Shown here in pieces: positions 1-64,000 of a DNA stretch of 64,000 nucleotides. The stretch lies in contig JAAHGF010000025.1 of the NCBI GenBank assembly GCA_010672585.1, positions 45,151 to 109,150 on the forward strand, written 5' to 3'. The translations under genes and the position numbers were made by a program. The stretch's first letter is position 1. Each line of letters starts with the position of its first letter. The stretch comes from Okeania sp. SIO1I7. Lineage in GTDB: Bacteria; Cyanobacteriota; Cyanobacteriia; Cyanobacteriales; Microcoleaceae. A model generated the notes under the pieces. It made no database searches and was not told the DNA's origin. It saw only the letters and a list, made by a program, of their open reading frames with translations.

Positions 1-420
1 TTCCTCTCTCCTAGATAACTAAAGCTTTCTTCTTTCTTCTTCCTTCTGAAAGGAAAGTTGCCGAAATATCAAAAGCTTAAAATTTAGGCAATTTAAGATT
101 TTCCTCTCTCCTAGATAACTAAAGCTTCCTTCTTTCTTCTTCCTTCTTTCTTCTTCCTTCTTCCTTCTTGCTTCTTTCTAAGGAAAGGTGCTGAAATATC
201 AAAAGCTTAAAATTTAGGCAATGTCAGATTTTCTTCTCTCCTAGATAACTAAAGCCTTCTTGTTCCTTGTTCCTTCTGAAAGGAAAGGTGCTGAAATATC
301 AAAAGCTTAAAATTTAGGCAATGTCAGATTTTCTTCTCTCCTAGATAACTAAAGCCTTCTTCTTCCTTCTTTCTTCTTTCTTGTTCCTTCTTCCTTCTTC
401 CTTCTTCCTTCTTCCTTCTG
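1..420. repeat. Tandem array of about 100-bp units with heptamer core
   Basis: Three full units (1-100, 101-230, 231-330) and a fourth partial one each open with the motif CCTAGATAACTAAAG, run through a variable block of TTCTTCC-type heptamers, and close with a conserved AAGCTTAAAATTTAGGCAAT stretch. Unit 2 is longer only because its heptamer block has expanded. The fourth unit runs into the 3' end of menE and supplies that gene's last codons and stop. Confidence 0.9.
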
Positions 421-1851
421 AATTGCTATTTTATTTAACAATTCCCGATTAATTTTACCCTGAGAATTACGAGGTAAATTTTCAACTTTAACCCAAGATT
501 TAGGCTGTTTAAACTTACTCAATTTTCCATCAATAGCAGTCATAAACTTTTCTACAGAAACTTCTAAATCATCAGCAACATAAACAGCAGTCACAATTTC
601 ACCCCAATATTTATCGGGTAAACCTATTACACAAACATCAGTAACTAATCCAGTTGCCAAAATAGCTGCTTCTACTTCTGCCGGAAAAACATTTTCCCCA
701 CCAGTAATAATTTTTTGACTACGACGACCTACTATATTTAAGCAACCTTGATTATCCAAAAATCCTAAATCATCCGTTACAAAAGTTTCAGAAGAATTAA
801 ATAAGTTGGGATAATACCCTAATGCTAAAGAATGAGCTTTGATGTTAATAATTCCCTTTTTATTTTTGCCTAAAATCTCGCCATTTTCACTTTTAATCAT
901 AATTTCTGCATGGGGTAAAATTTGACCGTTGCTATTATTTCCTGTCAAAAAATCTGCGGGTTTAAGAGTAGCAACTTGAGCAGCAGTTTCAGTCATTCCG
1001 TAAGTAGGTGCTAATTTAATTTGATATTTTCTGGCTACATCAAATAATTCTTGCCAAGCAGGTGCGCCACCTAAAAGTACTGTCTGAAAATTAGATAACC
1101 ACTTGGCTGTTTCTGAATTTTGTATCAGCTTTTGTAACTGCGTTGGTACTAGGGAAATAAAGAATTTATTGGGATTAATATTCCATTCTTTTTTGTCGAA
1201 AATTTCTTTATACGATGGCAAAATTACTAAATTTCCTCCAGTAGTAAAGGAGCGCATAAATTGCATTAAACCACTGACGTGATATAAGGGTAAAACACAA
1301 AATGAATTAATTTGTTGTACTTGGAAATATTTTTGGAAACCTTCCACTGATGCTATTAATGTTTCCCATGTGTGAATAGTAAATTTAACTTTTCCAGATG
1401 AGCCACCAGTAGAAACCATAATCAAATTTTCTGGAAAAATTTCCTTGGTATTATTATTAGTATGTATTTGTTTTATAGAGATGCTGTTTTGATGAGATAC
1501 ATCATTTTTGTATATATCTGCTCCTAGAAAATTTTCGTCGGGAGTATCTCCAAAAATTATGTCTGGTTGTGCTAATTCTAATACTTGTTTCCATTCTTGT
1601 TTGCCCCAATTTGGATTACATAGAAAGACTTGAAAACCAGTAGCAACAGCAGCAACAAAACTGGTAATAAAATCTGTTGGTTTCGATTCTGATATAAATA
1701 TCTTTGGTGCAAATTCTGGATTAAATTTTTCCCTCAAGTAATCAAACTTTTTTTGACTAATGGAATAGATATTACTACTTTTATTACCAATCAGTAAATC
1801 ACTATTTGTACTCAGATAGTTAAAAATTTGGTTCATAAATTGTCTTGCCAT
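349..1851 (-). CDS. menE: o-Succinylbenzoate--CoA ligase
   Basis: MenE activates o-succinylbenzoate to its CoA ester in phylloquinone synthesis. The 500-residue product is an ANL-superfamily adenylating enzyme. The P-loop STGGSSGKVK lies at about residues 147-156, the TYGMTETAA core motif at 283-291, the hinge region GRRSQKIITGGENVFP near 380, and the C-terminal GKINRELL with the catalytic lysine near 465. The ATG at 1851 sits in a stretch that resembles the end of menC, so the two genes probably once overlapped. The last 22 or so residues are a Lys/Glu/Arg/Gly tail encoded by the flanking heptamer array and are not part of the family fold. Assignment is firm because menC lies just upstream. 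Confidence 0.93.
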   Translation of the reverse strand: MARQFMNQIFNYLSTNSDLLIGNKSSNIYSISQKKFDYLREKFNPEFAPKIFISESKPTDFITSFVAAVATGFQVFLCNPNWGKQEWKQVLELAQPDIIFGDTPDENFLGADIYKNDVSHQNSISIKQIHTNNNTKEIFPENLIMVSTGGSSGKVKFTIHTWETLIASVEGFQKYFQVQQINSFCVLPLYHVSGLMQFMRSFTTGGNLVILPSYKEIFDKKEWNINPNKFFISLVPTQLQKLIQNSETAKWLSNFQTVLLGGAPAWQELFDVARKYQIKLAPTYGMTETAAQVATLKPADFLTGNNSNGQILPHAEIMIKSENGEILGKNKKGIINIKAHSLALGYYPNLFNSSETFVTDDLGFLDNQGCLNIVGRRSQKIITGGENVFPAEVEAAILATGLVTDVCVIGLPDKYWGEIVTAVYVADDLEVSVEKFMTAIDGKLSKFKQPKSWVKVENLPRNSQGKINRELLNKIAIQKEEGRRKKEEGTRKKKEGRRRL

Positions 1852-2045
1852 ATTTATTCTTGTTCATTAAATTACAGCGCTTTTCAAATTGATGAACTAC
1901 ATCTTCACAAGCAAAACTTTGTAGGGACGTTCCATGGAACGTCCCTACTGTGGTCTACCGTGCAGGAAAACCGCTGTAATGGATAATTCTAAAGCCAAAG
2001 GTGCGATTTTTGAGTAGATTATGTTGTGAGTCGTAGTAACGAATT
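1845..2045 (-). pseudogene. Duplicated 3' end of menC, interrupted by a MITE
   Basis: The flanks of the MITE at 1873-1978 rejoin into a sequence matching the last 100 or so bases of menC (2097-2215). The decoded stretch LLKNRTFGF matches LLKNRAFGF of the intact gene. It is a degenerate copy lying between menC and menE, and the menE start codon falls inside it. A leftover MITE end (GGAAATGTTTAC) sits between the two copies at 2085-2099. Confidence 0.75.
1873..1978. mobile_element. IS630/Tc1-type MITE with 28-bp palindrome
   Basis: The ends TACAGCGCTTTT and AAAACCGCTGTA form 12-bp inverted repeats with one mismatch, bounded by TA as expected for IS630/Tc1-mariner insertion. The centre (1921-1948) is a perfect 28-bp palindrome built on GTAGGGACGTTCCA. 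A second, more diverged copy is at 63270-63375. It has no coding capacity, so movement would depend on a transposase elsewhere. Confidence 0.75.
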
Positions 2046-2096
2046 TTTACTTCATTAATTAAAAAGCTGAATGCGAGCGCATTCGGCAGGAAATGT

Positions 2097-3050
2097 TTAC
2101 TGCCATATTTCTTCTTGTTCATCAAACCAATGGGTAATTCCAAAACCAAAGGCGCGATTTTTGAGTAGATTTAGTTGTAATTCTGTCGCCAGTCGTAGTG
2201 CTGATTTTCTACCAACTTTTGTTTCAAATACTGAAGAAAAAACTACATCAATAGTATGATTTTTACAAAAATTACGGAGTTGCGAAGGTGAACCAAAAAT
2301 AGCAGGTTTAATCGAAAATATTCCTCGCCAACCCTGTTGATAATATTGTTGCATTTTACTGAAGTTGGCAACAGATTCATCTAAAGCAATAGGAGTCGAG
2401 TGTTGATGACTTAATTTCAACATTTCCTCAAATTTATCAACAGGTAAAGGCTGTTCTATAAATTCAATTAAATTGAAATTTTCAGATATTTCTAACCATT
2501 GTTTTGCCTCCTTAAAAGTTAATCCACCATTAGCATCTAATCTGAGATTTGCTTCTTTAGGAAGTGCTTTAACTAACTGCTGAAAATTTTGTATTTCCGT
2601 TTGATTTTTACTAACTCCTATCTTCCATTTAAAAGTACGATATCCTTCTTGCCATAGTTGCTGCCAAACTTCTAGAGCTGCTTCTCCTTCTGGTAATAAA
2701 GCACTGTAACAATTAGAGCTTTTTAATTCTTCTTTCTTGTCTATTTCTCTTTCCCTCAAATTTTCCCAAGCTGACTCAAAACCAAACTTACAAGCAGGTA
2801 AATTTTCAGGAATAGATAAAATTTTTTCTACTGTAATTTCTGTTGGTAAGTGGTGACAAAAATCTAAAGCTTCCGACAAAGTTTCAGAGCCAAACCAACT
2901 CAAAGGGGCAATTTCACCTAAACCTATTTTCCCAGTTTCGTTGGTTAGTTTTAAAATTATTCCTTCTCTAACATCCCAGATACCATGACTGGTTTTGAGG
3001 GGTTGTTTGAAGTTTCTTTTATAGAGGAAAAAATTTAGTTGGTAGTGCAT
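2097..3050 (-). CDS. menC: o-Succinylbenzoate synthase
   Basis: MenC dehydrates SHCHC to o-succinylbenzoate. The 317-residue protein is an enolase-superfamily member with the expected pattern: general-base Lys in FKWKIG (about K143), metal ligands in LRLDANGG (D172), EFIEQP (E199) and ALDESV (D224), and the second catalytic Lys in FSIKPA (K248). It lies upstream of menE on the same strand, but a duplicated menC tail and a MITE now separate them. The leader, including the start-codon region, is itself tandemly duplicated upstream. Identification is firm. Confidence 0.94.
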   Translation of the reverse strand: MHYQLNFFLYKRNFKQPLKTSHGIWDVREGIILKLTNETGKIGLGEIAPLSWFGSETLSEALDFCHHLPTEITVEKILSIPENLPACKFGFESAWENLREREIDKKEELKSSNCYSALLPEGEAALEVWQQLWQEGYRTFKWKIGVSKNQTEIQNFQQLVKALPKEANLRLDANGGLTFKEAKQWLEISENFNLIEFIEQPLPVDKFEEMLKLSHQHSTPIALDESVANFSKMQQYYQQGWRGIFSIKPAIFGSPSQLRNFCKNHTIDVVFSSVFETKVGRKSALRLATELQLNLLKNRAFGFGITHWFDEQEEIWQ

Positions 3051-3286
3051 GATTTTTGGGAAAGTTTTCTTTGAAAAAGAGAACCTCTTTGTCTCTTTTT
3101 TACAAGGTAAGGAGAGATTTTATAGCAGTATTAATTAAATTAGGCTAAATCTATAAAAATTGATAGTGCATAATTTTTGGGGAAGGTTTTTTTTAAAAAT
3201 TTTAACCTCTTTGCCTTTTTCTTGCAAGGTAAGGATAAAAATTATAGTAGTGTTTATTAAATTAGACCACATCTATAAAAGTTGTA
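3042..3286. repeat. Tandem duplication of the menC leader
   Basis: Two diverged units of about 122 bp lie head to tail (3042-3163 and 3164-3286). Each begins with TAGTGCAT/ATTTTTGG and continues through CAAGGTAAGGA and ATTAAATTAGxC. In the first unit the CAT is the menC start codon; in the second it is degenerate. The rest of the gap to 3389 shows no gene. Confidence 0.75.
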
Positions 3287-3389
3287 TTTTTACTGTCTGA
3301 CCTATTTACCTGAAAACCACAATCACCTTTCTTTTCAATTTCAGCTAATTTTAAATCTTATTACAGAAGGAACAAGGAAGAAGAAAGAA

Positions 3390-3555
3390 TTCATTAATTG
3401 ATAATTGATAATTGATAATTACCTCTGGTTAAAACCGTTACGGAATTGAAGATCAGGAAATATTATTTCTTTTCTTGGTCGATGGTCGGACAGCGAGGAG
3501 ACCTCAAGGCGCGAATTATTTAATTATTAATAATTAATAATTAATAATTCGGTAA
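3390..3555. repeat. Family A dispersed repeat (TTACCGAA type)
   Basis: One of at least eleven copies in this window. One end is TTCATTAAT followed by iterated GATAAT; the other ends ATTATTCGGTAA. The core carries the words TTGGTCGAT and GAGGAGACCT found in other copies. This copy lacks the usual AAAAGGGGAGG hairpin arm. The sequence from 3556 to 4077 shows no gene. Confidence 0.75.
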
Positions 3556-4077
3556 GAAGGAAAAGTATTACGTTGTCTTAGTTTTAAAATTTTGAACTGT
3601 CAAACACCTTTCCTTCGACTGCTATACTTTGGAAAACTACTCGGCAATCAACTTATTATTTTCAAAAAAATTATTACCTAGTTTTTGGCGAAAAAACGCA
3701 CTAATAATTTTCCGCATTCATTACTGAAGAAATGTATGATGATATTTCAAAAATTAGTAGGTAGAAATAACTTTCCTAACTAAGGAGGATAAATAGGTTT
3801 GATATGCACTTAAATTTTGACTCAAAACTTTTACATCCTTAGGAGTTTAATACTTAAAATCAGTAGTGCCAAATTTTCATGTATATGAAACCGATAGTAG
3901 TACTTATTATAGAGAAAGTAGATTTGCAAAGGTAGGCTAAAAATCTTGCTCAATTACGATACTGTCAACCTACTGATATTAATTGTGATAGAAAAGTAAG
4001 TCTTCAGAAATACTAAAAAATTGTCAAAGTATATATCGATTGTGTTTCTAATTCACGATAAATTTAGGAATACCATA

Positions 4078-4224
4078 TTACCGAATAATTAATAATTAAA
4101 TAATTAAATAATTAAACAATTAAGCTTTATTAGGCTCCCCTTTCAAGGGAAAAAAAATTATTTTTTTTCGGCGTTGGTCAATCCTCTCTCTAAAAGGGAG
4201 AAGTAATTATCCATTATCCATTAA
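4078..4224. repeat. Family A dispersed repeat
   Basis: Begins TTACCGAATAATTAA, has the paired CTCCCCTTTCAAGG / TCTAAAAGGGAG arms and ends in CATTATCCATTAAT. Its far end abuts the start codon of the small broken ORF at 4224. Confidence 0.7.
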
Positions 4225-4394
4225 TGAACAAAGCTAATGCTATTTTTAGTTACCTTGAGGCTGATAATTATGAAACTATTTCTGAATATAAATATATACA
4301 ATTTTTCCTAGCTATTGCTTGAGATGAAGCAACTGCTAAATCTGCATTTATAAAATTAGATGAGTGTGGAAAAGGTTACTTTTTACGAGAATAA
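4224..4394 (+). pseudogene. Small ORF with one in-frame TGA
   Basis: ATG at 4224 opens a 56-codon frame ending with TAA at 4392-4394. It is interrupted by TGA at codon 33, after the residues QFFLAIA. The second half reads DEATAKSAFIKLDECGKGY. I do not recognise the family. The single stop suggests a decayed gene, but a chance ORF next to a repeat is also possible. Confidence 0.35.
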
Positions 4395-4639
4395 TATCTT
4401 CGGTAGTCTTGCATAGTCATAGTAATGTTTAAGAAAAAAATTTGAGATTTACCCAAATATTTATTCTCCTAGATATCCAACAATATTTTGATAGTAAGTG
4501 GTGAAAAAATTATCAAAATAATATGGGTCTAAAACCCCGCCTTTTAAGGCGCAATATTTTTGGAGCGGGGCTTAAATCCCCTAGTTCCCCTCCTGGGAGG
4601 GGGAGGGGCGAGGGGTGGGTTAACTTCTGACTCTCTTGG

Positions 4640-4736
4640 TGCGCGTTCCCTCTCTTGGTCGGCATTCCCTTGCGACTGGCGTCGTCGCGGGGTCCGACCG
4701 CTTGCGACTGGCGTCGTCGCGGGGTCGCACCGCTTC
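4640..4736. repeat. GC-rich 35-bp repeat, tandem pair
   Basis: Two tandem copies of a unit built on GCGACTGGCGTCGTCGCGGG, each followed by GTCSSACCGCTT, are embedded in an AT-rich background. The same tandem pair occurs at 52440-52530, again next to a heptamer array. The flanks here are TTCTGAC heptamers (4735-4757) and, upstream at 4580-4620, a CCCCTCCTGGGAGGGGGAGGGG palindromic block seen at several other places. The other bases between 4395 and 4856 carry no gene. Confidence 0.75.
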
Positions 4737-4856
4737 TGACTTCTGACTTCTGACTTCGTTAACGCTCCCCCTAATTTTTGCCATTACTATGCACCACCAC
4801 CATATCTTCGACAACTGACTTTATAGTTTCTATGAAGTTTAGACCTACTTGAGCTA

Positions 4857-5684
4857 CTACTTCTTACTTCCTTCTACTAAAAAAATTATCAGACTTTCAA
4901 TCCATTTTTGAGGATTTTCCCAGTGAATATTATGACCAGATTCAGGAATTATTTTCAGATGAACAACCTGACATAATTCTACTATTTTTAAGTTAATAGC
5001 TTGAAATTTATCATCAAATTCTCCCACCATTAATAAAGTAGGAATCTGATGATTTGATAATTTATCCCAGAGAGAAGGTTGATTGCCTGTTCCCAAATTT
5101 CGGAGAGATTTTGCTAATTCTAATGGTTTATTTTCTAACCGTCTTTCTATGACTTTCTCAAAACTATTATTTTGCCTCAAAGATTTAAATAATGCTTGAC
5201 TATACCAATTAGATAAAAATTCTTGAAAATTACTATTTTCTAACTTATCAGCTAACCTTAAATCTGATTGACAACGGAGCGATCGCTCAACTTCAGTCTT
5301 TAATCCTGGGGAAGCTGATTCTAATATTAACTTATTAAATCTAGTGGGAAAATTAATTGCCATATATAAAGCTAATCTGCCACCCATTGAATAACCAAAT
5401 AAATAACATTTATCAATTTTCAACTCATCCAATAAATTAATCAATGCTATGGCAGTATTTTCCATATCGTAATACTCATCACTGCCAGTAACTATAGTTT
5501 TTCCATGTCCAGGTAAATCAACAGTTAGACAACAAAAATATTCACATAATTGGGGAATGAAATCGACAAAATCATTACTACTTCCCATAAATCCATGTAG
5601 CAATAGAATAACAGGCTTATTCCTGTTACCTGTTAAATAATAGTTGAGTTGATAATAACGAGATATTTCTGTCAATTTTGTCAA
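4857..5684 (-). CDS. menH: MenH-like SHCHC synthase, alpha/beta hydrolase
   Basis: A 275-residue alpha/beta-hydrolase. It shows the oxyanion motif LLHGFMGSS near residue 30, the nucleophile elbow GYSMGGRLA (Ser near 98) and the terminal ESGHNIHWENP with the catalytic His. MenH eliminates pyruvate from SEPHCHC to give SHCHC, the step between MenD and MenC. Sequence alone cannot exclude a generic hydrolase, but the motif spacing matches MenH and the neighbours menC/menE and menA support the role. Confidence 0.85.
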   Translation of the reverse strand: MTKLTEISRYYQLNYYLTGNRNKPVILLLHGFMGSSNDFVDFIPQLCEYFCCLTVDLPGHGKTIVTGSDEYYDMENTAIALINLLDELKIDKCYLFGYSMGGRLALYMAINFPTRFNKLILESASPGLKTEVERSLRCQSDLRLADKLENSNFQEFLSNWYSQALFKSLRQNNSFEKVIERRLENKPLELAKSLRNLGTGNQPSLWDKLSNHQIPTLLMVGEFDDKFQAINLKIVELCQVVHLKIIPESGHNIHWENPQKWIESLIIFLVEGSKK

Positions 5685-5864
5685 AAAAAAACCCTAGATA
5701 GGGTAAGAATAAACAGTAGGTTATTAACAGATATTTAATTTTTTACTACCTTTGTTATTTTTCTCTAGACTCATTTACTTTTGGATGATTTAAAATCAAT
5801 GAAAACTGATAAAGCTAGAGAAAAAATTTTGAAGTATTCTGAGATATGCAATTATTTGAGAGCT

Positions 5865-6041
5865 TTACTCTGCATCATCTCCTGCAAAAGTTAAGTAAAC
5901 TCCGTCACCACGCTCCTGAATACCCCATACAGATGAAGCTATCCCATTATTTGAGCTTTGAGCTGTTACTTCTTGACCTGTGATTTGTCGCTGGACTGGT
6001 GCAGATAGTTGAGGTAGAAGATTTTTCTTTTCTTTTTTCAT
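5865..6041 (-). CDS. Cyanobactin (anacyclamide/piricyclamide-type) precursor peptide
   Basis: This 58-residue gene has a good ribosome site (GGAG nine bases before ATG). The leader KKNLLPQLSAPVQR (residues 5-18) matches the conserved cyanobactin leader start (KKNxxPxxxxPVxR). The peptide ends FAGDDAE (52-58), the C-terminal recognition tail I recall from anacyclamide-type precursors; both comparisons are from memory. The core should lie just before F52, for example VWGIQERGDGVYLT (38-51) or a longer segment from N31. It has no Cys, so a plain macrocycle is more likely than a thiazole compound. T51 stands where Pro or a heterocycle usually precedes the cleavage site, which is unusual. No PatA/PatG protease, prenyltransferase or heterocyclase lies in the window, so maturation would have to act in trans. 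The product might also be unprocessed. Confidence 0.82.
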   Translation of the reverse strand: MKKEKKNLLPQLSAPVQRQITGQEVTAQSSNNGIASSVWGIQERGDGVYLTFAGDDAE

Positions 6042-6298
6042 TATGCTTTCTCCATGTTAAAGAGTTTTACAATTTTAGATTATCGCTGCACTACTTAAAT
6101 TGTCAACTGTTTCTTAATATTTTTTTTGATATATCTTTAATTTTAGTAACTTTAAACTTTTATTTTAGATAGTTTTTAAAGTTACCGAAAAAAATGGGTT
6201 TAAAGCCCTGTCCTGAAAGGACAGCTTTTTTGCCAAGTTAGTTGTCATTTTCTGGCTTTTAATGCTACAACATTATCGTAGGTAAAAACAATAAAACC

Positions 6299-7768
6299 AT
6301 GCTGGTTTATGAGATGAAATTAGAAGGAGAAAAAGTCCAATACGAAAAGCTGGATGAGGCTATTCGTACAGAGCGTTTTGTCCGCAATAGCATCATCAAA
6401 GCATCGATTGACGGGCAGGTTAAGAGTCTTCATTAATGGATAATTGATAATGGATAATTGATAATTACCTCTGGTTAAAACCGTTACGGAATTGAATATA
6501 AGGAAATATTATTTCTTTTCTCTTGGTCGATTGGATATGGCGAGGAGACCTCACCATCCCACCCTACGGGAAGCTGCGCTAACGACCGCTTTTTCCCCTT
6601 AAAAGGGGAGGCTTTAAACCAGAATTATTTAATTATTAATTAGTTAATTATTCGGTAATGATGCCTACAAATACTGTAAAATCTTAGCAGATAACCTCAA
6701 TTTTCCCTGGGCAAAAAAACTGAATTCAATGGCCATACAAGCTCAGGCCGAGAGAGGCTGGGCAGCTATTGAAAGATTCTATAAGAATTGCCAAGATAAA
6801 ATCCCAGGAAAGAAAGGCTATCCTAAGTTTAAAAAATACCAGGTCAGAGCCTCGGTTGAATATAAAACCTCTGGTTGGAAACTTTCAGAAGATAGACGTT
6901 ATTTGACTTTAACGGATAAATTTGAAGCTGGTACTTTTAAACTATGGGGAAGTCGCAACCTTCATTATTATCAACTCAAACAAATTAAACGAGTCAGAAT
7001 AATTAGAAGGCATGATGGTTATTATGCTCAGTTTTTGATTGACCACACCAGGGAGAAAAAAAAGAATTAACAGGAAAACAAACGGGATTAGATGTAGGTT
7101 TAAATCATTTCTACACCGATTCTGAAGGTAATCAAGTCGATAATCCTCGGTTTTTCAGATAAAGATGAGCGCCAAATCAAAAAGCTACAGAAGCGTTTAT
7201 CTGGTACTAAAAAAGGTAGCAAAAACAGGATAAAAGCAAGGAATCGGTTGGGTAGAGCGCATCTCAAGGTATCACGCAGACGTAACGATGGGGCTTGCAA
7301 AGAAGCTATTCGCGTCATCCAGTCTAACGACTTGGTAGCGATAGAAAACCTAAAAGTGCGTAACATGGTTAAAAATCATCATCTGGCCAAATCAATTAAT
7401 GATGCAGCTTGGTATAAATTCAGGGAATGGTTAGAGTATTTTGGTAGCATTTATGGAGTTCCAGTTATCGCAGTTGAGCCATTCAATACATCTCAAAACT
7501 GCTCAAACTGTGGCAAAAAAGTAAGCAAAACTTTAAGCACTAGAACCCATAAATGTCCCTACTGTGGTTATGAAGCAGATAGGGACGAGAATGCCGCAAT
7601 TAATATTCTCCAATCTGCTCTCAAGCAACTATCAACTACCCCGGGGCGCGGGGAAAGTAACATCTCTGGAGAGACTGGCCTCTGTCTGGATGGGGAAACC
7701 CAAACAGATAAGCCGACTCGACGAAAGAGAAAGTCGAGCATAGTGATATTTAGAATCCTCTTGCCTTT
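6299..7768 (+). pseudogene. tnpB: TnpB (OrfB) RNA-guided nuclease remnant
   Basis: The reading frame begins ATG CTG GTT TAT near 6299 and its N-terminal helix region is cut by a family A repeat (6429-6658). It resumes at DAYKYC near 6660, runs in frame from 6729 to 7070, then shifts near 7058-7070 and again near 7160. Recognisable parts are GLDVGLNHF (RuvC-I Asp), AIENLKV (RuvC-II Glu), the CSNCGK/CPYCGY zinc ribbon and DRDENAAINI (RuvC-III Asp). All three acidic residues survive, but the insertion and two frameshifts should abolish function. Confidence 0.88.
6429..6658. repeat. Family A dispersed repeat inside tnpB
   Basis: Runs from TTCATTAATGGATAAT to ATTATTCGGTAA and has the full-length core: TTAAAACCGTTACGG, TTGGTCGATTGGATATGG, the CCCTACGGGAAGC block and the CCCCTTAAAAGGGG hairpin. 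The tnpB reading frame lies on both sides, so this is an insertion into a gene. Confidence 0.85.
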
Positions 7769-7783
7769 AGGCAGAGGAGAACG

Positions 7784-8203
7784 TCAATCAGACTTAACAA
7801 ACTTCAGTGCAGCAGAATTCAAACAATAACGCAATCCAGTTGGTGGAGGACCGTCAGGGAAAACATGACCGAGATGAGCATCACAATTACTACAGAGAAT
7901 TTCTGTTCTTCGCATAAATAAGCTCCAGTCAGCTTCTTCTTTGATATTATCCTGATTAATCGGTGCCCAATAACTCGGCCAACCTGTGCCAGAATCATAT
8001 TTCTCTTCCGAACTAAATAAGTCAGCACCACAACAAACACATTTGTATATTCCTTTTTCTTTATTGTTGTGATATTCCCCTGTAAATGGTCTTTCAGTTC
8101 CCTTCTTTCTAGTTACATTGAACTGTTCTGGTGTGAGTTGTTCTTTCCACTCTTTTTCACTTTTTTGAACTTTACTAACCATACTTTTAATATTCCTATT
8201 CAC
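7784..8203 (-). CDS. msrB: Peptide-methionine (R)-S-oxide reductase
   Basis: MsrB reduces methionine-R-sulfoxide in proteins. The 139-residue product has the two zinc CxxC pairs (C55/C58 and C104/C107), the substrate pocket motif SGTGWPSYW (71-79), [18 protein letters not shown] with the catalytic Cys at 127, and the terminal LNSAALKF. The start could also be the second Met (residue 8), giving a more usual 132-residue protein; the upstream context does not decide it. Its 3' end overlaps the right end of the dead IS605 element, so that element inserted just downstream of it. Confidence 0.93.
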
Positions 8204-8398
8204 AGATTATTTTTGAGCAGAACACCTAACTTTTAAGTGCTATAGATTGTCATGCTTAACTAATTGTAACATATTGTTAAGCAATATGAGGATTGTCTTT
8301 TTCCTTGGGCATAAAATTATATAGAAAATATTGAGTTGCTCATAACACAAGAGTGATGATAAATCCTATACAGGGAAATATTTTTCCCATTTTCCCTG

Positions 8399-8738
8399 TT
8401 ACCGAAAAATTGTGGTTTAAAGCCTCCCCCTTTTAAGAGAATAATCAAGAAAAATTTTCCTTTGAGTCAATCCTATCGTAAGGATTCAGGTATCTCAAAC
8501 CCAGTTATAGAGAGAACTCTGAAAATGACTAACTCAGCAATTTAATAGTCTCATTCTCAATAATGACGAAAATAAAGGTTTGTAGCCATTTCTAATTGAG
8601 AATATAATTTTGGAGATAATTGCCGGAAATGCTTATCCATCAAAATTTATAGGCTTTTCCATAAGACCTGAATCCTTACATCCTATCCATTTTAAAGGAG
8701 AGGTAATTGTTAATTATTAATTATTAATTATTAATTGT
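8399..8738. repeat. Family A repeat carrying a nested element
   Basis: Starts TTACCGAAAAATTG and ends ATTATTAATTG, as other copies do, but is about 200 bp longer because a MITE (8478-8679) has inserted into it. Confidence 0.8.
8478..8679. mobile_element. 202-bp MITE with 14-bp perfect TIRs
   Basis: The ends GTAAGGATTCAGGT and ACCTGAATCCTTAC are perfect inverted repeats. The element is flanked by the 8-bp target duplication ATCCTATC (8470-8477 and 8680-8687). The GTAAG terminus with an 8-bp duplication resembles the GTAAGCATT family nearby and suggests an IS66-like transposase; that assignment is inference. Confidence 0.9.
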
Positions 8739-8763
8739 TCCTCATATCCCATGTTTAAATCAT

Positions 8764-8970
8764 GTAAGCATTTCCTGCGGACTGCTGCGCAAACAGCTAG
8801 CTCGCTGTCAGCTATCAGCAACAAGACTCTCTCATATAGGATAGTGTTTAAATTAACAACTGACTTTAAGGGTAAGGGAGCCAACTTTTGTAGTAAGAGA
8901 ATTAAATATTACTTTGATCCTAAACTAAAAGCAATAGCTGATAGCTGATGGCTGACGGCTGAATGCTTAC
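8764..8970. mobile_element. IS66-like MITE in the menA stop codon
   Basis: The 207-bp element has ends GTAAGCATTTC and GAATGCTTAC and an 8-bp duplication TAAATCAT (8756-8763 and 8971-8978). Its last base supplies the G of the menA stop codon. Internal words such as CTGCTGCGCAAACAGCT recur in related copies at 9908-10145 and 56359-56584. A 65-codon open frame inside it looks spurious. Confidence 0.92.
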
Positions 8971-9866
8971 TAAATCATAAATCCCAAACCAAATAATAAG
9001 CCACTAAAAAAATGTAGATAAACAGCAATAAATTTACAGTTACTAACTTTTTCTGGTTGGTCGTGATAATTGCCAACATGGCGACATAACTGAATAGCAA
9101 ATGGTAAACCACCAAAACTTAACAGAGTCCAAACAGGGAAAATTCCTAAACCTACACAGATAGAAATGAGAACAAAAACAATTCCACAGGACCAACTTAA
9201 TAATTGAGAACCTGCTTTAGTTCCCATTCTCACAATAGGCGATCGCTTCCCTGCTGCCAAGTCATCTTTTACTTGGTGAAAGTGAGAACAAAAGAGAATA
9301 AGAGTAGTAGTAATTCCAATAATTATTGATGCGGTCAAACTTATCATTGACCAACTTTTAGTTTGACTATAATAAGCAGCAGAAATTGCCAAAGGACCGA
9401 AAGCAAAAAAACAGATAATTTCTCCTAAACCTTGATATCCTAATCTAAAAGGAGGACCTTGATAAATATATCCCAAAAAACAGCACACCAATATTAATCC
9501 AATCACCGTTAAATCTTTTTGCCACCAACTAATTCCTGAAATTCCTAAAATTCCCAACAGTAAAAATAAATTACTCAGGACGAACATCAAAGATTTATTT
9601 CCTGTCAAATTGACTAAAGAATGATGTTTATTTTTATCGATACCTGTTTCTGAATCAAATACATCATTACTAATATTTTCCCAGGCCAAAATTAAAATTG
9701 CTGATGTGATAAATGTTGAAAAAATTGACCAATTAATCGAATTTTTTTCCCAGAAAGCTATTGCAGTTCCCACCCATATAGGCATAATAGCTACACTATA
9801 CATAGGTGGTTTGATGGCAGCTAGCCATAATTTTTTCTGAGATTTATTTATTGTTTGAAATGTCAT
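8970..9866 (-). CDS. menA: 1,4-Dihydroxy-2-naphthoate phytyltransferase
   Basis: MenA attaches the prenyl (phytyl) chain to DHNA in the membrane. The 298-residue protein is UbiA-type with about eight or nine hydrophobic segments. The first Asp-rich motif is NDVFDSETGIDKNK (near residue 105-118) and the second is KDDLAAGKRSPIVRMG (near 198-213). The ATG at 9866 is followed by a soluble N-terminus of about 16 residues. MITEs of the same family flank it on both sides; the downstream one rewrote the stop codon from TAA to TAG without changing the protein. Confidence 0.94.
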   Translation of the reverse strand: MTFQTINKSQKKLWLAAIKPPMYSVAIMPIWVGTAIAFWEKNSINWSIFSTFITSAILILAWENISNDVFDSETGIDKNKHHSLVNLTGNKSLMFVLSNLFLLLGILGISGISWWQKDLTVIGLILVCCFLGYIYQGPPFRLGYQGLGEIICFFAFGPLAISAAYYSQTKSWSMISLTASIIIGITTTLILFCSHFHQVKDDLAAGKRSPIVRMGTKAGSQLLSWSCGIVFVLISICVGLGIFPVWTLLSFGGLPFAIQLCRHVGNYHDQPEKVSNCKFIAVYLHFFSGLLFGLGFMI

Positions 9867-9907
9867 CTTGATTTGATAATTAATCTTGAGATTTTGGTAA
9901 TAGTTAT

Positions 9908-10145
9908 GTAAGCATTCAGCGGTCAGCTATCAGCTATTCCTACGGAATGCTGCGCAAACAGCTTTATTCCCTTTAGTGAACAATTTAAGCTCGTTATTCT
10001 TGTGCTTCAATTCTTTGTTTAAAAATGTACTAGAAGTTAAGCAAGTGCTTGCTTCATTCATTAAAAAGCTGAATGCAAGCGCATTCCGCACCGAAGAGCT
10101 GACAGCTAATAGCTGTTTGCGCAGCAGTCTGCAGGAAATGCTTAC
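9908..10145. mobile_element. IS66-like MITE upstream of menA
   Basis: The 238-bp element runs from GTAAGCATTCAGC to GGAAATGCTTAC and is flanked by the 8-bp duplication ATAGTTAT (9900-9907 and 10146-10153). It inserted about 35 bp upstream of the menA start and must separate or replace its native promoter region. Confidence 0.9.
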
Positions 10146-10495
10146 ATAGTTATGGAGGTTAATTTTTATAGTTTAATGAGTTGTGACAAACTTCTCAATC
10201 CTAACTCTAGATCATGATAAACATACTTCAGAAATATTTTTCGCTAACAACAATTGTTCCTCTGTGAAGACTCTAATTTCCGAGTTATGCATAAAACTTA
10301 ACAAAAAATAATTTAATTTATTGTTCCTTTACATTTGATTGGATTTGGCCTTGATACTTGCCTAAATAATCCTCTATGACTTACATGACAGTTATCGGAG
10401 TGGTTGTGTAAAATATCTTGGAATTAGGTAATAGCTCTAGAAAAGGTAAGAGTTTTAGACTTTTTATCTGTTTTGGGATTTTTTAAAAAAAAGAG

Positions 10496-10627
10496 TTAAG
10501 TAGGTAGGTCAAATTAAGACTTTATAGAAAATCTTTATTAAACAAGGAATTAAGCAATTTTTTTTACCTTACCTCATACCTGTCTTTTAGTTTGATATTT
10601 GATATTTATTTATACCTACTTACTTAG
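10496..10627. repeat. Inverted-repeat element bounded by TAAGTAGGTAGGT
   Basis: The ends TAAGTAGGTAGGT and ACCTACTTACTTA are near-perfect inverted repeats about 130 bp apart. A related arrangement lies at 36227-36357. The rest of the gap 10154-10910 shows no gene; the menF promoter must lie within it. Confidence 0.5.
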
Positions 10628-10910
10628 GACTGCTATTATATCTTAAAATACGGTAAAACCAAACTTAAAGCTCTTGGCAATATCCTAGCGCTAACAATAT
10701 GTAAAATAAAAGTCTCAAAAAGAGAACAGGAAAGAGAAACACAAATAAAAGGAGGAAAAAAAATTTAATTTTGACAATAAATCTAACGTAAATAAAGGTG
10801 ATAATTTTAATTAAAACTAGGGGATAAATTGGGCCGCCTTTAGGAATTGAACAGTCCTACCAATCACTCTCTCTTAATATTCAGTGAAAATTTCCTATTA
10901 ATTAGTTTTC

Positions 10911-12404
10911 ATGCCTGTAATACCTACTTCTGTTAATCTATTTCAAAGCTGCCAAGACCTGCATCAGTTTCTGTTAAATTGTCAACAGACATTAACGGAA
11001 CAGGTGCAGAAAAAAGTAATTAGTATTTCTGTGGAAATATTACCAGTAGATCCCCTAGCAGTATTGCAGGAAATTTGTGAACCTCATCAACTACATTTTT
11101 ACTTAGAAAAACAAGTTATTGGAAAAACAAATACTGACAAAAATACCTTAGCGATCGCTGCGGTAGATGCTGCTACCCACTTGACTGTTATGAGTGGGAA
11201 CCGTTTCTCACAAGCTCGATCTTTTATCCAGTCATGTCTTAACAATACAATTATTTTAGGTGCAACACATTTACCATTTTCAGGTCCTCACTTTTTTTGT
11301 AGTTTTACTTTTTTTCAACAAGATTCCCAAATCAATCTACATATTTCTCAAAATGGTAATTATCAGGAGAAACTATCTATAAATTCTCACTTTCCTTCTG
11401 CAACTATATTTTTACCAAAGTGGCAAATAACTCATAAAAATAATTGCTATACACTTGTTATTAATACAGTTATCACTACCTCCATAAATGTTAAAAATAT
11501 TTCCCAGATAATTTGGCAGAAATACCAGCAAATTACTCAAATAAATAATACTTCTTTATCAAGTTTAATCAAGCCTCGCGGAAATCTTCGGAAAATTAAT
11601 CCCAATCATTTACAGGACTTTAAAAAATCAGTAGCATCCGCTCTAGATTTGATTAATTCCAATTCTTTAAAAAAAATAGTTTTAGCCCACGCCATAGATA
11701 TATATTCTCAAACCCCTGTTAACTTAATTCAATCTTTAAATAACTTACGATTCATTTATCCAGACTGCTATGTATTTTCTACCAGTAATGGCAAAGGTCA
11801 AAACTTCATAGGTGCAAGTCCGGAAAGGTTAATTAGTATTACTAATAACCAATTAATTACAGACGCTTTAGCAGGTTCAGCACCCAGAGGTAAAACCTCC
11901 ACTCAAGACGTCAAATTAGCCAAGAATTTATTATGCAGTGAAAAAGATTTACGAGAACATCAATTTGTCATAGATTTTATTATTAGGCATCTCCAAGATT
12001 TAGGATTAAACCCTCATTACCCATCTCAACCCCATCTACTACAATTATCAAATATTCAACATTTATGGACACCAATTACAGCAGAAATTTCTCAAAATAT
12101 TCATCTATTAGAAATCCTAGCAGAACTACATCCCACCCCAGCAGTAGCAGGAGTTCCGAGAGATACTGCTCAACAACAAATACATAATTTTGAGACTTTC
12201 GAGCGATCGCTTTATGCAGCACCTATAGGTTGGATAGACTATCAAGGAAATGGGGAATTTGTGGTGGGTATTAGGTCAGCATTAATAGACGGAGACCGCA
12301 CCAGACTTTTTGCAGGTGCAGGCATAGTTGTTGGTTCAAAACCAGAGAAAGAATTAGCAGAAGTTCAACTAAAACTTCAGACTTTATTAAAAGCTTTAGT
12401 TTGA
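10911..12404 (+). CDS. menF: Isochorismate synthase
   Basis: MenF converts chorismate to isochorismate, the first committed step towards phylloquinone. The 497-residue protein ends in the chorismate-binding fold: SLKKIVLAHA, FIGASPERLIS, DALAGSAPRGKT, LLCSEKDLREHQFV (Mg ligand region), LAELHPTPAVAGVP and the YAAPIGWID / FAGAGIVVGS strands. The N-terminal half is variable, as in the family. It is divergent from menA, a common cyanobacterial men layout. ATG at 10911 is the first in-frame start after a stop-rich region. Confidence 0.93.
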   Translation: MPVIPTSVNLFQSCQDLHQFLLNCQQTLTEQVQKKVISISVEILPVDPLAVLQEICEPHQLHFYLEKQVIGKTNTDKNTLAIAAVDAATHLTVMSGNRFSQARSFIQSCLNNTIILGATHLPFSGPHFFCSFTFFQQDSQINLHISQNGNYQEKLSINSHFPSATIFLPKWQITHKNNCYTLVINTVITTSINVKNISQIIWQKYQQITQINNTSLSSLIKPRGNLRKINPNHLQDFKKSVASALDLINSNSLKKIVLAHAIDIYSQTPVNLIQSLNNLRFIYPDCYVFSTSNGKGQNFIGASPERLISITNNQLITDALAGSAPRGKTSTQDVKLAKNLLCSEKDLREHQFVIDFIIRHLQDLGLNPHYPSQPHLLQLSNIQHLWTPITAEISQNIHLLEILAELHPTPAVAGVPRDTAQQQIHNFETFERSLYAAPIGWIDYQGNGEFVVGIRSALIDGDRTRLFAGAGIVVGSKPEKELAEVQLKLQTLLKALV

Positions 12405-12628
12405 AGTAGCAGTCAGCACTCAGCTATCAGCAGTCAGCTTTTCAAGATGTATAATGGGAGATACTCAAGAGAAGCCGCTCCGCGTCTTATAACCCCCATA
12501 AAAGGGCAGGCTTTATACGACAATTTTTCGGTAAAAGCTTTTCTTTGTCTCAGGTTTATTATCAATCTCTGTCCTAACTCTTTCTTTGCTGTAAATACAA
12601 CCATTCTATTTATTTAGCAAGTCCTACT

Positions 12629-13630
12629 ATGAACAATTTATTTGATAATTTGGCAAATTAAGATAGCAATATTAGTGACAGTTCTGGTTTACTTAATAAT
12701 GATTATTTATCCTCAACTCTGGATGAGATAAATCAATACTTAAACCAGAATTTGAGTGATAGTTTCCATCAGCAACAACAATTCGACTATCAAAATTCAA
12801 GTATGGGTTTAGGGGAAAATCTAGACTTAGCTAAAAATGATTTTTCATCCGATAATTTTGCAAATCAAGATAGTGGTATTAGTGACAATTCTGGCTTACT
12901 TAATAACGACGACTTATCCTCAACTATGGATGGCATAAATCAAGACTTAAACCAGAATTTGAGTGATAGTTTCCATCAGCAACAACAATTCGACTATCAA
13001 AATTCAAGTATGGGTTTAGGGGAAAATCTAGACTTAGCTAAAAATGATTTTTCATCCGATAATTTTGCAAATCAAGATAGCAGTGTTAGTGATAATTCTG
13101 GCTTACTTAATAATGATAATTTTTCCTCAACTCTAGATGAAATAACTAAAAATTTTGGTACAAATTTTTCTGGAGTAAATTCTGAATTGCCAGAAATTTC
13201 TAATTTTCAGCATGAGCAAAATAATTTAAGTTTAAGTTCTCATACTTTTGAGAGTCAAAATATTGGTTTATCTAGTCATCGTTTGGAATTTCATTCATCC
13301 ACCACTGCTGCATATAATTATTCTGACGATAAATATCCTTATACAACTATAGATAATTCAGGTCATATTGACCTACATACAAGTAGCGATCGCTATGGTC
13401 ATTATGTAGGTTATTTAAAAGGTCGTAAAGTTTATAATTCTGGTTATAATTATCTAGGATATGCAGGTACAGATGGTAAGGTTTATGATAACCATAATCA
13501 TGCAGTTGGTTGGGTAGATAATAATGGCAATATTTATAATAATGGAGGCGTTCAAGTTTCCCATACTAATAAAGGAGTAGTTGGTGCTGCTGCTTATTTA
13601 TTATGTCCCTATTATGGTGGAGCAAATTAA
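12629..13630 (+). pseudogene. Asn/Ser-rich repeat protein with beta-flower-like C-terminus; early TAA
   Basis: ATG at 12629 opens a frame that hits TAA at 12659-12661. That codon aligns with CAA (Gln) in the internal repeats, so it looks like a C-to-T nonsense change. The same frame continues to 13630, and translation could restart at TTG 12752 for a 292-residue product. The body has two 69-codon repeats (12752-12958, 12959-13165), nearly identical at nucleotide level, with a partial earlier unit before them. The C-terminus (from about 13330) is a Gly/Tyr-rich array of YLGYAGTDGKVYDNHNHAVG type, resembling the four-fold beta-flower domain. No signal peptide is visible. Function unknown. Confidence 0.7.
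12752..13168 (+). repeat. Two 207-bp in-frame tandem repeats
   Basis: The units 12752-12958 and 12959-13165 share long identical runs, including GACTATCAAAATTCAAGTAT. Each encodes 69 residues starting SDSFHQQQQFDYQNSSMG. The near identity, including at silent sites, indicates recent duplication. Confidence 0.9.
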
Positions 13631-13639
13631 TTTTTGGGA

Positions 13640-13684
13640 AGGAGGAAGGAAGAAGGAAGAAGGAAGAAGGAAGAAGGAAAAAAA
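13640..13684. repeat. GGAAGAA heptamer STRR
   Basis: About six GGAAGAA/GGAGGAA units follow the stop of the repeat-protein gene. The same heptamer class is found at 1-420, 20655-20690 and 63415-63450. Confidence 0.85.
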
Positions 13685-13799
13685 TAACTTAATTAAACCT
13701 CAAATATTTATGGAGTTTGGAGGTCTTGGAGTCTGGTTAGGAGAGGGTTTGGAGACCAAACCCCTACGTTTTCAATTTAACTTTCTTGATGACTGACAA

Positions 13800-14366
13800 A
13801 TGATTGAAACTAAACCAAAAATTTACACCTTTGCTGAATATTCGCAATATCAAGATAGTACAGATAATAAATATGAATTAGTGAATGGAGAACTTATATC
13901 TTTGAAACCTCCTAGTGGGATTCATGCTTTAATTTTAACTTTTTTGTTTCAGGAATTTTATCGATAAATTATCAGAATAAATGCTACTTGGCAGGTAATG
14001 CCTGGAAATATCGGCATTAGAACTGCTATTAATAAATCTCGCATTCCCGACTTAACAATTATTACTACCGAACAAACAGAATTACTCAAAAATATTACTA
14101 CTGCTATTTTAGATTCTGCTCCTATTTTAGCAGTAGAAATTGTTAGTCCTGGTAATAGAGATGATGATTATCGGTTTAAGCGATCGGAATATGCTGTTAG
14201 AGAAATTCCTGAGTATTGGATAGTTGATTATGAGGCACAAAAAATATCTGTGTTGACTTTGGTAAATGGGTTTTATGAAGCGGAAGAATTTAGCGATCGG
14301 GATGTAATTATTTCTGGTACTTTTCCTGAGTTAAAATTAACAGTAGATAAGATTTTATCAGTTTAG
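13800..14366 (+). pseudogene. Uma2 (DUF820) family protein with one in-frame TAA
   Basis: ATG at 13800 starts IETKPKIYTFAEYSQY; the frame reads KYELVNGELI, typical of the Uma2/DUF820 N-terminus, then meets TAA at 13965-13967. The same frame continues with IIRINATWQVMPGNIGIRT, SRIPDLTII, LAVEIVSPGNRDDDYRFKRSEY and IPEYWIVDYEAQKI, the conserved PD-(D/E)XK-like core. One CAA-to-TAA change would explain the break. The family is numerous in cyanobacteria, and its role is not established. A truncated product from 13998 (122 residues) is possible but would lack the N-terminal strands. Confidence 0.85.
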
Positions 14367-14844
14367 TCCAGTAGGGTGTGTTAGCGGAACGAAGTGGAGC
14401 ATAACGCACCATTTTTGATGTGGCTTAAAAGACAAAGTTTTAGACCCAATTATTTTGATGAACCAAATATTAGAAAAGTAATTTCTCAGAGACTGAGAAA
14501 GCTTCGAGGGTACTTTAAATAATAATCATACATTATCCGGAAATATTCCCCTCCCAATGTGTAGGTTGGGTTGACGTAGGAAACCCAACATTTATTAAAC
14601 CTACTGAAAATTTAAAATTAAAGGAGAAACTAAGATTGCTTAGGGAGTAGTTTCAATAATAATCAGAAATAATAGTGAAATATTCCTCCAGATAATGTAG
14701 GTTTGCTTGAGGAACAAAACCCAACATTAAGAAGATAAACAACTAAAAAATTGATAACTGATAACTGATAACTGAAAAGGAAACCCAACATTTATCAAAC
14801 TCTTTGAACCTACTAAAAATTTCAAATTACAGGATAAAAAAATT
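14367..14844. repeat. Intergenic repeats, no gene
   Basis: Holds the dyad block GTGTGTTAGCGGAACGAAG (14375-14410) and two diverged copies of a unit containing AATGTGTAGGTTGGGTTGAC / CCCAACATT (about 14525-14595 and 14690-14730). Short TGATAACTGA iterations precede the next gene. No coding potential seen. Confidence 0.6.
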
Positions 14845-16908
14845 ATGGCTATACATTTACTTCCCGCAGTTGTTAGCGGAGGTCTCATGGCATGGAATGG
14901 AATAGTTAATGCTTTTAATGGCGCCTCCGGTAGAACTATGCAAAAAAATTTAGAAGGGCAACGACTAGCTCATCAAAAAGAATTACAAGAAAAACAAATC
15001 TCTGCACAATTTGACCTGGAAACTTATCGTCAAGAATTTCAAGCCAAAATAGTCGAATACCAATGCCAAGAAAATCGGAAACTCCAAGAATTTATCAAAG
15101 CAGTGGATATGCAAATAGCCAAAAGTAACCAAGAATTTCAAACCTGGCTATTTCAACAACAAAAACAAGTACAAATAGAACTAGCTCAATATAACCGAGA
15201 AACTCAATTTTTTATCGCAGTATATCAACGAGAAGCTGCCCTAGAAATTGCAGCTTATCAACGAAAAAGCACCCAAGAAATCAAAGAATTAGACAACTGG
15301 CCAATTAAAAATTATCCCTGGCAAATACTTGAATACCATCAAGGCAGAAATCCTATTCCCGTACAAATAATACTCGCACCTCCAGAAATAGACTTTGACC
15401 GTTTTGAACATCTCAATAAAATTTCCACCTCCGCATTTCCTAAAGTAGAAAAACGCCTTTCCCAATGCTTAAAAAACTTCCTACAAAAATACTACCCCCT
15501 AGAAAACCAACAACGACCTACAGAACTAATAGATCACACTTGGGATAGTAACCGTTTTGCTGGAGGTAGTGCAGTTAAAGCCATATTTAGTCGCTTAAAA
15601 TCTGAACCAATATTATTAATAGAATCAGAAGTAGATGGAGACTTGATTAATATTCAAGTTGCCTATTGGAGTGGGGGACAAGAAATATCTCCCTTCTACA
15701 AAACTATAATTTCTCACCTACATTATCCGAAAATTCTCTACGAATTTGCTATTCAACGCGCCTTACATTGGGAAACGGATATTAAACAGAAACTCTTGGC
15801 AAAAGGCAAAACTGAACAAGAGATAAATCAAAGATTTGGTGGAGATAATCCTTTAAACCTGAACATTTATAGAGAAAATCAAGAATTAGCAGCAGATGGA
15901 ATAGAAATTGAATGTCACTACAAAACTAATAGCGAAGACTTTGGCAAATTATCAGCTTTGTTAGGAGCGTATCATAATATTATTGCTGCCCTATTTACCG
16001 ACATCCATTATTTAATTACTACTAACTTATCGCCGAAGTTACCAGAATTATTGCCAGAGTTAGAAACGGAATTTTCTATAGATCGACGTTTGGCAGATGA
16101 CCTATTTCAAATGGTAGTTGAAAGTTATATTGGCAGTCTCAGAGCAATGGAAAAAGACCGCTCGGAATTAGTACCAGAATTTGCTGCGGATATTGCTTTT
16201 GGTTTGACTGGTTTATCTAATCCTACTTTCGCAGAACAAATGTTAGATTTTTCCCTGGAGTCTTGGCTAAATACCCGTTATCTTTCTGTCGAGAATGGTA
16301 GAGAAAAATTTGACATAGTGGCTGAAAATTTACTGCCTCTGGATCGGGAATTTATTACTAAGGTTAATCGCTGCTTGGTTGGTTTGGCTAAGGAGAAAAA
16401 ATTGAGTGTAATAAATTCTTGTTACCAGCGGGCAATTGAGAAATTTAATCAGGAAAAATATCAGGAGGCAATTATTGATTTTGGCTACGTTATAGATTTG
16501 AATCCTCAATTTGCTGATGGTTATTATCGGCGAGGTTTGACTTATATTAAGTTGACAAATTATCGAGAGGCAGTTGAAGATTTGACTCAGGTTATTAGGT
16601 TAGATGCTAGTCACGCTCGGGCATATTATTATCGGGGTAATGCTTATTATAAATTAGGAGAATATCAGCAGGCACTTGATGATTATGACCGGGCGATAAA
16701 TTTGGGTTTGAATGAAGCGGTGAAAAGTCGAGATATTGTTCTGGGTGTTTGGGAGGAAGTTAAACGTCAAGAGGAGGAAAAAATTAGGCGGGAAGAAAGA
16801 GAGAGGCAAGAAAGAGAGGAGGAGGAAAAAAGGCTGCTGCTGGGAGATATAGCTAGTATTCTATTAGCTTACCAAAAGCAGAGAATTTGGAAAAATCCTG
16901 GTTCATAA
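14845..16908 (+). CDS. Coiled-coil/TPR protein of unknown function
   Basis: The 687-residue product begins with a short hydrophobic patch (LLPAVVSGGLMAW). A long Gln/Glu-rich coiled coil follows (about 30-150). The middle (about 155-510) is unrecognised; it contains WPIKNYPWQILEY, repeated aromatic-acidic strands and an all-helical stretch. Two or three TPR units follow (about 530-620; DGYYRRGLTYIKLTNYREAVEDL, ARAYYYRGNAYYKLGEYQQALDDYDRAI), and the end is a basic-acidic helix. An FGE-like effector remnant lies downstream on the same strand. N-terminal membrane or filament association with C-terminal TPR contacts is plausible, but no function can be assigned. Confidence 0.75.
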   Translation: MAIHLLPAVVSGGLMAWNGIVNAFNGASGRTMQKNLEGQRLAHQKELQEKQISAQFDLETYRQEFQAKIVEYQCQENRKLQEFIKAVDMQIAKSNQEFQTWLFQQQKQVQIELAQYNRETQFFIAVYQREAALEIAAYQRKSTQEIKELDNWPIKNYPWQILEYHQGRNPIPVQIILAPPEIDFDRFEHLNKISTSAFPKVEKRLSQCLKNFLQKYYPLENQQRPTELIDHTWDSNRFAGGSAVKAIFSRLKSEPILLIESEVDGDLINIQVAYWSGGQEISPFYKTIISHLHYPKILYEFAIQRALHWETDIKQKLLAKGKTEQEINQRFGGDNPLNLNIYRENQELAADGIEIECHYKTNSEDFGKLSALLGAYHNIIAALFTDIHYLITTNLSPKLPELLPELETEFSIDRRLADDLFQMVVESYIGSLRAMEKDRSELVPEFAADIAFGLTGLSNPTFAEQMLDFSLESWLNTRYLSVENGREKFDIVAENLLPLDREFITKVNRCLVGLAKEKKLSVINSCYQRAIEKFNQEKYQEAIIDFGYVIDLNPQFADGYYRRGLTYIKLTNYREAVEDLTQVIRLDASHARAYYYRGNAYYKLGEYQQALDDYDRAINLGLNEAVKSRDIVLGVWEEVKRQEEEKIRREERERQEREEEEKRLLLGDIASILLAYQKQRIWKNPGS

Positions 16909-16978
16909 CCCCTCCCTATTTATATCAATAGCGAATGCTTAAACTTTAAAAATACTCTCTGAATAATTTGGATTTAGT

Positions 16979-17793
16979 ATGAAGTAGTTACTGTCAACAA
17001 TTCTGGGAAAATTATTAATCGTACCCAGGGAAGTGCCAGGCAAAAAATTGAAGACTTCGGTAATGGGATTAAATTAGAAATGGTTTATATTCCTGGGGGA
17101 AGTTTTCTCATGGGGTCGCCGAAAAATGAGGCGGGAAGAGAAAGTAGTGAAAGTCCGCAACATCAAGTTACTCTCCAACCTTTTTATATGAGCAAATATC
17201 CTATTACTCAAAAGCAGTATGAAGCCATGATGGGAAATAATCCTTCTAACTTTAAAGGAGGAAGTCGCCCAGTAGAAAATGTGAGCTGGCACAATGCCAT
17301 AGAGTTTTGTCGAAAGCTATCTGAGAAAACTGGGAAAATTTACACGCTGCCTAGTGAGAGTCAGTGGGAATATGCCTGTCGCGCCGGGACGACTACTCCT
17401 TTCTATTTTGGAGAAACTATAACGTCTGAGTTAGTTAACTATGACGGTAACTATCCTTATGTCAATGCCCCTAAAGGTAAATATCGAGAAGAAACAACGG
17501 ATGTGGGAAGTTTCCCACCCAATGCCTTTGGTTTATACGATATGCACGGCAATGTCTGGGAATGGTGTCTAGATGTTTGGCACGACAATTATAATGGAGC
17601 GCCTACTGACGGAAGTGCTTGGGAAACTGGGGAAAATAGTGATAGAAGACTGTTCCGTGGTGGTTGCTGGTACAGTGATTCTAGGGTTTGCTGGAGTGCC
17701 AACCGTAACTATCGTGTTACCGACTTCCTCGACAACGGTTTGGGTTTTCGGATTGTCTCATCTGTGCCAGCGGTTTCTATCTTTCGTTCCTAA
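16979..17793 (+). pseudogene. FGE-sulfatase (SUMF1-like) effector, N-terminally truncated
   Basis: Homology starts before the first ATG: after a TAG at 16976-16978 the frame reads YEVVTVNNSGKII, the usual linker in front of this domain, then DFGNGIKLEMVYIPGGSFLMGSP. From ATG 17080 the 237-residue frame contains the complete fold: PITQKQYEAMMGNNPS, PVENVSWHNAIEFCRKLSEK, YTLPSESQWEYACRAGT, FGLYDMHGNVWEWCLDVW and RGGCWYSDSRVCWSANR to GLGFRIV. In cyanobacteria such domains are usually the C-terminal effector of a kinase or EAD-type sensor; that part is missing here. It may still be translated from 17080. Confidence 0.75.
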
Positions 17794-18281
17794 GCACTCT
17801 TTCCCTCTTTTGTTTTCCCCTTTACTCCTTTCTTTACCCTTCTTCCCTCTTTCCTCTTGCCCCTTCCGCTAAAACAGTGGGAGCATCTTACTCCCTTCCC
17901 AGTGGTACTTAGACATTTTTTGCTAGGAAAAGTGCGTCAAAGTCAGTCTAGACAAGGGAATTACGTCAAAGCCTTAAACATGGCTAGAACCCTTGGTAAT
18001 TAAGGATTTATGCCTTTTTGACGTCAAAGCCTCTATCCATCTATCATTTGAGCCTATTTTCTGCCTTTGTTTTGTGTAAGTCCCACTAGAAGTTTTTCAT
18101 CTCCATCTACTATTACTATGCAGGACTACCTAAAATTTTTATTGCTTTTTCTATTTTCCTAGACAGTCCAAATTTGATTCTCTCTATACTTGCTACTTAT
18201 GAAATTGTATTTCAAAATTTAAAATTAATTTATTCAATCAAAAAACATACGACAAAATTTTAAAACTAAGACGTTATAGTT
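17794..18281. other. Gap with short CGTCAAAG direct repeats
   Basis: Pyrimidine-rich sequence (17795-17870) is followed by three occurrences of (G/A)CGTCAAAG at about 17932, 17964 and 18021, spaced 32 and 57 bases apart. No gene seen. The significance is unclear. Confidence 0.35.
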
Positions 18282-18836
18282 ATGAGTATCTCAACAACAA
18301 CCACAACACAAGCAGCTTTTCTGCTAAATATCTCAACAGGTAGATTGCGGACTCTACTTAATCAAGGCCGGGTCCAAGGTGCTTATAAAGTCAAAAGACT
18401 TTGGATGATTCCCCTTAACCATCGGGGAATGCCAGAGATTAAACCAGGTAGTCGTGGTCCACAACCTACTTGGAACAAACTTCAACGCAAAGCCAAAACT
18501 ATTGTTCATGTAATACGAAAGAATATTGATTACAACCGAGACAATGGAACTTCTCATCCAGCAATTGCTGTGAAAGTAGGGGATAAAAAAAAATATTGCC
18601 ACGCCCTGAAAATTAACGGACCTTGCCAAATTGTTTATCAACCTCATGAACCTAATAAAAGTCAAGCTGGGGGTGCCCGTCTGTGGATTGAAGTAGAACC
18701 ACAATATATAGTGGAGCGAAAATATTTTCCAGATGGAGATTATGGTCCGCCTCCAGAAGTAAATCAAAAAAAGCCTAAAGCTAAAAAGAAAAAGTCAGAA
18801 ACTAAAGAACTAAAGGAAATAATTACCCAGACATAG
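18282..18836 (+). CDS. HTH-type DNA-binding protein, cyanobacterial hypothetical
   Basis: The 184-residue product begins with an excisionase/MerR-like helix-turn-helix: TQAAFLLNISTGRLRTLLNQGRV, then a wing-like WMIPLNHRGMPEIKPGSRGP. The central part (60-150) is compact with YCHALKINGPCQIVYQP, and the C-terminus is a strongly basic Lys-rich tail. It lies 59 bp upstream of menD on the same strand and may be cotranscribed. The target is unknown; DNA binding is inferred from the HTH and the charge. Confidence 0.7.
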   Translation: MSISTTTTTQAAFLLNISTGRLRTLLNQGRVQGAYKVKRLWMIPLNHRGMPEIKPGSRGPQPTWNKLQRKAKTIVHVIRKNIDYNRDNGTSHPAIAVKVGDKKKYCHALKINGPCQIVYQPHEPNKSQAGGARLWIEVEPQYIVERKYFPDGDYGPPPEVNQKKPKAKKKKSETKELKEIITQT

Positions 18837-18895
18837 AGGAAGGGGAAGGTTCAGTTAATTGATATTCTATTGTTTCAATAGTTCAAAACTCAAAA

Positions 18896-20653
18896 ATGCT
18901 AATTGATTTTAGAAATATAAACACAGTCTGGGCATCAATTTTAGTAGAAACATTACAATATCTAGGATTAACTACAGCAATTATTAGCCCTGGTTCCCGT
19001 TCTACACCTCTAACATTTGCCTTTGCTACTCACCCAAAAATCGAAACTATTCCTATTCTTGATGAACGTTCTGCATCATTTTTTGCTTTAGGAATAGCAA
19101 AGAAAAATTATCAACCTGTGGTAATAGTCTGTACATCTGGTACTGCTGCTGCCAATTTTTATCCTGCCATAATAGAGGCAAAAGAAAGTCGTATCCCGCT
19201 ATTAGTTTTAACGGCAGATAGACCTCCAGAATTACGAAATTGTCATGCAGGTCAAACAATAGATCAAGTTAAATTATATGGCAGTTATCCCAACTGGCAA
19301 GTTGAATTAAGTTTGCCTTCTATAGAACTAAAAATACTTGAATATTTAAGACAAACAATTATTCATGGTTGGAGAAAAACAACTTTACCGACACCAGGAC
19401 CTGTGCATTTTAATATTCCTTTTCGAGACCCTTTACCTCCTATACCCCAACCAGAAGTTATTTCTTTAGAAGCACAATTTCCCCAAAACTTTTTTGCTAC
19501 AGTACAACCAATTTTCACAACAGAATTTTTGCCAAATTTTGACTTAACATTAGATTTAAAAAATCAACTTCAATCTGGCAAAGGCATAATAATTGCAGGT
19601 TTAGCACAACCCAAAAATCCTGAAAAATATTGTCAGGCGATCGCTCAAATTTCTCAAGTTCTTAAGTTCCCAGTTTTAGCTGAAGGTTTATCTCCTCTAA
19701 GAAACTATTCTCGGTTAAATCCCTATTTGATTAGTACTTATGATTTAATTTTAAGAAATCAGGAAATAGCACAAAAACTTATTCCTAAAATAGTTTTACA
19801 AATCGGCGAATTACCAACAAGTAAACAACTAAGAACTTGGCTAGAAACAACTAACCCTCACCGATTAATCATCGATGAAAGTGAGGATAATTTTGACCCG
19901 CTCCATGGAAAGACAAATAATTTACGACTTTCAGTAGAACAACTAGCTAAAATTTTTACTCCTAAATTTTTCCCCAGTAACTCCGATGACAATTACTTAA
20001 ATTTGTGGTGCAATGCCGAGGTAAAAGTTAGAGAGGCGATCGACAAACAAATGGCAACAATCAATCAAATATTTGAACCTAAAATACCTTGGTTAATTTC
20101 TCAAATATTACCCCAAGGTACACCAATATTTATTGCTAATAGTATGCCAGTCAGAGATGTAGAATTTTTCTGGGTTCCTAATAATTCCCAAATCAAGCCA
20201 TTTTTCAATCGAGGTGCAAATGGAATAGACGGTACTTTATCAACTGCTTTAGGTATTGCTCATCGTCAACAAAGCAGTATTTTGTTAACAGGAGATTTAG
20301 CACTTTTGCATGATACTAATGGTTTTTTACTAAGAAATAAATTAGTCGGTCATTTAACTATTATTTTGATTAATAATCAGGGAGGTGGAATTTTTGAAAT
20401 GTTACCAATAGCTAAATTTGAACCACCTTTTACAGAATTTTTTGCTACTCCCCAGGATCTTAATTTTGCTGCTCTCTGTAATACTTATGATGTAGAACAT
20501 CAGAATATATATTCTTGGCAGCAATTACGACAACTTTTAAATACTCTACCCAGTAGTGGAATAAGAGTTTTAGAAATACAAACAAACCGCCAACTAGATG
20601 CTAGATGGCGGTTAGATAATTTAGATAAATTTGCAGCAGATTTATTGCTATAG
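18896..20653 (+). CDS. menD: SEPHCHC synthase
   Basis: MenD is a ThDP enzyme joining isochorismate and 2-oxoglutarate. The 585-residue protein shows IISPGSRSTPLTFAF (20s-30s), DERSASFFALGIAK with the catalytic Glu region, VICTSGTAAANFYPAIIEA, and the ThDP/Mg motif GDLALLHDTNGFLL followed by ILINNQGGGIFEMLP. It supplies the substrate of menH. Start ATG 18896 precedes LIDFRNINTVWA, the usual N-terminus. Firm. Confidence 0.95.
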   Translation: MLIDFRNINTVWASILVETLQYLGLTTAIISPGSRSTPLTFAFATHPKIETIPILDERSASFFALGIAKKNYQPVVIVCTSGTAAANFYPAIIEAKESRIPLLVLTADRPPELRNCHAGQTIDQVKLYGSYPNWQVELSLPSIELKILEYLRQTIIHGWRKTTLPTPGPVHFNIPFRDPLPPIPQPEVISLEAQFPQNFFATVQPIFTTEFLPNFDLTLDLKNQLQSGKGIIIAGLAQPKNPEKYCQAIAQISQVLKFPVLAEGLSPLRNYSRLNPYLISTYDLILRNQEIAQKLIPKIVLQIGELPTSKQLRTWLETTNPHRLIIDESEDNFDPLHGKTNNLRLSVEQLAKIFTPKFFPSNSDDNYLNLWCNAEVKVREAIDKQMATINQIFEPKIPWLISQILPQGTPIFIANSMPVRDVEFFWVPNNSQIKPFFNRGANGIDGTLSTALGIAHRQQSSILLTGDLALLHDTNGFLLRNKLVGHLTIILINNQGGGIFEMLPIAKFEPPFTEFFATPQDLNFAALCNTYDVEHQNIYSWQQLRQLLNTLPSSGIRVLEIQTNRQLDARWRLDNLDKFAADLLL

Positions 20654-20654
20654 C

Positions 20655-20692
20655 AGAAGAAAGAAGGAAGAAGGAAGAAGGAAGAAGGAAAA
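20655..20692. repeat. GGAAGAA heptamer STRR
   Basis: Four or five GAAGGAA units lie immediately downstream of menD. They are followed by the words GTATTAC-TTGTCT and CTTCGACTGCTATA, also seen after the heptamers at 3555-3630, so the array belongs to a larger repeat. Confidence 0.75.
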
Positions 20693-20837
20693 GTATTACT
20701 TTGTCTGAGTTTTAAGCTTTTGATCTGTCCGTACCCTTTGCTTCGACTGCTATAAATTAAAGTGTATACCACTACAAAAATTGGTTAAGACATTTTTCAA
20801 TCCTATTCGCGGAGCGTTTCCGCACCGAAAACCATTT

Positions 20838-21194
20838 TACCGAATAATTAAGGTTTAAAGCCTCTCCTTTAAAGGAGAAAAAAGCGGTCGAGGAATGGCA
20901 AACTCTCCTCGCTGGTCTCCAATCGACCAAGAGAAGAAAAAATTTTCCTTAAGTGTCAATCCTCTTCTTTTCAAGGGGAGTTCATTAATGGATAATGGAT
21001 AATTGATAATGGATAATTACCTCTCCCTAAAAGGGAGAGGATTGACGAAAAGGAAAAGATTTATTCTCTTGGTCGATTGGATATGGCGAGGTTTCCTCGC
21101 CATCCCTCGACCGCTTTTTTCCCCTTGAAAGGGGAGGCTTCAAGGCGCGAATTATCTAATTATTTAATTGTTTAATTATTAATTATTTCGGTAA
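20838..21194. repeat. Two family A copies in opposite orientation
   Basis: One copy runs from TTACCGAATAATTAAGG (20838) to TTCATTAATGG (about 20998). The second starts there and ends ATTATTTCGGTAA (21194). Both carry the TTGGTCGAT / ATCGACCAAGAG core and an AAAGGGGAGG arm. Together they form a large imperfect palindrome. Confidence 0.8.
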
Positions 21195-21206
21195 TTGTTA
21201 ATAATT

Positions 21207-21426
21207 AGGGCTTGCTGAAAAAGTCTTTTGGTATGAGGTTGGAGTCAGGATAAATGGGGAATTTAGAGGAAGTAGTCAGATATTTTATCTCTTAATTTTT
21301 CTGCAATTATTATGCCCAAAATCCTAACTTTTTTGTCGCTCAAGCTGAAAAATTTGCACTTTTGTACAGCGAAAAAAAGCTAAAACTTTTACCTGTCAAT
21401 GGCTTTAGATTTAATCAGCAAGCCTT
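21207..21426. mobile_element. Family B MITE (AGGGCTTGCTGA ends)
   Basis: Runs AGGGCTTGCTGAAAAAG to TCAGCAAGCCTT, flanked by AATT on both sides (21203-21206, 21427-21430), a 4-bp target duplication. The interior word CTCAAGCTGAAAAA is shared with other copies. Confidence 0.85.
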
Positions 21427-21533
21427 AATTATTAATTATTAATTATTAATTATTAATTGTTGAAAGTTCCCTATTCCCTAGGGCATAGCGCTATAATAAT
21501 TGAATTTTTTCTTAGTCTCAAATAATCCCTAAT

Positions 21534-21851
21534 TTATACAGCAGCAGGCTTACTCAATAAAGGATCTAACTCACCCTTTCCATCTAAAGCATAAATCTCA
21601 TCACAGCCACCAATATGTTGGTCATTGATAAAAATCTGTGGCACAGTACGATATCCATTCGCACGTTCAGCCATAGTATTCCTGGCAGCTACATTGCCAT
21701 CTATTTTGTATTCTGTATAGTTGACACCTTTCCACCACAGCAAAAGTTTTGCCCTGATACAATAGGGACAAGTTTGCCAAGTATAAATTTCAACGTTAGC
21801 CTTGATTTGTTCTGGATGACGACCAAGAATAGGATTAATAAAGTCAAACAT
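21534..21851 (-). CDS. grxC: Glutaredoxin 3
   Basis: A 105-residue dithiol glutaredoxin: EIYTWQTCPYCIRAK places the active-site CPYC at residues 28-31, TVPQIFINDQHIGGCDE carries the cis-Pro and glutathione-binding loop, and the product ends GELDPLL. It reduces protein disulfides and mixed glutathione disulfides in the cytosol. The N-terminus is about 15-20 residues longer than the minimal fold; the ATG at 21851 is the only good start. It stands alone between repeats. Confidence 0.93.
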   Translation of the reverse strand: MFDFINPILGRHPEQIKANVEIYTWQTCPYCIRAKLLLWWKGVNYTEYKIDGNVAARNTMAERANGYRTVPQIFINDQHIGGCDEIYALDGKGELDPLLSKPAAV

Positions 21852-22508
21852 TTTTAGTAATTAGCCCTAGTAATAAATTAGCAAGTTTAGATACTTTTTA
21901 ACGTATTTTTCCAGAAAATTGCAACAACTTAAACAAACCTTCTGCCTTAGGTAGTGGTGTACAAGTAGTGATTTTTTTAGTTTTTTTTCTGACAGTGAAA
22001 GGGATTTACTTATAAATATCACTATAACTACAGGACTAACCTTTTTTTATAAACATAATCTACAAATATTTTGCCCAAGATTGTTGTATTATTTTATGTC
22101 TGGTTAAGTACTGATAAAGTAATATGAAATACTAAAATTTTTGCTATAAATACTTAGGGTGTTTCAAGCAGTCAGTAGCCAGGAGGACTGATTCAGTAGG
22201 AATAGCCCATATATCATTTAGTTAGAGTCAAACTCTGTTTTTAGTCAAATCAACATTTTTAGGTAAAGTATTTTCGGCAAGGAAATTATTCGTAGCATTC
22301 TTTTGAATATTTCATATTAAGAATAAGGGAGTAGGGAGCGGGGAGTAGGGAAAATAGAAAAATTTGCCATTGAATGGAGAATATAGTTTTTTTTATCACT
22401 AATTAAACAGACATAATATCATACTAAATTGTCAACTATTTACTATAAATAGTCTGTTATATATTCCCGAAAGCTATATTTTAAATACAGTAATGATTGA
22501 CTCAAAAT
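21852..22508. other. AT-rich gap, nothing recognised
   Basis: No ORF with family character, no hairpin terminator and no MITE end was identified. A short GGGAGTAGGGAGCGGGGAG tract lies at about 22326-22345. Confidence 0.4.
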
Positions 22509-22769
22509 TTAATATCGATACCTTGTAGGTTTAGCCCTCATCTTCATTTGTGTTTGCATTTTATCTCTAATGTATAGTTCTCGGGAAATTTGAGAAAAAT
22601 AATGAGCTGTAAATACTAAATTAAGCATCAAAAAAACTAAGACCAAAATCAGCACCAAAACGTTTAAAATACTTAATTCATTAAACACTGTAAAGATGGC
22701 GAATAAAACTGAACAAAGACCAAATCCAGAAGCAGAAGAACTGAGAATTAGCCAGCGTAATTTAGACAT
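22509..22769 (-). CDS. Small membrane protein, hypothetical
   Basis: The 86-residue product has two hydrophobic spans, about residues 5-27 (WLILSSSASGFGLCSVLFAIF) and 33-56 (ILNVLVLILVLVFLMLNLVF), and a basic cytoplasmic tail ending RAKPTRYRY. The family is not recognised. Codon use and a clear start after an AT-rich leader support a real gene. The gap to vipp1 (22770-23257) holds no other feature. Confidence 0.6.
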   Translation of the reverse strand: MSKLRWLILSSSASGFGLCSVLFAIFTVFNELSILNVLVLILVLVFLMLNLVFTAHYFSQISRELYIRDKMQTQMKMRAKPTRYRY

Positions 22770-23257
22770 AATTAAGTTAATAAATATTTAATGAAAGTAG
22801 AAGGCATAAATTTTACTTATTATTGAATGATACATAAATGAGCTTAAATTTAATAGTCCTATAATCACTTTTAGCTGATTTATTGAGGAGAGGCAAATCT
22901 AAGTTATTTATACTAGGGAACAGAAAACAGTAGGAAAAATATTTCCCTGTCTAAAGATAATTATTACTCTATGTCCTAACCTATCTGTCTATTGCCATAT
23001 AGTACATAGCCCAATCGGATAACTATGCCAATACTGCAATCTCAGTATTTTTGAACAAAATTATCTAATTTAACAGAAAAATGCCTTGACAGATTATACT
23101 TACAACACTTTTCATTTAAGTAGACTACAAAATTCTCTTGAATTAGGGAGTATCCATTAGGAGGCCACTGTAGTCTATCTATTTGAAAATCGCTATAATA
23201 TCCATCAAGGCTCAAAGTATCGCTGAAATATCAGCACATTTAGAAAATAAACAAAAC

Positions 23258-24025
23258 TTACATTTTGTCAAGTTGTTTACGCAAATCTTCCAGTTCAGCA
23301 TCAACCTCCGATTTTTCTGCTGAACCCTGATTTGACGCGGGTAGTGGATTCGGATTTACAGAACCTCCAGTTAGTTGTGCCTTCATCGCCGCTAACTCAT
23401 CATCAACATCACTACTCGCTTCCAACTTTCGGAAATCCTCCTCCAAACCACTGCCACCAGCTAACTCTGCTGTAGCTTGGGAACGGGCCTCCATTTGTAA
23501 AACCTTTTCTTCCATCCTGTCAAAAGCTGCCATTGCCCCGCTAGTATTCAGAGAACCCATCGTATTATTGAGTTGCTCCTGAGTTTTAGCAGCAGTCATT
23601 CGCGCTTTCAACATATCCTTCTTCGCCTTAGCTTCAGAAATCTTACCTTCCAAAGCCGTTAAATTCCGCTTTAAATTTTCTACCTGACTTGTTTGACTGT
23701 CCAAAGATACTTTTACAGTGTCTGCTGTCTCAGAATAAGTCTTCTTACGCTGTAGAGCTTCCTTGGCCAAATTTTCATCTCCTTTTTGTAGAGCCAACTG
23801 TGCCCGCGAGTACCATTGATTAGCTTGAGATTGAGCTTGATTATATTGTTGTTGGCTACGTTTCTGAGTAGCAATAGCACTAGCAACAGCCTGACGCAAC
23901 TGCACCAAATCTTCTTGCATATCAATAATAGACTGCTCTAGAACCTTCTCAGGGTCTTCAGCTTTACTTACCATGTCATTAACATTAGCTCTAACGAGGC
24001 GACCAATTCTATCAAATAATCCCAT
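23258..24025 (-). CDS. vipp1: Vipp1/IM30 membrane-remodelling protein
   Basis: The 255-residue PspA/IM30-family coiled coil opens MGLFDRIGRLVRANVNDMVSKAEDPEKVLEQ, with the membrane-binding amphipathic helix H0 and its conserved PEKVLEQ. It continues with long helices (SRAQLALQKGDENLAKEAL) and FDRMEEKV. Beyond the PspA core a Pro-rich linker and a final helix (SEVDAELEDLRKQLDKM) form the C-terminal extension that marks Vipp1 in oxygenic phototrophs, where it maintains thylakoid membranes as ESCRT-III-like rings. A PspA paralog lies upstream on the same strand. Confidence 0.92.
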   Translation of the reverse strand: MGLFDRIGRLVRANVNDMVSKAEDPEKVLEQSIIDMQEDLVQLRQAVASAIATQKRSQQQYNQAQSQANQWYSRAQLALQKGDENLAKEALQRKKTYSETADTVKVSLDSQTSQVENLKRNLTALEGKISEAKAKKDMLKARMTAAKTQEQLNNTMGSLNTSGAMAAFDRMEEKVLQMEARSQATAELAGGSGLEEDFRKLEASSDVDDELAAMKAQLTGGSVNPNPLPASNQGSAEKSEVDAELEDLRKQLDKM

Positions 24026-24402
24026 AATTTTATCTTTCCTTTGATTTTTAATTTAGCTTCTAGCTCTTCTGGCCAATACTAACTACTATAGGCCAAATTT
24101 TTCATTACTAATAGATCAGGAGACTCTCCCATAGCTATATCTTCATTTTAAGCCTTTCTTTCTCCGCTAACTACTTATAAAAATTAGAGACTATGGATAT
24201 TCCCGGTTTTAAAGAATCCCGACATCAGCAAATTAGTCCCCTCACCAAGCAGTAAGACCGCAATATTTACCATGGTCATCTAAGTTAGCAATAGCCTCTT
24301 GCTTTACCTTATTAGCAAGATTAGTTTTTAATGAATCAGCTTGTTTCAAGTAACACGGTATAATCAGACTCTGTAGAACTTTAGTTCTTTAATCGCCTGA
24401 TG

Positions 24403-24435
24403 ATAAGAGTCTCTAGTAAAGAGACAGACTCTTAT
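24403..24435. terminator. 10-bp hairpin between pspA and vipp1
   Basis: ATAAGAGTCT (24403-24412) pairs perfectly with AGACTCTTAT (24426-24435), with an inner CTCT/AGAG pairing in the loop. There is no long T run, so it may be a processing or attenuation hairpin instead of an intrinsic terminator. The rest of 24026-24507 shows no gene. Confidence 0.45.
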
Positions 24436-24507
24436 TCATGGTTTAAACCCAATAAAAAAAACCTCCATAATTCATATAAATTCATCTAAGGATGGAGTTT
24501 CAAATTA

Positions 24508-25224
24508 TTATTCTGTTTTTCTAAGATGAGAACTATCTTGAATAGGTAATTGAGAATTAGTTCCCCCAGGCAAAATTTCCGCCTTCATAGCCTCCAACTC
24601 AGCCTCAATATCATTACCCTCTTCCAAAGAAGCAAATTGTTTTTCTAAACTATCAGTTCCCAACTCAGCGATCGCCTCAGACTTAGCCTCAAGCTGCATT
24701 ACCTTCTCTTCCATCCTATCAAAAGCATTTAAAGCATTACCAGTATTCACAGTGCCCAAAATTTCATTTAACTTTTCCGAAGCCTTAGCAGAACGTGCCC
24801 TAGCAATATACATATTCTTTTTTAGTTTAGCCTCACTAATTTTTTGTTCCAACTGTCTCATATTTTGCTTCAGCCTTTCCATTACCTGTTTTTGCTGTTC
24901 CACCTGAACTTTCATCGCTGTAGCAGTTTCTTGGTAAGACTTGCGTCTAGTTAGAGCTTCCCGTGCCAAATTTTCCTGGCCTTTTTGCAAAGCTAACTGC
25001 GCTCTCCTATACCATTCATCTGCAGTAGACTGAGCTTGAGAATATTGTCGTTCAGTACGTTTTTGAGTAGCGATCGCCTGTGCCACTGCCTGGCGTAGTT
25101 TCACCAGGTCATTTTGCATATCTGTCACTGTCTGCTCTAGAACCTTCTCTGGATCTTCCGCACCAGAAATTAAAGCATTAATATTAGCACGAATTACCCG
25201 CCAAACACGGTCTAAAAGTCCCAT
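24508..25224 (-). CDS. pspA: PspA/IM30-family phage-shock protein
   Basis: The 238-residue paralog of the downstream Vipp1 starts MGLLDRVWRVIRANINALISGAEDPEKVLEQ and keeps the same heptad-rich helices and FDRMEEKVMQLEAKSEA. It ends soon after the PspA core (GGTNSQLPIQDSSHLRKTE) without the Vipp1 terminal helix. Many cyanobacteria carry both proteins; tandem adjacency suggests a local duplication and possible shared control. It acts at the inner membrane under envelope stress. Confidence 0.88.
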   Translation of the reverse strand: MGLLDRVWRVIRANINALISGAEDPEKVLEQTVTDMQNDLVKLRQAVAQAIATQKRTERQYSQAQSTADEWYRRAQLALQKGQENLAREALTRRKSYQETATAMKVQVEQQKQVMERLKQNMRQLEQKISEAKLKKNMYIARARSAKASEKLNEILGTVNTGNALNAFDRMEEKVMQLEAKSEAIAELGTDSLEKQFASLEEGNDIEAELEAMKAEILPGGTNSQLPIQDSSHLRKTE

Positions 25225-25434
25225 AAAAACTATCCCTCTTCATTATTATTTATTATATTTTGATATTATCTATAGCAGGCAAAAGGGAACAGGGAACAGG
25301 AAAAAGTGGGAAAAACATTTTCCGTGATTTGGATCGTCATCCGCATAAGTCCTAAACCTAAAAAATGGCGGGAGGAAAGTTCCCGGAAGATTTATCCCCT
25401 GGTTGAATAACGACGCGCGGGTTTTAACCCGGTG

Positions 25435-25840
25435 TTACTTTCCGGTTTGGTTTTCAATGTACTTCCTAACAGTCTCCGTTGAAGCATTTCCTGTTGTAGC
25501 ACAGAAAAAGCTAGGGGTCCAAAGTGTGGGCAATTTTAGCAATCTAGGAAATTCTTTTCTCAAATGATGAGAAGCTCTACCTTTGACTCGTTTGATAATG
25601 ACAGAGGGCGCAAAAGTTGGGTCAACTTCTAAAAATAAATGTACATGGTCTGGCATTATTTCTAATGCTATTAGTCTCCAATTATGCTCAGTACATAACT
25701 CAAAAATAATCTGTTGCAACCGTTGTTTTACGTCTCCTACCAATACTGGCTTTCTACGCTTTGGACAAAATACATGCAGGGTAATTAATTAGTGTTACTG
25801 AGTGAGGATTTCTTCTATATTCGTCTGGTTTTTTCTTCAT
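25435..25840 (-). pseudogene. tnpA: IS200/IS605 Y1 transposase TnpA, frameshifted
   Basis: From the ATG at 25840 the frame reads KKKPDEYRRNPHSVTLIN. A one-base shift near 25785-25792 moves it to the frame that reads VFCPKRRKPVLVGDVKQRL and continues through ALEIMPDHVHLFLEV, with the HUH motif His-Val-His. The catalytic Tyr lies in ETVRKYIENQ near the C-terminus. Apart from the shift it is full-length and recognisable. Confidence 0.88.
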
Positions 25841-25898
25841 CAATCTGTAGAAAGACTATGTTTAATAGTGCTATTATATCTACAGGAGGTGATAATTA

Positions 25899-27228
25899 AT
25901 GTATGGATGTCAACAACACCTAGTCAAGAATACCTCAGAAGTAATGGCTGTGCTGGAATACATAAGCACAGAAGCAAATAAGTTGACAAATTGTGGTATT
26001 TACTATTGTCGTCAAATGCTATTTAAAGCAGGACGCTTTTTGTCTAAAGCTGAACTAGATTTTGAGTTAAAAAGTAATCTGCATTTTAAGGCTATGCGTT
26101 TGCTCCGCAACGCTAGCGCGAACAGCCTGTGCCCAACAGACATTACATTCTGTAATTGAGTCTTTCAACTCTTATGCAAGACTTGCCAAAATGTTTACTT
26201 CAGGTGAACTGGCACAAAAGCCAAAACCACCAAAATACCGCAAAAAGAATGGTTTAGCAGTCGTTAGTTATCCAGCACGCTGGGTCAAGCTGGTGAATGG
26301 AATGCTTAAGTTCCCTCTAGGTAAGCAAGTCAAAGCATGGTTTGGAATAGACCATTTTTTATTGCCAATGCCTAGCAACTTAGATTTCAATCAAATTAAA
26401 GAATTGAGATTTGTTCCCAGAAACAACTGCTTCTATTTAGAATTTGTTTATGAGCAATCTACACTAGAAAAAGGCCAACCAATAGCAGAAAACGTCTTAG
26501 GCATAGACCCAGGATTAAATAACTGGTTAACCTGTGTGAGTAATGTGGGAAAGGCTTTTATAGTTGATGGGAAAAAGGTTAAATCTCAAAATCAATGGTA
26601 CAACAAGCAAGTAGCCAAAATAAAATCAGGCCAGTCTGGTGACTACTGGGACAATAACTTAGCAGCTATTACTGAAAAGCGCAACCGTCAGATGCGGGAT
26701 AATGTGAACAAAGCAGCTAGATTTGTGCTCAACTGGTGTATTGAGCATCAAATAGGCACAATAGTTTTTGGGTGGAATCAACGCCAAAAAGATAGCATTA
26801 ACATCGGCAAGAAGAATAACCAACAGTTTGTTCAAATACCAACAGCCAAGTTAAAAGCCAGGATAGCTGAATTGTCTGAGCAGTATGGAATTAAGTTTGT
26901 TGAGACTGAGGAAAGTTACACGAGTAAGGCTAGTTTTCTAGATGAAGATTTCTTACCGACATTTGGTGAAAAACCCGTTTGCGTAGCATTCCGTAGGAAA
27001 AGGTGTGAGCCATCAGGAAAGCGTGTTAATCGTGGTTTGTACCGTTCAGCAACAGGTAAATTGATTAATGCCGATGCTAATGGTGCTGGAAATATTATCA
27101 AAAAAGTAGCAACACAGCTAAGTTTAGATTTAGTCAAGGTTGGTAGGGAAGTGTTGATGCTTCCACAACGATATAAGTTGGACGATCTAACTAGAAAATA
27201 TCGTAAGCAGTGCGTCGCGTGGCTTTAG
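25899..27228 (+). pseudogene. tnpB: TnpB with non-canonical catalytic site, broken by a short repeat
   Basis: The N-terminal part (25899 on) reads LVKNTSEVMAVLEYISTEANKLTN. At 26095-26127 an insert rich in GCTCCGCAACGCTAGCGCG shifts the frame, and the gene resumes as AQQTLHSVIESFNSYARLAKMF and runs open to 27228. RuvC-I is GIDPGLNNW. The usual RuvC-II Glu position reads FGWNQRQK, and a Glu pair follows later (VETEESYTSKAS). RuvC-III is NADANGAGNI. No CxxC zinc ribbon is present. A second insert of the GCGTAGCATTCCGTAGGAAA type (26976-27000) adds about ten residues in frame. Confidence 0.85.
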
Positions 27229-27367
27229 CCCGCGTAAGCACATCCGCTCAGAATCCAGGGTGTTTTAACCCCTGGAGACATCAATACCTGTCTATTGCAA
27301 TATTTAATTGACTAATAAAATAGGTCGCTGTTGAATCAAGGAAGGAATGAATCTTTTGGAAATTAGT

Positions 27368-27604
27368 TCATTAATTGATAATTGATAATGGATAATTGAT
27401 AATTACCTCTGGTTAAAACCGTTATTGATTGAATATAAGGAAATATTATTTCTTCTCTTGGTCGATGGTCGGACAGCGAGGAGACCTCGCCATCCCACCC
27501 TACGGGAAAGCTGCGAAGATCGACCGCTTTTTTCCCCTTAAAAGGGGAGGCTTCAAGGCGCGAATTATTTAATTATTAATTATTAATTATTAATTATTCG
27601 GTAA
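27368..27604. repeat. Family A dispersed repeat
   Basis: Full-length copy from TTCATTAATTGATAAT to ATTATTCGGTAAT, with the TTGGTCGATGG, CCCTACGGGAAAGCTGCG and CCCCTTAAAAGGGG blocks. Confidence 0.8.
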
Positions 27605-27951
27605 TCCTACCATAGTTAAAGTTTAAGACGATACAAAGCTCACTTCAAGGTATCCAGTTGATGATTTTCTTAGTAGTTAGTAGTTATATTTAAATCCATA
27701 TAAGTCTAGTTAAAATATCAGCTACATCATATTAACTATTAGTTCAATAGACATCTCCAATAATCAAAAATAAAATCAATTATCGTGCAAAAATTATCAA
27801 TTATTTCCTCCTACTCCCTACCCCCCTACTCCCTACTCCCTACTCTATATTTTCCAGAGAGGTCTGATAGAGTTAAGTTTTCAATAGTTAAAGTTTAAGA
27901 CGAATACAAAGCTCACTTCAACGTATCTAGTTGATTCTCTTTTCAGTAGTT

Positions 27952-28240
<289 letters not shown>

Positions 28241-28337
28241 AGTTAGTAGTTATATTTAAATCCATATAAGCCTAGTTAAAATATCAGCTACATCATATTA
28301 ACTATTAGTTCAATAGACATCTCCAATAATCAAAAAT

Positions 28338-28637
28338 CGGAGTTGCTGAATTAGGTTATGATACCAAATCCGGGTTAAAAAAAAGGTGTATATGTATATA
28401 TTAATTAACACCTTTTATTATATGCGGATTTGGTATGATATTAATCTTAATTACTTAGGAGTTAACCCACCCCTCGCCCCTCCTGGGAGGGGGAGGGGTC
28501 GTCAGTCCTCAGGAGTCAGGAGGGAACAAAGAAGAAGAAATAGGAGTATAAGGAGAAAGTTTTTTGGTCGGGTAAGCGGAACGGAGTTTTATCGAGCTCT
28601 GATCCGGACAGATATCATAGCTCAAATCACCAACGCC
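28338..28637. mobile_element. IS1-like MITE (family D)
   Basis: Ends CGGAGTTGCTGAATT and GTTGGTGATTTGAGC (read inward) are imperfect inverted repeats of the GGCGTTGCTGA type. CAAAAAT is duplicated on both sides (28331-28337, 28638-28644), and the empty site is visible in copy 1. The interior carries the CCTCCTGGGAGGGGGAGGGG palindrome and a near-palindrome around 28366-28438 (ACCAAATCCG / CGGATTTGGT). Confidence 0.85.
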
Positions 28638-28779
28638 CAAAAATAAAATCAATTATCGCGCAAAAATCATCAATTATTTTCCCCTACTCCCTACCCCCTA
28701 CTCCCTCTTTTCCAGAGAGGTCTGATAGAGTTAACTTTTCAATTTTGACTGGTGACTAAAATTATTTGCCTAAGTCATT

Positions 28780-30051
28780 TTAATAATTTTCAGGTGGTAA
28801 CTTATAGTATTTCGCATCAACTCTTTCCTGTCGTAATTCTTGGAGAAATTCCTTTGCTTTTTCTGGCTCCCAAAAAGCTCCCATTTGTATCTTCATGCCA
28901 TTAGGAGTTTCACGAATATAAGCATCTGAGACTATTTGCTGTGCATTGTATAAAGACTCTTCATTCACATAATCTACAACAACGTAATACCAACCATTAT
29001 CTGACTGTATAGGAGTAGTTATTTCAGAACTGTCAGAAGTTTGTGGAGAAGTTTTTACTGTTGGAGATGGCACTGGAGAAGATGGAGCAGTTACGACAAA
29101 TTGTTGATTAGCAGATTGAGTAGACTGAGGCAATAAGGTGCTGCTGAGATTATCAAGTTCTGCACCTGGTTTATAAGTAGGTTGTGCCGCAGTATTAGCA
29201 CTTCCCGATATTGGAGGTGGTACCGCAGGTCTTAATGTTGCAGTGGGGGATGGAAACTGGCTAGGTTTAGGATTAACATTACTGAGGGTATTCAAATCTA
29301 AATCTACAAATTCTTGAGATGCCAAGTCAGGAGATTTTGGTAAAGGTTGCTCCTCTCTATTTTGACCATTACCCGCAGTAGTCTCATCTGTATCTTTTTG
29401 AGCTGAAGCATCTTTTAAAAAACGGTCTAAACCAAGATTTTTCAGACCTGATGGATTCATCACAACATAACCCAAAGTTGTACAAGAAATCAAAAACAGA
29501 AACATGGAAATTATTCCTAGAGGAGTAAACAAACTTGCTAAGTAAGTAGGTTGCTCCTGACGACGCGATTTTAATTTGTCTAAACTCTCTAGAAGTTTTT
29601 CTGAAGATTCAAGGTTGTCATCTGGCGCTGTGGAATTATCTGCACCTAATTGAGACGTCCGTTTCTCACCATCCTGATTTTCTGCATCACCTCTGTTGGC
29701 CATAGTAAGTTCTGATGGAGTTGGAGGTTCGATCGCTACTGGTGAATTTTTGTTAGTGGAAGTGTCAGATATTTCAGAGTCTTCTAGTAATGATTTTGGT
29801 TCGGATAAAGGTAATGGGGATGCTGTTTGGTCATCTACCGGTGATACAGAAATTAATTCGGGTGTTTTATAAATTTGTTTATTACTGTTTTGCGGAGAAA
29901 CTTGTGATTGTTCTGTTTGCCTGCGGTACTTGCGATATCTTGTTAATTCTGCTTCTAGTTGTACATCTAAACTGTCCATTACAGCTTGCAAAGTGGGATT
30001 CAATTGGTCTGTAGAGCTTTTAGTGGACTTAATCAAAGAACTTTGACTCAT
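28780..30051 (-). CDS. SPOR-like single-pass membrane protein
   Basis: The 423-residue product has a charged N-terminus, a disordered Ser/Pro/Glu-rich stretch (50-160), one membrane span (about 175-197, SLFTPLGIISMFLFLISCTTLGYVV) and a second long disordered Ser/Thr/Pro region. The C-terminal 70 residues (GWYYVVVDYVNEESLYNAQQ, then MKIQMGAFWEPEKAKEFLQEL) have the shape of a SPOR peptidoglycan-binding domain. That points to the cell envelope or septum, but the exact role is unknown. It is divergent from the DciA-like gene, starts 72 bp apart. Confidence 0.75.
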   Translation of the reverse strand: MSQSSLIKSTKSSTDQLNPTLQAVMDSLDVQLEAELTRYRKYRRQTEQSQVSPQNSNKQIYKTPELISVSPVDDQTASPLPLSEPKSLLEDSEISDTSTNKNSPVAIEPPTPSELTMANRGDAENQDGEKRTSQLGADNSTAPDDNLESSEKLLESLDKLKSRRQEQPTYLASLFTPLGIISMFLFLISCTTLGYVVMNPSGLKNLGLDRFLKDASAQKDTDETTAGNGQNREEQPLPKSPDLASQEFVDLDLNTLSNVNPKPSQFPSPTATLRPAVPPPISGSANTAAQPTYKPGAELDNLSSTLLPQSTQSANQQFVVTAPSSPVPSPTVKTSPQTSDSSEITTPIQSDNGWYYVVVDYVNEESLYNAQQIVSDAYIRETPNGMKIQMGAFWEPEKAKEFLQELRQERVDAKYYKLPPENY

Positions 30052-30123
30052 TTGAGAACTCCTGTTACCGACTCAATAAATTTTATATTTGAGATAGAAT
30101 GTCCCAACTATCGTAAAACGACT

Positions 30124-30684
30124 ATGGATTTTCAATCTCTCAATCAGATTTTAGGCTATATCCAAATTATGGAGCGATCACCCCAACAACAACAGTTTCT
30201 AAAACTGATGGAGTATTGGGAAGAAGTTTTAGGAGTTATGGCTACTCAAACTAAGCCTCTATATATTGACCGGGGAGTTTTATATGTTGCAACATCTAGT
30301 GCTGCTTTGTCTCAAGAACTTAGTTTTCGGATGCCCCAACTTTTAGATAAGCTCAATCATTTTTTACCCACACCCCTAGACAATATCAGGTTTTCTGCTG
30401 CTCACTGGCAGACAATTCACTCTCATCAATCGAGACAAACTGAAAAAAATGATTGGCTAGAGCATCCTAGCATGATTCCTCCATCTCAAAAAGTAACCTT
30501 GGAAGACTCGACTCACAAAAATCAAAACCCTCAAACCACATTTAAAAATTGGGCTAAAACTATCAATACCCGCTTTCAAGGTTTACCTCTATGTCCTCAA
30601 TGCCAATGTCCTACACCCCCGGGAGAAATTCAACGTTGGTCAGTATGTGCAATTTGTGCCACTAAACAGTGGTCATCAAGTTAA
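30124..30684 (+). CDS. DciA-like (DUF721) protein with zinc finger
   Basis: I place the start at ATG 30124 (MDFQSLNQILG), giving 186 residues, because the frame upstream would run through the divergent promoter region. The DUF721/DciA core is about residues 1-95: LMEYWEEVLGVMATQTKPLYIDRGVLYVATSSAALSQEL matches the KH-like fold that binds and loads the replicative helicase DnaB. The C-terminus adds a zinc-finger-like CPQCQCPTPPG...CAIC motif. The helicase-loader role is inferred from the family. Confidence 0.8.
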   Translation: MDFQSLNQILGYIQIMERSPQQQQFLKLMEYWEEVLGVMATQTKPLYIDRGVLYVATSSAALSQELSFRMPQLLDKLNHFLPTPLDNIRFSAAHWQTIHSHQSRQTEKNDWLEHPSMIPPSQKVTLEDSTHKNQNPQTTFKNWAKTINTRFQGLPLCPQCQCPTPPGEIQRWSVCAICATKQWSSS

Positions 30685-31110
30685 ATTTTAATTATTTCAT
30701 AATTTTAACTCCTAAAATGTAATTGAAAAGACAAAAACATTAATTTTTATATTAAGTGGGTGACTAGAAATTTTTGATAGTTTTTTGAGTCTATCTTTAT
30801 GGGCTTTAAGCCAAAAATCTTTTCCATTACTTGGTTTAAATATTATCTATTTTACTTCGATATGACTTGTCTTTTAACTTGATCCCTATCAAGTTAACCG
30901 AAATAATGTATGAATTAATACATTTTTACGTACTAGATTTCACATAAATGTTTCTGTTTATAAAGTAATTATAAAAATAATATAAATTTTATTTAATTGA
31001 TAGGGATATTCATAATCTAGGTGTCACAATGGATTTAATAGATTAAAACCACGAGTCTCTTGGATTCACAATAATTAAGATAGACTCAATTAAATTTAGG
31101 AAAATTTTTT
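30685..31110. other. AT-rich gap, nothing recognised
   Basis: No gene or repeat element was identified. The promoter of the small Cys-rich gene probably lies near 31050-31090. Confidence 0.4.
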
Positions 31111-31326
31111 ATGAAACCCACTTTAGTTTGTCGTAATTGTCGATACTATTTGCCAGAAGGAAGACGTGGTGGTGTTTGTCAAAAGTTAACTACACCAGTT
31201 GAAAGTAATTGGAAAGCCTGTTCGTTAGCTTCATCTCCCTTTAATAAATCCTGGGAAAATCTTGAGAGTATAGCTATCTGGAATCAGCAAATTGAGCAAA
31301 ATTTGGAAGTAGTTAGTTTTACCTAA
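31111..31326 (+). CDS. Small Cys-containing protein, hypothetical
   Basis: The 71-residue product has CRNCRYYLPEGRRGGVCQKL and a later Cys (KACSLASSPF), a likely four-Cys zinc site with spacing CxxC-x(13)-C-x(14)-C. ATG 31111 follows a purine-rich TTAGGAAAA leader. The family is not named. The gap 31327-31663 shows a long stem (CCTTGTTTC / GAACAAGG, 31341-31392) that may end this transcript. Confidence 0.65.
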   Translation: MKPTLVCRNCRYYLPEGRRGGVCQKLTTPVESNWKACSLASSPFNKSWENLESIAIWNQQIEQNLEVVSFT

Positions 31327-31340
31327 AATCAAAGTTAAAA

Positions 31341-31393
31341 GCCTTGTTTCTTTCAAAAGGGTGCTTGATACCCTTCTATCTATAAGAACAAGG
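31341..31393. terminator. Stem-loop downstream of the small Cys protein
   Basis: GCCTTGTTTCTT pairs with AGAACAAGGTTT around a second small stem GGGTGCTTGATACCC. There is no terminal T run beyond TTTGTCT, so assignment as a terminator is tentative. Confidence 0.35.
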
Positions 31394-31663
31394 TTTGTCT
31401 CCAATTTTTTTAGCTCAACTAACTAACAAAATTGGGGTTAGTTATTATGAGAAATATAAGTTAAGGTCTCAGTAACTTAATCCATGTCAAAAAAAAGCTA
31501 CATTTTTATCCTGACTCTAAGAGATTTTTTGTAAAGTTTTGTAAGGGAAAAGAACGCTCTTTAAATTGTAACTACTTGGTTACTTATCCCCAACTTTGTG
31601 CTTTGAAATACTGACATTATTGGTGAGGAGTAAAAACACTTTATAATTCTTGACAAACAATCT

Positions 31664-32512
31664 CTAAGGTAACCAAGGATATCTACGAAAGTCTGGAGGT
31701 CGTTTTTCTAGGAATGCTTTTTTACCTTCAGCTCCTTCCTCTGTCATATAGTATAAAAGAGTGGCATTACCTGCTAATTCTTGTAGACCAGCTTGCCCAT
31801 CACAGTCAGCATTAAAAGCAGCTTTGAGACAACGAATAGCGATCGGGCTTTTTTCCAGAATTTCTGAAGCCCACTTAATACCCTCTATTTCCAGTTCCTC
31901 TATAGGTACAACACAGTTAACCAAGCCCATTTCCAAAGCTTCTTGAGCTGTATACTGCCGACAGAGGAACCAAATTTCTCGTGCCTTTTTCTGACCAACA
32001 ATTCTAGCTAAATAACTTGCCCCAAAACCACCATCAAAACTACCTACCTTAGGTCCAGTTTGACCAAAAATTGCATTGTCAGCAGCAATAGTTAAGTCAC
32101 AAATAATATGCAAAACATGACCCCCCCCAATAGCATATCCAGCAACTAAAGCAATGACAACTTTGGGCATGGAACGAATTAAGCGTTGTAAGTCCAATAC
32201 ATTCAGTCGTGGTACTCCAGTCTCATCAACATAACCTGCTGTACCTCTTACACTTTGGTCTCCACCAGCACAGAAAGCATACTTACCATCTGTGTGAGGT
32301 CCAGCACCTGTAAACAAAACCACTCCAATATTTGGATCTTCACGAGCATCAACAAAAGCATCATAAAGTTCAAACACAGTTTTAGGACGAAAAGCATTGC
32401 GTTTGTGGGGACGATTAATAGTTATTTTGGCAATTCCATCAGTTTTGTGGTAAAGAATATCGCTATACTCTTTAACAATTTGCCATTTTATTTGTGAAGG
32501 TTGCTTTTTCAT
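31664..32512 (-). CDS. menB: 1,4-Dihydroxy-2-naphthoyl-CoA synthase
   Basis: The 282-residue crotonase-fold enzyme performs the Dieckmann cyclisation of o-succinylbenzoyl-CoA. Motifs: [30 protein letters not shown] (oxyanion hole region), [25 protein letters not shown] and [20 protein letters not shown]. The Gly in QTGPKVGSF is the residue of bicarbonate-dependent (type I) MenB enzymes, as opposed to the Asp of type II. It lies 11 kb from the nearest other men gene. Confidence 0.95.
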
Positions 32513-32983
32513 AAGTGCTGGTAAAAATTAATTTAAGGAAGGTATAAAGCAGGAAAAAGAAAGCAAATAACAGGTAAAGAATATATTAAATTAACCCGAT
32601 ACTAATGCATAAATAAACAGATAATTTTTATTTACTTTACTTAGGGATGCTAGATAGAATTAAGTCCTTATTTTCTTTTTTTATTCTGTCTTGATTTTTT
32701 TCTTCCTTATTCCTTGCGTTTTATGAGAATGCTCAGATTAATTGAAGTACAATCTTTTTGTCTTTTTTTATTCTTTGTTACTTATATTATACTACTACTG
32801 AATTATTACTTGTTTACCAATGCTAATACCAGTTTCAAAAAATCATGCTACATTAACTTTTTTTGTAGTTAGGCAAGACCTAGATTTTGCCATAAATATA
32901 GGAAAATTAAATTAAAGAGCAAGGTTTTTCCCTGTTCCCTACTCCCTTTTTTACTGTAACGACCTTTTTTGAATTTGGTATAA
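32513..32983. other. Gap between menB and tadA, nothing recognised
   Basis: AT-rich and without open frames of note. The divergent promoters of menB and tadA must lie here. Confidence 0.4.
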
Positions 32984-33454
32984 ATGATTGACTATCCAAG
33001 TTATCTAGTCCATCAAAAGTGGATGAGTCGAGTATTAGAATTGGCCAAAATTGCTGGCGATGCTGGAGAAGTACCAGTTGCAGCTATAATAGTTAACTCA
33101 GATGGCAAGTTAATTGCAGAAGCTCAAAACCGACGGCAGCGAGATTTTGACCCTACTGCTCATGCAGAAATATTGGCTTTGCGACAAGCGGGACAAGTTT
33201 TGCGGAATTGGCACTTAAATCAATGTACTCTGTACGTTAATCTAGAACCTTGCCCGATGTGTACGGGGGCAATATTGCAGGCAAGAATAGGTTTATTGGT
33301 TTATGGAGCAGACGACCCGAAAACTGGCACAATACGGACTGTTGCTAATTTTCCAGATAGCGTTTTTTCTAATCATCGTCTGACTGTTTTAGGAGGAATA
33401 ATGGAATCTGTTTGTCGTCAAGAATTACAGTCTTGGTTTGCTCACCTTCGGTAA
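32984..33454 (+). CDS. tadA: tRNA-specific adenosine deaminase
   Basis: TadA converts A34 to inosine in tRNA-Arg(ACG). The 156-residue protein has the zinc/catalytic motif TAHAEILAL (His ligand and proton-shuttle Glu) and EPCPMCTGAILQARI (two Cys ligands), then VYGADDPKTGTI and the N-terminal AGEVPVAAI. Length and motifs match the family. ATG 32984 (MIDYPSYL) is the first start; another Met at residue 14 is possible. An inverted GTTATCAGT iteration and a short family-A-like fragment follow. Confidence 0.93.
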   Translation: MIDYPSYLVHQKWMSRVLELAKIAGDAGEVPVAAIIVNSDGKLIAEAQNRRQRDFDPTAHAEILALRQAGQVLRNWHLNQCTLYVNLEPCPMCTGAILQARIGLLVYGADDPKTGTIRTVANFPDSVFSNHRLTVLGGIMESVCRQELQSWFAHLR

Positions 33455-33668
33455 TTTCAGTTATCAGTGATCAGTTATCAGTTATCAGTACTTACCACTA
33501 AAGCCGGAGGCTTGAAATACTGAACTGAATATTTTTTCATCCCCTTAAAAGGGGAGGCTTTGGACCTCATTTTTTGGTAAATAAGAAAGGGAATTTTTTT
33601 GTGGTGAAACCTATTATCCACAATGACAGAGAATGAGTGGTTTTTGTGTTTATCGAAGTAAAGTAATT

Positions 33669-33935
33669 AGGGCTTGCTGATTAATTCTAAAAGTATTGAC
33701 TGATATTGGTTTTAGCGTTTTAGAGTTGAAAAAAGTACCAGCTTTGGAATGGAAAAAGCTCAAAAAGCTAGTATTTTGGGACGATTATGGCAGAAAAATT
33801 GAGAGAGAAAACTTAGCTCATACCTCCTCGCTAATTCCCATTTCTCCCCTCCTGGGAGGGGTTAGGGGTGGGTTTTCTCCTGTCTCCTGTCTCCTGTCTT
33901 CTACCCTAGTAAAAATACTTTATTCAGCAAACCCT
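33669..33935. mobile_element. Family B MITE
   Basis: Runs AGGGCTTGCTGATTAATTC to CAGCAAACCCT, flanked by AATT on both sides. It holds the CCCCTCCTGGGAGGGG palindrome and GTCTCCT heptamers. The 81-codon open frame across it is spurious. Confidence 0.9.
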
Positions 33936-34214
33936 AATTAACTTTGAAAGTAATACTAAACCCGGTTGTGAAAACCAACTTTTCAATATTGACTAAATCT
34001 TTTTCTATCAAAGAGTTACTCTCTAAAAATAAGATATTTATGAAAGCCGGATTTAGTATAAAATAGGCACATAAAAATCAAAAAGATGATAACTGAAGTG
34101 TTAATTTATATAAGCTGACAGTACAAGAAGTGTCATTTAAGGATGCCACTAAAGTAGGGATAAAGTTTACCTTAGACTCAAGAAATTAAATTAGATGATT
34201 GAGCTAAAAAAACT

Positions 34215-34937
34215 ATGATAAATCTTGACTTTATCCAAGCTTTTTTAAGGAAAGCACATTCTCCAGTAAACTCAAAATCTTCCAGTATTTCTCCCTGGTT
34301 AGCGTCTTTGTCTTATTTGTTAGGTCGTCACATAGTAATGCCGTTTTATTTTCGTAGAATAAATATTATTGGAAAAGAAAATATTCCGAAAGATAGACCT
34401 GTGATTTTAGCTCCTACTCATCGTTCTCGTTGGGATGGGTTAATCATACCTTATGCTACAGGTCGGTTAGTTACTGGTCGAGACCTAAGATTTATGGTTA
34501 GCATGGATGAAGTGAGAGGTTTACAAGGTTGGTTTATTAGACGTTTGGGCGGATTTCCTGTTAACCCAAAAAATCCGACAGTTTCTTGTTTTCGCCATGG
34601 AGTAGAATTAATGTTAAATAGGGAAATGTTAGTTATATTTCCTGAAGGTAAAATTTTCCGCGATAATCAAGTTCATTCTCTCAAAACAGGATTAGCTAGA
34701 ATAGGATTACAAGCTGAGTCTTATCAACAAAATCTTGGTGTTAAAATAGTGCCTATATCTTTGAATTACAATCCAGTTATTCCACGTCGCGGCTGTAATG
34801 TTATGGTTCGTATTGGTGTTCCTTTGTCTGTAAAAGATTATATTTATGGTTCGGGGAAAAAGCAGGCACAAAATTTAACTATGGATTTAGAAGCAGCGCT
34901 TAAAAATCTAGATGGGTATTCAACAATTAATAATTAA
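34215..34937 (+). CDS. plsC: 1-Acyl-sn-glycerol-3-phosphate acyltransferase family
   Basis: The 240-residue product has the acyltransferase block I APTHRSRWDG (HX4D, about residues 68-77), block II-like LRFMVSMDEVRG, block III VIFPEGKIFRDN and block IV IVPISLNY. It likely acylates lysophosphatidate in membrane lipid synthesis; cyanobacteria have several PlsC paralogs, so substrate is uncertain. It is a single gene followed by AATTAATAATT iterations. The gap 34938-35411 shows no gene. Confidence 0.85.
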   Translation: MINLDFIQAFLRKAHSPVNSKSSSISPWLASLSYLLGRHIVMPFYFRRINIIGKENIPKDRPVILAPTHRSRWDGLIIPYATGRLVTGRDLRFMVSMDEVRGLQGWFIRRLGGFPVNPKNPTVSCFRHGVELMLNREMLVIFPEGKIFRDNQVHSLKTGLARIGLQAESYQQNLGVKIVPISLNYNPVIPRRGCNVMVRIGVPLSVKDYIYGSGKKQAQNLTMDLEAALKNLDGYSTINN

Positions 34938-35411
34938 TAATTAATAATTAATAATTACCTCTTCTGAAAATGGATAGAGTTGGCGAATAATATTTTTGTG
35001 ATTTATCTATTCTTTAAATCAGAGGCTATAAATCTTGATTATTTGGTAAATCAGAGAAGAAAGAAGGAGGAGTAATAAATATACTTTTTCTCGCTAATCA
35101 GGGAGAATAATTAACTTTCATTACATCTACAGAACTACCAAAATTTGAAACTCCTATCTTTTTTACTTTTTCTGTGTTTCTGCACAACTTATAGAAGTTT
35201 GCACGGATAATTAGGAACAGTTTAATCTTGATCGCTGTTTCCTAAAAAAAATTTGTACTTATAGGGGTTTTCATCAACATAGAATACAACTATTTCTGCA
35301 ACTTATTAAACTTTAGGTATATCTATAATTTTTACTGTAGTCAACATGAGTTAAAACCGCTATAATCTAGTCAAAACTCCTGTACATTTAAGACTGCTAT
35401 ATGAGGATATT

Positions 35412-35831
35412 TTGTATATGAAGCCAGTATTAAAAAATTTTATCCCTAATTTTCAATCTAGCCAAATTGTTTGTTTAGAATATGGAAATACTTGTTTATA
35501 TGCAGAAGTAATTCAAGTATTAGAAACACGCAAAATGTGTTGGGTTCGTCCTTTGTTATTGAAATTATCTACTTCAGAAGTTGGGTGTGAAAATTATCAA
35601 AACAATTTAGAAAAATCAAATTTATGGGATTTGCGAGATGGTGCTGATTTGGTTTGGCCAATATGTTTATTCAGGGAAGCTATTGATACAGAGTTTATTC
35701 CACTTTTGACTGAATTAGAGTTATTAGATAGTCAAGAGAAAAATCTGCAAATTTCACATCAAAAGTTACAACATTTTGTGAGGAAAGTTTGGCAGGCTTA
35801 TCCTGATGTTTTTCCCTTGATTCAGGATTAA
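35412..35831 (+). CDS. Conserved cyanobacterial hypothetical protein
   Basis: The 139-residue soluble protein starts at TTG or ATG near 35412 (MKPVLKNFIPNF). Features are VCLEYGNTCLYAEVIQVLETRKMCWVRPLLL, the DLRDGADLVWP segment and a helical end HFVRKVWQAYPDVFPLI. There is no membrane segment and no recognised domain. It is bordered by long repeat-rich gaps. Confidence 0.65.
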   Translation: MYMKPVLKNFIPNFQSSQIVCLEYGNTCLYAEVIQVLETRKMCWVRPLLLKLSTSEVGCENYQNNLEKSNLWDLRDGADLVWPICLFREAIDTEFIPLLTELELLDSQEKNLQISHQKLQHFVRKVWQAYPDVFPLIQD

Positions 35832-35919
35832 TATTTGGGATATTTGAGAGGTCATTTCAGTTAGCATCCTATGGGAGGAACTTTCCTATCGCAATGCTGT
35901 GCAAACGTTAACAGTTAAA

Positions 35920-36020
35920 AGTATCTCCTACTGAAGTAGGAGGCTTGAAATACTGAATTTTATTTTCTCTTGGTCGATTGGATATGGTGAGGAAACCCGA
36001 ATAGTAATGACTGCTTTTTG
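35920..36020. repeat. Truncated family A / IS605-end fragment
   Basis: CCTACTGAAGTAGGAGGCTT, a small hairpin typical of IS200/IS605 right ends, is followed by the family A words TTGGTCGATTGGATATGG. A related fragment lies at 33495-33580. Confidence 0.5.
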
Positions 36021-36226
36021 AGGGAGTCGGGTAGATAAATGAGATACTACTTCACAGATAATTGGTATGAAAAGAACACAAAGAGTAATTTTTATACAAC
36101 AACTTCTATACCTTTTCAGGAAAGTTAAAAATCAAGAATAAAGATTGATTTAGATGAACAGTTTAACTGACAATAATTTCATACTATTTAATAGGAAGGT
36201 TGAAAATTATATATGAAATGATTTTA

Positions 36227-36357
36227 GTAAGTAAGTAGGTCTAATTAAACGTTAAAAAAATTTTAGGGACGGGTTTAACCGAAAGCTTTGACTTAAGCGC
36301 TTACGAGTTCTAAAAATCCGCCTTCTAATATTGCGTTTATTTATGCTTACCTACTTA
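36227..36357. repeat. Inverted-repeat element, TAAGTAAGTAGGT ends
   Basis: TAAGTAAGTAGGT at the left and TTACCTACTTA at the right are inverted about 130 bp apart, like 10496-10627. No gene is inside. Confidence 0.5.
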
Positions 36358-36669
36358 AATGGGTAGAAAAAACAGTAAATAGCTATATATTAACAACTAA
36401 ATTTCCACTTTTTCAGTAATAAATATTGATACAAAGTGACAAAAAGTAGCGCATTATTGAAAGCCATGTTAAAGTAAAATACAAATTTGAGTTGTGCATA
36501 AAATATCTTCAAATTAAAGAACATCTGAATTGAGAATATCTAATTTGGGAAAATATTTTCTGAATTTCGATCTATTTCTTGGTTTTTTACAAATTATTTA
36601 AGACTACTATATAACCTTAGAAATATATAGTGTTTAATACTCATGCATTGTGTAATTTCTGATATAAAT

Positions 36670-36946
36670 AGGGCTTGCTGATTAAATCTAAAAGCATTGA
36701 AATATAAAGGTTGAGCGCATTTTTTAGTTAAAAAAAGTCCAAGCTTAATGGTCTTAATGGTTCAAAAAAGAGCGCATATTAGGCAAGAGTTGGGCAGAAT
36801 AATCCCTTGATTATTCTTTCTCCTACCTCCTCTATAATTCCCCGTTCCTCCTGTCTTCCCCTCCCCTCCACGGTCGGGGGAGGGGCGAGGGGTGGGTTGT
36901 CTCCTGTCTCCTACCCTTACCCATAAGACTTTTGAGCGCAAACCCT
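36670..36946. mobile_element. Family B MITE
   Basis: Runs AGGGCTTGCTGATTAAATC to GCGCAAACCCT with the 4-bp duplication AAAT (36666-36669, 36947-36950). The interior has TTCCTCCTGTCTTCCCCTCC and a GGGGGAGGGGCGAGGGGTGG block. Confidence 0.9.
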
Positions 36947-37015
36947 AAATAGTTATTAGCTCATCTGATAGGGGAGAGAATAACTTGATAAATAAACAAA
37001 TAACCGATCCCTACC

Positions 37016-40000
37016 ATGTCTTTCAAATCTCTGACTAAATTAGTTGCTCAAATTTACGGAAAAGTTCCCCTCCGTATCACTCTAATAGTGCCATTTGTAG
37101 TGCAAATTTTTGGGGTAGTAAGTTTGGTGGGATATATTTCTATGAAAAATGGCCAGAGAGCTGTTAATGATGTAGTTACTCAACTTTTAAATGAACAAGT
37201 TGCTAGGGTTGAACAAAGTTTACAAGCTTATCTTCATGTTCCTCATCAGGTTAATAAAATTAATGCTGCTGCTATTCGTAATGGTCAATTAGATTTAGAG
37301 AATACCTCTCAATTAGAAAATTATTTTTGGCAACAACTACAAATATTTGATGTTTTAACTTTTACGGGATTAGGGTTAGAAAATAAAGTTAATTTGGGGG
37401 CGGAAAGATTTGATAATGGTACTCTGACTGTGAGAGTTTCAACCGCACAAAGTAACTATATTTTTGAAACTTATTCTACAAATAAATTTGGCGAGCGGGT
37501 TGAGTTATTAAGTAGTATTAAATTCGACCCCCGGACTCGACCTTGGTATAAAGCTGCTGTGGTAAGCGGTCAACCTATTTGGAGTGATATTTATCCTAAC
37601 ACTGCTGGTATTACTGCTTATCTTGGTGCATCTATGTCTTTTTATAATGAGCAGAGAAAATTGCAGGGTGTATTACTAACTAATATTAATCTGTCACAAA
37701 TTGGCGATTTTTTAGGTAGTCTCAGAATTGGTAAAACAGGACAAGTTTTTATTATTGAACGTTCGGGAATGTTAGTGGCAACTTCTACAGGAGAAAAGCC
37801 TTTTCGTACTATAAATAAAGCTTACGGAGCCAAGCGAGTTAAAGCTACTGAAAGTCAGAATTGTTTGACTAAAGCTACAGCAAAATATTTAGCCAAAGAG
37901 TTTAACTTCAATAAATCAATTAATAGTCAACAATATCTAGAATTTAAGTTTGATGGTCAACGAGAGTTTATTAATGTCAAACCTTTTCAAGATAAGTATG
38001 GTTTAGATTGGTTAATTGTAGTAGTAATTCCAGAAACAGATTTTCTAGAACAAATATATAGGCAAACAAAAATAACGATTATACTTTGTATATTAGCTTT
38101 ACTTTTAGCAACGGCAATTGGAGTTTTAACATCTCGTTGGTTGGTGCAGCCAATTTTACAACTGAAAGATGCTGCTAAAGCTTTATCAGAAGGGGAATTT
38201 AATCAGACAATAAATTTGGAACGGGAGGATGAGGTTGGTGTTCTTGGTAAAGCTTTTAATTCTATGGCTTTTCAGTTACAAAATTCCTTTGATATTCTCA
38301 AAAATAAAAATGAACAACTAGAACGTTTAGATAAATTAAAAGATGAATTTTTAGCTAACACGTCTCATGAACTTCGTACTCCTTTAAATGGAATTATTGG
38401 CATTGCAGAATCATTGATAGATGGAGCAGCAGGAAAATTACCATCTCAAGTTAAAACTAATCTTTCTATGATTGCTTCTTCTGGTAGAAGGTTATCAAAT
38501 TTGATTAACGATATTCTAGATTTTTCTAAACTCAAACATCGGAATATTGAACTGCAATTAAAGCCAGTAGGAGTTAGAGAAATAGTAGAAATAGTGCTGA
38601 CTCTTTCTCATTCCATGATTGGCACAAAATTTATACAATTAATTAATTCTATTAGACAGGATCTGCCTTTTGTGGATGCTGATGAAAATCGACTTCAGCA
38701 AATCTTTTATAACTTAATTGGTAATGCCATTAAATTTACTGAATCAGGCACTGTTGAAGTTTCGGCTAAAGTGTTACAAAATCAACCAAATGACTCTAAT
38801 AATAAAATTTCCCTATTAGAAATTACTGTTGCCGATACAGGTATCGGAATTCCAGAGGATAAATTAGAGAGAATTTTTGAATCATTTGAACAAGCAGATG
38901 GTTCTACCGCTAGAGAATATGGTGGAACAGGTTTGGGTTTAGCTATTACTAAGAAATTAGTTGAATTACATGGTGGTTGTTTGTATGTTTCATCAACAGT
39001 TGGAGTCGGTTCTCAGTTTAAATTTACTTTGCCAATATCTCAAATTCAAGTAGTTGATTTTCCCAAAGTTTTATCATCTCGACCAATACCATTAGTTACA
39101 GAATTTGAGCCAGAAAATCAAGGAGTAACATTAGAAAATTTAGCAGCAGAAACCGGACATATTAAAATTTTGATTGTAGATGATGAACCAGTAAATCTCC
39201 AAGTTCTCAGAAATAATTTATCTCTACAAAATTATGCTATTACTCAAGCTAATAATGGTATTGAAGCATTAGAAATAATTGAAAATGGTTTGATGCCAGA
39301 TTTGATTTTACTGGATGTAATGATGCCTCACATGACAGGTTATGAAGTGGCAAAAAAGCTGAGAGAAAAATTTTTACAAAGTGAATTACCGATTGTGATG
39401 TTAACAGCAAAGCCATTAATTTCGGATTTGGTAGAAGGTTTTCTTTCTGGAGCTAACGATTATTTAACTAAACCCTTTTCTAAACCAGAATTGCTAGTAA
39501 GAATTAAAACACATATTCGTTTGGCTAAAATAAATGCTGCTTATGGTCGTTTTGTTCCCCATAGCTTTTTACACTTCTTAAAACGTGAGAGTATTGTGGA
39601 TGTCAAATTAGGCGACCATGTCAAGAAAAAAATGTCAATTTTATTCTCTGATATTCGCTCTTTCACGACTTTAAGTGAAGGTATGACTCCAGAGGAAAAT
39701 TTTAAATTTATTAATAATTATTTGTCTCGAATGGAATCAGCAATTTTAGAGAATGAAGGGTTTATTGATAAGTATATTGGTGATGCAATTATGGCTCTTT
39801 TTGGCAGAAGAACTGATGATGCAGTTAATGCCGGAATTAATATGTTAAAACGTCTGGATATATATAATCAAGAACGCCAAAAGATGCAACAACAACCTAT
39901 TAAAATTGGAATTGGAATTAATACGGGCGATCTAATGTTAGGAACTGTGGGAGGTGGAAAAAGAATTGATGGTACAGCGATTGGTGATGCTGTTAATTTA

Positions 40001-40396
40001 GCCTCTCGTTTAGAAAATTTAACTAAGTTATATGGAGCTAATATTTTAATCAGTGGAAATACTTTATTTGATTTAGAAGAATTCGATAAATATAATTATC
40101 GTTTTTTAGATAGAGTTAAAGTAAAAGGGAAAAAAGAAGCAGTTGCAGTATTTGAAATTTTGGATGGGGATGCGGAAGCACAAAAGCAATTAAAAATTAA
40201 AACTAAAACTGAATTTGAACAAGCTATTATTCTTTATTATCAGCATAAATATTCAGCAGCAAAAGAAATTTTCTTAAATATTTTCCACATCAACTCAGAA
40301 GACAAAGCTGTAAAAATTTACCTCAAACGTTGTAAAAAATCTCAAATTTACGGCATTCCTGAAGAATGGGAAAAAGAGATAGTAATTAAGGAGTAG
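37016..40396 (+). CDS. Hybrid histidine kinase-response regulator-adenylate cyclase (CyaC-like)
   Basis: The 1126-residue product has a membrane span near 20-42, an extracellular Cache-type sensor (about 45-340; SIKFDPRTRPWYKAA), a second span near 350-372 and HAMP (about 373-430). HisKA follows with His in NTSHELRTPLNG near 449, then HATPase (NLIGNAIKFTESG, DTGIGIPEDKLERIF, GGTGLGLAI). The receiver (about 715-840) has phospho-Asp in ILLDVMMP and Lys in DYLTKPF. The class III cyclase (about 875-1060) retains FSDIRSFT and YIGDAIMALFG (metal Asp pair), Lys in IDKYIGD, and GTAIGDAVNLASRLE. All catalytic residues look intact. It should couple a periplasmic ligand to phosphorelay and cAMP synthesis. 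Confidence 0.93.
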   Translation: MSFKSLTKLVAQIYGKVPLRITLIVPFVVQIFGVVSLVGYISMKNGQRAVNDVVTQLLNEQVARVEQSLQAYLHVPHQVNKINAAAIRNGQLDLENTSQLENYFWQQLQIFDVLTFTGLGLENKVNLGAERFDNGTLTVRVSTAQSNYIFETYSTNKFGERVELLSSIKFDPRTRPWYKAAVVSGQPIWSDIYPNTAGITAYLGASMSFYNEQRKLQGVLLTNINLSQIGDFLGSLRIGKTGQVFIIERSGMLVATSTGEKPFRTINKAYGAKRVKATESQNCLTKATAKYLAKEFNFNKSINSQQYLEFKFDGQREFINVKPFQDKYGLDWLIVVVIPETDFLEQIYRQTKITIILCILALLLATAIGVLTSRWLVQPILQLKDAAKALSEGEFNQTINLEREDEVGVLGKAFNSMAFQLQNSFDILKNKNEQLERLDKLKDEFLANTSHELRTPLNGIIGIAESLIDGAAGKLPSQVKTNLSMIASSGRRLSNLINDILDFSKLKHRNIELQLKPVGVREIVEIVLTLSHSMIGTKFIQLINSIRQDLPFVDADENRLQQIFYNLIGNAIKFTESGTVEVSAKVLQNQPNDSNNKISLLEITVADTGIGIPEDKLERIFESFEQADGSTAREYGGTGLGLAITKKLVELHGGCLYVSSTVGVGSQFKFTLPISQIQVVDFPKVLSSRPIPLVTEFEPENQGVTLENLAAETGHIKILIVDDEPVNLQVLRNNLSLQNYAITQANNGIEALEIIENGLMPDLILLDVMMPHMTGYEVAKKLREKFLQSELPIVMLTAKPLISDLVEGFLSGANDYLTKPFSKPELLVRIKTHIRLAKINAAYGRFVPHSFLHFLKRESIVDVKLGDHVKKKMSILFSDIRSFTTLSEGMTPEENFKFINNYLSRMESAILENEGFIDKYIGDAIMALFGRRTDDAVNAGINMLKRLDIYNQERQKMQQQPIKIGIGINTGDLMLGTVGGGKRIDGTAIGDAVNLASRLENLTKLYGANILISGNTLFDLEEFDKYNYRFLDRVKVKGKKEAVAVFEILDGDAEAQKQLKIKTKTEFEQAIILYYQHKYSAAKEIFLNIFHINSEDKAVKIYLKRCKKSQIYGIPEEWEKEIVIKE

Positions 40397-40493
40397 GGGA
40401 GTGGGGGAGTAGGGGAGTGAGGGAGTAGAGAAGTGGGGGAGTGGGGGAGTAGGGGAGCGGGGGAGCGGGGGAGTAGGGGAGCGGGGGAGTAAA
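40396..40493. repeat. AGTAGGGG octamer array
   Basis: About twelve G-rich octamers (AGTAGGGG, AGTGGGGG, AGCGGGGG) start right at the stop codon of the cyclase gene. Confidence 0.85.
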
Positions 40494-40506
40494 CATAAGA
40501 ATAATT

Positions 40507-40739
40507 AGGGTTTGCATAAGGAAAGTCTTTTTGCTGAGGTAGGAAACAGGATACAGGAGAAATGGGTCGGGAGCGAGGAGGTAAAAGTAAGAATTGTAAG
40601 AATAATTTTTATGCCCAACTATGCGCCTAAAATACTAGCTTTTTGAGCGTTTTCAACTGAAACAGGGGCACTGCAATTAGACCCTAAAAATGCTAAAACC
40701 TTTATATATCAATACTTTTATATTTAATCAGCAAGCCCT
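40507..40739. mobile_element. Family B MITE
   Basis: Runs AGGGTTTGCATAAGGAAAG to CAGCAAGCCCT between AATT duplications (40503-40506, 40740-40743). Interior words CAACTGAAACAGGGGCACTG and GCTAAAACCTTTATAT recur at 62680-62730. Confidence 0.9.
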
Positions 40740-41039
40740 AATTAACATTAGCTTGCTAATTATTAGCAAAAAAGTCTTAATAGCTAGTTATGCCAAATTC
40801 AATAAAGATTGTTACAGTAAAATACAAGTCCCAACGAAATTGAAACATTGGCACTTATTCTCTTTCATACCTACCACCTACCACCTCGAATAACCAACGT
40901 AGCAATATTTTTTGGAAATGGTATTAAAATATCCTAATTTAATACGAGTCACACAAAAACACTATATATAGCAAACAAAAACTATAACGTTACAGATATA
41001 TAGCGTTTATACCTCATACCTTGTGTAACCCCTAATTAA

Positions 41040-42555
41040 AGTTCAACTAGAATCGATAGGAGTCTCCCGCTATAATCTGTGATTTAGCGGCGAGAGGAAT
41101 ATCGGGACAACGGAAGGATGGAGTTGTCCAATTTTGATTAGTTATTATCGCATTTTTTTCTGCTAAAAGTTGTTATTTATTTCACGAGCCAGCTATAATT
41201 TAAGTAGTTAGTGAAAGAGCGATGAAGCAAGTAATAACAGCCAAGTTAAAGTTGCATTTGTCAAAAGAGCAAAAAGAGCTTTTAAGGGAAGTTTCATTGG
41301 TTTATCGAAATGCTTTGAATTATGCTTCAAAAGTAGCCTTTGAAAAGGGGAAAGTTTCAAGTGCCAATAAGTTACAAAAGCTTATTTATCAGGACATTAG
41401 ATCCAAGTTTGACTTACCTTCTCAGATGAGTTGTAATGTACCAAGACAAGTGGCAGCAACCTATAAAGGCTTGTGGACTAAACTCAAGCAAAATGCAGAA
41501 CATCTTCAGCTTGGTCAGACTAAAAAGCGATATAAAGGGTTGGACAAACCACCTAAATATCTGTCCAGAACTTGCAACCTAAACTACAAACGAGATTATT
41601 CTTTTGTTAAGCAAGAAGTAAGTTTAATTACTTTGCAAGGTCGAATTAAAGTTCCTTATTCTGGATACAACAAGCACATTAAACTAATTAAATCAGGTAA
41701 AAATACAGTTAAGTTTGGGGGAGCAAAAATTTATTACGCTCGTTCAACTAGAACTTATTATTTGCTGGTTTCTTTGGAATTGGAAATACCAAACATTGAA
41801 CCTGATGCAATTAATCGTGTAGTCAGTGTAGATGTAGGACAGCGATACCATGCAGTAACTACAGACACCAGAAATCAAACTCATTTTTATTCGGGAAAAC
41901 AGTGCAATCGTAAAGCTACCTGCTACGAAAAAGCCAGGAAATCTTTACAGCAAAAAGGCACTCGTTCTGCTAAAAGACGCTTAGTTTCTTTATCAGGAAG
42001 AGAGAGACGGTTTGTTGCCGATCAAAACCACTGTTTATCCAAACAGATTGCTACTCCTAATACCTTAATTGGACTGGAGAACTTAACTAATATTCGGGAA
42101 AGAACCAAGCCTCGCAAAACTGGAAAAAAAGCATCGATTAAACAGCGAAAAGCTAATCATAAGCAAGCTAAGTGGTCCTTTGCCAAATTGCATTCATTTA
42201 TCGACTACAAAGCTGTTTTAAATAACTCGTTAGCTATTAAAGTTGATGCTGATTACACATCCCAAGCTTGTCCTCATTGCGGATACACAAGCAGAGGTAA
42301 TCGTCCAAATAAAGGGTTGGTTTTTCACTGTGAATCTTGCGGTTTTAAGCTTCATGCTGATTTAGTTGCTGCAAGGAATATAGCAATGCGAACGCTGCTT
42401 ACCCGGCAAGACTGGGAAAGTACGGGGTCTTTGTCAGCGACCCCTGATGGTTCGTCGGTTGAAGCCAAAGCTGCACGTCTTTCAAGATTTGCAGAATTGC
42501 GGTGGACGGCAGAATAAAGCCCACACTATATCGAAGATTAGTGTGTGGTAGTTGA
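41040..42555 (+). mobile_element. IS200/IS605-type element, tnpB only, intact gene
   Basis: Left-end structure lies around 41055-41110. TnpB follows, then the right-end hairpin CCACACTATATCGAAGATTAGTGTGTGG split over 42521-42548 (arms CCACACT and AGTGTGTGG). No tnpA is adjacent, so mobilisation would require a transposase in trans. The right end also marks where the guide segment of an omega-RNA would end. Confidence 0.7.
41222..42517 (+). CDS. tnpB: TnpB RNA-guided endonuclease, intact
   Basis: The 431-residue protein has the N-terminal OrfB_IS605 helical domain (KLKLHLSKEQKELLREV), a basic wedge region, RuvC-I SVDVGQRYHAV (Asp near 204), RuvC-II LIGLENLTNI (Glu near 281), the zinc ribbon CPHCGY...CESCGF (near 350-372) and RuvC-III LHADLVAARNIA (Asp near 379). 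All catalytic residues are present and the frame is unbroken, unlike the three other tnpB genes here. Such proteins cut DNA guided by a transcript of the element's right end. Confidence 0.93.
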   Translation: MKQVITAKLKLHLSKEQKELLREVSLVYRNALNYASKVAFEKGKVSSANKLQKLIYQDIRSKFDLPSQMSCNVPRQVAATYKGLWTKLKQNAEHLQLGQTKKRYKGLDKPPKYLSRTCNLNYKRDYSFVKQEVSLITLQGRIKVPYSGYNKHIKLIKSGKNTVKFGGAKIYYARSTRTYYLLVSLELEIPNIEPDAINRVVSVDVGQRYHAVTTDTRNQTHFYSGKQCNRKATCYEKARKSLQQKGTRSAKRRLVSLSGRERRFVADQNHCLSKQIATPNTLIGLENLTNIRERTKPRKTGKKASIKQRKANHKQAKWSFAKLHSFIDYKAVLNNSLAIKVDADYTSQACPHCGYTSRGNRPNKGLVFHCESCGFKLHADLVAARNIAMRTLLTRQDWESTGSLSATPDGSSVEAKAARLSRFAELRWTAE

Positions 42556-42576
42556 CATATTATAAATCAAACTAAA

Positions 42577-44055
42577 ATGCTTACTAAAGATCGACAAAAA
42601 ACAAAACAAAATTGGAAACAAATAGCCAAACAATTTGAAGCTGTTGTAGGTAAAAAAGGTGTAGTTCAACGCAAAGAAGAATTATTAGTATATGAATGTG
42701 ATGGTCTAGCTAGCTATCGTCAACGTCCCGCATTAGTAATATTACCGCGCACTACTGAACAAGTTGCAGAAGCAGTAAAAATATGCGATCGCTTAAATAT
42801 TCCTTGGCTTCCTAGAGGTGCAGGAACGGGTCTTTCTGGAGGGGCATTACCAATAGAAAACTGCGTTTTAATTGTCACTTCATTAATGCAAAAAATCTTG
42901 AAAATAGACTTAGAAAATCAACAAGTTGTTGTACAACCAGGAATTATAAATAATTGGGTAACACAAGCAGTTAGTGGAGCTGGTTTTTATTACGCTCCTG
43001 ACCCTTCCAGTCAAATTATTTGTTCTATTGGTGGAAATATTGCCGAAAATTCTGGAGGAGTTCATTGTCTCAAATACGGTGTAACAACTAATCATGTTTT
43101 AGGATTAAAAATAGTTACTCCTGAAGGTTCAATAGTTGATATTGGCGGACAAATTCCAGAGATGCCTGGTTATGATTTAACAGGTTTATTTGTAGGTTCC
43201 GAAGGTACTCTGGGAATAGCTACAGAAATTACTCTCAGAATCCTCAAATCTCCCGAATCAGTTTGCGTGCTTTTAGCAGGATTTCCTAATATTGAATCTA
43301 CCGGACAAACTGTGTCAGATATTATCAGTTCTGGCATTATTCCTGGGGGGATGGAAATTATGGATAATTTCAGTATTAATGCTGTGGAAGATGTGGTCAA
43401 AACTAATCTATATCCCCGAAATGCTGCTGCTGTTTTATTAGTAGAATTAGACGGTTTAGAAGTAGAAGTTGAACAAAACAAAAAGCGCATCAAAGAAATA
43501 TGTGAAAAAAATGGAGCTATAGAAATAACTACTGCTCATGAACCAGAAAAACGGATGAAGTTATGGAAAGGACGGAAAGCTGCTTTTGCTGCTGCTGGTA
43601 ATATTAGTAAAAATTATTATGTACAAGATGGAGTAATTCCCAGGACAAAAATGGCTTATGTTTTAGGTCAAATTGAAGAAATTAGTCAAAAATATGGTTA
43701 TCGTATTGCTAATGTATTTCATGCAGGAGATGGGAATCTTCACCCGTTAGTTTTATATGATGATGGTGTTGAAGGTGCTTTTGAAACTGTGGAAGAAATA
43801 GGTGGGGAAATTCTCAAAATTTGTGTGGAAGTTGGTGGTAGTTTATCTGGAGAACATGGCATTGGTTCAGATAAGAAATGTTATATGCCTTTAATGTTTA
43901 ATGAGACAGATTTAGAAACCATGCAATGGATAAGAAGTGTTTTTAATCCCAAGGGTTTAGCTAATCCTGAAAAAATCTTTCCTACACCTCGAACTTGTGG
44001 AGAGTCTGCTAATATTCAGCAGGTTAAAAAGTTTGAGGGAGCAGAGGTTTTTTAA
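42577..44055 (+). CDS. glcD: Glycolate dehydrogenase FAD subunit
   Basis: The 492-residue FAD_binding_4/FAD-oxidase_C protein oxidises glycolate to glyoxylate in photorespiration. Motifs: PRGAGTGLSGGALP (FAD pyrophosphate loop, about 88-101), DPSSQIICSIGGNIAENSGG, GYDLTGLFVGSEGTLGI, NVFHAGDGNLHPLVLYD and GSLSGEHGIGSDKK near the C-terminus. Synechocystis sll0404 is the type of this enzyme. glcE/glcF are not adjacent. Confidence 0.9.
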   Translation: MLTKDRQKTKQNWKQIAKQFEAVVGKKGVVQRKEELLVYECDGLASYRQRPALVILPRTTEQVAEAVKICDRLNIPWLPRGAGTGLSGGALPIENCVLIVTSLMQKILKIDLENQQVVVQPGIINNWVTQAVSGAGFYYAPDPSSQIICSIGGNIAENSGGVHCLKYGVTTNHVLGLKIVTPEGSIVDIGGQIPEMPGYDLTGLFVGSEGTLGIATEITLRILKSPESVCVLLAGFPNIESTGQTVSDIISSGIIPGGMEIMDNFSINAVEDVVKTNLYPRNAAAVLLVELDGLEVEVEQNKKRIKEICEKNGAIEITTAHEPEKRMKLWKGRKAAFAAAGNISKNYYVQDGVIPRTKMAYVLGQIEEISQKYGYRIANVFHAGDGNLHPLVLYDDGVEGAFETVEEIGGEILKICVEVGGSLSGEHGIGSDKKCYMPLMFNETDLETMQWIRSVFNPKGLANPEKIFPTPRTCGESANIQQVKKFEGAEVF

Positions 44056-44073
44056 GTTTTATTTGCCCTAATT

Positions 44074-44343
44074 AGGGTTTGCTGAAAAAGTCTTATGGGT
44101 GAGGGTAGGAGACAGGAGACAACCCACCCCTAACCCCTCCCAGGAGGGGAAGACAGGAGACAGGAGAAATCGAAATTATAGAGGAGGTAGGAGGAAGAAT
44201 AATCAAGGGATTATTCTGCGCAACTATGAGTCTAAAATGCTAATTTTTTGAACCATTACGACCACTAAGGCTAGACTTTTTTCAACTAAAAAATGCGCTC
44301 TAGCTTTATATCTCAATGCTTTTAGATTTAATCAGCAAGCCCT
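44074..44343. mobile_element. Family B MITE
   Basis: Runs AGGGTTTGCTGAAAAAGTC to CAGCAAGCCCT between AATT duplications (44070-44073, 44344-44347). The interior holds a GACAGGAGACAGGAGA heptamer run and the CCCTCCCAGGAGGGG palindrome. Confidence 0.92.
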
Positions 44344-44635
44344 AATTATAAATATTTTCTAGTGACTAAATCAAAAAACTGTAGATGAAGATAGAGGCCA
44401 TAAAACATTTTTTTTGTGACGGCAAGTTAGCGTTACTTTTAGAGAAGGGGAGTATGATCTAGCGATAAATTTTCCACTTCCTATTTCCTCTTTATTTTTC
44501 AGTCAGATTACACATAAATATCAACCCCATCTTTATTTTAAATAGATATCAAATGGGTTCTAACCTCCTAGTCAACATCTTCCTTCTCTACTCATGCGTA
44601 TGTCACAATAAGACAATGCAATACAAGTGTGCTTC

Positions 44636-44672
44636 AGGCGAAAGAAAGAAAGAAAGAAAGAAAGAAAAAAAA
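44636..44672. repeat. GAAA tetranucleotide microsatellite
   Basis: Six or more GAAA units end in poly-A. The remainder of 44348-44977 contains only AATTATT iterations and a short hairpin (TCTCTCATTAAAACTGTG / TTAATGAGAGA, 44861-44900). Confidence 0.7.
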
Positions 44673-44977
44673 TCCTTTTAGCCAATTCTCTTCTTTATAA
44701 GAAGAGGTAATTATTAATTATTAATTATTAATTGTTAATTATTAGGCGAAAATACTTTGAAGGTAAGAATTTCACCATATCTTTGACTTCCCAATGTAAA
44801 TTTTTGTATTCTTCATCCAACCGCCATAAGCAAGTCTAGTTAATAGCCAATAAAGCAAAGAATCTCTCATTAAAACTGTGTTTAGTTAATGAGAGATTAT
44901 TAAAGTATTGCGGTTAGATATTCTTTTTGGTCTGTGGAAATAGGAATTTAAACCCAAATTTTGGGCCTATCCTATTA

Positions 44978-45613
44978 CTAACAACAACAGGTAGGACAAT
45001 AAGGACTAGGAGGTAAAAATATATCGTCATTTCTGTTCTCAACCCATTCTCTTAATTCGTCTTCTGTGACTGTTAATAAACCTAATTTTGGACAAGGTGG
45101 AAAGGCAATTACTACTTTTACACGACCATCAGAATACAGGTCGGGATCTTGTATATGACCCTCATAGATACTAGGATCGGTTTTAAATAAGAACTTTCCA
45201 TTTTCAACATCTTGCGGATTAAAAAGCGGAAATTTCTGATTGGGGCCACCACTTGTTAAATCGGGAAAAACTTCCTTCAAGAATTTACTGTAATTATCAG
45301 AATCTCCGGGAATAGCTATCATTAATTTTGAGAAATGAGATAATCCCTCTCCTTCGGCACATAATGTGGGGTCTTTAAACCACTTGATCGCCTCTTTGGC
45401 CAGAGTTTCAGGCTTTTCAATATTCAACCAAATATACGCGATAATTTGAGAAATTAGCTTTGCTCGGCTACATATAGCGTCAACACCTAATCCTCCAACG
45501 AAATGAGGATGGTCAGCACGTAATCCTTCTGCTACACCAAAAGAAGGTGTTTTCTCTGCATTCTTTGAAAGGTTATCATTAACTTTAAGTAAGCTTCTGA
45601 TTGTTAATGCCAT
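44978..45613 (-). CDS. Cys-tailed protein A, possible RiPP precursor
   Basis: The 211-residue product is unrecognised as a named family. A helix RAKLISQIIAYIWLNIEKPE lies near residues 49-68. A variable middle follows, then VKVVIAFPPCPK, LLTVTEDELREWVEN and the end LPPSPYCPTCCC. The protein 46100-47137 shares the same order: KLSQLIAETWLRD, RVFIPYPQRP, ILTADTIKNW and PPYPYLPMSCSC, so the two are diverged paralogs. The helix-then-LPP-then-short-Cys-tail plan recalls nitrile-hydratase-leader (NHLP) RiPP precursors, with the tail as core; metal binding by the tail is an alternative. No maturation enzyme is in the window. Confidence 0.72.
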   Translation of the reverse strand: MALTIRSLLKVNDNLSKNAEKTPSFGVAEGLRADHPHFVGGLGVDAICSRAKLISQIIAYIWLNIEKPETLAKEAIKWFKDPTLCAEGEGLSHFSKLMIAIPGDSDNYSKFLKEVFPDLTSGGPNQKFPLFNPQDVENGKFLFKTDPSIYEGHIQDPDLYSDGRVKVVIAFPPCPKLGLLTVTEDELREWVENRNDDIFLPPSPYCPTCCC

Positions 45614-45806
45614 AATACAATCTACCTAATAGTGTTTGATTAAAGTCTGACATACCCACGATACTTTTAGACCCTTAGAATTTTGGATTCAATGGTACAA
45701 ATAGTGCAGACTTAAAGATGTCTTTGTTAAGTCCTAATTAATTGTTAATATCTTTACTTCGTGTACTTGGAATCTGCTGTATCATAGATAATCTTGGGAT
45801 TTTTCC

Positions 45807-46016
45807 TCAAACTTTATAGAAACATTTAGGATTATCCCAAACAATCTTTTTAACTATCTCCTGAGATAAATTATCCTCAAGCTCTACAACATTTTTCACA
45901 ACATCTGGCTGACGATCAATATGTGGATAATCTGAGCCAAAGATTAAATTATCAGAGCTGATAAATTCAGTTATCCCAGAAAGATAAGCTTCAGATGGGT
46001 CAGCCACAATATAAGA
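45807..46016 (-). pseudogene. C-terminal fragment of an amidohydrolase-2 family protein
   Basis: About 66-70 residues survive: DPSEAYLSGITEFISSDN, then LIFGSDYPHIDRQPDVV (the SDYPH metal/active-site motif of the ACMSD-like superfamily) and a terminal helix IVKKIVWDNPKCFYKV. The N-terminal four fifths are missing. It lies between the two Cys-tailed paralogs on the same strand. Confidence 0.7.
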
Positions 46017-46099
46017 TTGATAGTGATAATATTATCGTCAGGCGATCGAGTAAAGTTTACTGCTGTGCTTACTTACGGCTAATTTTTTTAAGGCTTAAC

Positions 46100-47137
46100 T
46101 TAGCAAGAACAACTCATTGGTAAATAAGGATAGGGTGGCGAAACATATTCTATATGGATGCCGTCTTTTGAATTCCACTTTTTCTTTGCAAACGGGAATT
46201 CTGTAGATTTTGGTTTCCGTACTATATCCTGGGAATATGCCCAATTTTTGATTGTATCAGCAGTTAGTATGGGTTGAAATAGTCCATCCTCATAGGAATC
46301 TGCCTTTTCTGTTACATTAGGACGTTGAGGATAAGGAATAAACACTCTGTAGAAAGGAGGTTGATTTTTTCCTACCTGCTTAATCTCTTCCACAGTCCCT
46401 ACAAAGCTGTTCCAAACTACCTGAAAACTGAAGAAACAAGACGCTTCATAAGTTGAAATAATCGGACTCTTTAATACTTCTATATATCGATCGCCTTTTT
46501 TATAATAAGCTTGTCCACAAAACAACAAATTCAAACAGATATTTCGCCAACTTTCTTGATTTTTCTTAATAATCATTTGACGGTCAGATTTAGTTGCTGA
46601 AGATTCAGACTTAGTACGATCTGGCGGTCTATTAGCACTCAGAAATAGTTTCCTAATAATCTTTAATGCTAATACTTTCTCTTCTTTTATTTCTGTCTCT
46701 TGGTTACTACTAATTGTTGGGTCTATTAATGATGTCTTTTCATCAATAGTTGCCTCTATTTGATCGTCCCTGAGCCATGTCTCAGCAATCAATTGAGATA
46801 ATTTTCTGGCTGCCAGAAGCCGACGCAAAGCATGATATTGATTGATAAACATCTTATCGCCCATGCTCTTTTTCTTAAACTTCATCACTGCCTTCATATC
46901 TAATCCCTCATGGGGAAAATTATCTATTTTTTCATTTCCAATTCCCGGCAACTTTTCCTTTAAATACTTTTTAGTTCCTGTATATACTGTTGTTTTGATT
47001 CCGAGATGAGAGTTATTATCTTCTTCCACTAAAAGAATTTGGTATTGAAATTTTTCCCCCTGAGATAAATTTGGGGATAGAACTTCATCTCCAGGTAATT
47101 TTTGATTATTAGTACTATCTAAATCGAAAGGCATCAT
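46100..47137 (-). CDS. Cys-tailed protein B, paralog of protein A
   Basis: I place the start at ATG 47137 (MMPFDLDSTN, 345 residues), because the longer open frame reads into a family A repeat that begins at 47143. The middle has LLAARKLSQLIAETWLRD and a Lys-rich insert absent from protein A. The C-terminal third has FYRVFIPYPQRP, ILTADTIKNWAYSQ and the end SPPYPYLPMSCSC. The shared tail pattern with protein A is PPxPYxP followed by a CxC or CCC end. No signal peptide or membrane span. Function unknown; a RiPP-precursor-like or metal-binding role is hypothetical. The repeat insertion has replaced its native upstream region. Confidence 0.7.
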   Translation of the reverse strand: MMPFDLDSTNNQKLPGDEVLSPNLSQGEKFQYQILLVEEDNNSHLGIKTTVYTGTKKYLKEKLPGIGNEKIDNFPHEGLDMKAVMKFKKKSMGDKMFINQYHALRRLLAARKLSQLIAETWLRDDQIEATIDEKTSLIDPTISSNQETEIKEEKVLALKIIRKLFLSANRPPDRTKSESSATKSDRQMIIKKNQESWRNICLNLLFCGQAYYKKGDRYIEVLKSPIISTYEASCFFSFQVVWNSFVGTVEEIKQVGKNQPPFYRVFIPYPQRPNVTEKADSYEDGLFQPILTADTIKNWAYSQDIVRKPKSTEFPFAKKKWNSKDGIHIEYVSPPYPYLPMSCSC

Positions 47138-47142
47138 AAATC

Positions 47143-47278
47143 TTACCGAATAATTAAAGTTTAAAGCCTCTCCTTTAAAGGAGAAACAAGAAAAAATTTT
47201 CCTTTTATTCAATCCTCTTCCTTTTAGGGAGAAGCAATAATTAATTATTAATTATTAATTATTAATTATTAATTGTTT
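47143..47278. repeat. Family A repeat abutting a start codon
   Basis: Runs TTACCGAATAATTAAAG to ATTATTAATTGTTTAA. It has the CTCTCCTTTAAAGGAG hairpin and starts six bases upstream of the Cys-tailed protein B start. Confidence 0.8.
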
Positions 47279-47448
47279 AATACCTCCTCAAATTGTTATT
47301 TAATCATCAAAAAAGACAAGTCATTTCAGCTGTCAGTTATCAAAATAATTGGGTCGTGCAACCTCACCTTTTAAGGCCAAATATTTTTGGAGGTTTGCTC
47401 AAATCACCGTAATAACTTCTGACTTCTGACTTCTGACTTCTGACTTCG

Positions 47449-48055
47449 TTAACCTTTCTGCTGACGACGCAAACTAGCCATTGCTAAACTCACAACACCA
47501 ACAGAAAATAGTGACATAGAAATCGGTTCTGGCACTGTTGCTAATTCATCTGCCAATTTTTCTCCCATAATCACATCCCCTAGTTTAACTTGAAATGCTA
47601 GTTCCGAACGATGGGTAGCTGGGTTATTTTTATCTTTAAGGTCTCTAGGATATCCAGTCCAAATCATAGTTGTTGTACCCGTCAATGTGAAACTCTCCTC
47701 TAGATCGGTTAACCATAAATATTGGGAACTATTCCAATAACCACATCCCTCTTCAGAGCAGACAAAACTAGAATTTTCCGCGATCGCCTGACTATTTAGG
47801 ATTAGATTATCTACTACAACACTATTACCTTGCTTACCGAAAAATTGTGGTTTAAAGTCTCCCCTTTTAAGGGGATAATAAAGAAAAATTTTCATGAATT
47901 TGTCAATCCTCTTCTTTTCAAGGAGAGGTAATTATTAATTATTCATTATTAATTATTCATTATTAATTATTAATTGTTGAAGAGCTGTTGTGCGGATAAA
48001 TAGATAGTTGAAAGTATCTGTGGTTATATCTTAAACTATTTAGTCTAAACTCCAG
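47449..48055 (-). pseudogene. PEP-CTERM protein split by a family A repeat
   Basis: The C-terminal part (up to about 47832) reads QGNSVVVDNLILNSQA, SFTLTGTTTMIWTG, ELAFQVKLGDV and the sorting signal VPEPISMSLFSVGVVSLAMASLRRQQ. Across the 144-bp repeat (47833-47976) the same gene continues as DTFNYLFIRTTALQ (down to about 47977). This joins to QGNSV exactly as the paralog at 48694-49401 reads FIRTRATKEGSSINVNNIFLN. Upstream of that fragment a TAA follows, so the signal peptide and N-terminus are lost. Confidence 0.85.
47833..47976. repeat. Family A repeat with exact ends, TTG target duplication
   Basis: The disrupted PEP-CTERM frame fixes the ends: CTTACCGAAAAATTG at one side and ATTAATTATTAATTG at the other, flanked by TTG (47830-47832 and 47977-47979). 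Confidence 0.88.
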
Positions 48056-48268
48056 TTGTTTGAACTCTATGCTTTAATCATCTCTCTAATTTCAGCGAAA
48101 AGTGGTGACAAAAATAAGTGAATCCTGGTGATTTTTCAGAACACAGAAAGTGAGGCTAAAAGTATTGAAAGAGTGAGCAATTATGTCTCATCATGGTGAA
48201 ATAGATATATGATTTTGGTGACGATAGTCACAACAATTTTTGATTTTTTTTGGCAGCCTTAATAGTCG

Positions 48269-48439
48269 GTGAACAAGTTGGATAAGGATAAGCAAGGCGA
48301 TAGATATTTTGTAGAAATTAAAGCTAAATTTTTACCTGGTAGAGAACAATGGGGATTTATGGAATTACTTGGAAAGCCGACATTAGATGTTCCTAAGTTT
48401 TATAAACCTGAGAAGCCGACAAATACAAAAGTAGCTTAA
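48269..48439 (+). CDS. Short hypothetical ORF, possibly a gene fragment
   Basis: GTG at 48269 opens 56 codons to TAA at 48437-48439, reading NKLDKDKQGDRYFVEIKAK, then REQWGFMELLGKPTLDVPKFY. The composition is protein-like and the frame is clean, but there is no good ribosome site. I do not recognise it; it may be the C-terminal relic of a longer gene. The 254-bp gap after it shows nothing further. Confidence 0.4.
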   Translation: MNKLDKDKQGDRYFVEIKAKFLPGREQWGFMELLGKPTLDVPKFYKPEKPTNTKVA

Positions 48440-48693
48440 TCAAAAAAGATTGAGAAAAATGCCTGACATACTCAATACCAAAAATTACTAAGTTTAACCC
48501 GTATAACAACAAGCAGAAAAACTCATTATAATCACGGAGAAAGTCTTAAAAATCCAGTTTTTATGAAGAATCAGTAAAGATTTAAAGTGCGGGGTTGCAG
48601 ATTAGAATTAGTATCAAATAAGATATTTATTAATAGGGGAGCTTAACTACAAATTTTTAATTTATTACAAACAAGTAATTAGGAGTAAAAATA

Positions 48694-49401
48694 ATGAAAT
48701 CTATTTTCACTATTGCCGTCGCCACCGCAAGTTTCTTTGCAACTCCACTAGCAGCCAACGCTGCCTCCTTTAGTAAAGTTGCTGACGATAACCTCTTTAA
48801 TGCCCTTAAACCCGACTTGGCCTTCGTCGCTGAAGGTCGCATGGGCAACAACGCCATGAATGGAACTCATGAACTCAATTTCCATGGTGCAAACCCCTTG
48901 AATGAAAGTCAAACCCAAGACGAAACTAACTTTGTCTGGAGTAACGGCGAAACTTATGACTTTGAACTGAGATACACTGCAAGCTCCGGCTTAACTAAAT
49001 TCTTCATTAATGAAGTTGAGCAGCTATCTTACAATTTCTCCGGTCCCTTCTCCGATATCTTTATCCGTACCAGAGCGACTAAGGAGGGAAGCAGCATTAA
49101 CGTTAACAATATCTTTTTAAACGGTGAATTTCTCGATGGCGCTTCTTCTACTGTTGCTGAGGGTGGAGGTGCTTGGGCAGACTCGATGGATTATCTGCGC
49201 ATCACTGGTTTGTCGGCTGATGAAGATTTCACTCTCACCGGTCAGTCTACCATGAGTTGGGGAGATATCGTACCGAATAATTCTCATCTAGCTTTCCAAA
49301 TTAAAGTTGCCGACGTAGAATCCGCTTCAACTCCCGAACCAACTGTTATATTTGCTTTAGGTTTAGCATCTGCTGGTATGACTTTACTTCGCCGTCGGTA
49401 A
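48694..49401 (+). CDS. PEP-CTERM exported protein
   Basis: The 235-residue product starts with a signal peptide (MKSIFTIAVATASFFATPLAANAASF, cleavage after ANA). It carries a beta-rich choice-of-anchor type body with FSDIFIRTRATKEGSS and DEDFTLTGQSTMSWGD, and ends STPEPTVIFALGLASAGMTLLRRR, a PEP-CTERM signal for exosortase-type anchoring at the envelope. A good AGGAG site lies eight bases before ATG. The broken homolog at 47449-48055 is on the opposite strand. Likely extracellular or outer-layer protein; partner unknown. Confidence 0.85.
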   Translation: MKSIFTIAVATASFFATPLAANAASFSKVADDNLFNALKPDLAFVAEGRMGNNAMNGTHELNFHGANPLNESQTQDETNFVWSNGETYDFELRYTASSGLTKFFINEVEQLSYNFSGPFSDIFIRTRATKEGSSINVNNIFLNGEFLDGASSTVAEGGGAWADSMDYLRITGLSADEDFTLTGQSTMSWGDIVPNNSHLAFQIKVADVESASTPEPTVIFALGLASAGMTLLRRR

Positions 49402-49529
49402 AATGGCATCAAACTAGGGGAAATACTGTTGGCAAAAGTAATCATGGGTGCTAAGACTAGATTTTAGAAACCCTGGCAATTTCCTGCAAATAGTACAATG
49501 GTAGAAGATGAAAACATCAACAAAAGGAA

Positions 49530-50001
49530 ATGGTAAAAAATTATGTCACGCCAGGGGAGAAGATATGCATGTGTCAATGTGAATATCTCCAATCCCAATA
49601 CCCTGATGGAGAGCTTGTCAAAGAAGTTGGAGGAGGACTTAACTACAAACGAAAAAAAAATGCTTGCCGTACTGGAACGGGTCATGTCAGGAAATGTCCA
49701 ATCGATTGTGGTCACATACAAAGATAGGCTCTTTCGATTTGGCTTCGATTTGCTCGAATGGTTCTGTGCCCACCACAATGTGCGAATCGTGGTTCTCAAC
49801 AAAGTTGAACTTTCTCCCGTTTGCGCAGCATTCCGTTTGCGCAGCATTCCGAAGGAAAGGAAACGGGAAATGGTTGAGGACATCCTTTCAATCCTCCATT
49901 GTTTCTCAGCCAGGTTGTATGGACTACGTTTGCGCAGCATTCCGAAGGAAAAGTATTCATCTCAAATCTCTGCATATCAGGATTTATATCATGTCCGGTA
50001 G
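49530..50001 (+). pseudogene. tnpA: IS607 serine recombinase TnpA, deleted and frameshifted
   Basis: The N-terminus VKNYVTPGE is fused directly to QCEYLQSQYPDGELVKEVGGGLNYKRK, so the helix-turn-helix and catalytic-Ser region is deleted. A frameshift near 49660 moves to LAVLERVMSGNVQSIVVTYKDRLFRFGFDLLEWF. Three copies of a TTTGCGCAGCATTCCG repeat (near 49819, 49835 and 49928) add foreign residues before REMVEDILSILHCFSARLYGLR. Confidence 0.85.
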
Positions 50002-50112
50002 CATCGTTTGTGTATATAATTAGGTTGAAATTGCGGGAAACCCTTCTGCCTCCTGCCTCCTGCCTCCTGCCTTACCTCCTCCAAAGTGTAAGTATTCAGC
50101 CGGACATGATAT
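49986..50112. mobile_element. MITE with ATATCATGTCCGG ends (family F)
   Basis: ATATCATGTCCGGTAG at the left and GCCGGACATGATAT at the right are inverted repeats around a TGCCTCC heptamer run. A second copy is at 56863-57013 and a single end at 62597-62610. It sits between the IS607 tnpA and tnpB remnants. Confidence 0.8.
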
Positions 50113-50115
50113 TAC

Positions 50116-51027
50116 CCAGAAAAAAGTCTCCATCAAATTTGGAAACAGTGGCTAGCAGCAAGTAGGTATTGTTTTAATCAAGCAATAGCTTATCAACGAA
50201 AACATGGGTTGATTTCTAAGTACGATTTGCGTAAAGTAATCTTAAACAGTGAAAGTTTACCAGATTGGATCAAAAAATCACCATATCACCTTAAAGTAAA
50301 CGCAATTTATGATGCTAATGCTGCGTTTAAAACTAGCCGTAAAAGTGGAACTAAACAGCCAAGTTGCGGAAAATTTCGTTCGATTAGAGACCGAATACAA
50401 TCAATTAAATTTAGGGTAGAAGACTTTAAAAAAGGTACTTGGTTGCCATCATTAACGAAAGGATTAAACTTACTCGCCTCTGAGCCAATTCCGACTATTA
50501 ATGTTGAATACCAACAAAAACAAAAAGATGGCACATACAAGAGTTGTGTGAGAGAACAATCTTGGAATGCAGAGACTCAGTTGGTTTATGACAAAAAACG
50601 TTGGTTTGCTGTATTTCCAAAAGAGTTCAAACCAGAAAGCTCTAAGAGTCAATCCATCATAGCTTTAGACCCTGGTGTTCGTAGCTTTTTGACTGGATTT
50701 GATGGAGAAAAATTTGTTGATATAGGCCAAGGGGACATTACCAGAATATTTCGATTGGGGCAGCATATTGATCGACTAATTTCTCACAAAACTGCGTTAA
50801 AAGGTCGCCAACATAAGCACAAAAGACAGCGAGTTCAAAAGAAAATTAACAGCTTATTGATTCGGATAAGAAACCTGATAGATGAAGTTCATAAAAAAGT
50901 AGCAAAATGGTTAACAACTGAGTATCGCGTCATCTTTATCCCTACTTTTGAGTCATCCCAAATGGTTGCCAAGTCAGGAAAGAAAAAACGCAAACTTAAC
51001 TCAAAAACCTATCCTAACGTTGCCTAG
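50116..51027 (+). pseudogene. tnpB: TnpB of the IS607 element, C-terminally truncated
   Basis: Homology begins before the first start, at about 50116 (SLHQIWKQWLAASRYCFNQAIAYQRKHG), without an ATG, because a MITE lies upstream. It continues SKYDLRKVILNSESLPDWI, IIALDPGVRSFLTGFDG (RuvC-I Asp) and VIFIPTFESSQMV (RuvC-II Glu). It stops after KKKRKLNSKTYPNVA, before the zinc ribbon and the third catalytic Asp. Non-functional as a nuclease. Confidence 0.85.
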
Positions 51028-51062
51028 CAGACAAATCTTTGTCTTATCTGAACTGTATTGAC

Positions 51063-51698
51063 TTATAATCCTAAATCAGATTTTGCAACTTTAGCCATAG
51101 CTAATAATTTCTCCTCCCACTTTTTCCCTACATTATTGTCATTATTATGTTGTAAATATTCTGTCAAAGAACCCCATCCATTTGACTGTAGATGTAACTG
51201 AGCGGCAATTTGATGTTTACAAATTGTGCGACGATAAATCATATCAGCACAAGTACAACCAATATTATTTACTTCAGCAACAGTTCCTTTCATCGAATTT
51301 CTGACCACAGCACTAATACCAGTTAATTCGACTTCTAACTTTTCTAATGCTGCCCGATTATATCGTTCTAGAAAAGCCTGAAGTTCTGTATAAACAATCA
51401 AATACTTGCAATTTTCAGTATTAATATTTATGCCAGAATGCTGAAAATTATAACTTTTTATTTTGCCTATATTACGCTGTTTAATTTGCAAAAAACAGAG
51501 TAAACAATTGAGAAATTGAGCCTTAGATAAAAAAGTGCTGCACCGTCCTTTTGATGTTCTATAAATTATTTGGGGAGTATTACTAACTCCAACACTTTTC
51601 ACACTTTCAATTTTAATTTCTAACGGTACTAACGGCTGAATTTCTGAAATTATTTCATTGGGAAAATGAGTGGATTGAATACCAACGTAACTAACCAT
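51063..51698 (-). CDS. SWIM zinc-finger protein, hypothetical
   Basis: The 211-residue product carries a SWIM motif CTCADMIYRRTICKH (CxCx(n)CxH) near residues 151-165, followed by the helix QIAAQLHLQS. The N-terminal 140 residues are not recognised, with two candidate Cys-containing hydrophobic helices (FLNCLLCFLQIKQ). SWIM fingers bind DNA or proteins and occur in SNF2/RapA partners and in MULE transposases; no partner is adjacent. It directly follows the truncated IS607 element, so it may be mobile cargo or simply the next resident gene. Confidence 0.7.
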   Translation of the reverse strand: MVSYVGIQSTHFPNEIISEIQPLVPLEIKIESVKSVGVSNTPQIIYRTSKGRCSTFLSKAQFLNCLLCFLQIKQRNIGKIKSYNFQHSGININTENCKYLIVYTELQAFLERYNRAALEKLEVELTGISAVVRNSMKGTVAEVNNIGCTCADMIYRRTICKHQIAAQLHLQSNGWGSLTEYLQHNNDNNVGKKWEEKLLAMAKVAKSDLGL

Positions 51699-51856
51699 GA
51701 TATAATCCTCTTGTGATTTAATTTTGCTATCCAGGCGCTCTATGAAACAGCTAATTCAGACGAGTGCCTTTCATATTACAATTATACTTCATTTTTTCTA
51801 GATCGACAACCAATGTAAATCAATCCAGGCAAAGAATTGAGGCTGTTACTACAAAG

Positions 51857-52200
51857 ATGGGGAGATGGGGAGATGGGGAGATGGGGGGATGGGGAGATGG
51901 GGAGATGGGGAGATGGGGAAATATTTGGTAATGGTTGAAGATGGAACATTTTTTGATACCTAATTAAACGGATTTGATATAAAATATCACTTCTAACTTC
52001 TAACTTTTAACTTTTGAATGCATGACTTTTGACTTTAGTGAATGGGGAGATGGGGAGATGGGGAGATGGAGAAATATTTGGTAATGGTTGAAGATGGAAC
52101 ATTTTTTGATACCGAATTAAACAGATTTGATATAAGATATAACTTTTAACTTTTGAATGCATGACTTTTGACTTTAGTGAATGGGGAGATGGGGAGATAG
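51857..52200. repeat. GGGGAGAT octamer arrays within a duplicated unit
   Basis: Octamer arrays at 51857-51917, 52043-52070 and 52182-52198 each precede a shared segment (ATTTGGTAATGGTTGAAGAT, TGAATGCATGACTTTTGACT). The unit has thus been duplicated twice. No gene lies in 51699-52599. Confidence 0.8.
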
Positions 52201-52439
52201 AATATTTTTGATACCTAACCCGAGCGGATTTGATATAATCAGCAGTTACGCATAAGGTATGAAAAATTAGAATTTGAGATTGCTTTCCGTTCCGGAATGC
52301 TCCGCAAACTCTGTCGGTCGCAATTACAGAAATACTTTATATAGCAATGAGCGCTGGTATATTAACAAATTGCAGGAGAGGCCAAATAGCTAAAAGTCTT
52401 ATATGATAGGTAATTTATTCCCCCAGATGAGCTGTTGCC

Positions 52440-52532
52440 TGTTGCCTCTCTTGGTGCGCATTCCCTTGCGACTGGCGTCGTCGCGGGGTCCGACCGCTTG
52501 CGACTGGCGTCGTCGCGGGGTCGCACCGCTGT
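52440..52532. repeat. GC-rich 35-bp repeat, tandem pair
   Basis: Same GCGACTGGCGTCGTCGCGGG tandem pair as at 4640-4736, here flanked by TTGCCTG heptamers. Codons read across it are the same in both places because the insert is almost identical. Confidence 0.75.
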
Positions 52533-52599
52533 TGCCTGTTGCCTGCGCACAGCGCTATACTGCGTAAGTCCTAATAATAACTAATAACTGTTAACTGAA

Positions 52600-53946
52600 A
52601 TGACCACAGCCATTAAACCAAATCTTCTTAGTCAAGACGAAGCTTTATCTTTAGTAGAAACAACTGTAAAAAAGTCTGAAGCAGAAGGTATTGTCGTCAG
52701 TCTTAGCAACAACGAATCATCTCTAAGTCGCTACTCAGAAAATCAAATTAGCCAGAATATTACCAAAACAAAATTTGAACTCAACATTACCAGTTACTTC
52801 GGAACTCGCAGCGCCACTGCTTCCACTACAGAATTAGACCCGGATGCCATTACAGCCACTATTCGTCGTTCCGAGGAACTTGCCCGCATTGCTCCACAAG
52901 ACCCAGAATGGGTGCCACTACTCGAACCTCAAGAATATGAAAAACGTACTCCCGCTTTTGATGAATTGACCGCTACTATGTCCCCACTAGAGCGAGGAAA
53001 AATAGTACAACAGGTATGTGTAATGAGTGCCAACGCAGGAGTTGATGGCTCCGGTACTCTGAGTACAAATACATTTTCAGGAGCGATCGCTAACTCGGTT
53101 GGGTTACGCGCCTATAATAAGTATACAAGAGCAGATTTTAGTTTTACGGCAAGAATTGAAAATGGCTCTAGTTGGAGTCGTAGTACTGCCTGGGGAATAA
53201 ACCAACTACCCACTGAAAGTCTAACGGAGGAATTGATAAACCGTGCTTTTGCCTCTCGCCAACCTAGAGAAATTAGCCCCGGTGTATATCCTGTGATTTT
53301 CAGTGGGGCAGCTTTAGGTGATCTATTGATTTGGCTAATATTTAATTTAGATGCGCGGGCGGCAGATGAGGGGCGATCGTTTATGTCGCGTACTGATGAA
53401 ACAGGTAAACCAGTGGGCAACCGAGTTGGGGAAAAAATGTTTAGTCCTTTAGTGCAGATGCAGCGCTATCCAGGACATCCTTTGTTGCAGTTGGAGACTT
53501 TCTCTAATAATGGGTTGAGTAATCATTATCTGGAGGTTATTAAGGATGGTGTACCACAGACTTTATCTTATAGTCGTTATTGGGCAGCACAAAAAGGTAA
53601 GCAAGCCACGGGTTATATGTTTCCAGTGGTGATGGAGGGTTCTGAACAAAGTTTGGCTGATTTAATTGCCCAGACGGAAAGAGCTGTTTTGGTAAATCGT
53701 TCGTGGTATGTGCGTTATGTTAATCCTCGGACATTGGAGATGACTGGTATGACACGGGATGGTACTTTTTGGATTGAGGATGGTAAGATTGCTTATCCGA
53801 TTAAAAATTTGCGGTTTAATCAGGTTTTGCCGGATATGTTGCGGGATGTGGATGCGGTTAGTAAAGTACAACGTTATGGTGATAGTGTTTTGCCTGGACT
53901 AAGGGTGAAGGCGTTTAATTTTAGTAGTGTGACTGATAGTGTTTGA
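52600..53946 (+). CDS. TldD/PmbA-family peptidase subunit (TldE-like)
   Basis: The 448-residue product has the family N-terminal domain with EGIVVSLSNNESSLSRYSENQISQNI, the central strand SYFGTRSATAST, and the C-terminal beta-barrel (GVYPVIFSGAALGDLLIWL, GRSFMSRTDETGKPVG, LQLETFSNNGLSNHYLEV, LVNRSWYVRYVNPRTLEMTG). It lacks the HExxxH zinc motif of TldD, so it matches the PmbA/TldE partner subunit. In other bacteria the TldD/TldE complex degrades unfolded peptides and trims RiPP leader peptides. No tldD is adjacent. Confidence 0.85.
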   Translation: MTTAIKPNLLSQDEALSLVETTVKKSEAEGIVVSLSNNESSLSRYSENQISQNITKTKFELNITSYFGTRSATASTTELDPDAITATIRRSEELARIAPQDPEWVPLLEPQEYEKRTPAFDELTATMSPLERGKIVQQVCVMSANAGVDGSGTLSTNTFSGAIANSVGLRAYNKYTRADFSFTARIENGSSWSRSTAWGINQLPTESLTEELINRAFASRQPREISPGVYPVIFSGAALGDLLIWLIFNLDARAADEGRSFMSRTDETGKPVGNRVGEKMFSPLVQMQRYPGHPLLQLETFSNNGLSNHYLEVIKDGVPQTLSYSRYWAAQKGKQATGYMFPVVMEGSEQSLADLIAQTERAVLVNRSWYVRYVNPRTLEMTGMTRDGTFWIEDGKIAYPIKNLRFNQVLPDMLRDVDAVSKVQRYGDSVLPGLRVKAFNFSSVTDSV

Positions 53947-53989
53947 TTAGGAGTCAGGAGTCAGTCCTCAGGAGTCAGGAGGGAATTTA

Positions 53990-54142
53990 GAGGTTGTCTG
54001 AGAAGTCTGATTTGCTACATCACGCGCCCCCTAAATCCCCCAAAATTGGGGGACTTTTACCAGCTAATGAATTCTTGTTCCCCCCAGAATTGGCTTGCTC
54101 GGGGGGCAAAATTCAGTATTAAACAACTTTTCAGATATCCTC
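53990..54142. mobile_element. IS5-like MITE (GAGGTTGTCTGAGAAGT ends)
   Basis: The ends GAGGTTGTCTGAGAAGT and ACTTTTCAGATATCCTC are inverted repeats, flanked by TTA on both sides, which fits the 3-bp TNA duplication of the IS5/ISL2 group. The interior is a CCCCCTAAATCCCCCAAAAT / GGGGGGCAAAAT hairpin. CTCTTTTTCAGCAAACTCTAA at 54295-54312 is a truncated family B end. Confidence 0.82.
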
Positions 54143-54399
54143 TTAGAAAGATGTCTGATAGACATCTCCAATAATAAAAAATAAAATTAATTATTGTACA
54201 GAAATCATTAATTTTTCCGCCTACTCCCTATTCCCTTCTTCCCCTCCTGGGAGGGGGAGGGGCGAGGGGTGGGTCCCCTACTCCTGAAAAAGTCTTTTTC
54301 AGCAAACTCTAATTATCTCAGTAAGGTTTAAAAATATTCTGATTTGTCAACTTTAGTATTGGTGGGTTGTTTTTAATAATTGAAGGTTGAAGATATATA

Positions 54400-55185
54400 T
54401 CAATCTAAACTAGAATTCATACAATATTTCGACATAAACTCCAAAGTCAAATCTCGAAGACTTTCATCTAGAAACTCCCATATTTTCTCAGCAATAAATT
54501 CTGGTAAAGCTCCGTAAAATGCTTGAGCAATACCTCCAGTAATACAAGCAATAGTGTCACTATCTCCACCTATAGAAACAGCATTTCTAATTGCATCTTC
54601 AAAATCTGTAGATTCTAAAAAACAAATTATTGCTTGGGGAACGGAACCTTGGCAAGAAACATCAAATTTATAAGTTGGTCTAATTTCTGCTAAAGTTTGA
54701 CTCAAATTATAGTTAAAATTACTCTCAATATAAGACTTTATTTCATCCTTACTTTTTCCTATTCTAGTAAGAAATATTACTGCTGCTGTAGCTTGAGCGC
54801 CCTTAATTCCTTCTGGGTGGTTATGGGTAATTTCTGCACTCTTTTTTGCTTCTATTAATACTGTTTCCAAGTCATTAAAAGCAAATCCCACTGGACTAAC
54901 TCGCATTGCCGACCCATTACCCCAACTATAATAAGGTTCCTTACTATCAGATTTATTCCACTTTTTAAAATTGAAGCCATAACCTGCGTAAGGATAGCGA
55001 TGAAAATACTCTTTAACTGTATCAATATATTCGCGATTATTAATGATAGAATCCGCAACTGCTACTGTCATAACTGTATCATCTGTAAATTTACTTTTAT
55101 TACTAAATAGGGGAAAATCTTTGATTTTGACATTATGATGTTCATAGACAGATCCGATAATATCGCCAGCTATTGCTCCTAACAT
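54400..55185 (-). CDS. ADP-ribosylglycohydrolase family protein
   Basis: The 261-residue DraG/ARH-fold enzyme has GAIAGDIIGSVYE (residues 3-15), FTDDTVMTVAVADSI (metal-binding TDD, about 33-47), SWGNGSAMRVSPVGF, and the second metal site SIGGDSDTIACITGGIAQAFYG near 211-232. It removes ADP-ribose from proteins or small molecules; the target is unknown. A nitrogenase-linked DraG role is possible in a diazotroph, but no nif or draT gene is nearby. Confidence 0.88.
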   Translation of the reverse strand: MLGAIAGDIIGSVYEHHNVKIKDFPLFSNKSKFTDDTVMTVAVADSIINNREYIDTVKEYFHRYPYAGYGFNFKKWNKSDSKEPYYSWGNGSAMRVSPVGFAFNDLETVLIEAKKSAEITHNHPEGIKGAQATAAVIFLTRIGKSKDEIKSYIESNFNYNLSQTLAEIRPTYKFDVSCQGSVPQAIICFLESTDFEDAIRNAVSIGGDSDTIACITGGIAQAFYGALPEFIAEKIWEFLDESLRDLTLEFMSKYCMNSSLD

Positions 55186-55320
55186 TTTGCTCTTACCTTT
55201 ATTTATTTAATTAAAATTTTAACAAAAAAAGCAACAAAGTAAATATTTGCTTTGCTGCTTAATTCTATGGATACTGAGGTAATTCTAAATTCTAAATTAT
55301 AAATTCTTGAATTTTGTCAT

Positions 55321-56319
55321 TCAATTACTTTTTATAGCGTTTAATTGTTGACGGAATTCCTCTAATTGTTGTTTATCCTCAGCAGTCATATTTTCCTTAT
55401 TTTCTAACTCTAAAATCTTTTTAGCTAGGTCTAATTCCCGAACTGGATTCCAGATTTTATCATCTGCTTGAGCAAAGCCAGACCAACCATGAGGTGTTAG
55501 AATTGCAGCATCTTTATAGTTATAGAAAAAGTTACGAATTTTCTGTTTTAAATCTGCTGGTAAATCTTGACGATAAGCAATTGGGTCACTAGGAATTAAA
55601 GTAGAAGTCCAGATAGTTTCTATATTAGCTCTTGCCTTTGGATTTGTTTTTTGGAGTCGGTCTAAAGCTTCATTATTATTAGTAGCCACATCTACTTGAT
55701 TATTAGCTATAGCTAAAGCTGTTGCTTCGTGACTGCCGGAAAAAACTAAGCGTTTAAATGCTTTTTTGGGGTCAATTCCGTTTTGAGCAAAAACATAGTA
55801 ACTTGGTACTAAAAAACCTGATGTAGAGTTCGGGTCATTAAAAGCAAAAGTTAAATTACCTGCATTTTTAATCACATATTTATCGCCTCCCATTGCTTTA
55901 GCTTCAGCAACTATAGGATTATCTTTGTTAGTAATTAAATGAGAGTAATAACCTTTACCACCTTCTGTATCTACTACCTGAGCAAAAGCTTCAGCTTTAG
56001 CGCGTTTTGCTGCTTCAATATAGGATTTTCCTCCATACCAAGCTAGGTGGACATCCCCAGTTCGCATGGCTTCAATTACTGCTACATATTGAGTCACATA
56101 AAATGCTTTAACTGGTAAACCAATAGAATCAGAAAGTGCTTTGATAAAGGGTTCCCAAATGGGTCTTTGATTACTTTGAGATTCGGTGGAAATAATGCCA
56201 AATTTTAGTTCTTTTACCTGAGCTAATGTTTGGGGTGAGAAAGTTAAATTGGCTAATTTTGCTCCTGCTAAGGATAGAGCAAATAGAGATGAATTTTTAA
56301 CAAATTTACGTCGGTCCAT
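55321..56319 (-). CDS. PhnD-like phosphonate/phosphite-binding protein
   Basis: The 332-residue periplasmic binding protein has a signal sequence with an arginine-containing start (MDRRKFVKNSSLFALSLAGAK). The mature part starts near KELKFGIISTESQSNQRPIWEP. Conserved ligand-region segments are MRTGDVHLAWYGGKSYIEA, SHLITNKDNP, FNDPNSTSGFLVPSYYV and VDVATNNNEALDR. It would bind phosphonate or phosphite for an ABC importer. No PhnC/PhnE genes lie beside it, so it is an orphan or feeds a remote transporter. Its C-terminal 25 residues are a charged helix. Confidence 0.85.
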   Translation of the reverse strand: MDRRKFVKNSSLFALSLAGAKLANLTFSPQTLAQVKELKFGIISTESQSNQRPIWEPFIKALSDSIGLPVKAFYVTQYVAVIEAMRTGDVHLAWYGGKSYIEAAKRAKAEAFAQVVDTEGGKGYYSHLITNKDNPIVAEAKAMGGDKYVIKNAGNLTFAFNDPNSTSGFLVPSYYVFAQNGIDPKKAFKRLVFSGSHEATALAIANNQVDVATNNNEALDRLQKTNPKARANIETIWTSTLIPSDPIAYRQDLPADLKQKIRNFFYNYKDAAILTPHGWSGFAQADDKIWNPVRELDLAKKILELENKENMTAEDKQQLEEFRQQLNAIKSN

Positions 56320-56358
56320 AGGATTCTTTTCTCTGGAATATTAGTAGTTGTCAGTTGT

Positions 56359-56584
56359 GTAAGCATTTCCTGCGGAATGCTGCGCAAACAGCAGTCAGCT
56401 ATTAGCTATTAGCTATTAAGATATTAATTTTGGGGAAGGTAAAAGCAATTTAGAAATTGAGAAAGAATAAAAAGTTACTGCCAAAGTACCCTTCCTACAC
56501 CTTAGAAGTAATTATTCATTACTAATTGCTGAATGCGAGCGCATCCCTACGGGAAGCGCTGACTGCTAATAGCTGTTTGCTTAC
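56359..56584. mobile_element. IS66-like MITE upstream of the PhnD-like gene
   Basis: 226 bp, from GTAAGCATTTCCTGCGG to GCTGTTTGCTTAC, flanked by the 8-bp duplication TCAGTTGT (56351-56358, 56585-56592). It inserted 32 bp upstream of the start codon, in the promoter position. Confidence 0.92.
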
Positions 56585-56862
56585 TCAGTTGTAGCAATCA
56601 GCTTTTGTGTTTTTTAGAGACATAATTTGTCCCTGCATAAATTATCCTAGATTAATGTTAAGCCTTGGTTAAGCTCACTTTCGATAATTTTTGAGTTAGA
56701 AATTGGCGATCGCTACGAGATAAATAATAGCCATGAAACAGGATCATCACAATAATTTTCGGCTATCAAATTTTGTTGATTTTACTGACAATTAATAATT
56801 GACAAGTGACACTTGATTAGGCTGTTTGATAATTAGCACCCTAGTGCCGCTACCCGGAAGTT

Positions 56863-57013
56863 ATATCATGTCCGGTAGTATCGGTATTGTATAGCGAAAG
56901 TAAGGAAGAGGGAAGAAGGAAGAGGGAGGAAGGCTTAAAAGCTGGAAACAACTTAAATTTCCTCTAGATATTCAGCCTTGGCTTTACATAAACAATACTA
57001 GCGGACATGATAT
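56863..57013. mobile_element. Family F MITE (ATATCATGTCCGG ends)
   Basis: ATATCATGTCCGGTAG and CTAGCGGACATGATAT are inverted ends around a GGAAGAAGGAAGAGGG tract. A truncated family B element follows (about 57070-57158, ending CAGCAAGCCCT). Confidence 0.82.
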
Positions 57014-57350
57014 TAAAAGTCATGCATTTAAAAGCGAGTGCTAATTAGCGAGGTTTCCTACGGCGCTTTTAAAGTGTGGAAAACAGGCGCACTTTTTTCA
57101 AATCTAAAACGCTAAAACCTTTATATTTCAATACTTTTATAATTAATCAGCAAGCCCTAATTATCAATTATCAATTATCAATTATTGAAATAGTGAAGTT
57201 TATTCGCGCCTATCTACTTAGTTGTTAGTTGAAAAGCTGAAATTAACTAATTATAATAGACATCTTCGATAATAAAAAATCCCATCAATTATCGCAAATA
57301 AATCATCAATTATTTCCCACTACTTCCTCTTTTCTGGATAGGTCTAATAA

Positions 57351-57716
57351 TTAAGAAAATGCAGTTCTATCTAATTGGTCTAATTGGTGAATAAATTCTA
57401 TTTCACCAGATTCTATTCCGTCTTGGTAAATTACTTTCTCGCAAATATAAAAGGCTAAATGTTTTTGGGAAGGATCTAAAGACCGCAAAGCATCCAAACC
57501 AGAATGAAGAGCTGCTTCAGAATGGTTTGCAAATCCTTGATTCTCAAAAGTCTCTATACAGCGGTCGAGTATTTCTCTTATCTTTTCTTGTGGAGTGTTC
57601 AATAGATCGGAACCCATCTCCACAATTAAGTTTTTTTCCTGGTCACTGGCATGACCATCTACAACTGAGGCCAGAGCAGCCAATTGGATAATATTGTTAA
57701 CAGAATCAGAATTCAT
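57351..57716 (-). CDS. TerB-like helical protein 1
   Basis: I choose ATG 57716 (MNSDSVNN, 121 residues) because GGAG lies seven bases upstream; the longer frame would start before that ribosome site. The product is all-helical with the TerB-like opening IIQLAALASVVDGHASDQEKNLI and ends FIHQLDQLDRTAFS. A paralog is at 58269-58625 on the same strand, and the two share the sequence upstream of the gene as well. TerB-like domains occur in stress and membrane-associated systems; the role here is unknown. Confidence 0.7.
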   Translation of the reverse strand: MNSDSVNNIIQLAALASVVDGHASDQEKNLIVEMGSDLLNTPQEKIREILDRCIETFENQGFANHSEAALHSGLDALRSLDPSQKHLAFYICEKVIYQDGIESGEIEFIHQLDQLDRTAFS

Positions 57717-58268
57717 ATTTTTCTCCATGAAGATAATGTCAGAAGTGGTTATTTGTTGGGGCAATTACATCAATAATTAACTAATCTCCTTACTACTCAG
57801 CCTAAATCAAAATTATTAATTTTCAGTTAATTTATTCATCAATATTTAGATTGTGCAGAAAATATTCCGATGACAATTAGAAATTATCATTACTTCTAAT
57901 AAATTAATTTTTCCTTTGGCAAATTTTATTGTTCCACTATCCCCATTACTCCCGTTCTCCCGCTCATCCTTAATCTACAATACTTTAAAACAGCCCTCCG
58001 ACCGTGGAGGGGAAGTCAGGAGTCAGGAGTCGTATGGGAATGGCTTCGATATCGTTTTTTTTAGGTCGGAATTTATATTTTTCGTCAAAGGGACATCCCC
58101 TGCACTTGTCTTTTAATCACCTAAATTATTCGTAACATTCTTTTTTCAAAATGGTATTAGGAATCAATAAATATATTATAAAAAAATCTCCACCATAATG
58201 TTAAATTTGGTAGAGAATAATGTTAATTACTTGTTAATTGAAAAACTGTCAAAGGCTAATTATCATAA

Positions 58269-58625
58269 TTAAGAAAATACCAATCTTTGTAATGCCATAA
58301 TGAAAGGCAATTCAGATTCTGTTACTTTTTTGTCTATGTGAATTACTTCTTCGCAAATGTGAAAGGCTAAATGCTTCTGAGAGGATTTTAAAGGCTTTAA
58401 TACCTCCAAAGCCAAATTAAGAGCTATTCCAGGATTGTTTGCAGCACCTTTAGATTGATAAATTCCAATCCATAGATCCATAAAGTTTCTTATTTCATCT
58501 TCGGAAGTTTTCAACAGATGAGAACCTTCAATAACAATAAAATTCTTTTCTTCGTCTGTAGCTTTACCATCTATAACGGAAGCTAGCGCGGCCAATTTTA
58601 CAATATTTTCAGCAGCAGAATTCAT
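58269..58625 (-). CDS. TerB-like helical protein 2
   Basis: 118 residues from ATG 58625, with the same GGAG spacing as its twin. It aligns end to end with the copy at 57351-57716: IVKLAALASVIDGKATDEEKNF, QKHLAFHICEEVIHIDKKV and the terminal FIMALQRLVFS. About 180 bp upstream of each start are also similar (AATTACATCAATAA, CCTAAATCAAAAT, TTTTCAGTTAATT), so the gene and its control region were duplicated together. Confidence 0.7.
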   Translation of the reverse strand: MNSAAENIVKLAALASVIDGKATDEEKNFIVIEGSHLLKTSEDEIRNFMDLWIGIYQSKGAANNPGIALNLALEVLKPLKSSQKHLAFHICEEVIHIDKKVTESELPFIMALQRLVFS

Positions 58626-59008
58626 ATTTCTCTCCATAAAAGTGATTAGAGAAGTGGTTATTCATTGAGGTAATTACATCAATAACTAACTAATCTTCTT
58701 ATCCCCTAGCCTAAATCAAAATCATCAATTTTCAGTTAATTCATTCATCAATATTTTCTAGAAAATCTCTCTCTGACAATTAAAAATTATCATAAATTCC
58801 TGTCAACTAATTTGTCCTATTTGTAGTATAATACCCTTCTATCAAAATATAAATAAAACACAAAAAATACTTACTTATATGCATAAATTTGATATAGTAC
58901 TTATTCTCTTTAATTTAGGCTAATCTGATTAGACCTCTTGCCAAAGTTCCAAGATTGAAAATCAATCAAAATCAACTCAAAAATTACCTTTGATTCCTCT
59001 AATTACTG

Positions 59009-59205
59009 AATAATTAAGGTTTAAAGCCTCTCCTTGAAAGGAGAAACAAGCGGTAGAGGGATGGCGTTAGCGGAGCGGCTCTGATAAGAGCGGGTCTCCT
59101 CGCCATATCCAATCGACCAAGAGAGAAAAAATTTTCTTTTTATTCAATCCTCTTCCTTTTAGGGAGAGGTAATTATCAATTATCCATGATCAATTATCAA
59201 TTCTT
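59009..59205. repeat. Family A dispersed repeat
   Basis: Starts TTACTGAATAATTAAGG, carries CTCTCCTTGAAAGGAG and ATCGACCAAGAG, then ends in ATCAATTATCAATT. The middle holds a GTTAGCGGAGCGGCTCTGAT insert. No gene lies between 58626 and 59400. Confidence 0.75.
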
Positions 59206-59400
59206 GAAAGCCATTTATTATCTGTTAGTCTAGTCATAAATCAATAATTATTAAATCTCAAAAAATCAGTAAGATTATTAACTATAACTAGCTAAATTAT
59301 ATTTTTAGTGTTTCTCTATACATTGTTATAACTAACAATATCTCTAGGATAAAAACAGTTTTAAAACAAGCCTATTTCCTGTTTCAAAGTAGAAATAATA

Positions 59401-62400
59401 ATGTCAATAAAAGTCAGTCTCAATCATCAACTTATTTATAATTTTGACCGCCCAATTATTCTCGGTCCCCATTTATTAGGATTACGACCCTCTCCTCATT
59501 GTCGTACCCCCATTCAAAATTATTCACTAAAAATTGAACCTCAAGAACATCAAATTACTTGGCAACAAGACCTCTACGGTAATTTTATTAGCAAAGTCAA
59601 CTTTATTCAAAGAACAAATAAACTCAAAATAGAAGTTGATATAATAGCCGAACTCAAACCAATAAATCCCTTTGACTTTCTCCTAGAAAATTATGCAGAA
59701 AAATATCCTTTTGTTTATGAAAAACAACTAAACAAAGAACTTACCCCATTTTTAGAAATCAGTGAATCAGGGAACTTAATCCAGGAATGGATAGAACAAA
59801 ACCGACAAACAATAACTTACACCACTAACTTTATTCATCTTATTACCAAACAACTTGCTCAAGATATTACCTATGAAATTCGGCTAGAACCAGGCATTCA
59901 AACTTGTGAAGAAACCCTCAATAAAAAAATCGGTTCCTGTCGAGACACAGCCTGGTTATTAGTACAAATATTACGTCATTATGGTTTAGCATCTCGGTTT
60001 GTTTCCGGGTATTTAATTCAACTCAAAGAAGACATCCCACCCCTTGACGGTCTTCCTGGCCCAGAATCCGACAATGCAGACCTACACGCTTGGGCCGAGG
60101 TTTATTTACCAGGAGCTGGTTGGATTGGTCTAGACCCCACCTCTGGTTTTTTAGCAGCAGAAAGTCACATTCCCCTGGTCTGTACTCCCGAACCAACAGC
60201 AGCAAACCCAGTACGAGGCACCACCGAACCCTCTGAATCCAACCTCGAATTTTCCGTTACAGTTTCTCGCTATCAAGAAAAACCCAGACCAACCAAACCT
60301 TATACCGAAACGCAATGGCAAAACATTAACAACCTTGGTCGGGAAGTCGAAAAAAAACTAAGACGTTGGGGTTTGGGGTTAACCACCGGAGGGGAGCCAA
60401 CCTTCATTTCTATTGATGATTTTGAATCACCCCAATGGCGAGTAGAAGCGTTGGGAGATGACAAACGACGCCTTGCGGGAGAATTGTTAGACCGTCTGGA
60501 AAAAAGATTTGCCAAGAATGGGGGACTATTGCACTATGGTTTAGGCAAATGGTATCCCGGTGAAGCTTTACCAAGGTGGTCGTTAGGATGTTATTGGCGC
60601 AAAGATGGGGTTCCTATTTGGGGCGATCGCTCTCTCATTGCAAAGGATAATAGAGATTATGGTCATACTCGGAAGGAAGCAGAAATTTTCATAGAAACTA
60701 TTGTCCAACAGTTAGGTGTTAATTCAAGTTGCATTATTCCTGCTTACGAACAGGAAACAGAAACACCTGCGGGTTATGTTTTACCTATTTTGTCAGTGTT
60801 GAAAAATGAAAATCTACATTGGAGTAGTTGTCATTGGCAACTGCCAGAAACTAAATTATATTTGCTCCCTGGTGACTCGCCATTAGGATTTCGTTTACCA
60901 CTAAGTTCTATTGCTTGGGCAGAAAATTTGGAACCGGAAGCAATTGTTGATATTAACTACCCCCCCACAACTCCAAATTCTGCCTTTTGTGAAGCTCCAA
61001 AAAATTCTATTCGGGTGGCATTAACTACAGAAGCACGACAGGGAAAAGTACATATATTTATTCCACCGATGACTTCTGCTAGGAGTTATTTAGATTTGAT
61101 TGCTGCCATTGAAGATACGGCAAAGCAAGTAAAAATTCCTGTAATAGTAGAAGGTTACACTCCTCCTGGCAATGCTGGAATAGATGGGTTTCAAGTTACC
61201 CCAGACCCAGGGGTAATAGAAGTAAATATTCATCCGGCAGCAAATTGGGATGAGTTGGTGGAGATTACTACAAATTTATATGAAGAGGCACGTTTGTGTC
61301 GGTTGGGAACCGAGAAATATCAGTTAGATGGTCGTCGGATAAGTACGGGTGGAGGGTCACATATTACCATTGGTGGAAAAAGTGTGTCGGAAAGTCCTCT
61401 ATTACGACGACCAGACTTATTGCGGAGTCTAATTACATATTGGCAACATCATCCTAGTTTATCTTATTTATTTTCTGGTTTATTTGTCGGTCCGACGAGT
61501 CAGTCACCCCGTATAGATGAGGCACGACATGAAAGTTTGTATGAATTAGAAATTGCCTTTCAGGAGTTACAACCGGGAAAAGAAGTTGCACCGGAATTGA
61601 TAGACCGTTTGTTGAGAAATTTATTAGTAGATGTCACGGGAAATACTCACCGCACTGAGTTTTGTATTGATAAATTGTTTCCGGTAGAACATCCACACCG
61701 TCAATTTGGGTTGTTGGAATTTCGGGGGTTTGCCATGCCTCCCCATGCCAGAATGAGTTTATTGCAAATGTTGTTAATTCGGGGTTTAGTGGCGTGGTTT
61801 TGGGAACAACCTTATCATCGAGATTTAATTCGCTTGGGTACGATGTTGCACGACCGCTTTTTTCTACCTCATTATATTGGGGAAGATTTGCAAAAGGTAA
61901 TTGGAGATTTACAGTCGGTGGGTTTTGAGTTTGAATTTGAGTGGTTTGCGCCGTTTTTTGAGTTTCGTTTTCCCGTCATTGGGGAAGTGATGCGGAATAG
62001 TTTGCAGTTGGAATTACGTTATGCGATCGAACCTTGGCACGTTTTGGGAGAGGAAACCACTGGTGGAGGAACAGCGCGTTATGTGGATGATTCGATGGAG
62101 CGGATGCAGGTAATGTTGCGGGGTGCAATGGGAGATTCGCCAAATCAGGATAGTTTGGGTTCTAGGTATGTAGTTTTGTGCAATGGTCAGCAAATACCGT
62201 TGCGGTCTACTGGTGGAGTAGGGGAATATGTGGGAGCGGTGAGGTATCGAGCCAGGAAATATGGAAGTTTGCTACATCCAGCGATCGAATGTCATAGTCC
62301 GTTGGTGTTTGAAATTGTTGATAGTTGTGTAGGGCGAAGTATTGGTGGGTGTAGTTATTATGTGAGTCCTCCTAATGGGAAGGTTTATGGGCAGTTTCCG

Positions 62401-62541
62401 GTGAATAGTCGGGAGGCGAAGTCGCGGATGGTGGAGCGGTTTGTGGAGATGGGTCATTCTTCTGGGGAGGTTGAGTTGCCGTCGTTGCGGTTGAGTCCGG
62501 AGTATCCGTTGACTTTAGATTTGCGGAGGGTGAGGGAGTGA
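59401..62541 (+). CDS. Transglutaminase-like / DUF2126 protein
   Basis: The 1046-residue product has the bacterial transglutaminase N-terminal domain (1-160) and a transglutaminase core (about 170-280) with the triad in GSCRDTAWLL (Cys), LHAWAEVYLP (His) and GLDPTSG (Asp). A long DUF2126 region follows (about 320-1040; GEPTFISIDDFESPQWR, GGGSHITIGGKS, HRTEFCIDKLFPVEHPHRQFGLLEFRGF, TGGGTARYVDDSMERMQV). The fused family is widespread in bacteria and often lies in an operon with alpha-E and a second transglutaminase; here it stands alone. The exact reaction is unknown, but peptide or amide ligation/cleavage is likely. Confidence 0.92.
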   Translation: MSIKVSLNHQLIYNFDRPIILGPHLLGLRPSPHCRTPIQNYSLKIEPQEHQITWQQDLYGNFISKVNFIQRTNKLKIEVDIIAELKPINPFDFLLENYAEKYPFVYEKQLNKELTPFLEISESGNLIQEWIEQNRQTITYTTNFIHLITKQLAQDITYEIRLEPGIQTCEETLNKKIGSCRDTAWLLVQILRHYGLASRFVSGYLIQLKEDIPPLDGLPGPESDNADLHAWAEVYLPGAGWIGLDPTSGFLAAESHIPLVCTPEPTAANPVRGTTEPSESNLEFSVTVSRYQEKPRPTKPYTETQWQNINNLGREVEKKLRRWGLGLTTGGEPTFISIDDFESPQWRVEALGDDKRRLAGELLDRLEKRFAKNGGLLHYGLGKWYPGEALPRWSLGCYWRKDGVPIWGDRSLIAKDNRDYGHTRKEAEIFIETIVQQLGVNSSCIIPAYEQETETPAGYVLPILSVLKNENLHWSSCHWQLPETKLYLLPGDSPLGFRLPLSSIAWAENLEPEAIVDINYPPTTPNSAFCEAPKNSIRVALTTEARQGKVHIFIPPMTSARSYLDLIAAIEDTAKQVKIPVIVEGYTPPGNAGIDGFQVTPDPGVIEVNIHPAANWDELVEITTNLYEEARLCRLGTEKYQLDGRRISTGGGSHITIGGKSVSESPLLRRPDLLRSLITYWQHHPSLSYLFSGLFVGPTSQSPRIDEARHESLYELEIAFQELQPGKEVAPELIDRLLRNLLVDVTGNTHRTEFCIDKLFPVEHPHRQFGLLEFRGFAMPPHARMSLLQMLLIRGLVAWFWEQPYHRDLIRLGTMLHDRFFLPHYIGEDLQKVIGDLQSVGFEFEFEWFAPFFEFRFPVIGEVMRNSLQLELRYAIEPWHVLGEETTGGGTARYVDDSMERMQVMLRGAMGDSPNQDSLGSRYVVLCNGQQIPLRSTGGVGEYVGAVRYRARKYGSLLHPAIECHSPLVFEIVDSCVGRSIGGCSYYVSPPNGKVYGQFPVNSREAKSRMVERFVEMGHSSGEVELPSLRLSPEYPLTLDLRRVRE

Positions 62542-62596
62542 GGGACCTGAGGACTGACTCCTGACTCCTCCATAGTTATTTATTTATCACTGTTCA

Positions 62597-62610
62597 ACCG
62601 GACATGATAT
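62597..62610. repeat. Solitary end of a family F MITE
   Basis: ACCGGACATGATAT matches the right end of the family F elements; no left partner is visible between the upstream gene and this point. Confidence 0.6.
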
Positions 62611-62614
62611 AACT

Positions 62615-63043
62615 AATTGTCAATTTGGGATTTTTCTGCCCAACTATGAGCCTAAAATACTAGCTTTTTGAGCAAAATCAACTGAAACAGGGGCACTGCA
62701 ATTCGACAATAAAAATGCTCAAACCTTTATATATATATAAATACGGCGTTGCTGAATTAAAGTATGAATGCGCGATTGTTTGGTTCTGATCAAGCCCCCG
62801 CGCATCCCCCATTCAACAAAAAGCGCAGCATCCTCTGGCTTCCCATCGTTCAAAAGCGAAGCATCTTCTGGCTTCCCCCTTTCCAAGGGGGACGGGAGAG
62901 GGATTTCCAAGGGGGACGGGAGGAGGATTCCAAGGGGGACTTTTAGAGTTTTATTCCCCCCAAAATTGGGGTGCTAGGGGGGCTTGCATCATACCCAGAA
63001 TCAGCAACGCCATAAATACTTTTATAATTAATCAGCAAGCCCT
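62615..63043. mobile_element. Family B MITE remnant interrupted by an IS1-like MITE
   Basis: The family B interior (CAACTGAAACAGGGGCACTG, CTCAAACCTTTATAT) is split at 62744/63012 by the nested element and resumes TTTATAATTAATCAGCAAGC to end CAGCAAGCCCT at 63043. Its left terminus is missing. Confidence 0.85.
62745..63011. mobile_element. IS1-like MITE (GGCGTTGCTGA ends), nested
   Basis: 267 bp with inverted ends GGCGTTGCTGA and TCAGCAACGCC and an 8-bp duplication ATAAATAC (62737-62744 and 63012-63019). The interior has repeated (A/T)CCAAGGGGGACGGGAG units and CCCCCCAAAATTGGGGTGCT. The two ORFs of 60 and 69 codons inside are spurious. Confidence 0.94.
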
Positions 63044-63139
63044 AATTAACAGTAACTATCTCTAATACCGATTTGAAAAAAGAATGCTACAAAAAGGTAT
63101 ATTGATCGGATATGCTTAAAAATAGCTTATCCAGTTCAT

Positions 63140-63269
63140 TTACCGAAAAATTGTGGGTATGCGCCTCCCCTTTTAAGGGGATAATAAAGAAAAATTTTCA
63201 TCTCTTTGTCAATCCTCTTCTTTCAAGGAGAGGTAATTATTCATTATTCATTATTCATTATTAATTGTT
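63140..63269. repeat. Family A dispersed repeat
   Basis: Starts TTACCGAAAAATTGTGG, has CTCCCCTTTTAAGGGG and CTTTCAAGGAGAGG arms and ends ATTCATTATTAATTG, directly followed by the second IS630-like MITE. Confidence 0.8.
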
Positions 63270-63375
63270 GAAAGCGCTTTTCAAGTCGATGAACCACATC
63301 TTCACAAATAAAACCTTGTAGGGACGTTCCATGGAACGTCCCTACTGTGGTCTACTAATCATGAAAACCACTGTA
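63270..63375. mobile_element. Second copy of the IS630-type MITE
   Basis: Matches 1873-1978 over its length, including the perfect 28-bp palindrome at 63318-63345 and the TGTGGTCTAC box. Its ends (GAAAGCGCTTTT, AAAACCACTGTA) are slightly diverged. Confidence 0.78.
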
Positions 63376-63414
63376 AGATAGTTATCTCTATCTTTTTTCC
63401 ATTTTTTTCAATCT

Positions 63415-63455
63415 TTACCTCTTCTTCCTTCTTCCCTCTTCCTTCTTTCTTACTT
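63415..63455. repeat. CTTCTTC heptamer STRR
   Basis: Pyrimidine heptamers of the same class as 1-420. CTCCTGA heptamers follow at 63530-63552, then a truncated family B end (GAGCGCAAACTCT) that touches the next gene. Confidence 0.75.
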
Positions 63456-63586
63456 CTACCATTTGTAACAAATATTTATCAAATTGGTATAATACTATAG
63501 ATCCCATTTGGGATCTATAATTCCCATTTCTCCTGACTCCTGACTCCTGACTGCTACCCTGACCAAAAGACTTTTGAGCGCAAACT

Positions 63587-64000
63587 CTAATTACTCGGTT
63601 TCTGCAATATATTCCAATCTGTTCTCATCAGAAAATCCCAATCTCGTAGTGCTTCTCGTGACCATAACCAGTTTTGTCTAAGTTGGGGAATATGATACTC
63701 TATTGCAGCTTCTTTCATTACTTTTGTCCGATATTGTAAAGCTCTCAACCAGCGTTCTCTTTGCTCATTTCCCTGATAAGTTTGAGCAGATTTCATCATT
63801 ACTAATCCAATACCTGCATAGGCATTAAGAGCATCTTTTTGTTCAACCTCTGGAGTTGGCAAAGCTTCAGTTGAAATATTACGCAGTATTTGTGTTTCTG
63901 GTGAAATTTCTCCTGATAATTTTAATACTTTTAACCAAGAATCATAAGCTTTTTTCAGGTCTCCTTTGGTATAGTAAGCAAAACCTATAGCATTCTGATA
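63587..64000 (-). CDS. TPR-like protein, C-terminal part (runs off the window)
   Basis: The frame is open from 64000 to a TAG at 63587-63589. The visible 137 residues are helical with TPR character (YQNAIGFAYYTKGDLKKAYDSW, KVLKLSGEISPETQIL, DALNAYAGIGLVMMKSAQ). The end is RTDWNILQKPSN. The stop codon coincides with the end of a truncated family B MITE, so the original C-terminus may have been slightly different. Family unknown. Confidence 0.7.
   Translation of the reverse strand, partial: YQNAIGFAYYTKGDLKKAYDSWLKVLKLSGEISPETQILRNISTEALPTPEVEQKDALNAYAGIGLVMMKSAQTYQGNEQRERWLRALQYRTKVMKEAAIEYHIPQLRQNWLWSREALRDWDFLMRTDWNILQKPSN

Follow-up and report, generated by a model that had tools for sequence, protein, structure and literature searches.

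Cyanobactins without heterocycles are described as peptides of 7–20 residues with a conserved proline (PMC4663559). The consensus given for PatA cleavage is G(L/V)E(A/P)S (PMC10885120), and the PatG macrocyclase (PatGmac) reportedly depends on thiazoline or L-proline in front of the tag, a position at which triazole and vicinal disulphide replacements are also reported to work (PMC5708355). Trichodesmium is given as the closest relative of Okeania and is nested within its clade (PMC7825088). In Trichodesmium the tri cluster contains two proteases together with a cyclodehydratase, and trichamide is cited as the exception that has no F gene (PMC4663559). A literature search covering titles and the openings of abstracts, with most subscription papers lying outside it, returned no Okeania cyanobactin precursor and no dispersed Okeania pathway.

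The window, i.e. the whole stretch of 64,000 nucleotides analysed here, belongs to a genome of 9.48 Mb in 109 contigs (the marine cyanobacterium Okeania sp. SIO1I7, G000). It was compared with Okeania SIO3B5 (G001), SIO2B3 (G002), O. hirsuta PAB10Feb10-1 (G003) and SIO2C9 (G004). The first-pass annotation had read a 58-codon cyanobactin precursor gene at positions 5865–6041 of the reverse strand (hereafter E1), and both the leader KKNLLPQLSAPVQR and the tail FAGDDAE are as it described them. A GGAG ribosome-binding site (6050–6053, reverse strand) is situated 8 nt before the ATG and is found in all five Okeania. The proposed E-type identity agrees with the curated profile TIGR04446 for anacyclamide/piricyclamide precursors (46.1 bits, cut-off 35, E=4.4e-12) and with Pfam DUF5840 (29.8 bits, cut-off 25). 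The TIGR04446 cut-off is passed at one place in the 9.48-Mb genome, namely E1, and some of the five weaker places correspond to other precursors, including the precursor E2 described below. The degenerate DNA pattern of FAGDDAE also has its single mismatch-free genomic site in E1. A chance ORF is rejected by the two profile matches together with the uniqueness of this tail site.

The residues GIAS (33–36; positions 5934–5945, reverse strand) form a putative PatA cleavage motif. They resemble the published consensus but lack its Glu; O. hirsuta has AIAS at this place. A cut following GIAS, suggested by this likeness, would give the predicted core SVWGIQERGDGVYLT (residues 37–51; 5889–5933, reverse strand). 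The first-pass annotation located the core in the same region and correctly saw that it contains no Cys; its example VWGIQERGDGVYLT would be one residue short with such a cut. The core is SVWGIQERGDGVYLT in SIO1I7, SIO3B5 and SIO2B3, SIFGIEERGSGVYLT in O. hirsuta and SFYGIQERGDGVYLT in SIO2C9. Its last residue, Thr51 (5889–5891, reverse strand), occupies the −1 (P1) position before the recognition tail (5868–5888, reverse strand). Profile, leader and tail mark E1 as an anacyclamide-type precursor, but two usual features, the Pro at the core end and the place beside the proteases, are missing. It shares with the anacyclamide/piricyclamide precursors the leader motif, the Cys-free core (15 residues in E1) and the FAGDDAE tail, but has Thr instead of the conserved Pro, is present in a single copy and is located away from the proteases. 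We lean, with modest confidence, towards E1 being the precursor of a dispersed Okeania cyanobactin pathway, with E1 transcribed from a promoter of its own and its product processed in trans.

The Thr before the tail, flagged as unusual on first reading, is indeed so. Among distinct precursors that have the tail and a leader that can be recognised, the −1 residue is Thr in 5/5 from Okeania and Pro in 65/65 from elsewhere. Many of these 65 sequences share a genome, so they are not independent of one another. Thirteen were obtained solely through a [PT]FAGDDAE scan able to show Pro or Thr only, and most of the other 52 were retrieved through the TIGR04446 profile, a possible source of bias towards Pro. 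One row with Gly, an ORF of the genome G140 ending in FRGKGRH, was set aside as a false tail. The [PT]FAGDDAE scan of named genomes gave 16 loci, the nearest four being the Okeania ones (SIO3B5, SIO2B3, SIO2C9 and O. hirsuta PAB10Feb10-1). As the five Okeania are closely related, a single ancestral mutation suffices for the Thr. The residue departs from the family and from the known need of the enzyme, since proline is given as conserved (PMC4663559) and as one of the residues that PatGmac requires (PMC5708355). In the main rival explanation the change from Pro to Thr made E1 a dead substrate; E1 is then a silenced relic, its ORF still open owing to the close relationship of the Okeania genomes. 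In favour of this, Thr51 breaks the reported PatG requirement (PMC5708355), and inactive cyanobactin clusters and precursors are reported from Microcystis (PMC3428304). We nevertheless regard a relic as rather unlikely, in view of the features that follow.

E1 has no indel or stop across its 58 codons in 5/5 genomes, and 0/21 columns of the tail vary among them, both of which argue against a relic. Variable columns number 10/129 in the leader and tail, 9/45 in the core and 24/150 in the 150 nt downstream. Fisher tests, uncorrected and made on five related sequences, give p=0.048 for the core versus the leader and tail, p=0.043 for the leader and tail versus the downstream region and p=0.047 for the tail versus the downstream region. 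The leader and tail vary less than the core and the downstream DNA, which is the pattern expected of a precursor, the tests being weak. On the side of the relic, divergence of the whole CDS is not significantly below that of the downstream DNA (p=0.19, likewise uncorrected and from five related sequences). The pN/pS ratio ranges from 0.10 to 1.19 over the ten Okeania pairs, the highest value belonging to the pair SIO1I7–O. hirsuta.

A motif scan of the region upstream of E1 revealed a promoter-like TTGACA-N16-GATAAT (6079–6106, reverse strand) with a score of 11/12. This score was reached in 1/1000 shuffles of the 150 nt upstream of E1, but with promoter-like sites counted less strictly, 1 is present versus 2.4 expected, no more than by chance. 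The same site is found in SIO2B3 and SIO2C9, TTGACA-N15-TATAAT in SIO3B5, and another sequence in O. hirsuta; the best scores with spacers of 16–18 are 11 in SIO1I7, SIO2B3 and SIO2C9, 10 in SIO3B5 and 9 in O. hirsuta. Thus TTGACA is kept in the four enzyme-bearing genomes, although 21 of the last 60 columns before the ATG vary among them, which is a further point against a relic. Downstream of E1 a terminator-like hairpin precedes a T run (5691–5704, reverse strand), and the hairpin is present in all five Okeania rows.

The absence of a PatA/PatG protease, prenyltransferase or heterocyclase from the window, noted on first reading, was confirmed by tblastn. With PatA, PatB, PatG, PatD and the prenyltransferase as queries, the window plus the adjacent 15 kb on its left side showed no PatA, PatB, PatG or PatD; the sole match at E<=1 is an 18-residue stretch of the prenyltransferase (E=0.9). 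Processing enzymes do exist on other contigs, so the window alone does not show what the genome lacks. The possibility that the genome has no such enzymes is rejected: PatA, PatB and PatG are encoded on contig C32 and a PatD-type protein on contig C23. The first-pass annotation had held that a genome devoid of PatA/PatG homologues would speak against its proposal. The genome-wide profile search for these proteases and for further precursors showed both PatA and PatG on C32 and the second precursor E2 on C23.

Three proteins of the genome pass the cut-off of TIGR03895 (PatA/PatG; 421.05), and two of them adjoin on C32. These are PatA and PatG with 954.2 and 891.7 bits, respectively; their frames are open and both contain PatG_D and PatG_C domains. 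The PatA-type protein matches 4H6W_A, an N-terminal cyanobactin protease, with 443 bits. Residues 7–334 of the PatG-type protein align with the PatG macrocyclase 4H6X (349.7 bits) through the Asp-His insertion, and residues 7–328 with 4AKT (344.5 bits). Asp and His are spaced by 75 in four Okeania PatG rows, compared with 38–39 in the PatA-type rows measured. A PatB ORF (TIGR04220, 118.5 bits, cut-off 55) adjoins the two proteases on the other strand. The C23 protein is a fused PatD-type cyclodehydratase (TIGR03604, 265.7 bits, cut-off 219.25; TIGR03882, 135.9 bits, cut-off 36.9). The F-type prenyltransferase (TIGR04445) was found in 0/5 Okeania by a search that gave matches in 9/20 genomes, 8 of them over the cut-off, and in this respect Okeania differs from the anacyclamide/piricyclamide systems. 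In a protease tree of 31 rows Okeania PatA (four rows) is sister to PatA of G140 with support of 100/100, and Okeania PatG (three rows, that of SIO2B3 being absent) is sister to PatG of G140 with 100/99; long branches were flagged for L003_G000, L054_G038 and L073_G140.

An Okeania-specific GTSC motif in the active site of PatG was considered as the cause of the Thr and rejected. GTSCAAP is present in 13/13 PatG-type rows, which include PatG from genomes whose precursors have Pro, and among these rows no active-site residue distinguishing the Okeania PatG was found.

Of the two fates that the first-pass annotation offered for E1, processing in trans is supported in the window's genome by the open PatA and PatG of C32 and the adjoining PatB. 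The other, a stray precursor losing its enzymes, does not hold there and applies to O. hirsuta. In the latter genome (given as 99% complete, 720 contigs) PatA was not found by whole-protein search. The PatG-like gene has an internal TAG and a TAA, and its profile match starts at position 38 of 606; no PatB-like ORF was detected by motif in the 15 kb around it. The single YcaO gene found is apparently the counterpart of a gene on contig C17 of the window's genome, and an E2-linked PatD-type YcaO was not found. E1 of O. hirsuta is a stranded, stray precursor, the ORF of which is open though its promoter is replaced. This openness, with neither PatA, nor intact PatG, nor the promoter, speaks for the relic. 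For processing in trans, the joint loss of enzymes and promoter fits a working link in the other species, but it is one event in one species.

The second precursor, E2, is encoded at L101:8566-8751(-) on contig C23, ~1 kb from the PatD-type gene. Its core ends with RNRPYRC, i.e. with Cys, and is followed by the tail SYDGDAD. E2 is found in SIO1I7, SIO3B5, SIO2B3 and SIO2C9, the last having an altered form with NLPYRC and SYDSDAE. Its matches are below the cut-offs (NF042906, 54.4 bits versus 75; TIGR03678, 31.2 bits versus 39.6), and we infer that it is trichamide-like. The tail of E2 is unlike FAGDDAE, so that PatG of C32 may be specialised for E2.

The presence of a cyclodehydratase suggests another route to a ring, in which PatD of C23 converts Thr51 to a methyloxazoline and so provides PatG with a heterocycle at P1. 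Cyanobactin heterocyclases are stated to accept Thr besides Cys and Ser (PMC4663559), and the PatD-type gene stands beside E2 in 4/5 Okeania. This route is nonetheless improbable. The match of E1 to TIGR03678, the leader profile of heterocyclised precursors of the microcyclamide/patellamide type (26.9 bits, cut-off 39.6) covers positions 2–21 of 34, whereas that of E2, itself below the cut-off, covers positions 1–34. With the leader region beyond position 21 missing from E1, PatD is not expected to make an oxazoline of Thr51. Moreover, E1 of O. hirsuta keeps the Thr, though no E2-linked YcaO was found in that genome.

A second YcaO gene is located at G000:C17:5954-6976 (frame of 775–793 aa), and apparently the same gene occurs in all five Okeania (C279 of SIO3B5, C59 of SIO2B3, C235 of O. 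hirsuta and C2 of SIO2C9). Near the PatD locus on C23 there is also a radical SAM protein (Pfam) at L101:16467-17744(+), which ends with TDGGHGW and whose best NCBIfam peptide-maturase matches are below the cut-offs.

The third protein passing the TIGR03895 cut-off is encoded on contig C33. It lacks the macrocyclase insertion and is situated beside small peptides with an LPxQ..PVxR leader, so one may imagine that E1 is served by this PatA-only locus and released as a linear peptide. We consider this very improbable: the small peptides are the locus's own and have no FAGDDAE tail, the protease forms a clade of its own (100/99, the SIO1I7 row on a long branch), and it was found in 3/5 Okeania with no link to E1. 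The PatA-only locus (G000:C33, L012:5895-9865; L097 in SIO3B5; L100 in SIO2C9) is possibly an unstudied peptide system. One of its ORFs weakly resembles PatB (47.9 bits in SIO1I7 and 18.8 bits in SIO3B5, cut-off 55) and has Cys in its tail, and a patatin-like protein near the SIO1I7 locus has 151.4 bits to CBASS_lipase (cut-off 200).

Processing of E1 by the C32 proteases would require them to act from another place in the genome. The neighbourhood of E1, made up largely of vitamin-K genes, is constant in the five Okeania and consists of menE, menC, menH, E1, msrB, menA and menF, SIO3B5 showing menH, E1 and msrB alone on a 3-kb contig. The adjoining menH (4857–5684, reverse strand), a neighbour outside the pathway, was named by a curated profile (TIGR03695, 292.2 bits, cut-off 208.55). 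We take menE, menC, menA and menF to be such from their Pfam domains, and msrB is presumably a gene of that name. Transposase-like fragments, presumably of TnpB, occupy positions 6299–7829 of the forward strand, separating E1 from msrB. In O. hirsuta the match of E1 is followed, after ~20 nt on its upstream side, by renewed sequence matching. Elsewhere in the window two ORFs, 211 and 370 aa long (44978–45613 and 46100–47212, reverse strand), end with CPTCCC and PMSCSC; they gave no Pfam match at 1e-5 and no NCBIfam match at 0.01. A spread of E1 on plasmids is rejected, as tblastn of E1 against a plasmid collection gave no match.

In all five Okeania E1 is found on a contig without a PatA/PatG match. 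These contigs are 120 kb long in SIO1I7, 529 kb in SIO2B3, 83 kb in O. hirsuta and 247 kb in SIO2C9; SIO3B5, where the contig has just 3 kb, is uninformative on linkage. PatG and PatA of SIO3B5 are at contig ends, and those of SIO2C9 are 72 kb apart on one contig. The comparison set consisted of 15 non-Okeania genomes with a TIGR04446 match at 1e-5, four of them below the family cut-off. A PatA/PatG match is present in 14/15; 13 of them have such a match within 4 kb of a precursor, the exception being G140. In G038 the nearby match is incomplete, and the complete ones are located on a different contig. G075, the fifteenth genome, lacks a protease match at 1e-100 and has a stop within its precursor match.

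The genome G140, of the same order, resembles Okeania in its sister PatA and PatG and in having unlinked precursors. Two intact anacyclamide-type precursors (C4:1146551-1147542) lie ~750–760 kb from PatD and PatG on one contig. Unlike E1, both keep the Pro, and further precursors adjoin the G140 PatG. As far as the source describes it, the tri system of Trichodesmium is similar to that of Okeania in its cyclodehydratase and two proteases, no F gene having been found in Okeania, but tri is one cluster of ~12.5 kb whereas in Okeania the A/B/G genes, the D gene with E2, and E1 are on separate contigs.

In the pathway that we favour for E1, the gene would be transcribed from its own promoter, the PatA-type protease of C32 would cut the product after GIAS, and the PatG-type protease of C32 would recognise FAGDDAE and cut after Thr51. 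The 15-residue core would be released in cyclic or linear form, and the same enzymes would serve E2 with its Cys-ended core. A relaxed PatG would be needed to close a ring at Thr, but perhaps not for linear release. The putative ring product is uncertain, because the characterised PatG is described as needing Pro or thiazoline at −1 (PMC5708355). It is conceivable, though unlikely, that the product is a cyclic 15-residue peptide closed at Thr by a trans-acting PatG that needs neither Pro nor azoline at P1, works on a precursor from an unrelated housekeeping locus and also closes the Cys-ended E2 product.

If E1 is processed, it would be a natural exception to the rule that the PatG macrocyclase has Pro or thiazoline at P1, and such a PatG, if real, would help in the production of Pro-free peptide rings. 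The arrangement in Okeania suggests that a cyanobactin pathway can span separate loci. Mining beside the proteases would then miss E1, and mining beside E1 would report its enzymes as absent.
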